Shown: positions 1 to 60,000 of the stretch, piece after piece
Layout: each line of letters begins with the position of its first letter
How positions within the stretch are numbered: the first letter of the stretch is position 1
Source: Bolinopsis microptera
Taxonomy: Eukaryota > Ctenophora > Tentaculata > Lobata > Bolinopsidae
DNA length: 60,000 bases
Direction of reading: 5' to 3'
Assembly: GCF_026151205.1 (NCBI RefSeq)
Contig: NC_087074.1
Span: 6,636,001-6,696,000 of the forward strand
Position numbers and translations under genes: made by a program
The notes under the pieces: generated by a model
Told to the model about the DNA's origin: nothing
Database searches by the model: none
What the model saw: the letters and a program-made list of their open reading frames with translations, nothing else

Positions 1-431
1 GTCAAGGCTGACTTCTTGGTATGTGGTTATGTTGTGCCACTTTCGGGAATGCTGGAATTTTATTGGAACATTGAGCGGGCACAGATCTAAAGTCGAACGT
101 GCAATTATCTAACAGTACGGCTCTGCCGTTTTCTGACAAAAACGCTTGAAGACACTAAAAAATCCGAGGTTCTGAGCGAACGGACACAATTTTTACAAAT
201 TTTTTTACAAAATTGTTCCAAAAGCGGTTGTCTGATGGTTTCTGGTGGTTTCTGATGGTTTTCAGGGATAGTTCTTGACCCGAAAAATAAATGTATTTTA
301 AAGAATTCAGAATTACAAAAATGGTCTTTAATCACATTTGTCAGAAAACAGCTGGGCTGTCAGATCTATACGCGTTTTCAAAAGTGTTGATATTTCATAA
401 TATCTACAACTAACCCAACCCCTTTCTACAG

Positions 432-3400
432 AAACATGGTTGGGATACGAACGGGTGCACATGTCTGTTCTCGCGCGGTCTCACCTTCCTCTCCACTCTC
501 ACCCTATGTCTTATCTCTCTTATCTGTCTCGCTATCGTTATCTACACTGTATCCTCGTGAGTGCAATCTCTTTTCATAGTTACTCTTTACTTAAATACGA
601 TTATAGTTGGAGTTTTAATTTTTTATTCTAGTTACTTGTTATAATTACTTTGTTTATATCAAGGCCTATAACGTATGTGTTACGTTTTTGCATTTAGATC
701 ACCAATTAGTACAGACTCAATTAAGTGAGCCTATTAAAACTTGCGGAACCTTTGTAGCTTAACTTTAGAATAAAGTTGTGAAATATTCGGTATTCTTCAG
801 AATAACTTAGTATAATGTTAAAGACTTTTAGCTAGAATTAATTAATTTAAGGAATACTGAATTCTAGTATCAAAATACATACCCTTTCTAAACTTTGTCG
901 AGTGTCGAGTGTCGACCTTAGTGTACACTGTACAATAGGCCAATTTGCCGCACGTCTGATTTTTATAAATTAGCTGACTGGAGCATTGTTTAAATCTACT
1001 AAAACTCATTAATCCAAGTTGCCGAAGCTACAATAAAGGGTCACGTGATATGCCCTTTTGTACAAGATGGCACACATTTGTTGGCTCAACTATTTTTCAA
1101 CTAAATGGTGCCGTCTAGAGGCGAACTATCATTAATTTTGCCCTGTCTCTGATATCCCGCCTAACAAATAGCGTCCAGTACATACCCCTGATTAATTGGA
1201 ACGTGACTAAACCTGGAAAATAATATATAATACTGCATGAAAATACAAGCCACGTCTATTAAGATTATCTGATTTTATAGAGTTTGTTATCTAGCGTCGA
1301 CTCAGTAAGAAACAAAATCAGTTAAATCAACAAACTACTCTAGAAGCATGTGTTATCTAGATCATTAAGATTATCATTGTCCAAGTTCCCTCCTTATCAT
1401 GAACCCAATCAAGGTTGTCAACTGTAAAGTTGATGTGCCTGATAAGGGAGCCCTGTTACACAGATATCATAGAACGTACACACGTCACTATTTCTAACTG
1501 CAGTTAATTAGCACACGTACTCCACCACCTTAAAGAGGCCGGATAATGCACAATCCTCGCCCTCGTCACGAGCTGTGCTGTCATTCAACATCCGGGTAGT
1601 AAGTTCTCTCAGAGCTTCACATTTATTAGAACTGATAGTGGTATCAGTACTGTATTACTACATGTAGTTATCTGTGCAGTGTGGAGATAACAGTAATGAT
1701 TAATCATCGTGTGGCACGTGTGACGTCATCGTGTGGCACGTGTGACCTTATGTGGCACGTGTGACGTCATCAAGTGGCAAGTGTGACGTCATCAAGTGGC
1801 AAGTGTGACGTCATATGGCATGTGTGACGTCATGTGACACGTGTGACGTCATCGTGTGGCACGTGTGACGTTGTGTGGCACGTGTGACGTTGTGTGGCAC
1901 GTGTGATGCTATGTGGCACGTGTGACGTTATCGTGTGGCACGTGTGACGTCATCGTGTGGCACGTGTGACGTTATGTGGCACGTGTGACGTTGTGTGGCA
2001 CGTGTGACGTTATGTGGCACGTGTGGCGTCATCGTGTGGCACGTGTGACGTTATGTGGCACGTATGACGTTGTGTGGCACGTGTGACGTTATGTCCGCAC
2101 CTCATTTCCGTATTGCTGATATCTTCAAATAGTCTGATAATAATCAGAGCAGCTATGATGGAATCATTGGAGCACTTGGAGAGACGATAACAACCCTCAC
2201 TCAAGAGTGGGTCTCACATATTTTAATTGTCAGCAGTTATACTATATTAGTGAATTAGGTAGGTTAAGAATTTACTTAATATCTACATAATATTCCTTAG
2301 TAAGTACTTCATAATATTACTCTTGTCACATTTAATTACTCTCGTCTACTGACACATGTCAAGTTGTGTTAATTTTCCTTGCGTTAATTCATGACAGCCG
2401 CTTCATTATAATGGCGGACTGGTATTAATTGCTTATTGTGTGCTGATGAAATAGTAGAATAGTAGACCTTCAAGTTGAATATTGAGAACAGAAAGATTGC
2501 AGTGTTGGGCGAGGTGGGGGAGGGTGGGGGAGGGTGGGGGAGGTTGGGGGAGGGTGAGGGTACCGGAAGAAGATGTTTTCCAAACTTGCGTCATAGGAAC
2601 GTTCTGGCTTTCACTAAAGTATCACTTAAGGGATTTAATATACGATTCAATACAATTAAAAGTTTCGCAATTGATGGTGCCCATGAGCATCATCAGTTGC
2701 GAAACTTATAGTTGACCTAAATTAGAGCAGTCTACAAGACAGTAATAAATCTAATAGATTGAAAAAGTGTGATGAATTTTTAGTGCAAGTGTTAGTATTC
2801 AACTTAAAACTCATACTTTATCAATAATTGAGATCATTAGTTACTGGAGCGGAGTCAGTTCTGGATTACAGTTCATTCGCGCATCACCTAACAAAGCTAC
2901 ACCCTAAATCCTAAAACCTCTATCTTTACTTTGTTGAACGCTTTTACGTGGAATAGATAACTAGATGTGTTGATTTTCATATTAAATCACAGTTTTTTGG
3001 GAGGATTGTTTGCCTGGTGTGATGACAACCAAGAAAATCACATTAATAAATTAACCAATAATATTAGTTCCTCGCTTAGTACTTACGCTTGGTACTAGTA
3101 CTTACGCTTTATTATTAAATATCCATAATTACACAGAGTTACTTTTCTTAAGAAATACTGGTATCCTACAGATCATATCTCACAGTCTCATTAGAAACTT
3201 AAACCAACTGATAATATTAGTGCTCCCTTACAAACCCTGTTATATTGTGAGCTACATCGTGCTAATGGACACAGCTTAATTCAAGTTATATTTTACAGTT
3301 ACTTCCGCAAACGTGGCTACAAATCTTGTTAAATAAAAACAATCATTACAGCTTACAACCAAGGTGCACATATTTTGAACGAAAACCAATGAATCATTAT

Positions 3401-6400
3401 ACCATTTAAATATTGTAATGAAGGTACTGCCAATTTGTTACATTCATTTTTTATTTATAATAATCTTATGAGCTGATCTAAACCAAGGAAGTGCTGCGAA
3501 AATGATCATATTTTTTAAATCCGTGAAAATGAATGCCCGCAAAATATCTGGTTTTACAGTTATTACGTTTATTTAATAACTTAACTACAGACACAGTGCA
3601 GTAATAAAGGTTTAGTTTACTTAATTAAATAATTAAAATTCTGTAAAGCTGTAATAACTTAACAAAGATTTAGTTTTAAATTCAATGTATTAACTAAACT
3701 CCGGTAAGAAAGGTTTAGTGAATTAAATAAAATAACTAAACTCCAGTACATATTTCAGTGTACCAGTGCTAGTAGTGGAGATAATAACAAACACAGTGAT
3801 CCTGATGGTAATGTTGATAATGCTGGCTCGGTGGAGAAGGGTCAAACAGCTGGGTTTTCTGGAGAATCTCAAACAAGTTCCTTTCCCACTAATACCTGCA
3901 TTTGTGAGTTTTGTGATTTGTTAATTGGTTAATTAGCTAATTGATTGTTTTGGTGCACACGAGAGTGTTGTGCCAAAGAGCCACACCCAGTTAGTAATCA
4001 TATGATTGTAATGTTGTTGTTCTTTTCAGACGTCGCTATTTCTACTGATCTCTACTTTCACCTCTATTGGTAAGTACAGCTTAATAGTTTACCAAATATG
4101 TTATTTATTTATTATTGTTATGTAGGGGTGTGTGGGGGGGGGGGGGGGGTTATTGTTATGTAGGGGGGGGGGGGGGGGTAGGAGTGTGGCATGGGGGTTG
4201 TATGGAAATGTTTTATTATATTAGAACTTTAGAGTTTATAAGGACTAACTTTAATATAAAATTATTAATCTAGAACGCGTGACCACTGTTAAATTAACGT
4301 TACTAGTGACAATATATTTCTAACACCTGGTCACCCCACACATGGTGCACATTTTACTAACTTTCTTATATTTTAATCTAAATATTATCGCCGGAAACCT
4401 GATATTTCTTTTGTGGGCTCTTAGTAAGGCCGGACCAAGGGTACTGTGTAGAATTCAGTATATCATTGTGCAATTAGGGGAAAAGATAGGGACCATAGAA
4501 ATTATAAGTGTTCTATTATGGGACTAATCAGAGATAAGATGTTTAATATTAGATACGAGGGATAATGGATATAATACTATTAATAGAATGTGCGGCTTTT
4601 TATCTTTTATTATTATTATATAATCTTAGAACTGCACAGAACTGTTAGTATATTATAGGTTATTAATGCTAGTAAACTGCGCAGGTTTGGTGTGGGGCGA
4701 GACAGAAAACACTAAAACAGTTGCTAGTCCCAGTCCCACCTTTGTGGTCCTCTCCGTGATCCTGGTCTTATCTCACTTCCTTATCTACCACAGATTTGAT
4801 TGGGTGAGTCACTTTTAGACATGTTATAATAATTATAAATTAAAATTTAATAACACCACTAGTTATTAAGATAAAACGTATATAGTATATAAAGTTATAT
4901 TATATGGTTTGTTGTTTAATGTTGCGAACAATTTGGCTAGAAGGTAGAAATTTTAAAGAAAAAGGCTTTTAGTTTTATTACTTTTATTTTTATCCGGTAT
5001 GCATGGTATGTCTACCCTAGATTCCTGTATCGCTATAATACCGTTACTCTAATATAATATAACCGTTACAAAGTTACAAACTGGTTACCTAGTTATCAGA
5101 CAGCTCAATTTGTCGGTCTTGGGACACTTCTTAACTTAGACATAAAGCCGTTTTGTTTAGCCACGCACTTAAACTGACAGATTGAGGAGCTCATCTTATA
5201 TAAGGGGCATCGTTTTGAAAACGAACACAATACCCATTTATTCCTCAACTTTTGTCAAATGAGCATCGATCCCCACACCCATTGGCATTATTCTAGAAGA
5301 ACACGTGTACACCTTTAACTCACACTATATAATGGGGACCTTGAAATACCCTGTTAGATTAACCTTTATATAGCCCGACTTTAATTACTGGTCTAGTTCA
5401 GACTGTCTAGACTTGTGGTATAAACCCTGCTTTGTATAATAGTTAATATAGTATTATATAATAGTTAATATATAGTATTATATAATAGTTAATATATAGT
5501 AAGTCAGCTCTATATTATAGTGTGTCAGCTCTGGTGTCTGTGTTGAACAGAGTTCTCCCAGATCTAACTTAAGGTCAAATAATGAGAACATATTCTCATG
5601 TTTATTTGCCAGCTCACCTCTGGTAAATAGGTAATAACATCCCCCCATGTTACAGGTTATAGAGACTTGTCTGCTGGTTGCAACTACCGCTGTTACTCTT
5701 GTTTATCTCCTCCTCGGATCTGACAGTAAGTCTCACTCCCACTACATTTATTTTGTATTTTTACAATGATTTCCTGACCTTTAAAACTAAAAACAGATTA
5801 ATATTAATACCCATTTGCTTATTCCGTGCTGTTGAGTAAACATTTCAAAGTAAAGGAAGGTCATGATGGGACTGAGTGCATCTCCACACATATAATAACA
5901 ATAACAAATATACACTATTATATACTGTATAGTAGAGCTCCCCCAATGACTGTAGTTTTAAATGTTGCTTGGCAGTATCTGTAACTAACACCAGACACAC
6001 TACTACTACAGTATGTGTTACTCTTCAAGCTGGTGGCAATACTAACTACCACACCACTGTCCTATGATTGGTGGTGGTAATAGTGACCAGTAACCCAGTT
6101 GTTTAGTAGTTAGTGTGTTTCTCACTGATAACACAGCACTGATAACACGCTTCAGCACTCTACCGTGACGGGGTTATCTTGCCACCCTCTCTTGTATGAG
6201 TTATAGTGGGTAGAGGGTTGCAGCTTCTCAGCTTCTGTATACTGTACGCGTGTATGTGCAGTACACGTGCAGTAAACATGGCAAAATAGTGTGGAGGTTC
6301 GGGCCTGTTTTTTTATGTTACAATTTATCAGAAAGTAAGCTGTTACAAACAAACCAACACACAAACACACCGAAATAACTCAATGGTACTTGATTAAGTT

Positions 6401-9400
6401 AGGTTTTTAGATCTGTATTGTGTTTTGAGAGTTTTAAACTAGCACCTACCTGTGTAAAGTATACCAGTGCCACTATTGGTTAATATGGTTTTGGTCTTAC
6501 GATCTCATTGGTTTATACCGTTTTAGTTCTGCGATCTGATTGGTCGTCGTTCTTTCTTCTTTGTTGTGATTGGTCTGTGTCGTGTGTTGAAATGTACATA
6601 TGTTAGTAACGCTTGATGTCTCATACTTTTCAAAACAACTGATCCAAACGCACGTGCTACTATCTTATTTAGAAGTTTCTATAAGTAGGGTTTTATCATC
6701 ATTTTCAATAGTATCGCAGTGTAGTTAAAATGATAATGAAATAATGCAGATCATTTACTGGGTTTACTGTGGCAAACTAGACGGTGTTTGTCTAAGTTAC
6801 ATACATGATCACTGTAGGAAGTTGGATGTAAACTGTAAATTAATTACAGGTTATCCGTGTGATCATCACACCTAATGAGTAATTAGATTCTATCCTGTGT
6901 GACCACTCAAAGTCACTACTCTGTTCATCTGTGACAATTGAGACTTGTCTATGTAACTAAGATTGTTTTCAGGAAACATCTCTTCAAATTTGTTGCTGTT
7001 TTTTTTACACTTACTGAAATCACTTTTTAACAGAAGTTGTTTAAAGAAAAAAGAAATAAATCATTTGAAGGATTTTGCGTAACGCGCTGTGACATTTTTA
7101 TGATATGTGCTCAAGTTCTGGCGCGCATTTTGCGCGCGTATGTTTTCAGGAACTCTGATTATGTATGGGTCCGCCAAAGGTGTTTCAAAGCTATTTTCGG
7201 TTTGGCAGGTTTTATAATTATTACATATTATGTAATTATGTTTAAACACCTTATCCAAGATGTATGCCACTATAAGTAGTTCTAATTCTCCAGATATGTT
7301 GTATATTACATCTAACATTAACTGAATCATCAGTTTGGTAATATATATATAATATGCTTAAAATATGGACATGAAATAGCAGATTTGTCCAGAATTGATG
7401 TGAACACTCGTCTTCGAGTAAGTAAGTCATCTGATCAACGCTTAACTTAATTTGTATGGTTTACTGTCACAAGATATGAAGATTTAATAAAACGAACTTC
7501 CATAAACAAGCTTCGGTGTTGCACACGTACCGAAGTTCAAAACCTGGACTGTAGTTCGGCACGTACTTTGATTCGACAAAAGAACTACGAATGTTGAACT
7601 AGGGTCCACTACCTAGACTCTAAATTAAAAAATAAATAAAACAGAACAAGTGGACAATGCAGGAAACAAAATAAATGCTATACAACTCGCCAACAAAACC
7701 ACAAGGTATACCATTAACCATATTCGATTCAATTCAAATAAATAATTTTACAACGTAAAGGTCGTAAACCGGTACCTAATCTCTGTTAACAAGTTGTCTA
7801 TGACCTCGTAGCTCAATATTTAGTAACGTCGTCGTCGTGGCTCAGTAAGCTCGTTGCTCAATTGAGAACTTAGCCTCCTGTGTCTTCCACTGTCGTTTGG
7901 GAAGGTATGATAGATGACAATAGTTTAAAAAGTCTGATTTTCCCTGAACCTCTCAGTAAGAACAGAGCGTTAAGAATACCGTTAGTGAACACCCCTGTCA
8001 ACATGAGTTTGTAGAGCAGTTTAGTACTGCAGGAAGGCTCTGCGTCTGGACCTGTTGTAGTAATCATTATCATGATTAATTATAAATATATAGCTTCATA
8101 TAAAAGACAGCTATTTGTTAGAACATATTACAGAAACACATCACGTATAAAAACTATCCAGAGTTGATAAACAGTAAAATATAAGTACCGATGTAAATGC
8201 CGGCGTTGACTCCGAGAACCCCCAAGCTGCCGAGAAGTTCTAGTACCACCCAGGAACTGTAGCACACTACAAAAGATGCTAGCATGTACGTCAGGATCTT
8301 TATAGACTTATCTCTTTCTGTGTTCTCCGTTACCAGTGACCTTGAATGTCTGTAAAACGACTCTTTGTGAGATTAAAACAAAAATATCGTTTCTTAATAG
8401 AGTAGCTATCAAGTTTTGAGTATGTTACAGGCAGATTCCACAAAATATGACTCACTCGCATCACAACAACAGGACTAACCTGAGATGCACCATGGAGGTA
8501 ATGAAGCACACGATGCAAAGAACGGAATTGAGAACGAGAGGTAACATGTCCAATGTAATGGTATAGGCGAATATTGCAGAGCTATGGGTCAGTTTATTCG
8601 GGGAGCACACCATCCGTAATCTGAGAGAAAAAACGTAAACCGCAATTAGCAACATAAAAGAAAGTGAAAGTGAAACCGAACTCTGAGAGAAAGAGAAAGT
8701 GAAACTGTTGTGAAGTTAAAAATGGTTGATGAAGTATAACGAACCTAGCGGGTCAAACCGTCCCCCAGTGGCTGGAACAAACACATATTGAGTGAAGCTA
8801 AAAGCAAAGAAGATCATAACATAGAGCAGAGTCTTCCTGAAGCTGAATACAGTGCGGTATTGAAAAGGGAACATAATAGCAGTTAGTCGGCCTACTGAGA
8901 GAATGGTCAGATAGTCCAACGTCATTCGCACTGTCATCGTTATAGGACCAAGAATCGTACAGAGTGTCTGAAATGTTCTCAAAAACTGATCAAATAATGC
9001 CGAATATTGGATTTGAAATAAAGTTCATTTTCACGTGTCACGTGAATTAGCTTCAAACGGTTCTGTAAATTTCCTTGCAACCCTCCTGAATTCCTAGCAT
9101 TATAACAGAAACTAACTTATGTCGGAGGATATCAGTTCGAAGTTCCCTCTAGTCATTACCTTTTTATAGGGAGTCTTGTATACAAGTAGAGTGAGTACAG
9201 CGTTTAGTCCGTTAACAGAGTCAGCCAGGCCTATACAGATGTACAGTACATATGTAGGGTACTTTCTCGGCTGCATACCACTAAAAACCCTGTGAAGTGA
9301 AAGTGAAACACTCTGTGAAGTCAAAGTGAAACACCCTGCTAATTCACATCAAGCTTAATATATGTGTGCATCTTAGTTTACATCTTTCATCACAAGCCTG

Positions 9401-11900
9401 CACAGTCCACATATGGCATACCATTTTGAACAGCTTCAAATGTTAAACAAGTAATGGTCACAATGAGTAAAAAAGGAAGAACTAACCAAACAGTGACCAC
9501 GTTTAGCACTACCGATATAACCCCGACCATCGCCCCAACCCAAGTCAGCTTATCTAACCAATCCTCTATGTCATGTTCATTAATCTTCTCCAGCATATCA
9601 GCTAGCAGATCTGTAAACACAGCACTAGAAGCTCAGAAATAAAACGAAGTTACAAGTACAATATCCAAACTAAAAGCCAGCTTACACGAAGTTACGAGTA
9701 CAATATCCAAACTAAAAGCCAGCTAACACGAAGTTACAAGTACAATATCCAGACTAAAAGCCAAAAAATCCTTGTCTCGCAAACAACGTACATAACGTAT
9801 ATACTCATGAAATTCAGTTATCTGAATTTGATACCCGATATTCCCATCGGTCCAACAAAATATCTAGCTAGTGGAGTATTAGGTTTTACAGTAAAACCTC
9901 AATATGTCAGCTGTCTGAGGAGAGGAAGTTATATGAGAAAGTAAGGACATGGGTATTCGGAAATTTGCTGTTTAAATCTCACTATTATAAATGTGCTAAA
10001 CTTTGTTCTATTTCAGATTCTCCGAACGACACAAAAGAATTTGCAATCGTAGCAGTTACATGTCTCTTCATCACTGTACTCGTGTTGCTATGGTAAGTGA
10101 TAACTGAAACACAGAAAACTTTAAAATCTGTATAAACTTTTGTTGAAATTTAAACTAAACCAGAAATACAACGAATAAAATAAAACATTAATGTAACCTA
10201 TACTGCTTTGCAATCTTTTATTTCCTCGCAGTACATCGTACATATATACTCAAAACAAGATTTGTACACGATACTGCCTGCTCACCACGCATCCTAATAT
10301 TCAGGGTAAAGTCTGTAAAGACCTCCCTGAGATTTGGAACCCTGCAAGAGTGCAGCACGGAGTTGTCTGTAATGAAGGAGGAGGAGAAAGTGACCACTCA
10401 ACTTTTCAACACTATCATCCCTAAACACGTGTCCGACCAGTTCCTTTCCGAACTCAGGTTTTTATTTACCCTTTAATTTCAGACTCTAAGATGAGGGGCG
10501 GAGGTTTGCGCCATTCGGCATTAATCGAAAAATTTAGGGTTTGAATTTTGAGCCATTGAAGAATATAGTCATCCTCATTCCTCAGTTTGTACAACTTTAA
10601 TACCAATATATTGTTTAATACCAATACCGATCCAAAACTTAACCGTAATATAATAGAAAAACTAAAAACTACTCTTCAGATATTCGCACTCGTACGATCA
10701 TGTGGGGGTAATATTCGCTTCAGTCACCAACTTCTGGGATTTCTACGAAGAGAAGTTTGAAGGAGGAATGGGCTGTATCCGAGTGTTGAACGAGATAGTG
10801 AGAGATATAGACGACCTGCTGATGAGTGTGGACAACACTACGCGGAGGAGCGATGTCAGGTGGGCGGCCATTCAGAAGATAAAGACTGTGGGCCCCTGTT
10901 ATATGGCAGCTTCTGGACTTGACCCCGTTACTGAGGAACAAACAAGACAGGTTGGTGTAACCATGCTAATCACTGGTTAGTAACCAGTTACCATGCTTAC
11001 CAGTAACCAGTTACCATGCTTACCAGTAACCAGTTACAATGCTAACCGGTAACCATGGTCACCACTCACCAGGCTATATTTTACTGTATTTCCCGTTTTT
11101 CGTAGCTTTCGTCAATATGTATTTTGACGTCCATGACCCTATTTTCTTATCTTCTTAATAAAGATCGTAACTTCTGTCACATTATCGGACACACCATTTT
11201 GCACTGTGATAGATAAGGTACAATAAAGTGTCGTCACCATGGTAACTGTTTCAGGGTAACCACGAGCACATAGTGAACTTGATGGAATTCTGTTTCAAAA
11301 TACTTGAAACTATCAAACAGTTTAACAGTTACACATTTGGTACTAACTTTACGATGAAGATAGGGTTCAACTATGGACCTGTCACAGACGGAATCATCGG
11401 ACAAAACAAGGTAAAAACACTTTATCGACTGCTCAACGGAGCAGATTATTGAGATTGGTTTAATCACACCAACAAAATTTGTAATGTCCTACAAGACAAA
11501 CATGTGCCACGTATCATGTAAAGTATTTTAAAAGTTTGACTTCACAAGATGTTTCACTTTCACTTCACAAGATGTTTCACTTTCACTTCACAAGGTGTTT
11601 CACTTTCACTTCACAAGGTGTTTCACTTTTACTTTGCAGGTGTTGTACGACATTTGGGGAGACACAGTTAACCTTGCCAGCAGGATGATGTCAACTGGAG
11701 TAGTAGGAAGAATCCAGCTACCTGCCGCCTGCGTTCCCTTCCTCATCGACCACTTCAAGCTACCCAGGCGGGGCAAAGTCCGAGTAAAGGGTAAGGGCGA
11801 CATGATCACCCACTTTTGTGTGGAGCGGAAAACTCCGGAGCAGATCAGGAGTAATATTGAGAACAGAGCCGCTAACTCCACAAACTCTACTGACGCATAA
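432..11900 (+). CDS. Transmembrane adenylyl cyclase, 3' half (M2 membrane block and C2 domain), 10 exons
   Basis: Class III adenylyl cyclase, which makes cAMP from ATP at the plasma membrane. Exons read as 432-556, 3759-3903, 4030-4069, 4685-4803, 5656-5725, 10017-10092, 10305-10457, 10680-10950, 11255-11410 and 11640-11900; they sum to 1416 nt, every junction keeps phase, and 471 residues end at TAA. The first six exons encode about six hydrophobic helices (M2). Exon 7 encodes the linker with NTIIPKHVSDQFL, like the family's NILPxHVAxHFL. Exons 8-10 encode C2: VGVIFASVTNFWDFY, KIKTVGPCYMAASGL (adenine-site Lys), LYDIWGDTVNLASRM (Asp, and the Asn and Arg of the transition-state site) and VRVKGKGDM (phosphate Lys). 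C1 and M1 must lie left of the window; bases 1-18 followed by GTATGT could be the tail of the preceding exon. A receptor gene is nested antisense in intron 5726-10016. Family assignment is firm; exon 1 and the exon 7 acceptor are inferred from phase. Confidence 0.93.
1708..2093. repeat. Minisatellite rich in CACGTG and TGACGTCA
   Basis: Tandem units of about 17-25 bp built on GTGTGGCACGTGTGACGT. Most units hold an E-box palindrome CACGTG and a TGACGT half-CRE; several carry the full CRE palindrome TGACGTCA (for example near 1720, 1763, 1786, 1809 and 1946). It lies in the first visible adenylyl cyclase intron. Confidence 0.9.
2507..2562. repeat. G-rich short tandem repeat
   Basis: Four to five copies of a unit GGTGGGGGAGGGT on the plus strand; could form a G-quadruplex. 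The overlapping short ORFs have no other support. Confidence 0.8.
4128..4182. repeat. Paired poly-G tracts
   Basis: Two runs of about 17 G separated by TTATTGTTATGTA. The stretch preceding each run (TTATTGTTATGTAG) is the same, so the pair looks like a small tandem duplication. Run lengths may be misassembled. It lies in an adenylyl cyclase intron (4070-4684). Confidence 0.8.
5435..5502. repeat. AT-rich tandem repeat
   Basis: Three copies of a roughly 24 bp unit related to TATAATAGTTAATATATAGT inside the adenylyl cyclase intron 4804-5655. No gene seen in that intron. Confidence 0.7.
5726..7869. other. Intronic stretch without recognisable gene
   Basis: Left part of the 4.3 kb adenylyl cyclase intron, downstream of the nested minus-strand receptor gene. 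Short ORFs occur on both strands but none has a domain motif, a signal peptide or good splice sites. Confidence 0.5.
7870..9596 (-). CDS. Rhodopsin-like 7TM receptor nested antisense in the adenylyl cyclase intron, 6 exons
   Basis: Minus-strand exons 9487-9596 (ATG at 9596), 9160-9280, 8741-8967, 8480-8620, 8189-8349 and 7870-8051 join to 942 nt, that is 313 residues plus stop, with all phases closing. Exon 1 gives TM1 with VISVVLNVVTV (Asn in the usual TM1 place). Exon 2 gives KYPTYVLYICIGLADSV (TM2 with its Asp). Exon 3 gives TM3 ending in LDYLTILSVGRLTAIMFPF, where the family's DRY is reduced to VGR, then TM4. Exon 4 gives TM5, exon 5 gives TM6 (ILTYMLASFVVCYSSWVV), and exon 6 gives TM7 with NGILNALFLL in place of NPxxY. 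The lost DRY and NPxxY motifs suggest a divergent orphan receptor, probably peptide or small-ligand type. The exon 3 donor (GTTATA) was chosen to keep phase and is the weakest junction. The whole gene lies inside one intron of the plus-strand adenylyl cyclase. Confidence 0.85.
8656..8712 (-). repeat. TTTCAC-type tract upstream of a receptor 3' splice site
   Basis: Imperfect repeats of GTTTCACTTTC on the minus strand, in the intron before the receptor exon that starts at 8620. Related tracts occur at 9281-9330, 11540-11639 and 31924-31956. Confidence 0.7.
9281..9335 (-). repeat. TTTCACTTCAC tract at a receptor 3' splice site
   Basis: Minus-strand repeats of GTTTCACTTTGACTTCAC lead directly into the AG acceptor of the receptor exon 9160-9280, so the repeat supplies its pyrimidine tract. 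Confidence 0.7.
9645..9766. repeat. Three tandem copies of a 42 bp unit
   Basis: Units begin CGAAGTTACAAGTACAATAT and contain CCAAACTAAAAGCCAGC; three near-identical copies lie just upstream (5' side) of the nested receptor's start codon. Confidence 0.85.
10975..11062. repeat. CCAGTAACCAGTTACCATGCTTA tandem repeat
   Basis: Three to four units of about 25 bp rich in GTAACCAGTTACCATG, in the adenylyl cyclase intron after exon 8. A related GGTAAC/CCATGG motif recurs at 11925-11970, 46055-46130 and 46300-46345. Confidence 0.75.
11540..11639 (+). repeat. CACTTTCACTTCACAAG tandem tract at an adenylyl cyclase 3' splice site
   Basis: Four units of about 22 bp (ACAAGATGTTTCACTTTCAC) end in CTTTGCAG, the acceptor of the last adenylyl cyclase exon. 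The repeat is the polypyrimidine tract of this intron. Confidence 0.85.
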
Positions 11901-12827
11901 CTGTCAGGTTCACAACCTGGCGGTACCATGGAACGTTACCACGGTAACCATCGTTACCGTGGTTACCGAATACGTTATAGCCGGTTAATTTTGAGTTTTC
12001 CTTTTGAAGTTTTGTTGTTGCCTTTGTTTTGGACTATTAGTTGCTATTAATCTTTTGATAAAAGTATAACGTTCCAATTATTCTGACTCTTTATTATTGC
12101 ACCTGTCTTCTTCCATCATTGCTTGACTTCAATTTAAACTATTCAGATAAAATATTATACTCACTTGGGCTGGTTGAGGAACTCGATCAACTTTTAAAAA
12201 CTATACAGTATGCACATTGTATGATAGCTTAATCGGCGATATAAGACTTAGTCTTACAAATTCATTTGCACCGAATTTTTCGTCACTTACGATTTTACAT
12301 TTAAACTGATGTAAAGAACTCTTATTAAAACTTGTTGATCTGTCATATGGTCTAGAACATGTTGTATAATACACTTATTAATCGAATATAGTAGCACATA
12401 ATTCATTCGTTATTATCACATTTGAAATTAAGTAACATAGTTGAATAATTAATATTGAGCAGATTTTACGACCAGTAGATCCGATATTGTGATGTATAAC
12501 ATTGTTTAGTTTTCTTGGTGACCTGTTATAATATTTATAGAAAATATATGATCTCTTGTGTTTCAGTTGTATTATTACTATTAGCGATTTAATTGGAATG
12601 CTTATCAAAGTCTAAACTTAAATCAATAGATAATTTGATAATTCAGAACTAAATTCAAGTAAGCGAGAATGTTTATTAACACGAATGATTTACACATCAT
12701 TTCAATGTTTTCTTGTGTCTTGCCTCCAATCACCAATGTTACCTCAGTTTAGTTTTATCCGTCGATCACCCTAATCCTCCTAATAATCCTAGATGTTTAT
12801 GATTATCACCGCTATATATTACCTGGG

Positions 12828-12896
12828 GACCTCAGGCTATTATGTTCATTAACATAATTCCGCGGAATGACAGGCTGAGCGCGGCCCAGTAACGCT
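12828..12896 (+). mobile_element. Tiny hairpin-ended element, copy 1
   Basis: About 70 bp running from TACCTGGGGACCTCAGGCTA to CAGGCTGAGCGCGGCCCAGT. Both ends are near-palindromes (CCTGGGG/CCTCAGG and CTGAGC/GCCCAG) and the core GGCGGAATGACAGGCTGAGC is shared by the other copies in the window (here GCGGAATGACAGGCTGAGC). Confidence 0.7.
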
Positions 12897-13498
12897 ATAT
12901 ACTGTGGGTTCTTCGCCATTCACACATAAATCGGCGCGGCTCTAAAATGACGCATAACAATATGAATAAGTTGACATACGTTGCATGCCACTTTTCGCGC
13001 GCGAAGCGCGCGCCGCCGAAGGCGGAAAAATCCATAATATCTCTGATATTTGGATACGAAACATGTATCAATGAATAAGTATAACATCAGACCCGCGCGA
13101 CAATTCTGATGGGATGAACCAGGGTTAGTCTGCAACCTTCCTAAGCTCATTCCCCTTCCATCTCCTCTGTTCAATCGTGCGACTCGTGCAACCCTAACCC
13201 CGAACAATCGAATTTGCCTTTTTATTTCCGGCGTATCAAAGCTTTTTCAGCTAGCCCAGGAAACCCTACCAGTACCGGTTAGGGTCTATCTCCAAAAGTA
13301 AAATAGATATCGACATCCGGTTTTCATCCGGAGCACAATTTGGGACAACGTAGATTTTGAATTTATTTATTTCATATCCAGTCTCAAAAAGTTTTATTTT
13401 GCCTTTGGGCCGAATTTTTAAATTAATAAACTTTCAAATCGAATTACACAAATACATCATTTTATCTCAAAGAAAATTCGCCGAATGACCTGTACATG

Positions 13499-13605
13499 CC
13501 TTGTAGGTTTATAACCTACCAGGACTGAGGACGCGCGCCGAGTTGGACTCGTCGACGGTCGTGGTCTTTGGAACAAATATTTTACGAGTATCGCCCGTTA
13601 ATACA
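13499..13605. repeat. Dispersed repeat shared with 28945-29050
   Basis: Contains the palindrome GTAGGTTTATAACCTAC, then GCGCGCCGAGTTGGACTCGT and ACGAGTATCGCCCGTTAAT; the second copy has the same order and orientation with a different short insert. Confidence 0.75.
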
Positions 13606-13637
13606 TGCCTAGCGCCCTTATAGCCTTGACAATTACT

Positions 13638-13713
13638 GGGCCGCGCTCAGCCTGTCATTCCGCCAAATCTATATTCATATGTTAATGAACATAATAGCCT
13701 GGGGTCCTCAGGT
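13638..13713 (-). mobile_element. Tiny hairpin-ended element, copy 2
   Basis: Inverted relative to copy 1: it starts TACTGGGCCGCGCTCAGCCT and ends CCTGGGGTCCTCAGGTA, about 75 bp. Confidence 0.7.
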
Positions 13714-13898
13714 AACCTTGACAACTACAAGTGACCGAGTGTAAACAAAATAAGGGACTCCGAAACACCAGTTGACCAGTAAACTGGCCATAGCAATTAC
13801 ATCGGGCCTATATATATATATATAAGTATAGCGATGCTACAACCAAGGCATGAACCGAATAATGCTATGTTTAATGTTTATTCCATTTTCAATTTTAC

Positions 13899-13971
13899 TG
13901 GGCCGCGCTCAGCCTGTCATTCCGCCTAATCTTTATATTATGAACATGATAGCCTGAGGTCCCCAGGTAAA
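13899..13971 (-). mobile_element. Tiny hairpin-ended element, copy 3
   Basis: Same orientation as copy 2, TACTGGGCCGCGCTCAGCCT to CCTGAGGTCCCCAGGTAA, with a different central AT-rich spacer. Confidence 0.7.
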
Positions 13972-14239
13972 TTCCATTGAGAGGGTTATATTAACGTGTT
14001 ACAGTCATAAGATCAGAATGAAGAAGGTAAGTGGTTACTTGCCTAACGTTGTTGGTTGTACTTGTAGTTGTAGGCCGAAGTAGCGCGCGCCGCTTTCTTC
14101 TCGAAATGTTAAAATGGCCCGATGCCGATGGCAAGTGCTACGAAGTACCGCGCGCCGGCAGCCGGGCCAGACCATTAACAATGGTCAAGCGCGGCTGTAT
14201 CGCGTGGCTTTCGCTCCGATTCACTATAACTATAAGCTA

Positions 14240-14373
14240 AGGGGTCGTTCACATATAATTACGTAATCTAAATCAGCTGAGGGGGTTTCCGAATGATTAA
14301 ACTAGTGCATAGTGTAATTTTGACACAATAGCTATGTGTAATATAAAACTGAGTAATATGTGAACGACCCCTA
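14240..14373. mobile_element. 133 bp MITE with GGGGTCGTTCACATAT termini
   Basis: Left end GGGGTCGTTCACATATAATT and right end ATATGTGAACGACCCC form a 16 bp inverted repeat; TA occurs next to both ends and could be the target duplication. No coding capacity; non-autonomous DNA transposon. Confidence 0.75.
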
Positions 14374-15003
14374 GGCCTAAATGAAATGACAATGAGGGTC
14401 ACAACGTGATACAATAGTAATACAAGTTGGAATCTGTTCAGTACAGACCACTGCGAAATCTGTCGTTCAGGAAATTGTACAATGTACAAGCTGAGACCTG
14501 TCAAAATATTGTAAACGCATTCAAATAATATTCATGAAATATTACTGAAATCGAGCGCTGCGAAGGACCTGAAACTGAGCTGAAGACGAGTCAGCATCAT
14601 GATCACAAAACTGTTTTCATTTTTCCGGATCGGTCACCTGAACTTGAACATTGAAGAGCAAGCCGGATCGACACCATCTGCTCGTATCGGAGAAGAATCA
14701 TGCATTAAACAATAAACAGCATTAAGCAAAAGACAATTTGAATAGACGCTATTATATCGAAAAAGTGGAATTATTTGTTGTGACTGAGGACAAGATCTTA
14801 GAAATAAACATTAGAGTATAATTTAAATTATTTCCGACACTGGCATGTTTTCACTTTCATGCTATAAGTCCTTTTCACTCACTCTTTAGAGCCGCTCTGG
14901 CATGGTTAGCAGCTGGCACTTGTGCCGGCTGCTAAACCATATCATGGGCAGGATATACAATATAACTAACTATAAGGCATAAGCACATTATTTCATTTCA
15001 TAC

Positions 15004-15212
15004 GTTATCGGACGTTATTTGATGTTTGACCGAACATTGCGTGAACATAATTTTCAACGGACATTATAAAATGAACGCTCGCAATCGCATGCATTTATTT
15101 AATATATTTCATTTTACTATCTTGCCGGACTTTATTTGAACGGACATTAATAAAATTAACGCTAAAACTTTCAGCGTCCAATTTATGTCCGTTTAAATAA
15201 AGTCCGATAAGG
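15004..15212. mobile_element. Foldback-like MITE with TTATCGGAC ends
   Basis: Ends TTATCGGACGTTATTTGA (left) and AAATAAAGTCCGATAAGG (right) are inverted. A second inner inverted pair, GGACTTTATTTGAACGGACA near 15128 against TGTCCGTTTAAATAAAGTCC near 15185, gives a strong stem-loop at the right end. Confidence 0.6.
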
Positions 15213-15349
15213 TATTTCTAAAAATTGTTTAACTTTGACAGTATACACTTGATAGTATACACTTGATCCTTATTAAATTCATCTAGACAGTGCTCTTCAG
15301 CATTCCCCAGATAAATGATCGATTTTTTCCTTAGCTTCGATATTTTGGT

Positions 15350-15950
15350 AGGTAGTGCGCCATCGACAGTGAGCCGCGCGTGCCGACTGTAGGATGGTTT
15401 TTTAGCGCTAATTTCGGCCAGCACAATTTTCTTCAAACAAATAGATATTGAGTATCCTTCCCGACCTCCAATTGTAACAAAAATTGGTAAGCTTACTCAT
15501 AGACTTACAAGTAAAGTGTCCGAAAAATGTAAAGCATATCCAACCATCAGACATTATGTTACAGCTAAAAGCAGCGTATTTTGCCCCATTTTGATCACTA
15601 TATCAACTCCGATATCCACCAAATTTTTTGGACAGTTGTGAAAGCCCTATTGGAAGGTCGTCGCCAATTTCCAGAATGATCTCATTTAAGGAACTGAAGA
15701 TAAATCCGAATAATACGACAAAAATGGTCAAATTTGGACGAATTTGGTCAAATTACGCGACTTTTACACTTACAGCTACTTTTGCTCCAAAAGCCGCGCA
15801 CAATCTAATATGGCACCTAGGCGAAACTCACTGATCTTTCCAAAAAGGTATGACAAATTTGGTATTGTGAAAATTCTCACAGTCTCTAGAAAACAGTGGT
15901 ACAAAAATTTTTAAAATCCGAGCAAGTTTATTTTTATCGTGCACCCCCAA
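15350..15950 (+). mobile_element. hAT-like non-autonomous element with 8 bp target duplication
   Basis: The insertion is bounded by ATTTTGGT at 15342-15349 and 15951-15958; copy B of the duplication (25119-27049) has a single ATTTTGGT at this place, an empty site. Ends AGGTAGTGCGCCAT and GTGCACCCCCAAA are imperfectly inverted. The reverse complement of the same element is at 29657-30263. No transposase is encoded. Confidence 0.85.
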
Positions 15951-16213
15951 ATTTTGGTGATCAATAACTAGCTCTCTAATTCAAAACGAGAAATCACAAA
16001 TTAAACAACAAATTTTTAAATCTAAAGCTGACAGCTATTAGCGCAAACATTAAAATCCGAATCAAAACAATAAGAACTGGTGCACTATCAAATAGGAGCT
16101 ACGAAAAATGAAACAATTAACCAAAAACATGAACAAAATCACGTCCCTAAATCTTAACCATAGTTTGAGACGTTAAAACGTCGTAAAACTTAATCGGGAT
16201 CAGTGAAGGTACT

Positions 16214-16612
16214 CTAGAAAAGTTGGGCAGCGATGGGCACAAGTGCAAGAAGGGCCATCTGCATTGATGTGGCACCACTATCGTCGTCACCTTCTTCTTC
16301 ATCACCTTCTTCTTCATCACCTTCTACTTCATCACCTTCTACTTCATCACCTTCTACATCTTCACCTTCTACGACAACTCCATCATCTGTGTTGTTTTAA
16401 GTCATACAATTTTTTACCAGGCCAAACAGCAATAAAATACTTAAGGTTCAATGTTTAAATTAATAAATAAATTCTACAATTTGTAATTTCTTGACTATAA
16501 TATCTCAAAACTTTTTTATTTTATATATCAAAAAGAAGATGTTTGAATCCTTACCTTGACAGTTTATAACAGCGAGCATACCGAAGAGGGCGAGTAAAAT
16601 TAACAGCTTCAT
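16214..16612 (-). CDS. Secreted, very acidic, probably GPI-anchored 76-residue protein, copy A (2 exons)
   Basis: Minus-strand exon 1 is 16555-16612 and exon 2 is 16214-16386, joined by GTAAGG...ACACAG. The first residues, MKLLILLALFGMLAVINC, are a typical signal peptide. The mature part is built from EGDEV/EGDEE pentads (about six, encoded by a 15 bp repeat such as GAAGGTGATGAAGTA), then DDDSGATS, then a hydrophobic C-terminal tail ALLALVPIAAQLF without following charged residues, the pattern of a GPI-attachment signal. A TATAAATA lies 72 bp upstream of the ATG (16684-16691). The copy at 25511-25910 gives the identical protein. No family is recognised. Signal, splice sites and tail support a real gene; expression and the GPI anchor are inference. 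Confidence 0.72.
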
Positions 16613-16683
16613 GATGAAAATTTGGGGAAAACTTTGCTAAAATAAAGTTGTGATTATTAATCTTAACTTGAGCGATTATGTAT

Positions 16684-16691
16684 TATTTATA
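16684..16691 (-). promoter_or_regulatory. Candidate TATA box of acidic-protein gene A
   Basis: TATAAATA on the minus strand, 72 bp before the start codon; conserved in position and sequence at 25982-25989 in copy B. Confidence 0.4.
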
Positions 16692-17857
16692 ATTACCACT
16701 AAGAATAACAGATCATCCTAACGATTAGGCCATGTTCACACTGCACATACTAAGTTATTCTAAAATAAAGATTGGGCGACTTATGTCCGATCACAGCGAC
16801 TCTTGTCTGAATCCGAAATTAGGGTTTTCGTACAAGAGTCCTAAGTGGCGACTGTTGTCCAAATTTCGGATCACATTTGTATTTATCTTGTGACGTTGCG
16901 TTCAACTTCACTGTCCCGATGCGGACGTGATCCTTTGCTTACTAATATCGCGACGAAAGCGTCCATTGAGATCGGACTAAAGTCGTGTTACCCAAAATTA
17001 ATACGATTTGGTCCACTGTACAGTACGTACACCAGCAGAATTATAAATTTTAGTTCAGAGGTCCAAAACTCCAATCAAATAAACATTTAGGCCAAACTTG
17101 AAAAATGTGACTCTGATTGGGCGATGATGGCTGGGTTTAATGTGTTTCAGTAGAAAATGAAAAGATACTAAGAATTAATACAACAATCGATAGAAACTGC
17201 TGGCGAGTTAACATTAAAAGTTGACACTTGACGAATTAATTAAAAAACGAATAGAAGGATAGTCGATACCAAGCCAGGTAATTCCACCTCTGCTAAAAAA
17301 GAACTGAATAAGACAGCAGTGCAGAGGTAGGTTTTATAAGAGCTCATCTCAGCAATGCATGCTAAAGTGAAACTGATTCTTGGTCAAGCTCTCTCCGTGC
17401 ATGCCAGAACGAACAGTCAATAGCCGTGCTCCCGCCCCGTTACAGCAAGATGCGGCTTAGCTAGTTAGCTATCAAACTTTACTTTCTCTTTGTCGAGCAG
17501 TAATATCATGTTTAACAGCTGCGGTCACTACATGTTTTGTCCGATCCTCTGAATGGTGGATAAGAACTTTCACGATTTCCAATGCTTGCATGCTAATTCT
17601 AGTGGTCAAAACTTTCTCCAACAATTTATTCTAAAGCAGCGTTTTCATGAATAATACAACTGACTACAATAATTCACATTGCATGCTTATCCTTGTGAAC
17701 TGAAAGTGAAAGAGATAGTATATTTTAGAATTCCTTTTTTACAGAGCAACTCTGTTGTTAATTATTTAAATAGGTAGGTTTGTACTACTACTCGAAAGCT
17801 GCTTGCTAAAATTGAAACTTCAATGATGAAAGGCGATGATGGATGATCGATTCTGTT

Positions 17858-18052
17858 TACTGGGCGGCGCTCAGCTTGCTCTATCCAGAGCCCTTGCGCT
17901 TGCAGTAGCGCCTCTTTACTTCAACTTGTGAAACAAGCGCACCCGTAGTGGCGCGAAAGCACCCGGTTAGGTGAAGCGCTCAGCCTGTCATTCCGCCGAA
18001 TCTCTATTATGAACATTATAGCCTGGTGTCCTCATTACATGCAGGTACTATA
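17858..18052 (-). mobile_element. Tiny hairpin-ended element, copy 4, interrupted
   Basis: The end TTACTGGGCGGCGCTCAGC at 17858 is separated by roughly 95 bp of other sequence from GCGCTCAGCCTGTCATTCCG (about 17974) and GCCTGGTGTCCTCATTACA (about 18021-18042), as if the element had been entered by, or recombined with, another sequence. Confidence 0.5.
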
Positions 18053-18137
18053 ATTTTAGCCACAAATTCCGCAAATTTTTAGTTTCGCACATAAAGTCAT
18101 ACTTTAAAGTTTAACTTTAACGTCAGTCACAATGCTT

Positions 18138-18233
18138 TACCTGGGGACCCCAGGCTATTATATATTTTATGTTCATATTCATAATCAAATGGAAGATTTG
18201 GCGGAATGACAGGCTGAGCGCCGCCCAGTAAAC
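18138..18233 (+). mobile_element. Tiny hairpin-ended element, copy 5
   Basis: Starts TACCTGGGGACCCCAGGCTA (a perfect 7 bp-arm palindrome) and ends GGCTGAGCGCCGCCCAGTAA; the spacer is longer than in copies 1-3. Confidence 0.7.
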
Positions 18234-18367
18234 AATGCTGTGAAATTCGCACTATACGTATTATTCGAATTAAATTCTTGACGGATGTTCAATGTTACTT
18301 CTTTGAAGTAACGCGCCCGAGGTAACTGGTACGTAAGTGCAAAGAGAGAGACCTATCAATACCAACC

Positions 18368-18638
18368 ATGATGCTCGAACGACATTTCACAGTCACCACT
18401 CCTGGAGCTGACAACATTGAATATAGAGGTTCACTTCAAAACACCATCGACAACATCCCCAGTGAAACCATCACCAGCTACACAGAGGGGTCACGCACAG
18501 ACTCTGGTAGCGGGGCTGGTTTCACTTACATCATCACTGACAACAACAACACTACCCTAGAGGAAAGATCATTCAAGCTTCCTGTTTATTGCACTGTTTA
18601 TCAAACAGAGCTCACCGCCATCATCGAAGCTTGTAAAT
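18368..18638 (+). pseudogene. Retrotransposon RNase H fragment
   Basis: The reading frame contains ITSYTEGSRTDSGSGAGFTY followed by VYQTELTAIIEAC, matching the first part of a LINE or LTR RNase H domain (YTDGS...GAG...QAEL.AI..A). The first catalytic Asp (YTDGS) reads Glu here. The domain is cut off by the GGGA microsatellite that begins at 18639, so it is a remnant. Confidence 0.75.
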
Positions 18639-18955
18639 AGGGAGGGAGGGAGGGAGGGAGGGAGGGAGGGAGGGAGGGAGGGAGGGAGGGAGGGAGGGAG
18701 GGAGGGAGGGAGGGAGGGAGGGAGGGAGGGAGGGAGGGAGGGAGGGAGGGAGGGAGGGAGGGAGGGAGGGAGGGAGGGAGGGAGGGAGGGAGGGAGGGAG
18801 GGAGGGAGGGAGGGAGGGAGGGAGGGAGGGAGGGAGGGAGGGAGGGAGGGAGGGAGGGAGGGAGGGAGGGAGGGAGGGAGGGAGGGAGGGAGGGAGGGAG
18901 GGAGGGAGGGAGGGAGGGAGGGAGGGAGGGAGGGAGGGAGGGAGGGAGGGAGGGG
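18639..18955. repeat. (GGGA)n microsatellite, about 79 units
   Basis: An almost uninterrupted run of GGGA on the plus strand. The proline-serine-leucine ORFs on the opposite strand are translations of this repeat. Likely G-quadruplex-forming; true length may be uncertain in the assembly. Confidence 0.97.
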
Positions 18956-20402
18956 GAATGAAATCGGTCGCTCGCTTTTCCCATTCATTTACAACAGTAA
19001 TAAATTAAGAAGAACTACCCGAGGCAGCTGTACTCGGCAATAAAGATTCAATAAACAACAGCTAATTGGAGACTAATTACTGCACCCTTATCCCGAGATA
19101 CTAGGTATCGACCCGAAAGCAACCCAAAGAGATTTTTACAGCATGTCATAGATATAATTATAAGACCGATTTCATTCTCGGTATCAATTTGAATTTGCGG
19201 ACGGTTATTCAAGTTAATATCATTTCCTTTTGTTTGGGAGAGGGAGACACTGGCAGCGGTCCACTCTACGGCTACCCATGGTTATGGGTTTTGGTCAAAT
19301 GTTACATCTGAAGTTTTGTAGTCACATTTATAATTATATATCCTTGTAGTTTTACTTGAGTTGTACCAGTTACGTCACGAGGCTTCGTGTTCTTTAGAAG
19401 TTTAGACAAGGTCAATTTATGTTAACTTGGTCCATATATTGCTTCCGGTAGTGAACAGCCAATCAATGCGTTGCAACTAATTCCAAGGGGTCATTCTTAG
19501 GAACTGAGACTGAGAGTTCAGAAATTTAACCAATTCTTATAAAAGCAAATTACTTGCAACAACATAGTTAAAATATTCTGGACATGTTTTCCCTGATTTA
19601 TAAAAGTACCATTCTGTTTGTTATTTAATTAGTGTTAGACAATTTGACCAAAACCCATAATTGGGTTAAGTAGACCGAAACAAGAGGCAATGATATTTAT
19701 TTAAATGACCGTTCTCAAACGCAAAATGATACCGAGAACGAAATCGGTCGCTCGCTAACGAAGTTAGATAACTGTTCAAGCATTCTGAAAATCTGTAGTA
19801 TATTTTATAGTTGTACAGCAATACTAAGGTAATGGGACTAATAGCTGTACAACTACTACAGAAGTAATCCCGATAACACTCGAGTTCGACCTCTGCCTGA
19901 TGCAGAGGATGTCACCATTTTAAATTTATCTACCTTCGTTCATACCTTACCTGGGGACCCCAGGCTATTATGTTCTATTGTACGTAAACATAGAGATTTG
20001 GCGGAATGACAGGCTGAGCGCCGCCCAGTTATTCATACCGAAACGAAACGAAACACTGTATTTACTACCCCGCTACTATGCGACAAAGATATTGTATAAA
20101 GATAACTAAATAATTTATACAATACGGTGCCCATGTCTGAGCGGCTCTCCTCAAATAACTTTCTCTCCTCCTCGGAGCAGAAAGTTAAAAACAAAACACG
20201 GGTCTCATAAATCAAAAAATACTAAATAATGTTAAAGAGATAATATCAGATTAACTGTCGCAGAAAAATGGTTAAAGTATACATATTACATAATTGATTT
20301 TATTGACACACCGATAAAAACCAGAAAAACAAGAAGTGGATACTCGGAAAACAAAAAATAACACAAAAAAGACTAGAAGCCACAAAAAATAGCTCAACCA
20401 GG
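18956..20402. other. Repeat-derived stretch without gene
   Basis: Contains a segment (19155-19320) shared with about 29300-29640 and a segment (19488-19650) shared with about 27730-27900, both in direct orientation, and copy 6 of the tiny hairpin-ended element. Nothing coding seen. Confidence 0.6.
19946..20030 (+). mobile_element. Tiny hairpin-ended element, copy 6
   Basis: TACCTGGGGACCCCAGGCTA to GGCTGAGCGCCGCCCAGT, with the core TTTGGCGGAATGACAGGC. Confidence 0.7.
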
Positions 20403-20606
20403 CTATAGCTGATCATACAAATAGTTCTTTAACTTACCCTTAAAAGAGACAATATTCTCGATGTTACGGACATTAAGAGGGAGAGAATTCCATGATTCAG
20501 GTGCATAGTTGCTGAACCGCCTGCTAGTTGCCTTCAATTTAGAGAACTTAGGTATCTTCATAAGAAGGTTGCATGCTGTTTTTGTTCTGGTTTCTTTGTA
20601 CCTCAA
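20403..20606 (-). pseudogene. LINE reverse transcriptase C-terminal fragment
   Basis: The minus-strand reading contains RRFSNYAPESWNSLPLNVRN and VSFKGKLKNYL, the conserved tail of CR1/jockey-type LINE ORF2 proteins (SAPRLWNSLPxxIRxxxSxxxFKxxLKxxL). Only this tail is present. Confidence 0.7.
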
Positions 20607-20990
20607 AATTTAAATTAAATTACTACTTAATTAAACAGTTGTTACTTATATTAGTCATCAAGCAGTAGCAGAACCAATGTTCATCCTAATTGGTCCCGCT
20701 CTTTAGTTACTGGGGAGGTCCCTAGCTTCTATAAGTTCTCACACGTATTTCCTCTCCACAAGAAGGATAGTCGAGCCAAACCAATTAACTTTTTTAACAT
20801 TTAGTAAAAATGTTTCGAACAGTATACATGTAATTTCAGCAATGGTAATTGTCTAGCTATAAGGATAGACACCCTCGAAAAATGAATAAACCAAACCAAC
20901 TATAAGCCAAACCAACTAACTACCGACTTATATCACTCACCTCTCATGTGGTTAAACTTAAAGTATACGAGAGGGCATGATAAGGAAAAA

Positions 20991-21535
20991 AAGCTGGTAA
21001 ACTATTTGGAGATCAATAACCTCATATTATGTAGTAAGCAGCACGGATTTAAATCTGGCCGGAGGTGCCTTACTCAACTTTTCCATCATTTTGATGACGT
21101 TTTGGATTCTCTAACCAACAATTTAGATTTTGATTCAATATATCTCGATTATGCCAAGGCTTTCGATAAACTTGACCACAAACTTCTACTGAGAAAGCTC
21201 CAACTCTATGAAATTCATCCTAAAATCATAAAGTGGATAGAATCTTTCCTTTCAGACCGGAAACAGATCTGTTCATCCTTGCATTGATAATCAGCGGAAT
21301 TCCACAAGGTACGGTTTTGGGGCCGACCTTTTTCTTGATTTTTATCAATGATATCGAACATTGTATCATGCACTCTATACAATTCGATGTTTTGCTGATG
21401 ACGATCGCATATCCATTGCTATCAAATCAGATCATGACGTCAAGCTTCTTCAAAAAGATCTGCAAAATTTCATTGATCGGTCTGAAAGAAATAATATGGC
21501 CCTTCACAAAGACAAATTTGAGTACATGTGTCGAA
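20991..21535 (+). pseudogene. CR1/jockey-type LINE reverse transcriptase fragment (frameshifted)
   Basis: Palm motifs are readable in successive frames: KQHGFKSGRRCLTQLFHHFD, then IYLDYAKAFDKLDHKLLLRK, then [19 protein letters not shown], and CFADDDRISIAIKSDHDVKL (the FADD catalytic pair). Frame changes near 21287 and 21380 break the protein. It is interrupted at about 21540 by a second, different LINE. The matching C-terminal part is at 24363-25065. Confidence 0.8.
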
Positions 21536-21539
21536 GACG

Positions 21540-22769
21540 AAGACGAAGGGACTCACTTCAACTTTCTGGCTGCTCAAAATTCTCCGGAATTCCAAACGAA
21601 GATAACCAGGATATCGGCAACCCGTTGCAACAATAAAAACGACGTACTCGAACTTAATAGTAATCTCGTCTCTCTGTACCAGGAATTAGCGGGCACGGTT
21701 TTGCCGAAAAAATCCAACTCGCAAACCAAACCGAAACCAGGAAGTAAGAACAGAGTCAAAAGGCACCGGATGAAGCCAAAATCCCCATGGTTTGATGGGT
21801 CATGCATCAACAGCAAACGGGAGCTTAATAGGCTGGCTAAATCATACGGGAAAAACCAATCAAGTCAATATCTCAGGGAATTGTACTACGATACGCGTCG
21901 ATCTTATAGGAAACTCATCAAGTCGAAGAGGTCTGCCTTCATTGAAGAACTCTGCAGAGACATTGAGTCAGGCAAAAATGTCAACTGGGGGAGATTCAAG
22001 AGACTCAAACAGATGAAAACTAAAGACAGTACGCTGGACGTGTTTGATATGTTCAATTTCTGTAAATTCTTCAAAGATCTTTACAGCAAACCATCTATGG
22101 ACAACCTAAAAATCACAGGGCTACAAAACGAGATGGTAAAAGACACCACGCAATCAAGCATTACGGAAATTCTCGACCATGATATCTCTTCTGAAGAGCT
22201 GTGTAACAACATCAGGACGCTTAAAAAAAAAATAAGGCAGTGTCCGAAGATATGATATCTAATGAGTTCCTAAAATCATCGGGAAATAACATGCAATCAG
22301 CTGTGTTGCACCTATTCAACCAATGTCTGTCATTTGGTGTCTACCCGTGGAGCACATCTGTCGTGACTCCGCTACATAAAAAGGGTAATGTTTATGACCC
22401 AAACAACTACCGTGCGATAGCAGTGGCCAGCAACTTGGGAAAACTCTTTGCGGGAATTTTGCTCAACCGACTATTGAATTTAGATCCGTAGTGAACCCTG
22501 ATACTCCAAACCAATTGGGTTTCTGCAAGGGTGCTCAAACAGTAGATCACATACTAACGCTCTCAACATGCATTGAAAAATATGTTAAAGTCGAAAAGAA
22601 ACGAGTCTTCTCTTGCTTTGTAGACTATGCAAAGGCTTTTGACACTGTTTGTAGGGAAGCGCTACTCTACAAACTTTGGAAACTAGGAGTTCAAGGGCGA
22701 TTTTTCAATTGTATGGAACACATGTACACCCATTCATCTGCAAAAAGTAAAATATTCACAAGTTCCTGA
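21540..22769 (+). pseudogene. Second LINE ORF fragment inserted in or joined to the first
   Basis: The linker between endonuclease and RT is readable (for example KSPWFDGSCINSKRELNRLA and RELYYDTRRSYRKLIKSKRS), then after a frameshift in an A-run near 22230 come VTPLHKKGNVYDPNNYRAIA and, in a third frame, FSCFVDYAKAFDTVCREALL. It stops before the catalytic YADD. It belongs to a LINE family different from that at 20991-21535. Confidence 0.75.
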
Positions 22770-23129
22770 ATGATAGAGTACCTCTGTGGATTATTGGAGA
22801 CAATTGACAAACCCATGGTTAGTACCGAAACATGGCAAGATAGTTATAAATGACCGTTCTCGAAGAAATGAACGAGCTAGATAACATCGAGTGCCTCATT
22901 AACTCATACGAAGTAGAACATCTGTTCTGATGCTAGTACTCTGCTTAAAATCTGAAGCTAATAATTTGCTCATGTTTGTACGCTACTGTCAAGTGGCTAG
23001 TGGTCACATAGCTACAACGTCTACAGATGTTCCAAACACTCGGTTCGATACTCTAGCCAGCAAGATTCCCTTTTAACACGTATCGCCCTCGTTCATACTA
23101 CACGGACCCAGGAATGATTTCATTCTGAA

Positions 23130-24195
23130 CAGGATTTGAAGGTGAGCACAGCCAACTTAGCATACGAAAGGAACAGGGATAACGAAAAACATGATAATTT
23201 ACTACACATAGGACAAGATATATTTAAAATCTCAAATACTTATTTCCCATGTGCCCTATGTCCTGAGCGTCCCTCAAATAACTTTCATTCCTCCTGGGGT
23301 CAACGTTTAAAAACAAACACGACCCTCTAAAAAAATACAATATGTTTAAAGGGTAATATCAAACGTCCAATAAATAACAAACATAATCGATTTATTGACA
23401 CCCCGATAAACCCTTGCGAAGAGTATAAAACATCCAAAATAAACTAGGCAAATAAAAGTTAACAATGGAGATAGCTGGATCAACAATTGTGCTAACATGC
23501 CCTTAAAAGAGACAATAGTCTCATGTTCGGAAACATAAGATGAGGACCCACGATTCGGAGTTCTAAACCACCCTCAATGCCTTCATTAAGAACTTAGCTA
23601 CTCATAAGAAGGTTGATGCGTTTATATTCAGGCTATTATAAATTTAAGATTAAAACAAATTAAACGTTACGTTCTACAACACCATACAAACATGTATTTT
23701 GGCCGCTAATGGGCAGTACCTACTCATAAGTTTCGCACGACTCTCCAAAAAGGGTCAAATCAATTCAACTTCAACATTTATATTGAAAGGTTTCGAACAC
23801 AAAAGATACAATGTACTCAGCAATGGTAATGCTGCTATAAGGAAGACAACTCGAAAATGCAGAAACCATTCCAACCCATAAGCAAACAGACTACGTACCG
23901 ACTGACCTCACCTCTAGTGTAAACTAGATCGACAGGCTTAGTCAAGAAAAAAACCTGTCTTTGGTAAACTTTTGGGATTCAATACACCTCATATTAGTAG
24001 AAGCAGCCGGATTTCTGCGGAGGGCTAACAACAGCTTTCCCAGAGAAGTGAGTTCTCTAACAAGAAGGATTTTGATTCAATAGTAAGTCACCAGGCTTCA
24101 TCAAACTGACCACCTCTCGGACCTGACGAAGCAGTTTCATTCTTATGATATCCGATCAAAATCATAAAGTTGGAACTTTTCAGGGATAACAATTT
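23130..24195. repeat. Heavily indel-ridden duplicate of about 20100-21260
   Basis: Landmarks occur in the same order in both segments: TCAAATAACTTTC, a GATTTTATTGACAC/GATTTATTGACAC segment, CCCTTAAAAGAGACAATA, and the AACCTCATATTA/CACCTCATATTA segment. The second copy differs mainly by many one- to ten-base deletions. Confidence 0.7.
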
Positions 24196-24362
24196 GTTAT
24201 ATTGCACCTTGTTTGTATCACGAAGTGTCGACAAGTTAAGTTTTTCACAAATTCAACCACCAATAATCAATATATGTACTATCTGAGCTATCTGATATGT
24301 ACTATCTGAGCTTCCATTTGTGGTTGAACATCAGCTCATGGATTTAGGCGTCCTAGACCCTA

Positions 24363-25065
24363 GTGTCAATAATTGATCTCTCTTGGTCCCCTCACATGCG
24401 ATTACGAGCCATTGCAGATATAGCTCGCCAAAAAGCATCATTGGTTATCAGTGTATTTCACACACGATCTCACTCCATCATGCTGACGCTATACAAATCA
24501 ATGGTTCGAAGTCTGATAGAATATTACTGTCCATTATGGCATCCCTCAAAAATCAGCGATATCCAAGAACACAGAAAGCATTCAACGCCAGAATAATAAT
24601 ATCAGGAATGCGCGATCTCCACTACCAGGATCGCCTGGTCTATCTATCTCTGATCTCTCTTCAACGAAGGCGGGAGTGATTCATCATTCTCCACATGTGG
24701 AAAATCCTCTACGGAAAGACCAGCAATGATCTGGACGTTCTATTTGTTTTACGCCCAAGGCTTGGAAACCTTGAAGTAATTCCATCAAAACGTAGAACCA
24801 GTTCAACAGCAAACCTCACCTTGTTTGACAACTTATTTGCAGTTCAGGGACCTATTAAATTGTGGAATGCAATCCCCTACCATCTGAATGTCATTCAAGA
24901 TCTGGAGCACTTCAAAGATAAGCTCACAAAGTTCATGCTGTCTCTCCCTGATAAGCCACCGATCAGACTCAGAGGATATACTCCTCCAAATACGAACTCT
25001 CTGCTGTGCTGGCGCAACGAGCGAGACTTAGTCTTAACTTCGCTATGGGGTAGTCAGAAGATGTG
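24363..25065 (+). pseudogene. CR1/jockey-type LINE ORF2 C-terminal part (frameshifted)
   Basis: Three overlapping frames give [20 protein letters not shown], then GMRDLHYQDRLVYLSLISLQ, then KLWNAIPYHLNVIQDLEHFK and TPPNTNSLLCWRNERD. These align in order with the tail of the better-preserved LINE at 47829-49695 ([53 protein letters not shown]). It is a relative of that family, broken by at least two frameshifts. Confidence 0.85.
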
Positions 25066-25118
25066 ATGGCCCCGTCAAGTCTTGACGAAACTCAACATAG
25101 ATCACATAGGTAAGTAGG

Positions 25119-27049
25119 TCTAAAAAATTGTTTAACCTTGACAGTATACACTTGATAGTATACACTTGATCCTTAGTAAATTCATCTAGACAGTGCTCTT
25201 CAGCATTCCCCAGATAAATGATCGATTGTTTCCTTAGCTTCGATATTTTGGTGATCAATACTCTCTAATGCAAAAGGAGAAATCACAAATTAAACAACAA
25301 TTTTGTTTTTATCTAAAGCTGTCAGCTATTAGTATTAGCGCAAACATTAAAATCCGAATCAAAACAATAAGAACTGGTGCACTATCAAATAGGAGCTACG
25401 AAAAATGAAACAATTAACCAAAAACATGAACAAAATCACGTCCCTAAATCTTAACCATAGTTTGAGACGTTAAAACGTCGTAAAACTTAATCGGGATCAG
25501 TGAAGGTACTCTAGAAAAGTTGGGCAGCGATGGGCACAAGTGCAAGAAGGGCCATCTGCATTGATGTGGCACCACTATCGTCGTCACCTTCTTCTTCATC
25601 ACCTTCTTCTTCATCACCTTCTACTTCATCACCTTCTACTTCATCACCTTCTACATCTTCACCTTCTACGACAACTCCATCATCTGTGTTGTTTTAAGTT
25701 ATACAATTTTTTACCAGGCCAAACAGCAATAAAATACTTAAGGTTCAATATTTAAATTAATAAATAAATTCTACAATTTGTAATTTCTTGACTATAATAT
25801 CTCAAAACTTTTTTTATTTTATATATCAAAAAGAAGATGTTTGAATCCTTACCTTGACAGTTTATAACAGCGAGCATACCGAAGAGGGCGAGTAAAATTA
25901 ACAGCTTCATGATGAAAATTTGGGGAAAACTTTGCTAAAATAAAGTTGTGATTATTAATCTAAACTTGAGCGATTATGTATTATTTATAATTACCACTAA
26001 GAATAACAGATCATCCTAACGATTAGGCCATGTTCACACTGCACATACTAAGTTATTCCAAAATAAAGATTGGGCGACTTTTGTCCGATCACAGCGACTC
26101 TTGTCTGAATCCGAAATTAGGGTTTTCGTACAAAAATCCTAAGTGGCGACTGTTGTCCAAATTTCGGATCATATTTGTATTTATCTTGTGACGTTGCGTT
26201 CAACTTCACTGTCCCGATGCGGGCGTGATCCTTTGCTTACTAATATCGCGACGAAAGCGTCCATTGAGATCGGACTTAAGTCGTGTTACCCAAAATTAAT
26301 CCGATTTGGTCTCCGATTGGACGATGATGGCTGGGTTTAAAGTATTTCAGTAGAGAAATAAAAGATACTAAGAATAAATACAACAATCGATAGAAACTGC
26401 TGGCGAGTTAACATTAAAAGTTGACACTTGACGAATTAATTAAAAAAGAATAGAAGGATAGTCGATACCAAGCCAGGTAATTCCACCTCTGCTAAAAAAG
26501 AACTGAATAAGACAGCAGTGCAGAGATAGGTTTTATAAGAGCTCATCTCAGCAATGCATGCTAAAGTGAAACTGATTCTTGGTCCAGCTCTCTCCGTGCA
26601 TGCCAGAACGAACAGTCAATAGCCGTGCTCCCGCCCCGTTACAGCAAGATGCGGCTTAGCTACCAAACTTTACTTTCTCCTTGTCGAGCAGTAATATTAT
26701 GTTTAACAGCGGTTACTACATGTCGTGTCCTCTGAACGGTGGATAAGAACTTTCACGATTTCCAATGCTTGCATGCAAATGCTATATTGAATTTTAGCGG
26801 TGAAAACTTTCTCCAACAATTTATTCTAAAGCAGCGTTTTTATGAATAATACAGCTGACCACAATAATTCACATACATAGCATTCTTATCCTTGCGAACT
26901 GAAAGTGAAAGGGATAGTATATTTTAGAATTCCTTTTTTACAGAGCAACTCTGTTGTGAATAATTTGAATAGGTAAGTTTGTACTCGAAATGCGAAAGCT
27001 GCTTGCTAAAATTGAAACTTCAAGGATGAAAGGCGATGAAAGATTCTGT
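25119..27049. repeat. Segmental duplication, copy B
   Basis: Partner of 15217-17857, lacking the 601 bp hAT-like insertion and so holding its empty target site near 25245-25256. Carries the second acidic-protein gene. Between copies A and B lie the RNase H remnant, the GGGA repeat and the LINE fragments. Confidence 0.9.
25511..25910 (-). CDS. Secreted, very acidic, probably GPI-anchored 76-residue protein, copy B (2 exons)
   Basis: Exon 1 is 25853-25910 and exon 2 is 25511-25683. The coding bases equal those of copy A, while the surrounding duplicated DNA has accumulated substitutions and indels (for example in the intron and the upstream region). The protein has the same signal peptide, EGDEV-type acidic repeat and hydrophobic tail. 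The candidate TATA box is at 25982-25989. The pair is either recently duplicated with chance sparing of 231 coding bases, or held by selection or gene conversion. No family recognised. Confidence 0.72.
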
Positions 27050-29656
27050 ATGATAAAAAACAGGATGACTCGCCAGTAACCGTGGCAAATCATTAGTCAC
27101 TAGTATCCGTTTTTGCTCTACTAAAATTACAAACGATTATAAAATTCCTCCAATGATCAATTTCAACGAAAAAAATTGTCGTGACAGAAATCAGGAATTC
27201 CCGAGAAAAGGCGTAATTTATTTTGTAACATCTGGACGGCCTATAGTGGACAGTGGTGTTACCTCATCCCGTCATCTGATACGGACACACAACTAATCTG
27301 CTTTGGAACCGTGCCGTAGATGAGTGATTTGAAAGATGTATCTTTTCTCCATGTTTCAAGCTATTTCGATCATTTTAAGCCAATAAAAAAAATTTAAATT
27401 TTTGCTAATTGGTAATTATCCAATTAACTGATTGTCTGACGTAAAAATTATCTTCACAAACGTTTTTCTCCCTGATAAAATAAGCACCCTCGATTAATTT
27501 GTAACCTTCTATAATGTTCACAACTAGAGATATTTGACAAACAAGAAAAGTGGCAAAAAGTGGCCTTGAGACACGTGGAAAAGTTTGGAAAAGTTGGTCA
27601 GTCATATACTCATATAAAAGGCACCTAATGGGACTAAAAAACGTCAAAAATCCGTAGGAAGCTTCTTAAGTGACAGTAGATCGATTTTTTGTGTGAATTG
27701 AACCAGGAAGTTATTATGAATATGCCAAGGTATCATTCTTAGGAACTGAGAATTCAGAAATTTTATCAATTCTTATGAAAGGAAATTACTTGCAACAAAA
27801 TAGTTAAAATATTCTGGGCATATCATTTTCCCTGATTTATAGAAGTACCATTCTGCGAGAAGCAAAACCGTTGTTCATTATTTAATTAGTGTTAGACTTA
27901 GTGATTAAATTTAAAACTGAAACTAAAAAAGATCAATTTATTATTATTTGTTTTAGGTTTGTAACATTTGGCCAAGCTTTGTAACACTGGATCAATTTTT
28001 ATTGAGTATCAATTCATATTTGGTGCAGTGTCACGCAACACAAAATCTTTAAATGTAAAAGAAAATTCGCACAGTTCGGCGGTTTGTCGCGTTAAACTTA
28101 AAGTTTAAACTGAGATACTCGTGATTTATTTCAGAAAATATAAAACATGGCGATTCTCCACGTAACGAAATTCATTCTTGATATTAAACACGGCTTTTAA
28201 TGTTTAACTTTAAGCACTGTACGACTACGAGATAAGTAGGAGCGGAATTAAGATTATAGTTCATAGTCATACACTCAATCTCATAGTCATACTGATACAG
28301 TTAAGCTGATTATAAATTATTATTATATATTATTATTACAAAATGAGACTGAGAGTCTCCGCATTCTGATTCTGACTTTGGTTTTATAGTTTTGCAGCCG
28401 AACAAAACGGTTTTGCATAAACACGTATCCCAATCCTTACCCTAACCATAACCCGGAAGCTATCCATAACCATTAACCCTAATCACAACCCTAACCCTAA
28501 GTCTAACTCGAGCCCTGAAGCTAAACAATCGAATTGGTGTTTATTGTTTGAATAGCCTGTCAGTGTCACCAGTCATGTCACGTGACCAAAGCAAAACAGT
28601 TTTTTGCCCATAACTCTCCAGGGAAGAATTTTTACCCTGTAATGGCCGTACCACCTACGTCATTGAGTGTGATTCGGAATCAGCGTCCAAAAATACACCA
28701 ACTCAAAATACTTTCATACCCTCAGGGCCTTTTCACACAAAAATTTTACTTGGGCGATCGCGAGCGATTAAGTGGGAACATGCTTGTCGGCTAATTTTTT
28801 TTCCGATCCTGACATGGCTTCAAAGCGTGGAATTTCACTTTTATCTGTTGAAACAGTTTTTCTACTTTATCAGATAGTTTTTCATCATATGTCTCCTTTA
28901 AACCAAAAATGACAAGATTCCTACTGCGATCTTTCGATATTGTACTTGTAGGTTTATAACCTACCAGGATGCGCGCCGAGTTGGACTCGTCGACGGTCCT
29001 AATATTCAATATTTGAAACAAATATTTTACGAGTATCGCCCGTTAATTTCGATACAGCTCTCTAAACAACTTTTTTCAATTTCTATTCTGTCAGTGGAGT
29101 AAAACGTTTGAAACAGTTTGACTGTATGACCTGATCTCAGCTTGTACAGTTTCAGCTGAACGCGAACGACAGATTTCACGGTGAGCTGAACAAATTCCAA
29201 TTGCTTTAATTTGCCTTCAAAAAGTTAACTTTGCACTTTGCACTAGCTTGTCAACCGAATTTTGAGAGCTCTTCAACTCCTCAATAATGAATGGGAAACG
29301 CAAGCTACCGATTTCATTCTCTCATAATTTTGCATTTGCGGACGGTTATTCAAATTAATATCATTTCCTTTTGTTTGGGAAAAAGAGACACTGGAAGCAG
29401 TTTGATTCACGATGTCAATTGTCAATCCTTCGCAGCTCGGCGAGGCCCAATGGTGCATCTCGCCGATTTACTGAAGTACTGTGGTAATTGCGAGAATTAT
29501 TATTATAACATTATTTGATGCGCGGTGCGGCCCAGTAGTGCATCGAGCTACAAGTAAAGCAGCGGTCCACTCTACCCAATGGCAATTATCAATTATGGGT
29601 TTCCGGTTTTTGGTCAAATAAATATTACGGACGATGATTAATCATTTTACACTTAC
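27050..29656. other. Repeat-derived stretch without gene
   Basis: Contains segments shared with 19155-19320 and 19488-19650, the 13499-13605-like repeat at 28945-29050, and a degenerate run of CCCTAACC-type telomeric units near 28425-28505. Short ORFs have no supporting motifs. Confidence 0.55.
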
Positions 29657-30263
29657 TAGGGTAGAAGGTGCACGATAAAAATAAACTTGCTCGGATTTTC
29701 AAAATTTTTGTACCATTGTTTTTTAGAGACTGTGAGAATTTTCACAGTACCAAATTTGTCATACCATTTTGGAATGATTAGTGAGTTTCACCTAGGTGCC
29801 ATATTTGATGGTGCGCGGCTTTAGCAAGCAAAATTAGGTGTAAAACTAAAAGTCGCGTAATTTGGCGAAATTTGTTAATTTTTGTCGTATTATTCTGCCA
29901 TATCTTCGGTTCCCGAACATGAATCATGCTGAAAATTTATCAAAACCTTCTAATCATACTTAACTACCGAACCTAATTTAGTTTGGAGAGATTGGCCTTG
30001 ATTAAGAGGTCTAAAAATGATAAAATAGGAGTAAATTCGTTGATAACTCAAATTCTGACCTGACCATCGAAATTGCTCAAACAAATTTAGGTTCAGTAGA
30101 ACATAAGTGTTTACGTAAGCTGACCAAATTTCAACAAAATTGTTATATGGCCGGAAGTATTACAACTTTTTGATTGTTTCCGAAATAATGTGCTGGCCGA
30201 AATACGAGCTAAAAACCATTCAATGGTCAGCGCGCCCGTCTCACGGTCCATGGCGCACTACCT
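29657..30263 (-). mobile_element. hAT-like non-autonomous element, second copy (inverted)
   Basis: Reverse complement of the element at 15350-15950: from GGTGCACGATAAAAATAAAC to ATGGCGCACTACCT. Bounded by ACACTTAC at 29649-29656 and 30264-30271, again an 8 bp duplication. Confidence 0.85.
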
Positions 30264-30265
30264 AC

Positions 30266-30332
30266 ACTTACCTGGGGACCTCAGGCTATCATGTTCAAAC
30301 ACCGACTAGAGATTAGGCGGAATGACAGGCTG
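30266..30332 (+). mobile_element. Tiny hairpin-ended element, copy 7, 3' end altered
   Basis: TTACCTGGGGACCTCAGGCT to GGCGGAATGACAGGCTGA; the usual terminal GCGCSGCCCAGT is missing. It starts in the right-hand target duplication of the hAT-like element, so the two ends abut. Confidence 0.6.
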
Positions 30333-31914
30333 AAAATACAGCTCGATTGAAGTTGGTTTCAACTGTTATGTCGGGGGCCCTTTTAGAACCATCTCGAAGA
30401 TCGACTGTAGAGTGATTCAGCACGCGTACGCTCAAAATATTACATTACAAATATTACACTGTATACGGGTATTGGTAATTGTACATGTTTATATCATGAC
30501 GGATATTCTAGCAACAATGAATATGAAATCTAAAGTACCGGAAGATGATACATGTGACATGATTCTTTCACAAACCTTGGGCTGCCCCAACTTACAAACT
30601 TAATTGTGCATTTGTTATATAAGAACAGTAAAACTAAAATGTTCGTTAGATATGGGGCCATCTACTTTGGACGTCCGCCGCCAAAATCGCACAACTTGAA
30701 GGTTAAATCAAAGACCGCAAGCTGAGTTTGTTTTGTGATCATTTGTTACGTTCATATCTTCAGCTCCAATGACCCGTGTCTTGGCCATTCTATTATTAAT
30801 TTATTCAGTCTGCATCACTCACCATTTCGCTTTGCAAGACTACTTTCATTCCCCAATCCCCTCTCATTATATTTATATTGTGATTCCGCTTGCATGCTTT
30901 GTCTCACACCAGCTCGCCGTTTTGGAAAGCTTACTTCTTTAGAAAGCTTATTTCTTTTAAAATGGTCTGATCACCCCCGTTTGTGCTATGAATATGATCG
31001 TTCGATTATAACAACTTGAATTGCAACCATCAGTCCTTCATACAAATTTTCATTTTTTAAAAATCTTTAAAGGCACAATTCTTCTGGGAAATCTTGGATC
31101 ACCAGTGAGCCGATAAATGGTTATAAATTTAGTGCGCGCCATTAATTTGGATGGAGTATTGGTGTTGTATCCTTGGAGAATCCTGACACAATGTCGTGTA
31201 CTAATAAAGAAGATAATTTTGTCACTTTCGACCGAGATTCACTGAGCCTGCTTATGCCGCTGCCTATTTGTATGTTGGGTAAATACCCTCTGACATCTGT
31301 CCAGAGAGACCATTTAATCAAATTACATGACATGCTCCAAGGTGTAGGATGAGTCAAGAGTTCAATAATGTGATCACAGTCGCGTGATCTTAGTTCAGTA
31401 ACGTGATCTAAGTTCAGTCACTTGATCTTAGTTCAGTCACGTGATCTCTTTGATATGAGAACTAATACTAAAAACGATTAGGACACAATAAAAACACTTC
31501 TAAATTTTTTTAAAAAGGAGTGGCAACCACAGTGTATATAATAAAATATTCAATTAAATCAAATAAATTAACATATATATATTGTATAGTTGGGATTTTA
31601 TTTGGTCTCTTGACGGCCATATCCGCAGTCTGCAGCTACCATCTTTGCCAGAAACAATAGGCTAATACTGTAACAGTATCAGTGATAAATATTAAATTTT
31701 TATATGCTATAATAGTAATACACAATTCTGATAATATTCTGTTATACAAAAGTGTGTAGGCAAGCTGTCACATAACTTTATAACTATCTCTAAATCAATA
31801 TTGTATAAAAAACATATTTATTGTACAATAACTAAATCGCCGAGAATTCAACTGTATATACAGCCCGATAATAATAATAATCCCATATAAAACATGAGGC
31901 TGAATCTTAACAAA
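30333..31914. other. Intergenic stretch between the repeat region and the alpha2delta 3' end
   Basis: No coding support. Near 31365-31450 there are four tandem units of about 20 bp containing GTGATCTTAGTTCAGT. Confidence 0.5.
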
Positions 31915-32529
31915 TCAGTCCCAGCTGAAAGTGAAAGTAAAAGTGAAAGTGAAAGTAAGAAGCCATGAAGTCCAGGTAAAATGTCCATGAGTTCCACTAC
32001 ACTCGTGGTCAGCCCTGCTCTTCAGACAAGTTGGTGAGATAACACGTTGCTGGGGCGACGAATACGCAAAGTTACAAACACTGAGGTTACTCTGCAAGCT
32101 CGGATCTGAAATAAACATTTTGTTAATTCGGAGGAGGAAGGAAGATCAGAGGATGACTATAACTAACAGTATTCAACTGTATAATTTAAGCGTTCTTGTC
32201 TGTAATGAATACATTTACATGTTAAACTATACTAAATTTATCTATTTGAACAAATTACGTTTAATATTCATTAACATAAACTCTTTATACAGTGTATACT
32301 ATTATACACCATACAGTATACTTAATATATACGCTATATACGGCTATACGTAATTATAAACTTCCCACCTCTGTTAATAAGCATAGGTATCACGTGATCC
32401 TGACAAGTTGGATCAGATCTCGCCAGTTTAGAGGACGCCACGCATCTCCCCTTCTTATCGGGATCTAACACGAACAGCAGGTTGGAACCTTCCACCGGCT
32501 GTACTAATACAGGTCTGCTGTTGCACAAC
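31915..32529 (-). CDS. alpha2delta last two exons with Cys-rich segment and C-terminal tail
   Basis: Exon 32369-32529 reads [19 protein letters not shown], then a Cys-containing stretch, and leaves one base. Exon 31915-32105 reads from [11 protein letters not shown] to [14 protein letters not shown] and ends in [19 protein letters not shown]. Family members end in a Cys-rich part followed by a hydrophobic GPI signal, so position and content agree. The Thr-Phe alternation is encoded by a TTTCAC-type microsatellite (31924-31956). Because that tract followed by CAG also looks like a 3' splice site, an alternative end of this exon is possible. Confidence 0.75.
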
Positions 32530-35500
32530 CTGGTGGTGTTTAGTGTAACGAGTCAATTCTAAAGGGGGCACCATTGGTTTTGGCAGGTTGCATATTTAAA
32601 TTTTTAAATAAATAACTAAATACATTTTTAAAATATCTCGATAAGATAATCGGCAATAATTGGATCTATAAATCGTCATCGGTTTATTGCGATAATTAGG
32701 TACAGATGAAATTAAACACAAATTCGTTGGACTAAAACTGCTGCACAACCTAGTGGTGTTAAACTTTGAGTAAATATTTTATTCTCAATTCACATGTAAA
32801 ACAAGTAAAAATGTTTTATTGAAAATTGATTTTGAGAGAAAGATTTCGTCATAATAATAATCAACTTGACTCAGCAGAGACTTTGGATACATCGAAGCTC
32901 AGTACCCAGGAATCCTTACTGGCTAGGGCCTATCTCCAAAAGTAAAAGAGATAAAGACTTTCGGTTTTTTGCAAAATGTTCGTCTCGTAAAAATAACGTT
33001 TTCCCCAGGGTGAAAATTTGGGACTATTTAGATTTTGAGTAACCCCAAAAAGTCGTATTTTTTTTGGGCCGATTACAAGTTCGCAATTTTCACTTTGCAG
33101 ATTCCTGTCCTCTGGAACAGGATGGAATGGAGTGACGCCCCCCGCTAGCAGAATGGCAGTTGTAACAGACGTGCTCGCTAGAAGTCTACCTTTGCTCACC
33201 TTACTTCTCCTTATGCCGATGTCTTCGACTTTGAACATTTCAAGTTGGAACCTCAATGGTATTAAAGGTAACATTCTTAGGAGAGAACATTTAGTAAGTG
33301 ACGCTAAACGTTATCATTTTGATGTAGTGTGTCTCCAAGAGACAAAATGCCGAGACTTCGAGGAAACAATTATTGACGGTCACAAACTTGTAACACTAGC
33401 CCAATCAGACAATTGGTATCATTATGGTCTCGGTTTCCTAATCTGCCCAGCCCTTGTACCTTCTATTGTTGCATGGAGATCACTTAGTAACAGAGTGGCT
33501 TTCATTGATATAAGACTCACAGAACACAACGGATCTCATCGTATGACCAGGATCGTTAACGTGTACGGACCAACCAAGAAGATTGTCGATGATGACATCA
33601 GTAGGGTCACAGGTAACTCCCCATTGTTACAATCATATTTCAATGATCTGAAAACTGCTATCAATATCCCAGCTCGATTCGATTTGTTTGTTGCTGGAGA
33701 TTTTAACGCCCGCCTTGGGAGATGCAGTAGGAAAGAGTATGATGCTGGCCTTAATAATCATATTGGTCAGTTCGGTAATGGTCTGAGAAACAGGAACGGT
33801 GAGTTCCTACTGGACTTTATTGTTGATAATGGTCTGTTTGCGTGCAATACTGCGTTCCAACACAGAGCGAAGCATATTACCACCTGGAAGGCTAGATGTG
33901 TTCCCAAGGGTAGACCCAAGGGTTCAAAAGACACTGTGAACTATTTTAAACAAATTGATTATATTTTATGTCGTACTAACTTTAAAGTCTGTTTAACAGA
34001 CTCCCGCTCTTTTTGCGGTGATTTTGTGAAATCTGACCATAAACCTGTGGTCGCACGTTTTAAACTTGGTTGTGAATACATTGTACATAAGCGGCCTAGG
34101 TCTGACAAAATAAGGTTTGATGTCAATCGCCTTAATGATTCTGATATTAAGTCTAAATTTTTTGATTCCTTTAAAAGTAATATTGATTGTAGAGTTTTAA
34201 CTAATAATGCTATTTCTGAAAATTCTGATATATTTGGTATATTGAGTAAATGTGCCGTCCAGGTGGTTGGTAAAGTGCCCCCGGGGAAGCCTCATCAGTA
34301 CAGCGATGATCCAACTGTCGTTAAACTTTCAGCAGAGAGAAAGTCCCTTCAGCAAGAATGTAGTCTCACAGGGATAAGCGACAGGAGTGACCTCAGAAAA
34401 AGAATCAACCATCTCAAACGTACCATCAAAAAGAGGTTGAAATCCATCAACGAGGCCACTGCTAACGCCCTAGTAGATGTCATCAACAACACCGACAGCT
34501 GCAGAAGCATGTTTGAAGCGAATAGAACTTTGGCCCAGTGTAGGATGAAGAAAGACGGAGTGACTGTCCATGATGCAGACGGGAACACCTTAGGTTCTGA
34601 CTCATTAAAAGCAGAAGCTATTAAAGAATACTTTAATAATGAGTTCAATGACAAAGATGAACCCCACCTCCCAGCATTCATTGACCCTCCTGGAAGCCTC
34701 CTCTGTCCCATAACACCTGAAGAAGTTGGCCGTGCTGTTATGAAGCTGAAATCCGGTAGAGCGTGTGGCCCTGACGGTATACCTAATGAGCTAATGAAAG
34801 CTGCTGGATATCCCCTCCACTGTGAGTTGGCTAGGATCTACAATCTCTCCTTTGAGACCAACACATACATCCCAGGTATCCTGACACCCCTTCAGAAGCC
34901 AGGAAAACCCCGAGGTCCGATAAAGTCTATCCGGCCCCTCACATTGCTAAATGGAACTAGAAAAGTCCTATCCCTCGTAGCCTTGAACAGAATCAATTAC
35001 CACGTTGATATGTACACTGGACCTTGGCAGGCGGCATACAAGCAGGGTCGCAGTTGTGCTGACCTGGTATGGTCTCAGAGAATGTTGACATCAGTGGTTA
35101 CCAGGCGCGAGTTTGAGTATAGTAAAATCAACATTGACATGACCGCTGCGTTTAATACTATCCGCAGACAGACCATCATCAACCTCCTCATTGATGCAGG
35201 ATGCTCTAGAGACGACATTCGCCTAGTTCAGTACCTCCTCTCAAATACAAAGCTCAAGGTGACGGTCAACAGATCTGAGTCTGGTGAATTTGTGATTAAT
35301 ATTGGCGCTTACCAGGGAGACAGTCTGGCAGGTAAAGTGTTTACATTGACCCTTGCCGGTGCCCTGAATCACATCAGAGCCGTGATCAGTGTCACGATTC
35401 CTAGACCGAACCCCCCAGTCTCTGATAGAGGCCTCCCGTTAGAGTCCGCCTATGCTGACGATGCTGAGCTTCTGAGTGAAGATGGTCAGAGCCTGGTGAA

Positions 35501-38500
35501 GATACTGGAGATTGCCAGTGATATACTAAAGGATTGGAGTCTCTTTGTTAACGAATCAAAGACGGTGTTTACAAGAGTGTATTTGGCAGATACAGATGCT
35601 TTAGATGCCCATGGCAATAAAATTAGAGGAGATGAAGAGTGGCGAGAGTCAGTGCTATTAGGATCAAAGCTCTGTTCAGAAAGAGATATTGTCAACAGAC
35701 GCAACAAAGCCAATGTTGCCTTCTACACCTACAAGAAAGTCTGGTTGAATAGTTCTGTTCAGATCAGTGAGAGTAGAAAGCTGAAGCTGTACGAAGCTCT
35801 TGTCACTTCAGTGTTGTTGTATAACTGTAGCAGCTGGGCTGCACCTGAAACCGTAATGGCATCTGTCGACGTTCTTCAAAGGAAGCATCTGAGACAGATA
35901 ATCAACACCTATTGGCCTACGGTTATCAGTAACGAGAATTTATATAAGAGATGTAATGTCCGACCCCTTACTGAAAGGATCAAGAAAGCAAGATGGAAAA
36001 TGCTTGGGCACGTTCTCAGAAGCGGTGATGACACTCCCGCCTTCTTATCTTTCAGATTTGCATGTTTAGGATGTTTTGACTACAAAGGAAGGAGGGGCAG
36101 ACCTCGTTCAAATTTATTTGATTTATTATTAAAAGACATTATGACAAAACAAATTATTGTGATTGTAAATAAAAGATTTAGTTTAATTAATTTCAACGAT
36201 TTAGTGTACAAAGCTCATGATAGACGTCTATGGAGAAGCTATGGGTGAGTCGAGACTACTCGGCCACTCGATTTTATGATTTAATTTCTATTATCTTGTG
36301 TTTGCTGTATATAGTTGATTAATAATGTCCTCTGATTGGCTGAATTGTGTCACATGAAGCTTGGAATGTGTTAAGCGTGCAATTAGTAAACTTAAGCGTG
36401 CAACTCGCTGTGAAGATGCGATCACCTCTAGTAACACACTCATCCAGTAAGGTTTGCTGGGTACTTACCCAGAGGATCTCCTGAAGTCGCAACTAAAAGA
36501 GGCAGAGCTAGTGAACAGCAGGTCCCTGGTGTAGAGGTGATGAGCCGTGCAGCACATGTCATATGACGCCGCGCAACACGTGCCATATGACTCAGCTCCA
36601 CTTCTGCAATAATTCATAGCTGCAGATACTGGTTCAGGGCCCTGTTTCAACAGTAACTTCGTCATCAGCTGGGGGATAACTTATTACCTGTCATTCATAA
36701 TAGTACTGTCGAATAATGTCTCGTCATGAAGGAGAGACGTTATCAATCAACATAAATATACAACTTATAATGTCCATTGTTAAATCTTCAAAATGAGAGA
36801 TACTACATTTGTTCCAAGTCATAAGTCTCTAAAACAGCAAGTGTCATATGACGCCGCTCAAACCTGCTGAAAGAGGAACCAGATAGTAGAAAAGAGACTA
36901 GAGATCCTGGGGGAGCTACCGGTAGGATTGTAACGACTACAGAGCTCATCTGTACATCTCTCTTTGCATTTGTCTAACGTGTGCCGTCTGCAGAGGGGGT
37001 GAGATGTATTTTAAATAGTGAGTTCAAATAGAGACTATATAGTGAGTCATAGTAAAGTTTAAAGGAGGGGAGGGGAGAGGAAGAGGGAGGGGGAGGTTAG
37101 GAGAGAGAGAGAGAGAGAGAGTATTACTTGTAAAATGAAGTAGAGCCTGGAAGTGAACTGATAGTTCAAGTTGTGGCTGATTGGTAATCGTTGCAACATA
37201 TTATATGTATAGTATTATGTACTAAGTAAATTCCTAAGGACAAGTTACAAACTTGTAAATGCCACGTTCAACAAGTGCTTCCATCATGACAGGTTGGATC
37301 TGCCCGAAGAACACGTGGTCCCTGTAGCTGTAACTCATGTTGTCATGGTGATTAGAACTCTCCAGGAACTCAGCAATACTCTTCAGTTGTATCTCGCTGT
37401 CTTCCTGTAAATTACTCAGTTAATGGTTTGTTGAAGAACAAGTTCGACGACTTAGCACTTAGAGTTGTGGTCAAGGTTAGGGTTAAGGATTGAGGCTGAG
37501 TAAGATGAACCTAGTTCCTTTTGCCAGAACATACGTAAAAAGCCTATGTCACTTGACGAGCAATTCAGTAAGCGCTCTTTGGTATGCTCACCTGCGTAAG
37601 CACGAATACAACGAAACCATGCTCATCCAGAGCGTAGAGAGCGTCTTGTGGGGAGTTAAGGGCGTTGGTGAGGTGGTAACCCCACAGAGAGTTCTGAAGG
37701 ACGGAGTGGGAGATCTGATAGGTCAACATCCCCGCCACCCTCCTCTGATCCTGGTAATGTAGTGTTACAGACTGCAGAGGCAACATTCAACTATTTAAGT
37801 GCGGTGGGTGCGTAATGGCAAATATTTGCAATATCAGTTCTTAAGGACTGATATTTCCCTCACTTTTCCCCACGATTAGGAACTTCCCGAAAAATTGGTC
37901 GCAATTGTAACCAACGACCCATGGCCATCGCCACCGAATATTCGATTTCACAACAAAAGTAGCCTGAAATCCTCCTTTGTTTGCTCCTCTGTTTGCTCCT
38001 CCTTTGTTTGCTCTCCTCTGTTTGCTCCTCCTTTGTTTGCTCTCATCACAGTACTTTCTGACTTTTTCTCTTCTCCAGTTTTTTACTCGCCCGTGATTTA
38101 TTTTCAATTTCATTCTAGTAAGCAAACGTTCTTAAGCTGATTATTCTTCCATTGTGTTGATGCTAACTGTGCTAAACCATGTATCAAGATATGCTCATGC
38201 AAAGTGTGTTTATTGTTTATATAAGCTGTAAGCAGTTGTATCACTGTTTCAGTATATATTATCTTAGACAATAATCTCAGAATGTGTGTGTGCCTGTCTA
38301 TGTGTCTGTGCGCGTGTAATTTCCGAGCGGCTTAATCAAGAAAACGGTAAGAGTTACGGGGCTGATTTTTTCGGTATAGTGCCGACAAAACTATAAGGAA
38401 GCCAAATGATAAAGGTTTTTTAAATCGGCCGGTGCATCATGGTAAGTGGTTTAATTGATGGTTTTGTACCACAAATGTGACATAAAATGGCTCACATTTT

Positions 38501-41500
38501 CTCCCTTCTCGCTCTCTCTCCCATTACTGCATATTATGTAGCGTTGGTACATATATCATAATTAGGTTAACCTCGATATATACTGTCATGTAATACTGTA
38601 AGCTTATAAGGGGAGGGAGCAATCATTGCGGTCTGTTTGTTTAATTTCATACGACAATGTAATGCATGTTTTTAAATATAATAGGCGGGTGTGGTGCGGG
38701 GTTAATAAGGGTTACTTTCACTTTCAGGGGTGTAGGAATGATTTTCTTCATGAGGTGGCCAAAACCCTAACCCTAACCCTAACCCTAACCCTAACCCTAA
38801 CCCTAACCCTAACGTGTAAAATCCGGATTGGAGTATTATTTATGAGTCGCATTGTTGTAATGTATTCTGTGTAAAATTATCTTTATCCCGGTTGTTGCGA
38901 CAAGTCGCAACAACCGGGATAAAGATAATTTTACACAGAATACACCTAACCCTAACCCTAACCCTAACCCTAACCCTAACCCTAACCCTAACCCTAACCC
39001 TAACCCTAACCCTAACCCTAACCCTAACTCTAACCGTATAAAGGCCGTATAGAGGCCATAGATTAGATGTTTTGAGTGGCCGTTTAGAGGCCGTATAAAG
39101 GCCATGTAATATATCTTTTAAGTGGCCGTATAGTGGCCGTATAGAGGCCGTATAGTGGCCGTATAGAGGCCGTATAGAGGCCGTATAGTGACCATATTGA
39201 TATACTTATAGAGGACGTATAGTGGCCGTATAAAAGCCGTATAGTGGCCGTGTAGGGGCCATATACTGATATAGTGGCCGTATAAAGGCCATATAGAGGC
39301 CGTATAGAGGCCGTATAGAGGCCGTATAGAGGCCGTATAGAGGCCGTATAGAGGCCGTATAGTGGCCGTATAGAGGCCAAACCTAATCGCCCATTTTCCC
39401 TCCTTATGAGTATTGCTGAAAGCACGGTGTAAGGCCTACACGGACCGCCTCTAACTAGCCAATCCCTGTTTACATGCCGTGTAGCAGGGGACTAGAAAGA
39501 TATATTATAACACAATAGTCTAATGCAAAATGCGATGAGAAAAAAACAGCAACGCTGTCGCTCGCCAATCATTCTCTGACTCTAATTTAATGCCCGCCTC
39601 GAGCTGAGAGGAACTTTAACTTTAAGCCGTTTTCTGCGCATATTTAAACTTTGAGCTGTTTTCCACACATATTTGATTTTGCGAAAACGTAACGTTCAGC
39701 AACCAGCAAATCAAGGAATTTATGTAATTTGAAAACATCTAAAAAATGCTAATTTAATAATCTTCCCATCCAAGTGGCATTTCTCTTGCCTCTGATATAA
39801 AAGAAAAACTTGTAAAAGGAGTGCCCTCCGCTCCATTGTCCATGCCAAAGACCGTTCGATTCAGAGCCATACTTTCTGGCCCAGAGAGAAGCTCATAATT
39901 ATTGTTTTGTATAATGACTGCCGAGCGTTAGTCGCTTACAATAAACAATAACTATTCACACCTTACACAGCGGGCAAGTATTCTAAAAAACAATAGGTCA
40001 ACTCAATGTGTGAATTTTATAGATTCTTTCACTAAGTGGTTGGATAGTGTCCTACTCGGGCTACCGGACCGCCCTGGCCAATTACCTGTTTATAAATCGA
40101 CGCGGCATACAACTGTTACTGTTGTAACAACACGCGCGATCATTTGCGAAAGACTAAAGGGTACCTAATGTTTAGCAACCGGCAAATCTTAAATTTCTGT
40201 GTTGTTGGTCAGGTAGGAGTATTCTCCTACTTACGGGTCTGTGTTGTTGGTCAGGTACGGGTATCCTCCTACTTATGGATCTGTGTTGTTGGTCAGGTAG
40301 GGGTATCCTCCTACTTACGGGTCTGTGTTGTTGGTCAGGTAGGGGTATCCTCCTACTTACGGGTCTGTGTTGTTGGTCAGGTAGGGGTATCCTCCTACTT
40401 ACGGGTCTGTGTTGTTGGTCAGGTAGGGGTATCCTCCTACTTACGGGTCTGTGTTGTTGGTCAGGTAGGGGTATCCTCCTACTTACTGGTCTGTGTTGTT
40501 GGTCAGGTACGGGTATCCTCCTACTTATGGATCTGTGTTGTTGGTCAGGTAGGGGTATTCTCCTACTTACGGGTCTGTGTTGTTGGTCAGGTAGGGGTAT
40601 CCTCCTACTTACGGGTCTGTGTTGTTGGTCAGGTAGGGGTATCCTCCTACTTACGGGTCTGTGTTGTTGGTCAGGTAGGGGTATCCTCCTACTTACTGGT
40701 CTTTGTTGTTGGTCAGGTACGGGTATCCTCCTACTTACGGGTCTGTGTTGTTGGTCAGGTAGGGGTATCCTCCTACTTACGGGTCTGTGTTGTTGGTCAG
40801 GTAGGGGTATCCTCCTACTTACGGGTCTGTGTTGTTGGTCAGGTACGGGTATCCTCCTACTTACGGGTCTGTGTTGTTGGTCAGGTAGGGGTATCCTCCT
40901 ACTTACGGGTCTGTGTTGTTGGTCAGGTACGGGTATCCTCCTACTTACGGGTCTGTGTTGTTGGTCAGGTAGGGGTATCCTCCTACTTACGGGTCTGTGT
41001 TGTTGGTCAGGTAGGGGTATCCTCCTACTTACGGGTCTGTGTTGTTGGTCAGGTAGTGGTATCCTCCTACTTACTGGTCTGTGTTGTTGGTCAGGTACGG
41101 GTATCCTCCAACTTACGGGTCTGTGTTGTTGGTCAGGTAGGGGTATCCTCCTACTTACGGGTCTGTGTTGTTGGTCAGGTAGGGGTATTCTCCTACTTAC
41201 GGGTCTGTGTTGTTGGTCAGGTAGGGGTATTCTCCTACTTACGGGTCTGTGTTGTTGGTCAGGTAGGGGTATCCTCCTACTTACGGGTCTGTGTTGTTGG
41301 TCAGGTAGGGGTATCCTCCTACTTACGGGTCTGTGTTGTTGGTCAGGTAGGGGTATCCTCCTACTTACTGGTCTGTGTTGTTGGTCAGGTACGGGTATCC
41401 TCCTACTTATGGATCTGTGTTGTTGGTCAGGTAGGGGTATCCTCCTACTTACGGGTCTGTGTTGTTGGTCAGGTAGGGGTATTCTCCTACTTACGGGTCT

Positions 41501-44500
41501 GTGTTGTTGGTCAGGTAGGGGTATCCTCCTACTTACGGGTCTGTGTTGTTGGTCAGGTAGGGGTATCCTCCTACTTACGGGTCTGTGTTGTTGGTCAGGT
41601 AGGGGTATCCTCCTACTTATGGATCTGTGTTGTTGGTCAGGTAGGGGTATCCTCCTACTTACGGGTCTGTGTTGTTGGTCAGGTAGGGGTATTCTCCTAC
41701 TTACGGGTCTGTGTTGTTGGTCAGGTAGGGGTATCCTCCTACTTACGGGTCTGTGTTGTTGGTCAGGTAGGAGTATTCTCCTACTTACGGGTCTGTGTTG
41801 TTGGTCAGGTAGGAGTATTATCCTACTTACGGGTCTGTGTTGTTGGTCAGGTAGGGGTATTCTCCTACTTACGGGTCTGTGTTGTTGGTCAGGTAGGGGT
41901 ATCCTCCTACTTACGGGTCTGTGTTGTTGGTCAGGTAGTGGTATCCTCCTACTTACTGGTCTGTGTTGTTGGTCAGGTACGGGTATCCTCCAACTTACGG
42001 GTCTGTGTTGTTGGTCAGGTAGGGGTATCCTCCTACTTACGGGTCTGTGTTGTTGGTCAGGTAGGGGTATTCTCCTACTTACGGGTCTGTGTTGTTGGTC
42101 AGGTAGGGGTATTCTCCTACTTACGGGTCTGTGTTGTTGGTCAGGTAGGGGTATCCTCCTACTGACGGGTCTGTGTTGTTGGTCAGGTAGGGGTATCCTC
42201 CTAGTTACGGGTCTGTGTTGTTGGTCAGGTAGTGGTATCCTCCTACTTATGGATCTGTGTTGTTGGTCAGGTAGGGGTATCCTCCTACTTACGGGTCTGT
42301 GTTGTTGGTCAGGTAGGGGTATTCTCCTACTTACGGGTCTGTGTTGTTGGTCAGGTAGGGGTATCCTCCTACTTACGGGTCTGTGTTGTTGGTCAGGTAG
42401 GAGTATTCTCCTACTTACGGGTCTGTGTTGTTGGTCAGGTAGGAGTATTATCCTACTTACGGGTCTGTGTTGTTGGTCAGGTAGGGGTATTCTCCTACTT
42501 ACGGGTCTGTGTTGTTGGTCAGGTAGGGGTATCCTCCTACTTACGGGTCTGTGTTGTTGGTCAGGTAGTGGTATCCTCCTACTTACTGGTCTGTGTTGTT
42601 GGTCAGGTACGGGTATCCTCCAACTTACGGGTCTGTGTTGTTGGTCAGGTAGGGGTATCCTCCTACTTACGGGTCTGTGTTGTTGGTCAGGTAGGGGTAT
42701 TCTCCTACTTACGGGTCTGTGTTGTTGGTCAGGTAGGGGTATCCTCCTACTTACGAGTCTGTGTTGTTGGTCAGGTAAGAGTTTTATCCTACTGACGGGT
42801 CTGTATTGTTGGTCAGGTAGGGGTATCCTCCTACTTACGGGTCTGTGTTGTTGGTCAGGTAGGGGTATCCTCCTACTTACGGGTCTGTGTTGTTGGTCAG
42901 GTAGGGGTATCCTCCTACTTACGGGTCTGTGTTGTTGGTCAGGTAGGGGTATTCTCTTACTTACGGGTCTGTGTTGTTGGTCAGGTAGGGGTATTCTCCT
43001 ACTTACGGGTCTGTGTTGTTGGTCAGGTAGGGGTATCCTCCTACTTACGAGTTACGGGTCTGTGTTGTTGGTCAGGTAGGGGTATCCTCCTACTTACGGG
43101 TCTGTGTTGTTGGTCAGGTAGGGGTATTCTCCTACTTACGGGTCTGTGTTGTTGGTCAGGTAGGGGTATCCTCCTACTTACGAGTTACGGGTCTGTGTTG
43201 TTGGTCAGGTAGGGGTATTCTCCTACTTACGGGTCTGTGTTGTTGGTCAGGTAGGGGTATTCTCCTACTTACGGGTCTGTGTTGTTGGTCAGGTAGGGGT
43301 ATCCTCCTACTTACGGGTCTGTGTTGTTGGTCAGGTAGGGGTATTCTCCTACTTACGGGTCTGTGTTGTTGGTCAGGAAGGGGTATTCTCCTACTAATTA
43401 CGGGTCTGTGTTGTTGGTCAGGTAGGGGTATTCTCCTACTTACGGGTCTGTGTTGTTGGTCAGGTAGGAGTATTCTCCTACTTATGGATCTGTGTTGTTG
43501 GTCAGGTAGGGGTATCCTCCTACTTACGGGTCTGTGTTGTTGGTCAGGAAGGGGTATTCTCCTACTTACGGGTCTGTGTTGTTGGTCAGGTAGGGGTATC
43601 CTCCTACTTACGGGTCTGTGTTGTTGGTCAGGTAGGGGTATCCTCCTACTTACGGGTCTGTGTTGTTGGTCAGGTAGGGGTATCCTCCTACTTACGGGTC
43701 TGTGTTGTTGGTCAGGTAGGGGTATTCTCCTACTTACGGGTCTGTGTTGTTGGTCAGGTAGGGGTATTCTCTTACTTACGGGTCTGTGTTGTTGGTCAGG
43801 TAGGGGTATTCTCCTACTTACGGGTCTGTGTTGTTGGTCAGGTAGGGGTATCCTCCTACTTACGAGTTACGGGTCTGTGTTGTTGGTCAGGTAGGGGTAT
43901 CCTCCTACTTACGAGTCTGTGTTGTTGGTCAGGTAAGAGTATTATCCTACTGACGGGTCTGTATTGTTGGTCAGGTAGGGGTATCCTCCTACTTACGGGT
44001 CTGTGTTTTTGGTCAGGAAGGGGTATTCTCCTACTTACGGGTCTGTGTTGTTGGTCAGGTAGGGGTATCCTCCTACTTACGGGTCTGTGTTGTTGGTCAG
44101 GTAGGGGTATCCTCCTACTTACGGGTCTGTGTTGTTGGTCAGGTAGGGGTATCCTCCTACTTACGGATCTGTGTTGTTGGTCAGGTAGGGGTATCCTCCT
44201 ACTTACGGGTCTGTGTTGTTGGTCAGGTAAGAGTATTATCCTACTGACGGGTCTGTATTGTTGGTCAGGTAGGAGTATTATCCTACTTACGGGTCTGTGT
44301 TGTTGGTCAGGTAGGGGTATCCTCCTACTTACGGGTCTGTGTTGTTGGTCAGGTAGGGGTATTCTTCTACTTACGGGTCTGTGTTGTTGGTCAGGTAGGG
44401 GTATCCTCCTACTTACGGGTCTGTGTTGTTGGTCAGGTAGGAGTATTCTCCTACTTACGGGTCTGTGTTGTTGGTCAGGTAGGGGTATCCTCCTACTTAC

Positions 44501-47500
44501 GGGTCTGTGTTGTTGGTCAGGTAGGGGTATCCTCCTACTTACGGGTCTGTGTTGTTGGTCAGGTAGGGGTATCCTCCTACTCAGATTGAACAGCAGAGTC
44601 CCCTCATCCGAGGAGTAGGAGGGGAGTGAGAGGTATAACACTTCCACCGGATCCGAGGAGGTCATCTTTACAAACTGGTGTTCCTCCTGCACGTCTGTTG
44701 TTTCTCGCGGGTTTCCCGTCCTGAGGGAAGGTTATATAGACAGTTAAGTTTTACTATTTATTAATTATTAAAGCATTAACAGTTATATTAACAGTTAAGT
44801 TATATTTACTGTTTTACAGTTTTGTTTGATGGTTGTCTGGGAACTTACTTGTTTAAATGTTTAATTTTCCTTGGCGCCCAGGAATATAATCAGAGGTAAA
44901 GTAATATAATATAACGTACTACATCATGGAAACTTTTCATTGAAGAATAACGAGTATCATCAACCTGTCGATGTGAATTTGGGACTAAAATAAACGTAGT
45001 GGCGAGAGGTTGATAGTAATTCTGGTTTATCGATTTAAGTTCTCGTAGAAAGTTATAACGTTTAAAATATACAGTGCATTCCATTTGCAGCATATGTTCC
45101 GGAGGCCTTGTTGTTCTACGGGTTCTTATTCGCTATGTGTCTAGCTACAAATATCTCCCAAATTACAAGGGCAACTCTCTAATCTAAAGTATTTAGGGGG
45201 TTTGTTTGGTAACCGGGGCTTCTTGACATTTTATTTGAATTCTCAGTGAGATATTTTTTTTGTAATTTTAGAAATGCAACTCTTAATAATAGTTTAGCGG
45301 CGGGAAATTCTTAGATTTTTGTATTTCCGTTGAGTTTTATTACACAATTTTGGGAATTTTCTTTATTCAAACATTTCAAGTTACGTCAAAATGAGCGACC
45401 TAATTTCATTAATTACACACTCATTAACCGGCATGACAGATATTGATGATCCTGAAATCGCTCCTCATTAGTAATAGAAAATACCAGCACGCTGCATAAG
45501 ATACATAATTGAAAAGAACAATAAAGAGCGATCGTTTGTCGGAATTTGATGACTACCGTATTAATCATAAATTCCGGTATTTGCTGATGTTTGAAAAATG
45601 CAGTTTCAGATAAGAAGGATTATTGGAAGTGGAATGTTGTCACTAGTGCAGTAAGAGCGTTTAATTTAGACGGCTTAGCTCATTTTCAAAGTATTTTATA
45701 TACATATGTGTATTGTGTATCCTCAGTTTCTCAGGGCTTCAGGGCAAACGTTTGTGTTGGAAAAAGTTACTTATTATTTCATGGCCGTCATTTAGAGTAT
45801 ACGCTTTTCATTTGACCCTCTATGACTCTAATATTAATAATGATAACTGACCTTCTTAATTCCTATGTTCAGCCAAACGTTGAGAGTTAATTGTAGTAAT
45901 ATATAAGGCAGCACACACTGTTACCTTTCCTAACACTCCATATATAAAGAGTTGCACCTGTGACTCATAAATAACCAATAAGTACTTATGAAATTATCCC
46001 GCCCCAAGCTGGCTACAGAGCAATAGTTAGAGATTTGAGACACAATTATTATATGTTCCATGGTAACTGGTAACTGGTATCATGGTAACTGGTAACTGGT
46101 ACCATGGTAACTGGTAACTGGTACCATGGGGTGCTGTTGTTATTTTTCAAAATAGTAGAATCCACCTCATGAATTCATCTTATTAAGAGGGCCTATTATC
46201 AAAGCTATGTAAAATTTAGTCTTTCACAATCAGTCTCGTCTCTGCATTTTTCTCGTTGCACGATTCGGCTTGCTATTGATAAACGCTTAACTATCGTTTG
46301 ATAACCATGGCAACTGGTAACCATGGTAATTAATTGTAACCATGGTCATTTTCGTTTGCCATTACACATTAATCTTATCGTATTACAATTTGTAATCATT
46401 AGAAAGTGTGTACAAAACATAGCACGAGGTTGCATGATTTTGGACTTGAGAGGAATACATCAAGCCAGTGTAAATAATTAAATAGCGCTTCGTTAGTCAT
46501 TCGAAGAGTGAAATTGGTTAGGAAATGGATGCTTCCTCTAGTCACACCAATATTATGTGAATATCCAATATCCAATACCCGATGTAAATAATAGAAAGGA
46601 TGCTTTCTACATCCTCAGCCTTCACAGTCTGACTGACATTGATTAATTTTCGAATTGATTGGCACTTTCTCTCTAGCTGTAGATTCACAATATTATCCCG
46701 GTGAAATTAATCGTACAATCCTATCAGCCGACCACTTCACAATTCCGGGCCAGCTTGAAAATTATCATCCCGCCCATCATTAGTCTCCTCAGTTTAAACC
46801 AGGCATGAAATTAAAATCATACGGAATTCCAAACGCTGATGGTTAAGAAATGGGGTGGTCTGATGGTGAAGGTTGGAGTTAGTCCACCAGACACCATTCT
46901 CCCACTCGACCCAGGAAATGGGCCGGATTGCCAGCTAGTTAGTGACGATGACCTGCCTGTTAGTAGTAGTAGTAGCCAATCTCCGGCAGGTAATGATATT
47001 AGCTGGGCCGGTGTTTGCCGTTACGTCTGCTACCCACTCTAATTAATATAACCCTGGATACGCAGGAGCTTGTCGTTGCTATGACAACTTGTTGCTATGA
47101 CGACAGTTAATGCTTTACCTGCACGAGGGGAAGTCTCGTAGGAAAATGGTAAACATGGTAATTTTATGCCACTTTTAACACTGCAGTATTCGTTTAGAGT
47201 TGGTCTGCCTTTGTTCAGAGATGTTTATTGTTTAAATAACTACATTAATTAATTTTTAAAACATTATAAGACAATGCAGGATGAAGTTCCAAGACAATTA
47301 GCAGTGATATGTAACAGAAAAGTTTCGAAGGAGCAGCTAAAAATTGCCAGTAATTGTCATAATAGACTCAATTTCGCCTCCGGACGCGGAGTTCGCAGTG
47401 TAATCCATTCTATTGACTGGAGGGCCACACTCCATGAAGGAATAAATGAATTGTTTTCTATATTTTTTATTTTGGCACGGAAAATAGCCTCTTTTGTGCT

Positions 47501-50500
47501 ATAACACTGTTAGTAACGCCGATACTTGCATTGCTAACTGCTGAGGCAAACGAGACTCTCTCTCTCTCTCTCTCTCTCAGCTGGCTGTGTTAAAAGTAGA
47601 GTAGGAGTTGTGGGAGGGGGTGGGTGAGTTTACGTCATTTCACCATTGTGGGAGGGGGTGGGTGAGTTTACGTCATTTCACCATTGTGGGAGGGGGTGGT
47701 TGAGTTTACGTCATTTCACCATTGTGGGAGGGTGAGTTTACGTAATTTCAACATTGTGGGAGGGGGTAGTTGAGTTAACGTCATTTACGTACTTTTTGGT
47801 ACGTTTTGGTGAGTTTGGCAGGGCGTGCTCAGGACAACTGCATCGAGTGCGTCCTCCTCCAGCTCAGCATTGAGTTATCGTTTGTCGGAGTGTATCCCGG
47901 AACCGGTGGTGTGTCTGGGTACTGTTCCATAAATCTGCCTAGACCAACTTTGAAACTGTCTAGCAATGTGATACTCCGGAGCTCCGATGGGAGCACGTTG
48001 AAGAGCTGAGCTGCTCTAACTCTAAAGCTGTTGTCGTAATCTGTTCTTACCGACAACTGTGCGTTTTTGTTCATGGCTGGGATCTCTGCCTTAATACCAT
48101 GCCTTTGATGAGACTTGAACTCGAAGCCCGTATCGTTCGGAGCATGTTCATTAAGAATTTTCCATACATGAATAATAGAATAACGCTCTCTCCGCCTCTG
48201 AAGGGACATCAACTTAAGCTTCTTCAGCCTGTCCCAGTACTGGAGATCACGGCAGCCAGATATCTTTCTAGTAAAGGATCTCTGTACAGTCTCCAGCTTT
48301 TGTATCTCTGTGACTTTTGTAGGGTTCCAGACTGGACAGCAGTACTCTAGCTTGGAGCGAACCATGCTTTTGTATAAAGTCAGCATGACTACTTGTGACC
48401 GGTCTCTAAAGGCACTCAATGTCCAAGCCGCCATTTTTCTAGCTCCTTGAACTGTCTTCTCAATGTGAGGACACCATGACCTACTGCTGCTAACATACAC
48501 TCCAAGGTCTCTGACAGTTTCCTGTGGTGATATTGCGTGTCCTTTTGGTGTAGTATACTCAACAGTCTCTGGGTAGAACGGGAGCTCTCTTAGAGCTTTT
48601 GATCCATTCAGGGGGTAGTTTACAACCTCAAACTTCTGTTCGTGTAGCTCCATGTTGTTAACACGTGACCACTCGATGACTATGTTGAGATCATCTTGCA
48701 GTAACTCCACACTACTCATTCCTCGGATAGCCCCAATCAACTTTGTGTCGTCTGCAAAGCTGAATCCGTTACTATAGCTAATGCTGTTCAACAGATCGTT
48801 GATGTACAGGATAAATAGGATCGGTCCTAGGACTGTCCCTTGTGGCACCCCACTTGCCACTGGCTGGAAGGATGATTTGCGACCTTCAACAACGACTGTT
48901 TGTTTTCTGTTTAGCAAAAACTCTTTGATCCACCTTAAAGCCTGACCACCAATTCCGTATCGACCAAGCTTGGCTAGCAGCACTGCATGGTCGACCTTGT
49001 CAAAAGCTTTGGCAAAGTCGAGGTAAATCACATCAACTTCTTCATCATTGTTGAGTGATTTGTAGATCTGTTCGATGTGACTGAGAAGCTGCGTCATGCA
49101 ACTCCTCTTTTTTCTGAACCCATGCTGGTTCGCATTGATCGTCATATTCTCTTCCAAATGACGAACCAGGTTTTTTCTGATTACACGCTCAAATGTCTTT
49201 ATGATGTGCGAGGTTAAAGACACTGGTCTATAGTTTGCTGGGTCCGTTCTGTCCCCCTTCTTATAGATAGGGGTGATATATTGGGTCTTTAATTCCGCTG
49301 GTATATACCCACTGCTGAACGATTCCTGCCAGAGGAGTGTTAGCGGGTCTGCAAGTTGTTCTTTGCAGGCTGTGAGTATCCTAGCAGGAATCTCCCCGTC
49401 AGGTGCGGCCGAATAGGGATCCAGTTCTCCTAATGCTTCAATGATATCTTTTCTTGTGAAGCTTAGCTCGTTGAATCCGGAATCCAGTCCCTGAGGTAAT
49501 CCTTGGCTCTTCATACATTCATCAATATCGGCACTCATAGGGTTACTAAATACCTTCTGGTACTGCTTCTGAAGTAACTCTGCCTTGATGCTGGGGTCGT
49601 CCACTAATGCCCCAGTCTCATCTCTCAACACCGGGATCGTAGATCTGGTCTTCTGGAGACGCTTGGCATACGAAAAGAAGTATTTGGGGTTCTTCTTTCA
49701 CCATTGTGGGAGGGGGTGGTTGAGTTTACGTCATTTCACCATTGTGGGAGGGGGTGGGTGAGTTTACGTCATTTCACCATTGTGGGAGGGGGTGGTTGAG
49801 TTAACGTCATTTTACCATTGTGGGAGGGTGAGTTTACGTAATTTCACCATTGTGGGAGGGGGTGGTTGAGTTAACGTCATTTCACCATTGTGGGAGGGGG
49901 TGGTTTAGTTTACGTCATTTCACCATTGTGGGAGGGGGTGGGTGAGTTTACGTCATTTCATCAGTGACATTCTTTTGTTAGCCATTCTCGTCATGAATGA
50001 TTAGAATAAGAGGTTCTGGTGTCAAATCACGGACAAAACACCATGAATATGATAAAGGGACGAATTTTCCCTTTAGATGAATTTCACCATTTGTCGCCAT
50101 GATTTTATGCCATCCGCGGTTAAACATTAGCACGGAGAGTGTTAGAGCGAGGGCTGTCTATTAAAGTATCTATTAAAGTACGGACTGTATGGTTCATTGA
50201 TATACTATAAAGCTATAATACTGTTCCCTCTCTAGTGCACTGTTTTGGGTACACGATATAGGGTGCCGAGTGTGATGTGTAACACAATGCCTTGACGTCT
50301 AGATAACACACAGCTTTGTGCGCAGGCTTGCCCGCCTTGGTTCTAGTGATCGACGTTGACCAAAATAACACCGGCGGCGGCGTGAAATTAATGTCAAGTG
50401 CAGTTAACTTCATCGACAGATCCTGCTGGTGTAGCGAACCACCTTAGTTTCGCTATTCAGTAAAAACAACACAACAAAAGTTTTTGGAGCAGAATAAATG

Positions 50501-53500
50501 CACGCCAGTTTACGCCGGGGACGTATCGGTGGTGTTCGGCGTGGCCAAATTACCTGGCGGCGGCGGACAAGCCTGTTGTGCTTTGTGTAATGATTGAGAT
50601 TACATGTCTCAAGCCTTGTTAAAGTAAACCTTTCCCACGTACTGTCACGTACTTTGGTTGCCCCCCCCCCCCCCCCCCACCACGTACTATGGTGTGTATA
50701 ATAAGTGTCACGTACTGTGGGACCAGCTGTTGAACACTCCGGGAGAACCTGTTTTTGTGAGGAGTCGCTAAAAGTTGAGGATTATTATTATTATGGACAT
50801 GTGTAGCTCGAATTGATGACCTGTTTACTATAAATATTGCGTAATATTTAATACAATTCGTATACAGCATCGTTCAGATGAGACATTGTCAGCTTTACCA
50901 GTCAGCATTTAAATAATTAGTATTAGTATTATTCAAATAATTAGTTTTAGTACTATTCTCATAATTAGTCCGCGTTAATTTTGCTGTAATTGATAACTCA
51001 CAGCTAGCGAGTTTAATATTTCACAATGTTATATTCTGGTAGTGTATGAGTAGTTAGATTTACAACGGTACGGTCAGTTTACAGTTACCTTACAAGACAT
51101 ATTTATGTGGATCATAATTCTGGGGATCGGAATTATGGGGGAACGAAAATATGGGGATTTTTTTCAGAAATCCCCGAATTTCGTACCCCAAATTAAATTG
51201 TCGCATTTTCACGCTAAATTATTTCAGAGAAATCAACATCAGTTTTTGATGGAATTTTAAAAAATCGTGAAAAACTAAATTAATTAAAAATCATTCTCTT
51301 CGTTTAAATCGTCTTCATCGTCGTCTCTTTCACCTTGAGTCTGCTCACCGGTGTAGTCCCAGGTGTATGCCTCCCTCAACAGGAGTTTGAGCTTGTCAAT
51401 TAAGTCTCCCCTACTCTTGAATGTGAGACTTAGTTTGACTTCTAACCCTCCAGAGGGTATCGGCGAAATGCGTATCCTTGTCTCACAAAACACGTAAAAC
51501 AACTTATTTGACAAATTCACCTCAAACTAGTCCTACTTAAGCCAATTACATACAAATTAATGTGTGGGATTTTGAAATGGTGGCCACAATTTTGGTAGTA
51601 CGAAAATATGGGGATTTTTTCCAAAAATCCCCAAATTTCGTACCATATAAATATGTCTCGTAAGGTATGACACAATTTATATGTCGCTCCGACTCTAGTT
51701 TTTCATCGTTTAACTTGTGTTTATTTCTTATTATTTCACAGCAATTGATTGCGTTTGTAAAACACAATGTTCTGTTCGACTTAGTAAGAACGATGTTCCA
51801 TTCATTTCAGATCGATTAAGAGCTGTTAGTGTCTTTACACTGCCGCTTAAGTGCTTAAACGGTAATATATATGGAGTAATATAAGCAGTAACAGTAACCT
51901 CATATCTCACGTCTGACGTCTCACTTACCTCAAATAAACTAACAACTCTACTCATACGCCAATAAGTTCTTTTCACCGCCAGTTTTAAACGGATGAAAGA
52001 GTTGCCCACGGTTGAAATAACCTGACACTAACTTGACACAGGGCCTGAAACTCGTCCATTTTGTTGATGAATTGACTCGCTGGATGATAGTTTTTTGTTC
52101 ATTACGTAACCATATTTGGTGCCCAAGATATCCAGTGATTAGTTTTGTTGGAAAGAGCGCATAATGAGGTGAGTACTGAGTATGTAATGCTTGCGGAGTG
52201 GGCGGTCACCTGTAATGCTTGCAGAGTGGGCGGTCACCTGTAATGCTTGTAGATTGGGTGGTCACCTGTCTTCATCTGTTTAATGGATTGTTCATCTGAT
52301 AAATGATTTGCATTTCTTTTTTCTGATCGCTAGGCCAAGACGACATGATAAACCTTTCAGGGAGCATCACTTGAAACTTCATTTTAAGTTTTAATAAACC
52401 CTGGGGAATCCTTTTCTGTATGTTTATTCTATTTGCTGAATTGAGAAAAAAGAGTCTTTGGACTATAATAGACGAGGAAAAACTGATTGCTGCAAATTGT
52501 AGAAGAAATATACTCTCATGTGTTGAGTTCCAATTTGTATATCAATGATTTGACGAATTAACGCAGACCTTTTACGATAGCTAATGTGATTATTCTCTCG
52601 TTTGACCGGACAAGATGCTACAAACATATCTTGAGGATGTGCTAAGATTAAACTCAATTCATCACCAATCACCATGTCCATACCCTAAAGGGCTTTGACG
52701 GAAAGTTCCTCGATGACACTTAGGATTTCTCCAGCCAGTCAGTGTTCTCGCTGAACATTACGTTCGAGGTAGCTTGTAATCTGTCGGCGAATGTTTTAAA
52801 AGACCCGTTTAAAAGATCCGTATTAATTTAACATAAAGTAAGGAGTCGGAGCACCAATAAAGCAGAGAGTTTGTGCTTTATTGTGGCAATTAGCAAACCC
52901 GTTGCTAAAACAAAGGCTATTATGTTATTAGAAAAGAAAAGATCTTTTGTAAGAATACACTCTAAGATTAAGTTAGGCACATGATTACAAATTTAAAATT
53001 ATAAGTTATAGTAAAATATAATGAGAAGTTCAGTAAGATTTGTAAATTTTATGTTAGGTAGTTTTCAAGCGAATGCTGTTCGTCTCTGACTCTAGAGGAG
53101 TAGAAACGCTGACGAATGCGAAAACTTCTGGTAACAAATGCACGTGCAATGCTTGTTTGATCTTTTTAACACGTGCAGTGCTTGTTTGATCCTGTCAAGG
53201 CTACGGTAACAAACACATGCAGTACTTGTTTGATCCTGTCTACGGATCACATCAACACATTGTGATGATGGATCCCGCTCAGAGTTCTTTTATTCTTGAA
53301 ACAAATTACTATTTCATATGATTTTTAACAAGTTAAAGTTTTGCACGATCTGAAAAGCATTGTTGCAATGTTACAGATTAGCAGATTATTTTTTAAATGT
53401 CTGTAAATGTCGCTCCTGAACGGTAATGGGCGTTGGGCGTACTATTCAACTATAATAATATTAATTAATTGTCCGTGCGTTAAGTAACCCTTAGCTGTGT

Positions 53501-56500
53501 TATCCGTGCCTCAAGTTTCCACCGACAGATTTCCGATTTTATTTAATTTTCGGTCAGATTTGAGTTTACTTTATTTATTTGTTTTTATTTTTAAATTAAA
53601 AATTTTAAGAACCTAACCTGTGTTAATTGTATTTTAGGATTAGGGATACTACGATATCCATAATTTCACATAATAATATATACTTAGTATTGTGAGTGCT
53701 GCATGGGTCCAGTGCTGCATTTGACCTTGCAGGATAATCTTTATGCAGAGACATCTAGCCACCACGTGTCATTTAATTGTAATTAAATATATGGACACGT
53801 TCATTGAAGTTTGAGGATATTGGTAAATATTAGTGACCCTACTAAATGGCACGATGATGTAAAATGTATCACACTATAAAACTATATAAATCCTCAATGG
53901 TTAGGATAATCGTTTCATCTTCTAGATAAAATTTGTCGCATAACGATATATTTATCAGACGATAAGATATCGCTTAAATGCGGCCGGCAGTGAGTTGTAA
54001 ACTTTGTCACACTATAAAAACGTGACAGAGTTTATATGGACCCCTTGTTGCCGTGTTTGACCAAATTTTCGAATTTCCATTCTATAGGATAGTTGCATAT
54101 GACTAGTATCTACATATTTAGCGACTTTTTTCGTTAAATGGTTGCACCATGTAAACTCCGTCACACATTTAAGAAATTTATATGAGGGATGTTTATGACA
54201 TCCTGACAAGAAATGCCGAATAGTCTAGCATTATTTTCTGAGCTGAATGTGTTTGGAATTGTTCACATATTTCATTGTTATAGGCAAATACAAATACAGA
54301 AGGCAGAAATGGGTAAACTTTGTCACATACATTTGTATGATATCTCCACATGTGTGAAATTGAGTAAATATTAGTATACCAACTTAAACACCCTATATTA
54401 CGTACTATGGATCAATTAACAATATTTCAACCACACACCGGTCATATAAATTATTATATGGCAGTGATATGTTAACATTGGCAAAATTTCAACACCTGAA
54501 CATGGTAAAAATTTGTAAATTTCGTCACAAAAAATATGATAACTTTATTTGCTATTTGTTGGCAAAATAACTAGTTTATCGACATAGGTATGGTGATAAA
54601 GTAACATTATATCCTATTCGAGGTATGATTCTTCAAAATAGGGGGCAAGAAATGTAAATTTCGTCACATCAGCCCTTGCATTAGTTAGATAGATTTTCTT
54701 TCATATCAACAGTCCTTATTATAGTTAGAATGGATTTACACAGGAAATATAGAAACCCATGCCAATTTTTCATCACATTGATATTATACTGTTGGGGCAG
54801 GAAAAGTAAATTTCGTCACATTTCAGTAACTTAGTAAAATTAAACTCAGCATTGTTAAACTTGAGTTCTAATTTGCTAAACAATAACCAACCAATAATTC
54901 CTGGAAGAACATTGAATTCTAACCGAGGTATGGTTCTTCAAAATAGGGTCAAGAAATGTAAATTTCGTCACATACGAGTACGTCATTGTAAAATTTAGAT
55001 ACAATTTCTTTCACGTGAACAAGGCACAAATACCTGATAACACCTGGAACTCAGATTACGATCTTATCATGGATTCATGTTTGCTTTGCAACTCATGCAC
55101 ACCCAGGTAATCATTGTTTCCAAATTCAACCTATTTACGATGTCATTTTGTGACGATGTTTACATCAACTGCCCTATACTTGAATCAACTGTATCCGTGT
55201 ATCGTCCTTATATAGAGTTTTCCCGCCTTCCAAACCAAAATCAGATATAAATGATTTCGGAAATTCACCCAGAATTTCAAATTCCATATAATGTGACAGA
55301 ATTTACATCATTTCCCAATATAACCGAGTGCATGTATTTGCTAACTTTTCAAAACAACATATTTTTGGGCTATGATTGGCAGAAGAACCATCAAATAATG
55401 AGTTGAAAGGGTTTTGAGGACACCTCACAGTAGAAAAGAGGTCGCGTATTCTGAGTGTGACAAAGTTTACGAAATATTGCCTTAAAGCCGTTCGATCCGT
55501 GCCCTTTAACCAATGTTGTATCATAATTGTTAGATTGACCTAATCTACTATATTTCCGACCAAAGAATGATAATTGGGGAGCTATGGTAAACAATGTCAC
55601 AAAAATGTGACATTTTTTACATTATAGTGCCTAAAAGCAATACATTTTCTTTCTGAGCAGTGCATATGGGAGTATGGGTCACGTGGCTAATGTTCAGAAC
55701 TTATGAACACGCTAGATTAATAGATGCTAAAATTAAGCCACTATCGTCGAAAACGCTATTTTAGAAATTTACCAATATCCTCAAACTTCAATGAACGTGT
55801 CCATATATTATATACAGGGTGGCCCATAAGTGACTACCCACACGCAACCTCTTAATAACTCACGTAATTCGTCTCCAAATTGCACCAAAATTTCAGAGAT
55901 TATAGATATGGGTCAAACTTAGATTTCCTGAAAGTTTCGTAAGCCACGCCCAATTACAGTGGGCGTGGCGTGACACTCAATAAAAATGGTTCACTATCCT
56001 CCCTTTACTGCAGAACAACGATTGTTCGTCTACCTGAAGAAAGAAAATGGGGAGTTCTACCCTCAGATTAAACGACAATTTCAGATGAAATTCAACCGAC
56101 CACCCCCTTGCCGGAAAAGCTGCTTTGACATTCATCACAAGATCAAGTTTACGTTTTCTGCACACGATCGGCGAAGAGTCGGCAGAAGACGAACTGCGAG
56201 GACTGTAGAAAACATCACGATGGTTGTTGGTGACGTGATGGACACACCTAAGATTGGCACCCGGAAACGAGCTCCTGCCTTAGACCTCAGCAGAACAACC
56301 CTTCAGCGAATCCTAAAGCAAGACCTTTCTAACCGGGCCTACCGAATCACAAAGAAACACAAACTTTTGGACCGTGATTTCCAATCGAGGATAGATTTCG
56401 CCAACACATTCCTTGAAGTTGAACATCTTAATTGAAATTATTGAATTGTTTTTGTGTGGGAATTTTTATTAGTTGATTTCATTTATTGATTTATCCTAAA

Positions 56501-59500
56501 AATTTGTGTTTTCCTTTCTAGCAAAGACATCATCGGTATCCAATCAAAGCCTAATGAACCTCATTAATACACGCTAACGCCTTACTCTTGATCAGATTGG
56601 GTGACGAGATCACTAATTGAGTGCAAATATCACTGACTGAGTGCTCGGATCACATATCCGATGGTTTTTAAAGTGGTCATAACTCAGCCATATTTTAACC
56701 AATGAACTTGAAACTTTTGGAAAAGTTTTCAATTATCTAGCCAAATGTGTGCAAAACATTTTGAGTTCTTAGCTTAAAGCGTTCTCATTTTATGAAGACA
56801 ATAGTGAAAAAGAGGGGGTGTCACGCCACGCCCACTGTAATTGGGAGTGGCTTACGAAACTTTCAGGAAATCTAAGTTTGACCCATATCTATAATCTCTG
56901 AAATTTTGGTGCAATTTGGAGACGAATTACGTGAGTTATTAAGAGGTTGCGTGTGGGTAGTCACTTATGGGCCACCCTGTATTTCTCGTTGTTACGTTAA
57001 ATGGTCAATTTATCTGGCGAACATTTTATGATAATAGATACAAAGATACATATTATATATAATATATAATATATTTATTGTCTAAAAAATTACAAGCTGA
57101 AGTTTTTATTGGTGTCTATTGTCCCTCACCCTCCTATAACAGTAGCGTATTGTAAGTGGTCCCAGCTTGACTGTCTCAACCATAACTAAGTAGCAGTTAC
57201 AAACATTTACAGCCTTGCAGAACTTTATTTCATAATAATATTATTGACTGCATGTCTTATTTATCCAAGGTTTTTGTTTGAAAACTGATTATGATATAAT
57301 GAATTGTACATAACCCCACTATAACCCCCAACTGCCACAGCATGGTACGCCCCCCTCCGGGAACCCCAGCCCCCTCAGCTGACCTCCTCCTCTCACTCCC
57401 CTACCTTCTCTGCCTCCTAGTCGGGTTTCCCGCCAACCTGTGCGCTATGATCTACTTCCTCCGCAAGAAAAGACGGGACCTGCCCAACTACCTCTATATC
57501 TTCAGTTGCTTTAACGACATGCTGACCAACCTGCTGGTGGTTCCGGTTATAGCCAGTTTGTGGAGTGGCAGACAGGAGGCACTGTACGGGTACCCTGTTC
57601 TCTGTACTGTATTCGGCATGTTCCTCAAGATGCAGGTTAGTAACACCTTAGTTACACCTTAGTATCACATTAGTATCACCTTAGTAACACATTAGTAAAC
57701 CTTATTTAGTAACACCTCAGTAACACCTTAGTAACACCTCAGTAACACCCTAGTAACACCTTCCTATGCAGGCTAGTTTCTCTGTGTTCCTGGTAGCAGT
57801 GCTAAGTATCACCAGGACAGTCATCTTGTTCCGCCCCTTCCTGGATATATCTACCCGGACAGTGCTACTAGTAGTAGGAGGGTACGGGGTATACCTGGTG
57901 CTGAACCAGGTGGTCCCCCTGGTGCTCCAGAAGACTAGGTTTGTGTACACAAGTGAGGAGGTGTACTGCTGGGACGATGGTACCTCCCAGGTGTGGGATA
58001 AGCTGGATATATGGTTAGATCTGATAGTTCTGGCTGTTCCTGTTGTCCCCATAACCATTAGCTGTGTGCTGTCTTGTATATTCGTGGGGAGGAAGGGGAA
58101 GTATCTCTCTGAAACTGCCAGTGGAGGGAGTGCTAACTCCAAGAGGGCTACCCGGACTATTATCCTCATGACGGCTGTGTACATCCTGTTTAATATCCCC
58201 CTGTTTGTTAACTACCTACTGTGGACTATCTCCGTTAACACAGGTAATGTGACGTATCCTGATCCGTACTGGAACACTACCTTCACCTACTGGTTTGTGT
58301 GGAACTTCACGGACTGTCTCTTTATAAACCTAAACTCTCTGTTCAACCCTCTGGTGTATTTCATGAGGATCAAGACTTTCAAAGAGTGGGTTTATGAGAG
58401 ATGCCGTGCTGTTAAGGGGAAGATATCATCTACATTTGTATTGAAATGTAGATGAAAATAGTGGATTTAGAGCAGGGGGTTGATATCATTATCTTTGATA
58501 ATAATAATAGAGGGCCTTATGGTTTATCAAATGCTAGGAACTTTTAACAACTTTAATAAACGTATTTTTTTACCGTAGAATCGAATAAAAGTTGTCCGGT
58601 AATGATTGGATTGATTTTTAAGTGTATTTTGGTTGGCTGAACTTATTGACAATTGCATTATTGGTGTAAATGTAAAATGACTGCATCCGTATTCCTTATT
58701 GGAGAAGATGTTTGTAAGTGTTTTGAAGGACTTTTAATAATGATGATATAAATATAATCATGTGATTATTTTATAACCAGATTCTTATTTGAGTTGGGGA
58801 GAAACTACATATGTATCCCCCCACCCCCAACTACAGTTGATAATTTGCCAAATTAATGTGAGCTGATATCAGACTAACGTTCTACAAAAAGGAATTGTGA
58901 CTTAAACAAGGAAAATCAACTTACATTTGAGGAGTGACAAAGATATTTCCAGTTGAAGAATGGAAAAAAATCTTTGGTCCATTTGGGTCCATAGCGTATT
59001 TCCAGTAGTTCAATATCTGAAAATAAAAATGTAAGGCAGAATGCAAGGCGCCGAACTTTTATATCAATCATTTTTATTTTTCAAAGAAGAGCAGACCAGC
59101 GTTCTTGTTCAGCTGATGCAGCGGTAAAAATGTTATCATTGCTAAAAATCAGGTATAACTTCCACTGCTCAAGTTTAAATTTACGTTTTTCATAGCAAAC
59201 CCCTCCATAAGACTAGGAAGGTACAGATCGTATAGGCAGAGTAGGGAGGATCTGATCTCATCTGAACTTGATAGCTTCTGGAGCTCCGTCAGTATCATCT
59301 CACCTAACAACCTCTTCTGCGACTCGTCTCTCTACAGTGACAATAGCTGTTTGTTGGCACTATGGTATATTACATGTGGGCGTGCGATAACGGTTCAAAC
59401 CTCTTATCTTCAAGTATAGTGAGTTAAAACTGCTAATACATAATCTAAATTTTTCCCCAATACATGACAATGACAATGTGTTCAATGTTGGTCTCAGTTT

Positions 59501-59822
59501 GGTGTCATGCTTGAATTGATTTTGGACCTCTTGCCTATACTTTATTTGTTATAATTGGTCATGGTATTTGGTATTATGAGCTAATTTAATATGTACATAT
59601 ACATGCGGTATCTAAAAGTGTATAGCGAGCATATTTAATAATTGTATAGTGTATTGCAAGCAGCTGTAACCTAAATATTACATGACAATCATATAACTTA
59701 AAAATTAAATTTTACTGGAATATAAGGAAAACAAAATTAATGTCAGACCCGTCGCCAGTCGCCACTCTCAGCAGTCAACCAGGGCTCATAAAAGCTTAAC
59801 AGCGCCTGGGTCCTTTCACCAG
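31915..59822 (-). CDS. Voltage-gated calcium channel alpha2delta-like subunit, 3' half
   Basis: Extracellular, GPI-anchored auxiliary subunit that aids trafficking and gating of voltage-gated calcium channels. Ordered minus-strand exons: 59749-59822, 59185-59331, 58925-59016, then a gap, 44543-44686, 37592-37750, 37266-37404, 37128-37146 (microexon), 36864-36987, 36469-36641, 32369-32529 and 31915-32105. From 44543 down they sum to 1110 nt in phase (369 residues plus stop). Landmarks match the vertebrate family in order: [17 protein letters not shown] (family LVQNYWxxxxxxxGxxxxF), [37 protein letters not shown] (family DDGGFLL), [19 protein letters not shown] (family IGRFFGExxxxLM), [15 protein letters not shown], paired Cys and a hydrophobic end. 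The VWA and first Cache parts must lie right of the window. At least one short exon (length 3n+1) between 44687 and 58924 was not located. Introns hold the LINE, minisatellites, TIR elements and an antisense receptor. CACHD1-type relatives are an alternative. Confidence 0.85.
33153..36248 (+). CDS. LINE ORF: APE endonuclease plus reverse transcriptase (apparently intact)
   Basis: A single frame of about 1031 residues from ATG at 33153, antisense in an alpha2delta intron. N-terminal APE-type endonuclease: [20 protein letters not shown] (catalytic Glu), [18 protein letters not shown] and [10 protein letters not shown] (catalytic Asp-His). Central reverse transcriptase: [36 protein letters not shown] (block A), [12 protein letters not shown] and [14 protein letters not shown] (catalytic YADD). 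The C-terminal part has [20 protein letters not shown], common in RTE-like and related LINEs. No ORF1 was recognised. No stop or frameshift breaks the domains, so it may be young. The upstream 32921-33080 segment resembles 13265-13420 and may be part of its 5' region. A clade assignment needs a tree. Confidence 0.92.
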   Translation: MAVVTDVLARSLPLLTLLLLMPMSSTLNISSWNLNGIKGNILRREHLVSDAKRYHFDVVCLQETKCRDFEETIIDGHKLVTLAQSDNWYHYGLGFLICPALVPSIVAWRSLSNRVAFIDIRLTEHNGSHRMTRIVNVYGPTKKIVDDDISRVTGNSPLLQSYFNDLKTAINIPARFDLFVAGDFNARLGRCSRKEYDAGLNNHIGQFGNGLRNRNGEFLLDFIVDNGLFACNTAFQHRAKHITTWKARCVPKGRPKGSKDTVNYFKQIDYILCRTNFKVCLTDSRSFCGDFVKSDHKPVVARFKLGCEYIVHKRPRSDKIRFDVNRLNDSDIKSKFFDSFKSNIDCRVLTNNAISENSDIFGILSKCAVQVVGKVPPGKPHQYSDDPTVVKLSAERKSLQQECSLTGISDRSDLRKRINHLKRTIKKRLKSINEATANALVDVINNTDSCRSMFEANRTLAQCRMKKDGVTVHDADGNTLGSDSLKAEAIKEYFNNEFNDKDEPHLPAFIDPPGSLLCPITPEEVGRAVMKLKSGRACGPDGIPNELMKAAGYPLHCELARIYNLSFETNTYIPGILTPLQKPGKPRGPIKSIRPLTLLNGTRKVLSLVALNRINYHVDMYTGPWQAAYKQGRSCADLVWSQRMLTSVVTRREFEYSKINIDMTAAFNTIRRQTIINLLIDAGCSRDDIRLVQYLLSNTKLKVTVNRSESGEFVINIGAYQGDSLAGKVFTLTLAGALNHIRAVISVTIPRPNPPVSDRGLPLESAYADDAELLSEDGQSLVKILEIASDILKDWSLFVNESKTVFTRVYLADTDALDAHGNKIRGDEEWRESVLLGSKLCSERDIVNRRNKANVAFYTYKKVWLNSSVQISESRKLKLYEALVTSVLLYNCSSWAAPETVMASVDVLQRKHLRQIINTYWPTVISNENLYKRCNVRPLTERIKKARWKMLGHVLRSGDDTPAFLSFRFACLGCFDYKGRRGRPRSNLFDLLLKDIMTKQIIVIVNKRFSLINFNDLVYKAHDRRLWRSYG
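36469..37750 (-). CDS. alpha2delta exon cluster (Cache-like core to pre-C-terminal region)
   Basis: Five clear exons and one microexon. 37592-37750 runs from [15 protein letters not shown] to [13 protein letters not shown], acceptor CAG, donor GTGAGC. 37266-37404 carries [20 protein letters not shown]. 37128-37146 is a 19 nt microexon needed to restore phase (RSTSFYK across its joins). 36864-36987 starts [11 protein letters not shown] and contains [14 protein letters not shown]. 36469-36641 has a Cys-rich [20 protein letters not shown], donor GTAAGT. Vertebrate homologues have a hydrophobic segment after the YDYQxxC motif, where [14 protein letters not shown] sits here. The microexon is inferred only from phase and family alignment. 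Confidence 0.82.
37963..38045. repeat. CTCCTTTGTTTGCTC tandem repeat
   Basis: About five imperfect units of TTTGTTTGCTCCTC/TCTGTTTGCTCCTC in an alpha2delta intron (37751-44542). Confidence 0.8.
38762..38813. repeat. Interstitial telomeric repeat (CCCTAA)n, block 1
   Basis: About eight perfect CCCTAA units, the C-rich strand being the plus strand. Confidence 0.95.
38861..38944. repeat. Perfect 84 bp palindrome between two telomeric repeat blocks
   Basis: Arms 38861-38901 and 38904-38944 are exact reverse complements around a central AA; each arm contains TTATCCCGGTTGTTGCGAC or its complement. Telomeric units in the same orientation lie on both sides. Confidence 0.97.
38945..39030. repeat. 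Interstitial telomeric repeat (CCCTAA)n, block 2
   Basis: About thirteen CCCTAA units in the same orientation as block 1, degenerating at the right end to CTAACTCTAACC. Confidence 0.95.
39031..39380. repeat. GGCCGTATAGA minisatellite (11 bp unit)
   Basis: About thirty imperfect units of GGCCGTATAGA/GGCCGTATAGT directly follow telomeric block 2. The long minus-strand ORFs here (repeats of [11 protein letters not shown]) are translations of the array. Confidence 0.9.
40190..44585. repeat. 42 bp minisatellite, about 104 units, carrying a 5' splice site per unit
   Basis: The unit reads GGGTCTGTGTTGTTGGTCAG then GTAGGGGTATCCTCCTACTTAC on the plus strand. Because 42 is 14 codons, several frames stay open on both strands, which explains the long repetitive ORFs. 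On the minus strand each unit ends CAGACCC|GTAAGTAGG, a good donor in most copies; a minority have ATAAGT or other changes. The unit at the right end belongs to the alpha2delta exon 44543-44686. A 15-unit (630 bp) higher-order repeat is visible, for example variant units near 41808 and 42440, and 41935 and 42565. A few units carry an extra GAGTTAC. Confidence 0.97.
44543..44686 (-). CDS. alpha2delta exon whose 3' end is the first unit of the 42 bp array
   Basis: Acceptor ACGTGCAG, then 48 codons from EEHQFVK through [17 protein letters not shown] to LPDQQHRP, then the donor GTAAGT, leaving phase 0 to join [12 protein letters not shown] of exon 37592-37750. It corresponds to the family segment ending YVFTAPYF...AVEIYIQGKLLKP. 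The last 13 codons ([13 protein letters not shown]) and the donor are array sequence. The frame stays open through about 17 further units down to a stop near 43856, so use of a later donor would add multiples of 14 residues. Exon identity is good; which donor is used is unknown. Confidence 0.75.
44687..47605. other. alpha2delta intron without recognised exon
   Basis: No convincing exon found. Contains GGTAACTGGTACCATGG repeats near 46055-46130, similar GGTAACCATGG motifs near 46300-46345 and a (CT)n run near 47553-47580. An ORF at 46839-47042 (Ser-rich, plus strand) has no other support. Confidence 0.5.
47608..47800. repeat. Minisatellite ACCATTGTGGGAGGGGGTGG, left flank of a LINE
   Basis: About five units of 36-38 bp: TTCACCATTGTGGGAGGGGG followed by TGGGTGAGTTTACGTCAT. 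The same units continue at 49697-49962 on the other side of the LINE. Confidence 0.9.
47829..49695 (-). CDS. 5'-truncated CR1/jockey-type LINE ORF2 (reverse transcriptase)
   Basis: One open frame of about 620 codons enters at [17 protein letters not shown] (49695) without an upstream start and ends at TAG-type stop 47829. RT motifs: [56 protein letters not shown] (block A), [20 protein letters not shown] and [11 protein letters not shown] (catalytic FADD), then the family's C-terminal [20 protein letters not shown] and [11 protein letters not shown]. The endonuclease domain is absent, as expected for a 5'-truncated insertion. Both edges lie in the same 36-38 bp minisatellite, so it inserted into that array. 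The fragments at 20991-21535 and 24363-25065 are relatives. Confidence 0.92.
49697..49962. repeat. Minisatellite ACCATTGTGGGAGGGGGTGG, right flank of a LINE
   Basis: About seven units identical in type and phase to those at 47608-47800; the first unit begins directly at the truncated 5' edge of the LINE. Confidence 0.9.
49963..51084. other. Intronic stretch without recognised gene
   Basis: Contains a run of about 19 C (50660-50678) and two CG-rich GGCGGCGGCG stretches (50374-50383 and 50552-50562). The plus-strand reading [18 protein letters not shown] near 50350 looks codon-like but lacks a good donor. Confidence 0.45.
51085..51670. mobile_element. TIR element with terminal and subterminal hairpins (about 585 bp)
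   Basis: Ends ACCTTACAAGACATATTTAT and ATAAATATGTCTCGTAAGGT are inverted with few mismatches. Just inside each end is a hairpin of the type ATGGGGATTTTT...AAATCCCC flanked by ACGAAA/TTTCGT. Inside, a minus-strand ORF (51284-51520) reads [20 protein letters not shown] and ends in a highly acidic [11 protein letters not shown] tail; it is unassigned and may be a transposon protein remnant. Confidence 0.7.
51671..53786. other. Intronic stretch without recognised gene
   Basis: Tandem units with GTAATGCTTGCGGAGTGGGC (three copies, about 52180-52270) and three units containing ACGTGCAATGCTTGTTTGAT or similar (about 53140-53240). An ORF at 52463-52681 (minus) is unassigned. Confidence 0.45.
53787..55808. 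mobile_element. 2.0 kb TIR/foldback-type element with tandem interior motif
   Basis: Perfect 42 bp inverted termini at 53787-53828 and 55767-55808 (outer bases ATATATGGACACGTTCATTG). The interior repeats the motif GTAAAYTTYGTCACA about every 150 bp on the plus strand (near 53997, 54151, 54311, 54515, 54653, 54807, 54958) and in reverse orientation near 55290, 55455 and 55605. Longer segments around the motif at about 54605 and 54910 are also similar, so the interior is a diverged tandem repeat. No transposase seen. A foldback/Galileo-like non-autonomous transposon is the nearest description. Confidence 0.8.
55815..56979. mobile_element. Tc1/mariner-superfamily element with long TIRs, internally deleted
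   Basis: Ends CAGGGTGGCCCATAAGTGAC and its reverse complement lie at 55815 and 56979; TA dinucleotides flank both ends. The inverted repeats extend about 165 bp inward, past the CACGCCCACTGTAATTGGG segment. Total 1165 bp with a single short transposase ORF, so non-autonomous. It sits six bases outside the right end of the 2.0 kb TIR element. Confidence 0.92.
55986..56435 (+). pseudogene. Mariner-type transposase N-terminal (DNA-binding) part
   Basis: An ORF of 149 residues from ATG 55986: [20 protein letters not shown] is a helix-turn-helix start, followed by the basic [16 protein letters not shown] and a second HTH-like segment [20 protein letters not shown]. It ends after [18 protein letters not shown], just where a full transposase would enter its DDE/D catalytic domain; that domain is absent. 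It could still bind the TIRs but could not cut. Confidence 0.85.
57342..58455 (+). CDS. Rhodopsin-like 7TM receptor nested antisense in the alpha2delta gene, 2 exons
   Basis: Exons 57342-57635 and 57772-58455 join in phase 0 to 325 residues. TM1 contains [19 protein letters not shown]2 [13 protein letters not shown] with the conserved Asp position; Cys before TM3 in [11 protein letters not shown]3 ends [13 protein letters not shown], where DRY is replaced by TRT; extracellular loop 2 Cys in [11 protein letters not shown]5 [18 protein letters not shown]6 [13 protein letters not shown] keeps its Pro; TM7 [15 protein letters not shown] has the NPxxY motif. A plasma-membrane G-protein-coupled receptor, ligand unknown, probably peptide-like. 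The start is the first ATG; a CACAG just before it could be an acceptor of an upstream 5' UTR exon. AATAAA at 58555-58560 is a likely polyadenylation signal. Confidence 0.93.
57640..57766. repeat. TTAGTAACACC tandem repeat filling the receptor intron
   Basis: About ten units of 10-12 bp (TTAGTAACACC/TTAGTATCACC) occupy nearly the whole 136 bp intron. Confidence 0.85.
58555..58560 (+). promoter_or_regulatory. Polyadenylation signal of the nested receptor gene
   Basis: AATAAA 100 bp after the stop codon. Confidence 0.5.
58925..59331 (-). CDS. alpha2delta exons carrying the NYW motif
   Basis: Exon 59185-59331 (acceptor TGTAG, donor GTAAAT) reads [14 protein letters not shown], then [20 protein letters not shown], and ends in phase 0. 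Exon 58925-59016 (acceptor ATTTTCAG, donor GTAAGT) continues [18 protein letters not shown], then [10 protein letters not shown]. In vertebrate alpha2delta the same order is CND...LLLDAGFTNELVQNYW, then a short linker and TDGGITRVYP. Agreement in order, spacing and phase makes the identification good despite low identity. Confidence 0.75.
59749..59822 (-). CDS. Possible alpha2delta exon at the right edge
   Basis: Acceptor TACCACAG, then [18 protein letters not shown] and GDWRR, donor GTCTGA; ends in phase 0. It resembles the family segment GESGEKTFRTLVKSQDERY that precedes the NYW region. The exon that should lie between it and 59331 (family TWTP...LVLP) was not found, so this is tentative. 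Confidence 0.4.
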
Positions 59823-60000
59823 CTGTGGTAATGAGAGTGGCGGTGTGGTAACAGCGTGTATTATTGAGTAAATACCACTAGCTGCTATCATACTCATATC
59901 ATTTACTTTGCAGTCAGATCAAGTATATTTATAATTGTATGTTGGATGTTATAATCTAGCGCTAAAACTTATTTTGGTATTCTTCATTCGGATATATATT

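Follow-up and report, generated by a model that had tools for sequence, protein, structure and literature searches.

A splice-junction minisatellite of about 100 copies in an alpha2delta-like gene of Bolinopsis microptera

The analyzed window, a stretch of 60,000 nucleotides from the genome of Bolinopsis microptera, contains a 42-bp minisatellite in an alpha2delta-like gene; its unit corresponds to the end of a probable exon together with the adjoining 5' splice site (Table 1). This array was probably born by tandem duplication across the 5' splice junction of the exon, with the first donor being the one mostly used. Beyond the original donor, every new copy would add another exon end and donor to the intron; with the first donor in use, mRNA and protein would stay unchanged and the whole array would be removed with the intron, which is 6.8 kb long. 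Junction arrays would be tolerated and could grow because splicing at the first donor leaves mRNA and protein unchanged, and several such arrays are present in the same genome. If donors 2 to 17 were used now and then, in-frame isoforms with added 14-residue blocks would result, which are expected to be a minor by-product at most.

Table 1. Features of the array and the surrounding gene (positions in the window; a slash marks a splice junction)
Feature	Position	Strand	Remarks
Probable exon, alpha2delta-like gene	44543..44720	-	Last 39 nt are the first array unit
First 5' splice site CCC/GTAAGT	44537..44542	-	Phase 0
Stretch open in the frame of the exon	43856..44731	-	17 unit ends; closes after the 49-bp unit GTAACTCGTAAGT
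42-bp minisatellite	40196..44581	-	103.9 copies; each unit holds the final 13 exon codons and the intron start, with about one GTAAGT
Second, unrelated minisatellite GGCCGTATAGA	39034..39378		Same intron as the 42-bp array; found by TRF
Next exon	37592..37750	-	Phase 0 acceptor 37751-37752; donor CAG/GTGAGC
Following exon	37237..37404	-	Possibly homologous to the C-terminal part of alpha2delta-like paralogs

Structure and origin of the array

The array was called by TRF with period 42, 103.9 copies, 94% matches, and a score of 7786, and an anchor count gave 104 units, in agreement with the about 100 tandem copies reported in an earlier note on this DNA. Spacing between anchors is exactly 42 in 99 of 103 cases, 49 in three, and 45 in one. 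The start of the array falls inside the probable exon, and the minus-strand unit reads ..CTGACCAACAACACAGACCC/GTAAGTAGGAGGATACCCCTAC. GTAAGT was found 91 times over the 104 units on this strand, 79 times inside CCCGTAAGT, and most units repeat the probable exon end followed by CCC/GTAAGT. The earlier description of the unit as an exon end plus a 5' splice site is thus supported. At the donor, G is kept at position +1 in 97 of the 104 units and T at position +2 in all of them.

Besides the consensus, 21 variant unit types were found, a 22nd being the truncated last unit. The variants are ordered along the array, units 15 apart matching more often than others (0.33 vs. ~0.22). Long near-identical arrays are generally error-prone and the copy number is an assembly value, which may thus be inflated or deflated; however, ordered variant types and a raised lag-15 match are features of real arrays, and we consider an assembly artefact highly unlikely.

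The 91 GTAAGT words within one long intron could also be regulatory, acting as many U1-binding sites that slow splicing, cause nuclear retention of the transcript, or prevent premature polyadenylation. Nevertheless, the donor columns (2.0 variant units per column) are hardly more conserved than the remaining unit (2.8), and arrays are also formed by other words of equal dinucleotides, which makes such a role very improbable. Selection on the donors was dropped on the same comparison, which gave no sign of it.

A 30-base piece of the unit, searched with up to three mismatches in the 264.65-Mb genome, gave 101 matches; the array itself holds 101, and all of the 100 matches listed are located in it. 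The unit is thus confined to one locus and the array probably arose in place, so that an origin elsewhere in the genome was rejected.

Host gene, exons, and splice sites

The host gene is alpha2delta-like as judged from its domains, which supports the assignment of the earlier note. The same strand carries a VWA_N match (C3:6725302-6725505; 38.6 bits against a cut-off of 34.7) with one internal TGA; an exon encoding DFSGSMDG was found at C3:6715461-6715553 (E 0.001). VWA_N followed by VWA with the MIDAS motif DxSxS is the arrangement of alpha2delta / VWA-Cache proteins. No match to VGCC_alpha2 (Pfam: PF08473) was found in this genome or in the control genomes. The following exon aligned with the paralogs in a pairwise hhalign comparison (E 0.001, just 22 columns, probability 21) and in HMMER (E 0.045).

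For the exon adjoining the array, hhalign against the paralogs aligned nothing, the alignment being confined to the following exon, and searches of PDB and Pfam with the exon peptides gave no match. Conservation of the first-unit peptide in the paralogs was considered and rejected: MAFFT sets SRRIPL against TQRVNV and TQKIIV, but HMMER and hhalign give no support, and the HMMER score of the exon set is 7.5 bits with the first-unit tail and 7.8 bits without it. An old coding origin of the first unit therefore lacks homology support, the paralog alignment over it being non-significant, and this counts against the explanation preferred here.

The exon had been placed at 44543-44686. Its 5' edge is probably 44720, since a pyrimidine tract is present at the acceptor CTTCCCTCAG/GACGGG and absent at GACGTGCAG/GAGGAA. 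The exon is probably coding, as suggested by its codon statistics (44582-44686 ranks within the top 2.9% when set against 1726 non-coding open windows), its frame, and its position. GC content is 0.52, whereas the 2-kb flanks have 0.35 and 0.41. Its lack of significant homology and the C at position -1 of its donor would fit a different reading, in which the array is an unrelated intronic minisatellite, 44543-44720 is no real exon, and the resemblance to an exon end with a donor is due to chance. Coding statistics, GC content, the match in phase 0 with the next exon, and the four similar junction arrays known from recognizable genes all argue against this reading, which we regard as improbable.

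Donors were scored with a simple consensus matrix. The first donor has C at positions -1 and -2 and a moderate score (2.7 bits); it is the best GT of its exon, with CCG/GTGGAA as the runner-up (0.1). The donor of the next exon scores higher (8.0). Both the C at -1 and this weakness relative to the next donor count against predominant use of the first donor. Six units with A at -1 score slightly better than the first donor (3.0 bits), so competition among donors is plausible. The next exon has a coding score of 0.222 per codon, and an in-frame alternative acceptor, CTCTGCAG, is located 21 nt upstream of its acceptor.

Reading frame along the array and comparison with IFI6

Ahead of a stop at 43856, 17 unit ends (44542 to 43870) all lie in phase 0, and the first donor would fit the phase 0 acceptor of the next exon, as had been claimed. 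Donors at these unit ends comprise 14 GTAAGT, 2 GTCAGT, and 1 GTAACT. The earlier estimate of about 17 more open units is corrected to 16 beyond the first, and a good donor is present in 13 of these.

An amplified exon-end donor of this kind is striking but not wholly new. The repeat of the human gene IFI6 (6-16, G1P3) is short, 12 nt. This minisatellite supplies multiple splice donors (Turri, Cuin and Porter, 1995, as cited in PMC4526556, PMC2572611, and PMC3618361), and two downstream repeat units serve as donors, giving three mRNA species, according to the account in PMC4526556. The statement that no such case had been described is thus superseded by this published minisatellite (as presented in PMC4526556) and also by three more exon-end arrays and one all-repeat intron in the same genome. 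The 42-bp array resembles IFI6 in being a minisatellite with repeated 5' splice sites at a probable exon end, in the presence of a consensus donor in almost all units, and in its frame, since a 42-nt unit keeps the frame and isoforms would differ by whole units. In contrast to IFI6, with its short repeat and reported donor use, the array has ~100 copies, belongs to another gene in another animal, and is known from DNA sequence.

These likenesses bear on the possibility of a true isoform generator, in which several donors are used and a loop of the alpha2delta-like protein is lengthened by 14-residue blocks, its length varying between individuals. The unit has a length of exactly 14 codons, and the frame stays open past 17 unit ends with 14 good phase 0 donors; the five paralogs lack 4 to 11 residues here, which in a weak alignment suggests a tolerant loop; and two downstream units act as donors in IFI6 (as given in PMC4526556). 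However, the frame is lost past the 17th unit, distinct variant alleles are even over the codon positions (9, 7, and 8), and three sister arrays described below are incapable of isoforms with the donors seen. Openness itself is a modest-chance event: the prior for an open unit of such length is roughly 7% (1/3 for a multiple of three times ~0.22), which is unremarkable for one array of four. A long open frame comes cheap along the array, two plus-strand frames being likewise open over thousands of bases, and the frame with its 14 phase 0 GTAAGT donors is within chance. We therefore consider an isoform generator unlikely, and a design for isoforms is not supported, given this prior and the broken frames of the sister arrays.

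Two further observations run counter to first-donor splicing of a neutral array. Of the four arrays, only this one has a long open frame, which would also be expected if isoforms were under selection. Third codon positions hold more variant units (56) than the other two positions (34 and 24), but a single column accounts for 36 of the 56.

Junction arrays elsewhere in the genome

Tandem AGGTAAGT was found at 1422 places in the genome, vs. 957, 361, and 603 for the three control words that match it in dinucleotide counts and in their ends. Against reversed words, GTAAGT appears 5-fold enriched (16876 vs. 3098 places) and AGGTAAGT more than 100-fold (1422 vs. 12). Such a huge enrichment of tandem donors was rejected, since the dinucleotide-identical words shrink the AGGTAAGT excess to 1.5- to 4-fold by places.

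Among the 100 places listed (C1, 0-14.1 Mb), seven AGGTAAGT arrays were found, and three of them start at an exon end. In a sushi-type gene (L049), the exon ends with ..CTKK and AAG/GTAAGT, the array has 43.9 copies of 54 bp, the acceptor is located 63 nt from the last donor, and the next exon encodes a Pfam Sushi domain. In an ADAM gene (L052/L064), ..EECDCGTEE/GTAAGT is followed by 44-bp units, and a Pfam Disintegrin match spans the junction formed at the first donor (E 8.2e-20). The third gene encodes a dynein heavy chain (L053; ..ESSVKQSDR/GTAAGT; PDB dynein match, E 5e-6). The remaining four include arrays at C1:36576 and 761375 with a common 32-bp unit, the flank of the first being without visible gene, an array at C1:3114174 with no recognizable exon in its flank, and one at C1:4181600, where the repeat continues through 1.08 kb of flank (L051, L056).

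Like the 42-bp array, the three sister arrays amplify an exon end and GTAAGT from the native donor onward. In all three, no further in-phase GTAAGT precedes a stop (donors in the stretches examined: 44, 4, and 4), and later donors, where seen, give a stop or a frameshift, whereas the 42-bp array has 13 more donors in frame. Such arrays thus need no isoform function.

Nine plus-strand GTAAGT arrays were found among the 100 places listed (C1, 0-2.6 Mb), and the upstream flank was read for all nine. One covers an intron of a CDK-like gene (L008), and another is a possible case (L059). A third (L062) starts in an ORF without Pfam match and could mark either an exon end or a stop codon. In the upstream flanks of the other six (L050, L057, L058, L060, L061, L063), nothing was recognizable by eye. 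In the CDK-like gene, a 41-bp array (2122-2413) covers the 286-nt intron (2120-2405), and the repeat unit includes the acceptor and the first bases of the exon.

Introns have been described to arise when exon segments containing AGGT are duplicated in tandem (Rogers, 1989; Hellsten, 2011; as treated in PMC4974935), with further cases in fission-yeast 24-bp repeats and potato RdRp, the latter duplication also crossing an intron-exon boundary (according to PMC4974935). As far as this account goes, the 42-bp array shares with these cases duplicated exon sequence with splice signals and, probably, copies hidden from the protein by splicing. It differs in multiplying the 5' splice site itself ~100 times, with no new intron shown. 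A duplicated segment with AGGT giving both splice sites was not found in it: AG/GT occurs in 0 of the GT contexts listed over exon and array, the donor being mostly CCC/GTAAGT. The all-repeat intron of the CDK-like gene is nearer to the Rogers model.

We tentatively suggest that 5' splice junctions are recurrent minisatellite seeds, that first-donor splicing hides arrays derived from coding sequence, that tens of genes or more (extrapolated from 3 in 14.1 Mb of C1) may carry duplicated donors, and that the few open units of a multiple of three may yield copy-number-variable isoform ladders. If splicing hides duplications that cross a donor, coding sequence could become a long, potentially variable array without cost. 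Junction arrays with open and broken units would offer a natural experiment on spliceosome choice among up to 100 near-identical donors, and they bear on how DNA copy number may give rise to new in-frame isoforms.

Ordinary minisatellites of this genome are similar to the 42-bp array in period, copy number, and variant pattern, whereas its unit differs by including a splice junction. They gave 30 rows in 237 kb of non-random sequence, one being counted twice where loci overlap.

Structure and origin of the window array

The earlier note described about 100 tandem copies of an exon end followed by GTAAGT, in agreement with the 103.9 copies and 91 GTAAGT found here (see table). On the minus strand the unit reads ...CTGACCAACAACACAGACCC|GTAAGTAGGAGGATACCCCTAC, and 79 of the 91 GTAAGT lie within CCCGTAAGT. 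The spacing of the 104 units is 42 bp in 99 of 103 cases, 49 bp in three and 45 bp in one. Beside the consensus, 21 variant unit types were found; these are ordered, with a match raised at lag 15, which fits block-wise growth of the array.

The donor columns are nearly as variable as the others, with 2.0 versus 2.8 variant units per column. The three codon positions carry similar numbers of distinct variant alleles (9, 7, and 8), and variant units number 56 at third positions versus 34 and 24 at the others, a single column giving 36 of the 56. Selection on the donors or on the peptide is not clearly evident.

Searching the 264.65-Mb genome with 30 bases of the unit, at most 3 mismatches allowed, gave 101 matches. 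Those listed, 100 in number, are all at this locus, and the array itself contains 101, so that every genome match is accounted for. A dispersed repeat as the source was therefore ruled out. In a simple reading of the sequence, the array would have arisen by duplication across the 5' splice junction of its own exon.

In the same intron, two TTAGGG arrays lie on either side of a perfect palindrome whose 41-nt arms are separated by 2 nt (38763-39035).

Features of the window, of contigs C1 and C3 of the same genome, and of loci (L numbers) from it
Feature	Position	Strand	Details
42-bp minisatellite	window 40196-44581	unit read on minus	103.9 copies, 94% matches
VWA_N exon	C3:6725302-6725505	gene's strand	38.6 bits, cut-off 34.7
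Exon with GTPNGV..DYYDPRERHWY		gene's strand	best E 0.011
MIDAS exon with DFSGSMDG		gene's strand	E 0.001
Sushi-type gene array	L049 4531-6927 = C1:428531-430927		exon end + AAG|GTAAGT, 54 bp x 43.9
ADAM disintegrin exon array	L052/L064, C1:14124300-14125380	minus	exon end + GAG|GTAAGT, 44 bp
Dynein heavy chain exon-end donor array	L053, C1:884900-885400		PDB dynein matches, best E 5e-6
CDK1/2-like gene, 41-bp array	L008 2122-2413 (C1:217492-217785 = 2120-2413)		covers 286-nt intron 2120-2405
Dispersed minisatellite, 32-bp unit AGGTAAGTACCTGAGTAAAGAGCGCTATCATG	C1:36576-37703 and C1:761375-762150		arrays at two distant places
36-bp GTAAGT array	L062, C1:2584450-2584900		starts at end of ~136-codon open reading frame

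Gene and exon beside the array

The gene had been called alpha2delta. The VWA_N exon, the GTPNGV exon, the MIDAS exon, additional weak hits against other VWA_N genes of the genome, and then the window exons follow in the correct order, all on one strand. Against these genes, the last window exon gave a pairwise E of 0.001, with a probability of only 21. The PF08473 profile had no match in the genome and none in the control genomes, and no significant homology of their own was found for the array-side exon and the exon at 37750. An alpha2delta-like label is fair, but not strong at the array end of the gene.

The first unit starts inside the open reading frame 43856-44731. The non-repeat part of this frame (44582-44686) is coding-like, with a mean codon log-odds of 0.20. 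Of 1726 open windows of 35 codons elsewhere in the window, 2.9% reach this value, as do 21% of the training-gene chunks. For the exon, previously placed at 44543-44686, the 5' edge is probably 44720 (CTTCCCTCAG|GACGGG) and not 44686. The proposed phase 0 join to the exon at 37750 fits in phase. By a simple consensus matrix, the first donor scores 2.7 bits and is the top GT of its exon (next GT, 0.1), and the donor of the following exon, at 8.0 bits, is far above it.

Junction arrays in other genes

No described case of an amplified splice donor was known to the earlier note; such a case is in fact published. In human IFI6 (6-16), a minisatellite supplies several donors (Turri 1995, via citing papers) and, according to PMC4526556, two downstream repeat units act as donors. 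Tandem duplications with splice signals are a known route to new introns (PMC4974935). No closer precedent was found among titles on junction minisatellites or in passages of PMC4526556, PMC2572611, PMC12783039, and PMC3618361. What is new is the gene, the scale of about 100 donors, and the fact that such arrays recur within a single genome, with open as well as broken units.

In the sushi-type gene, reading on past the first donor meets an in-frame stop, the last donor lies 63 nt from the acceptor, and the Pfam Sushi match belongs to the next exon. Joining from the first donor of the ADAM gene gives a Pfam Disintegrin match spanning the junction (E 8.2e-20). The unit in the CDK1/2-like gene includes the acceptor together with the beginning of the following exon; an alignment of the spliced product to CDK2 extends across 71 residues (E 6.6e-21). 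The dynein heavy chain exon also carries an in-frame internal duplication, with EVYRPL...FLPVF present twice.

Three successive AGGTAAGT with a spacing of 27-56 bp were found at 1422 places genome-wide, and three control words with equal dinucleotide counts and ends at 957, 361, and 603. Among the 100 places listed per word, on which all array counts rest, seven AGGTAAGT arrays span C1 to 14.1 Mb, versus 11, 12, and 10 control arrays, read off the lists, over ~61, 134 (including estimated sizes for two contigs), and 69 Mb. Donor-bearing arrays are therefore denser, roughly 4-fold on these small numbers. Three of the seven start at an exon end.

Among the nine GTAAGT arrays listed for the C1 plus strand between 0 and 2.6 Mb, the CDK-like one is the sole certain junction array, that of locus L059 is a possible one, and the 36-bp array of L062 may be another. 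The dispersed 32-bp unit carries a donor consensus, with no gene in the one flank examined. The open reading frame at the 36-bp array had no Pfam match, and the array start is either an exon end or a stop codon.

Donor use and other features of the window

Duplication across a donor would leave the exon and donor intact upstream, each added copy landing in the intron. A second in-phase GTAAGT before the stop is absent in all three sister exon-end arrays (sushi-type, ADAM, and dynein genes; the stretches analysed hold 44, 4, and 4 donors). Such arrays would thus be tolerable in working genes only with use of the first donor, and their broken frames show that isoform function is not needed for them. 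The same logic most likely applies to the window array. Its 14-codon open unit is unremarkable, since one-third of lengths are multiples of three and, in a given frame, a random donor-containing unit of 42 bp has a chance of ~22% of being open. Donor use here, all of which we infer, likely includes some use of donors 2-17, the later unit ends in frame, in line with the downstream units reported as donors in IFI6.

Elsewhere in the window, two long open frames were seen: a putative LINE-type endonuclease/reverse transcriptase-like one, judged by eye, at 33039-36248 (plus strand) and a putative reverse transcriptase-like one, also by eye, at 47829-49697 (minus strand). A repeated segment (15951-17839 and 25245-27039) shows identities of 97.1% (1072 aligned positions) and 91.2% (747), both copies carrying the same 15-bp TCACCTTCTACTTCA array. 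At 18639-18954, AGGG is repeated in 79 perfect copies.
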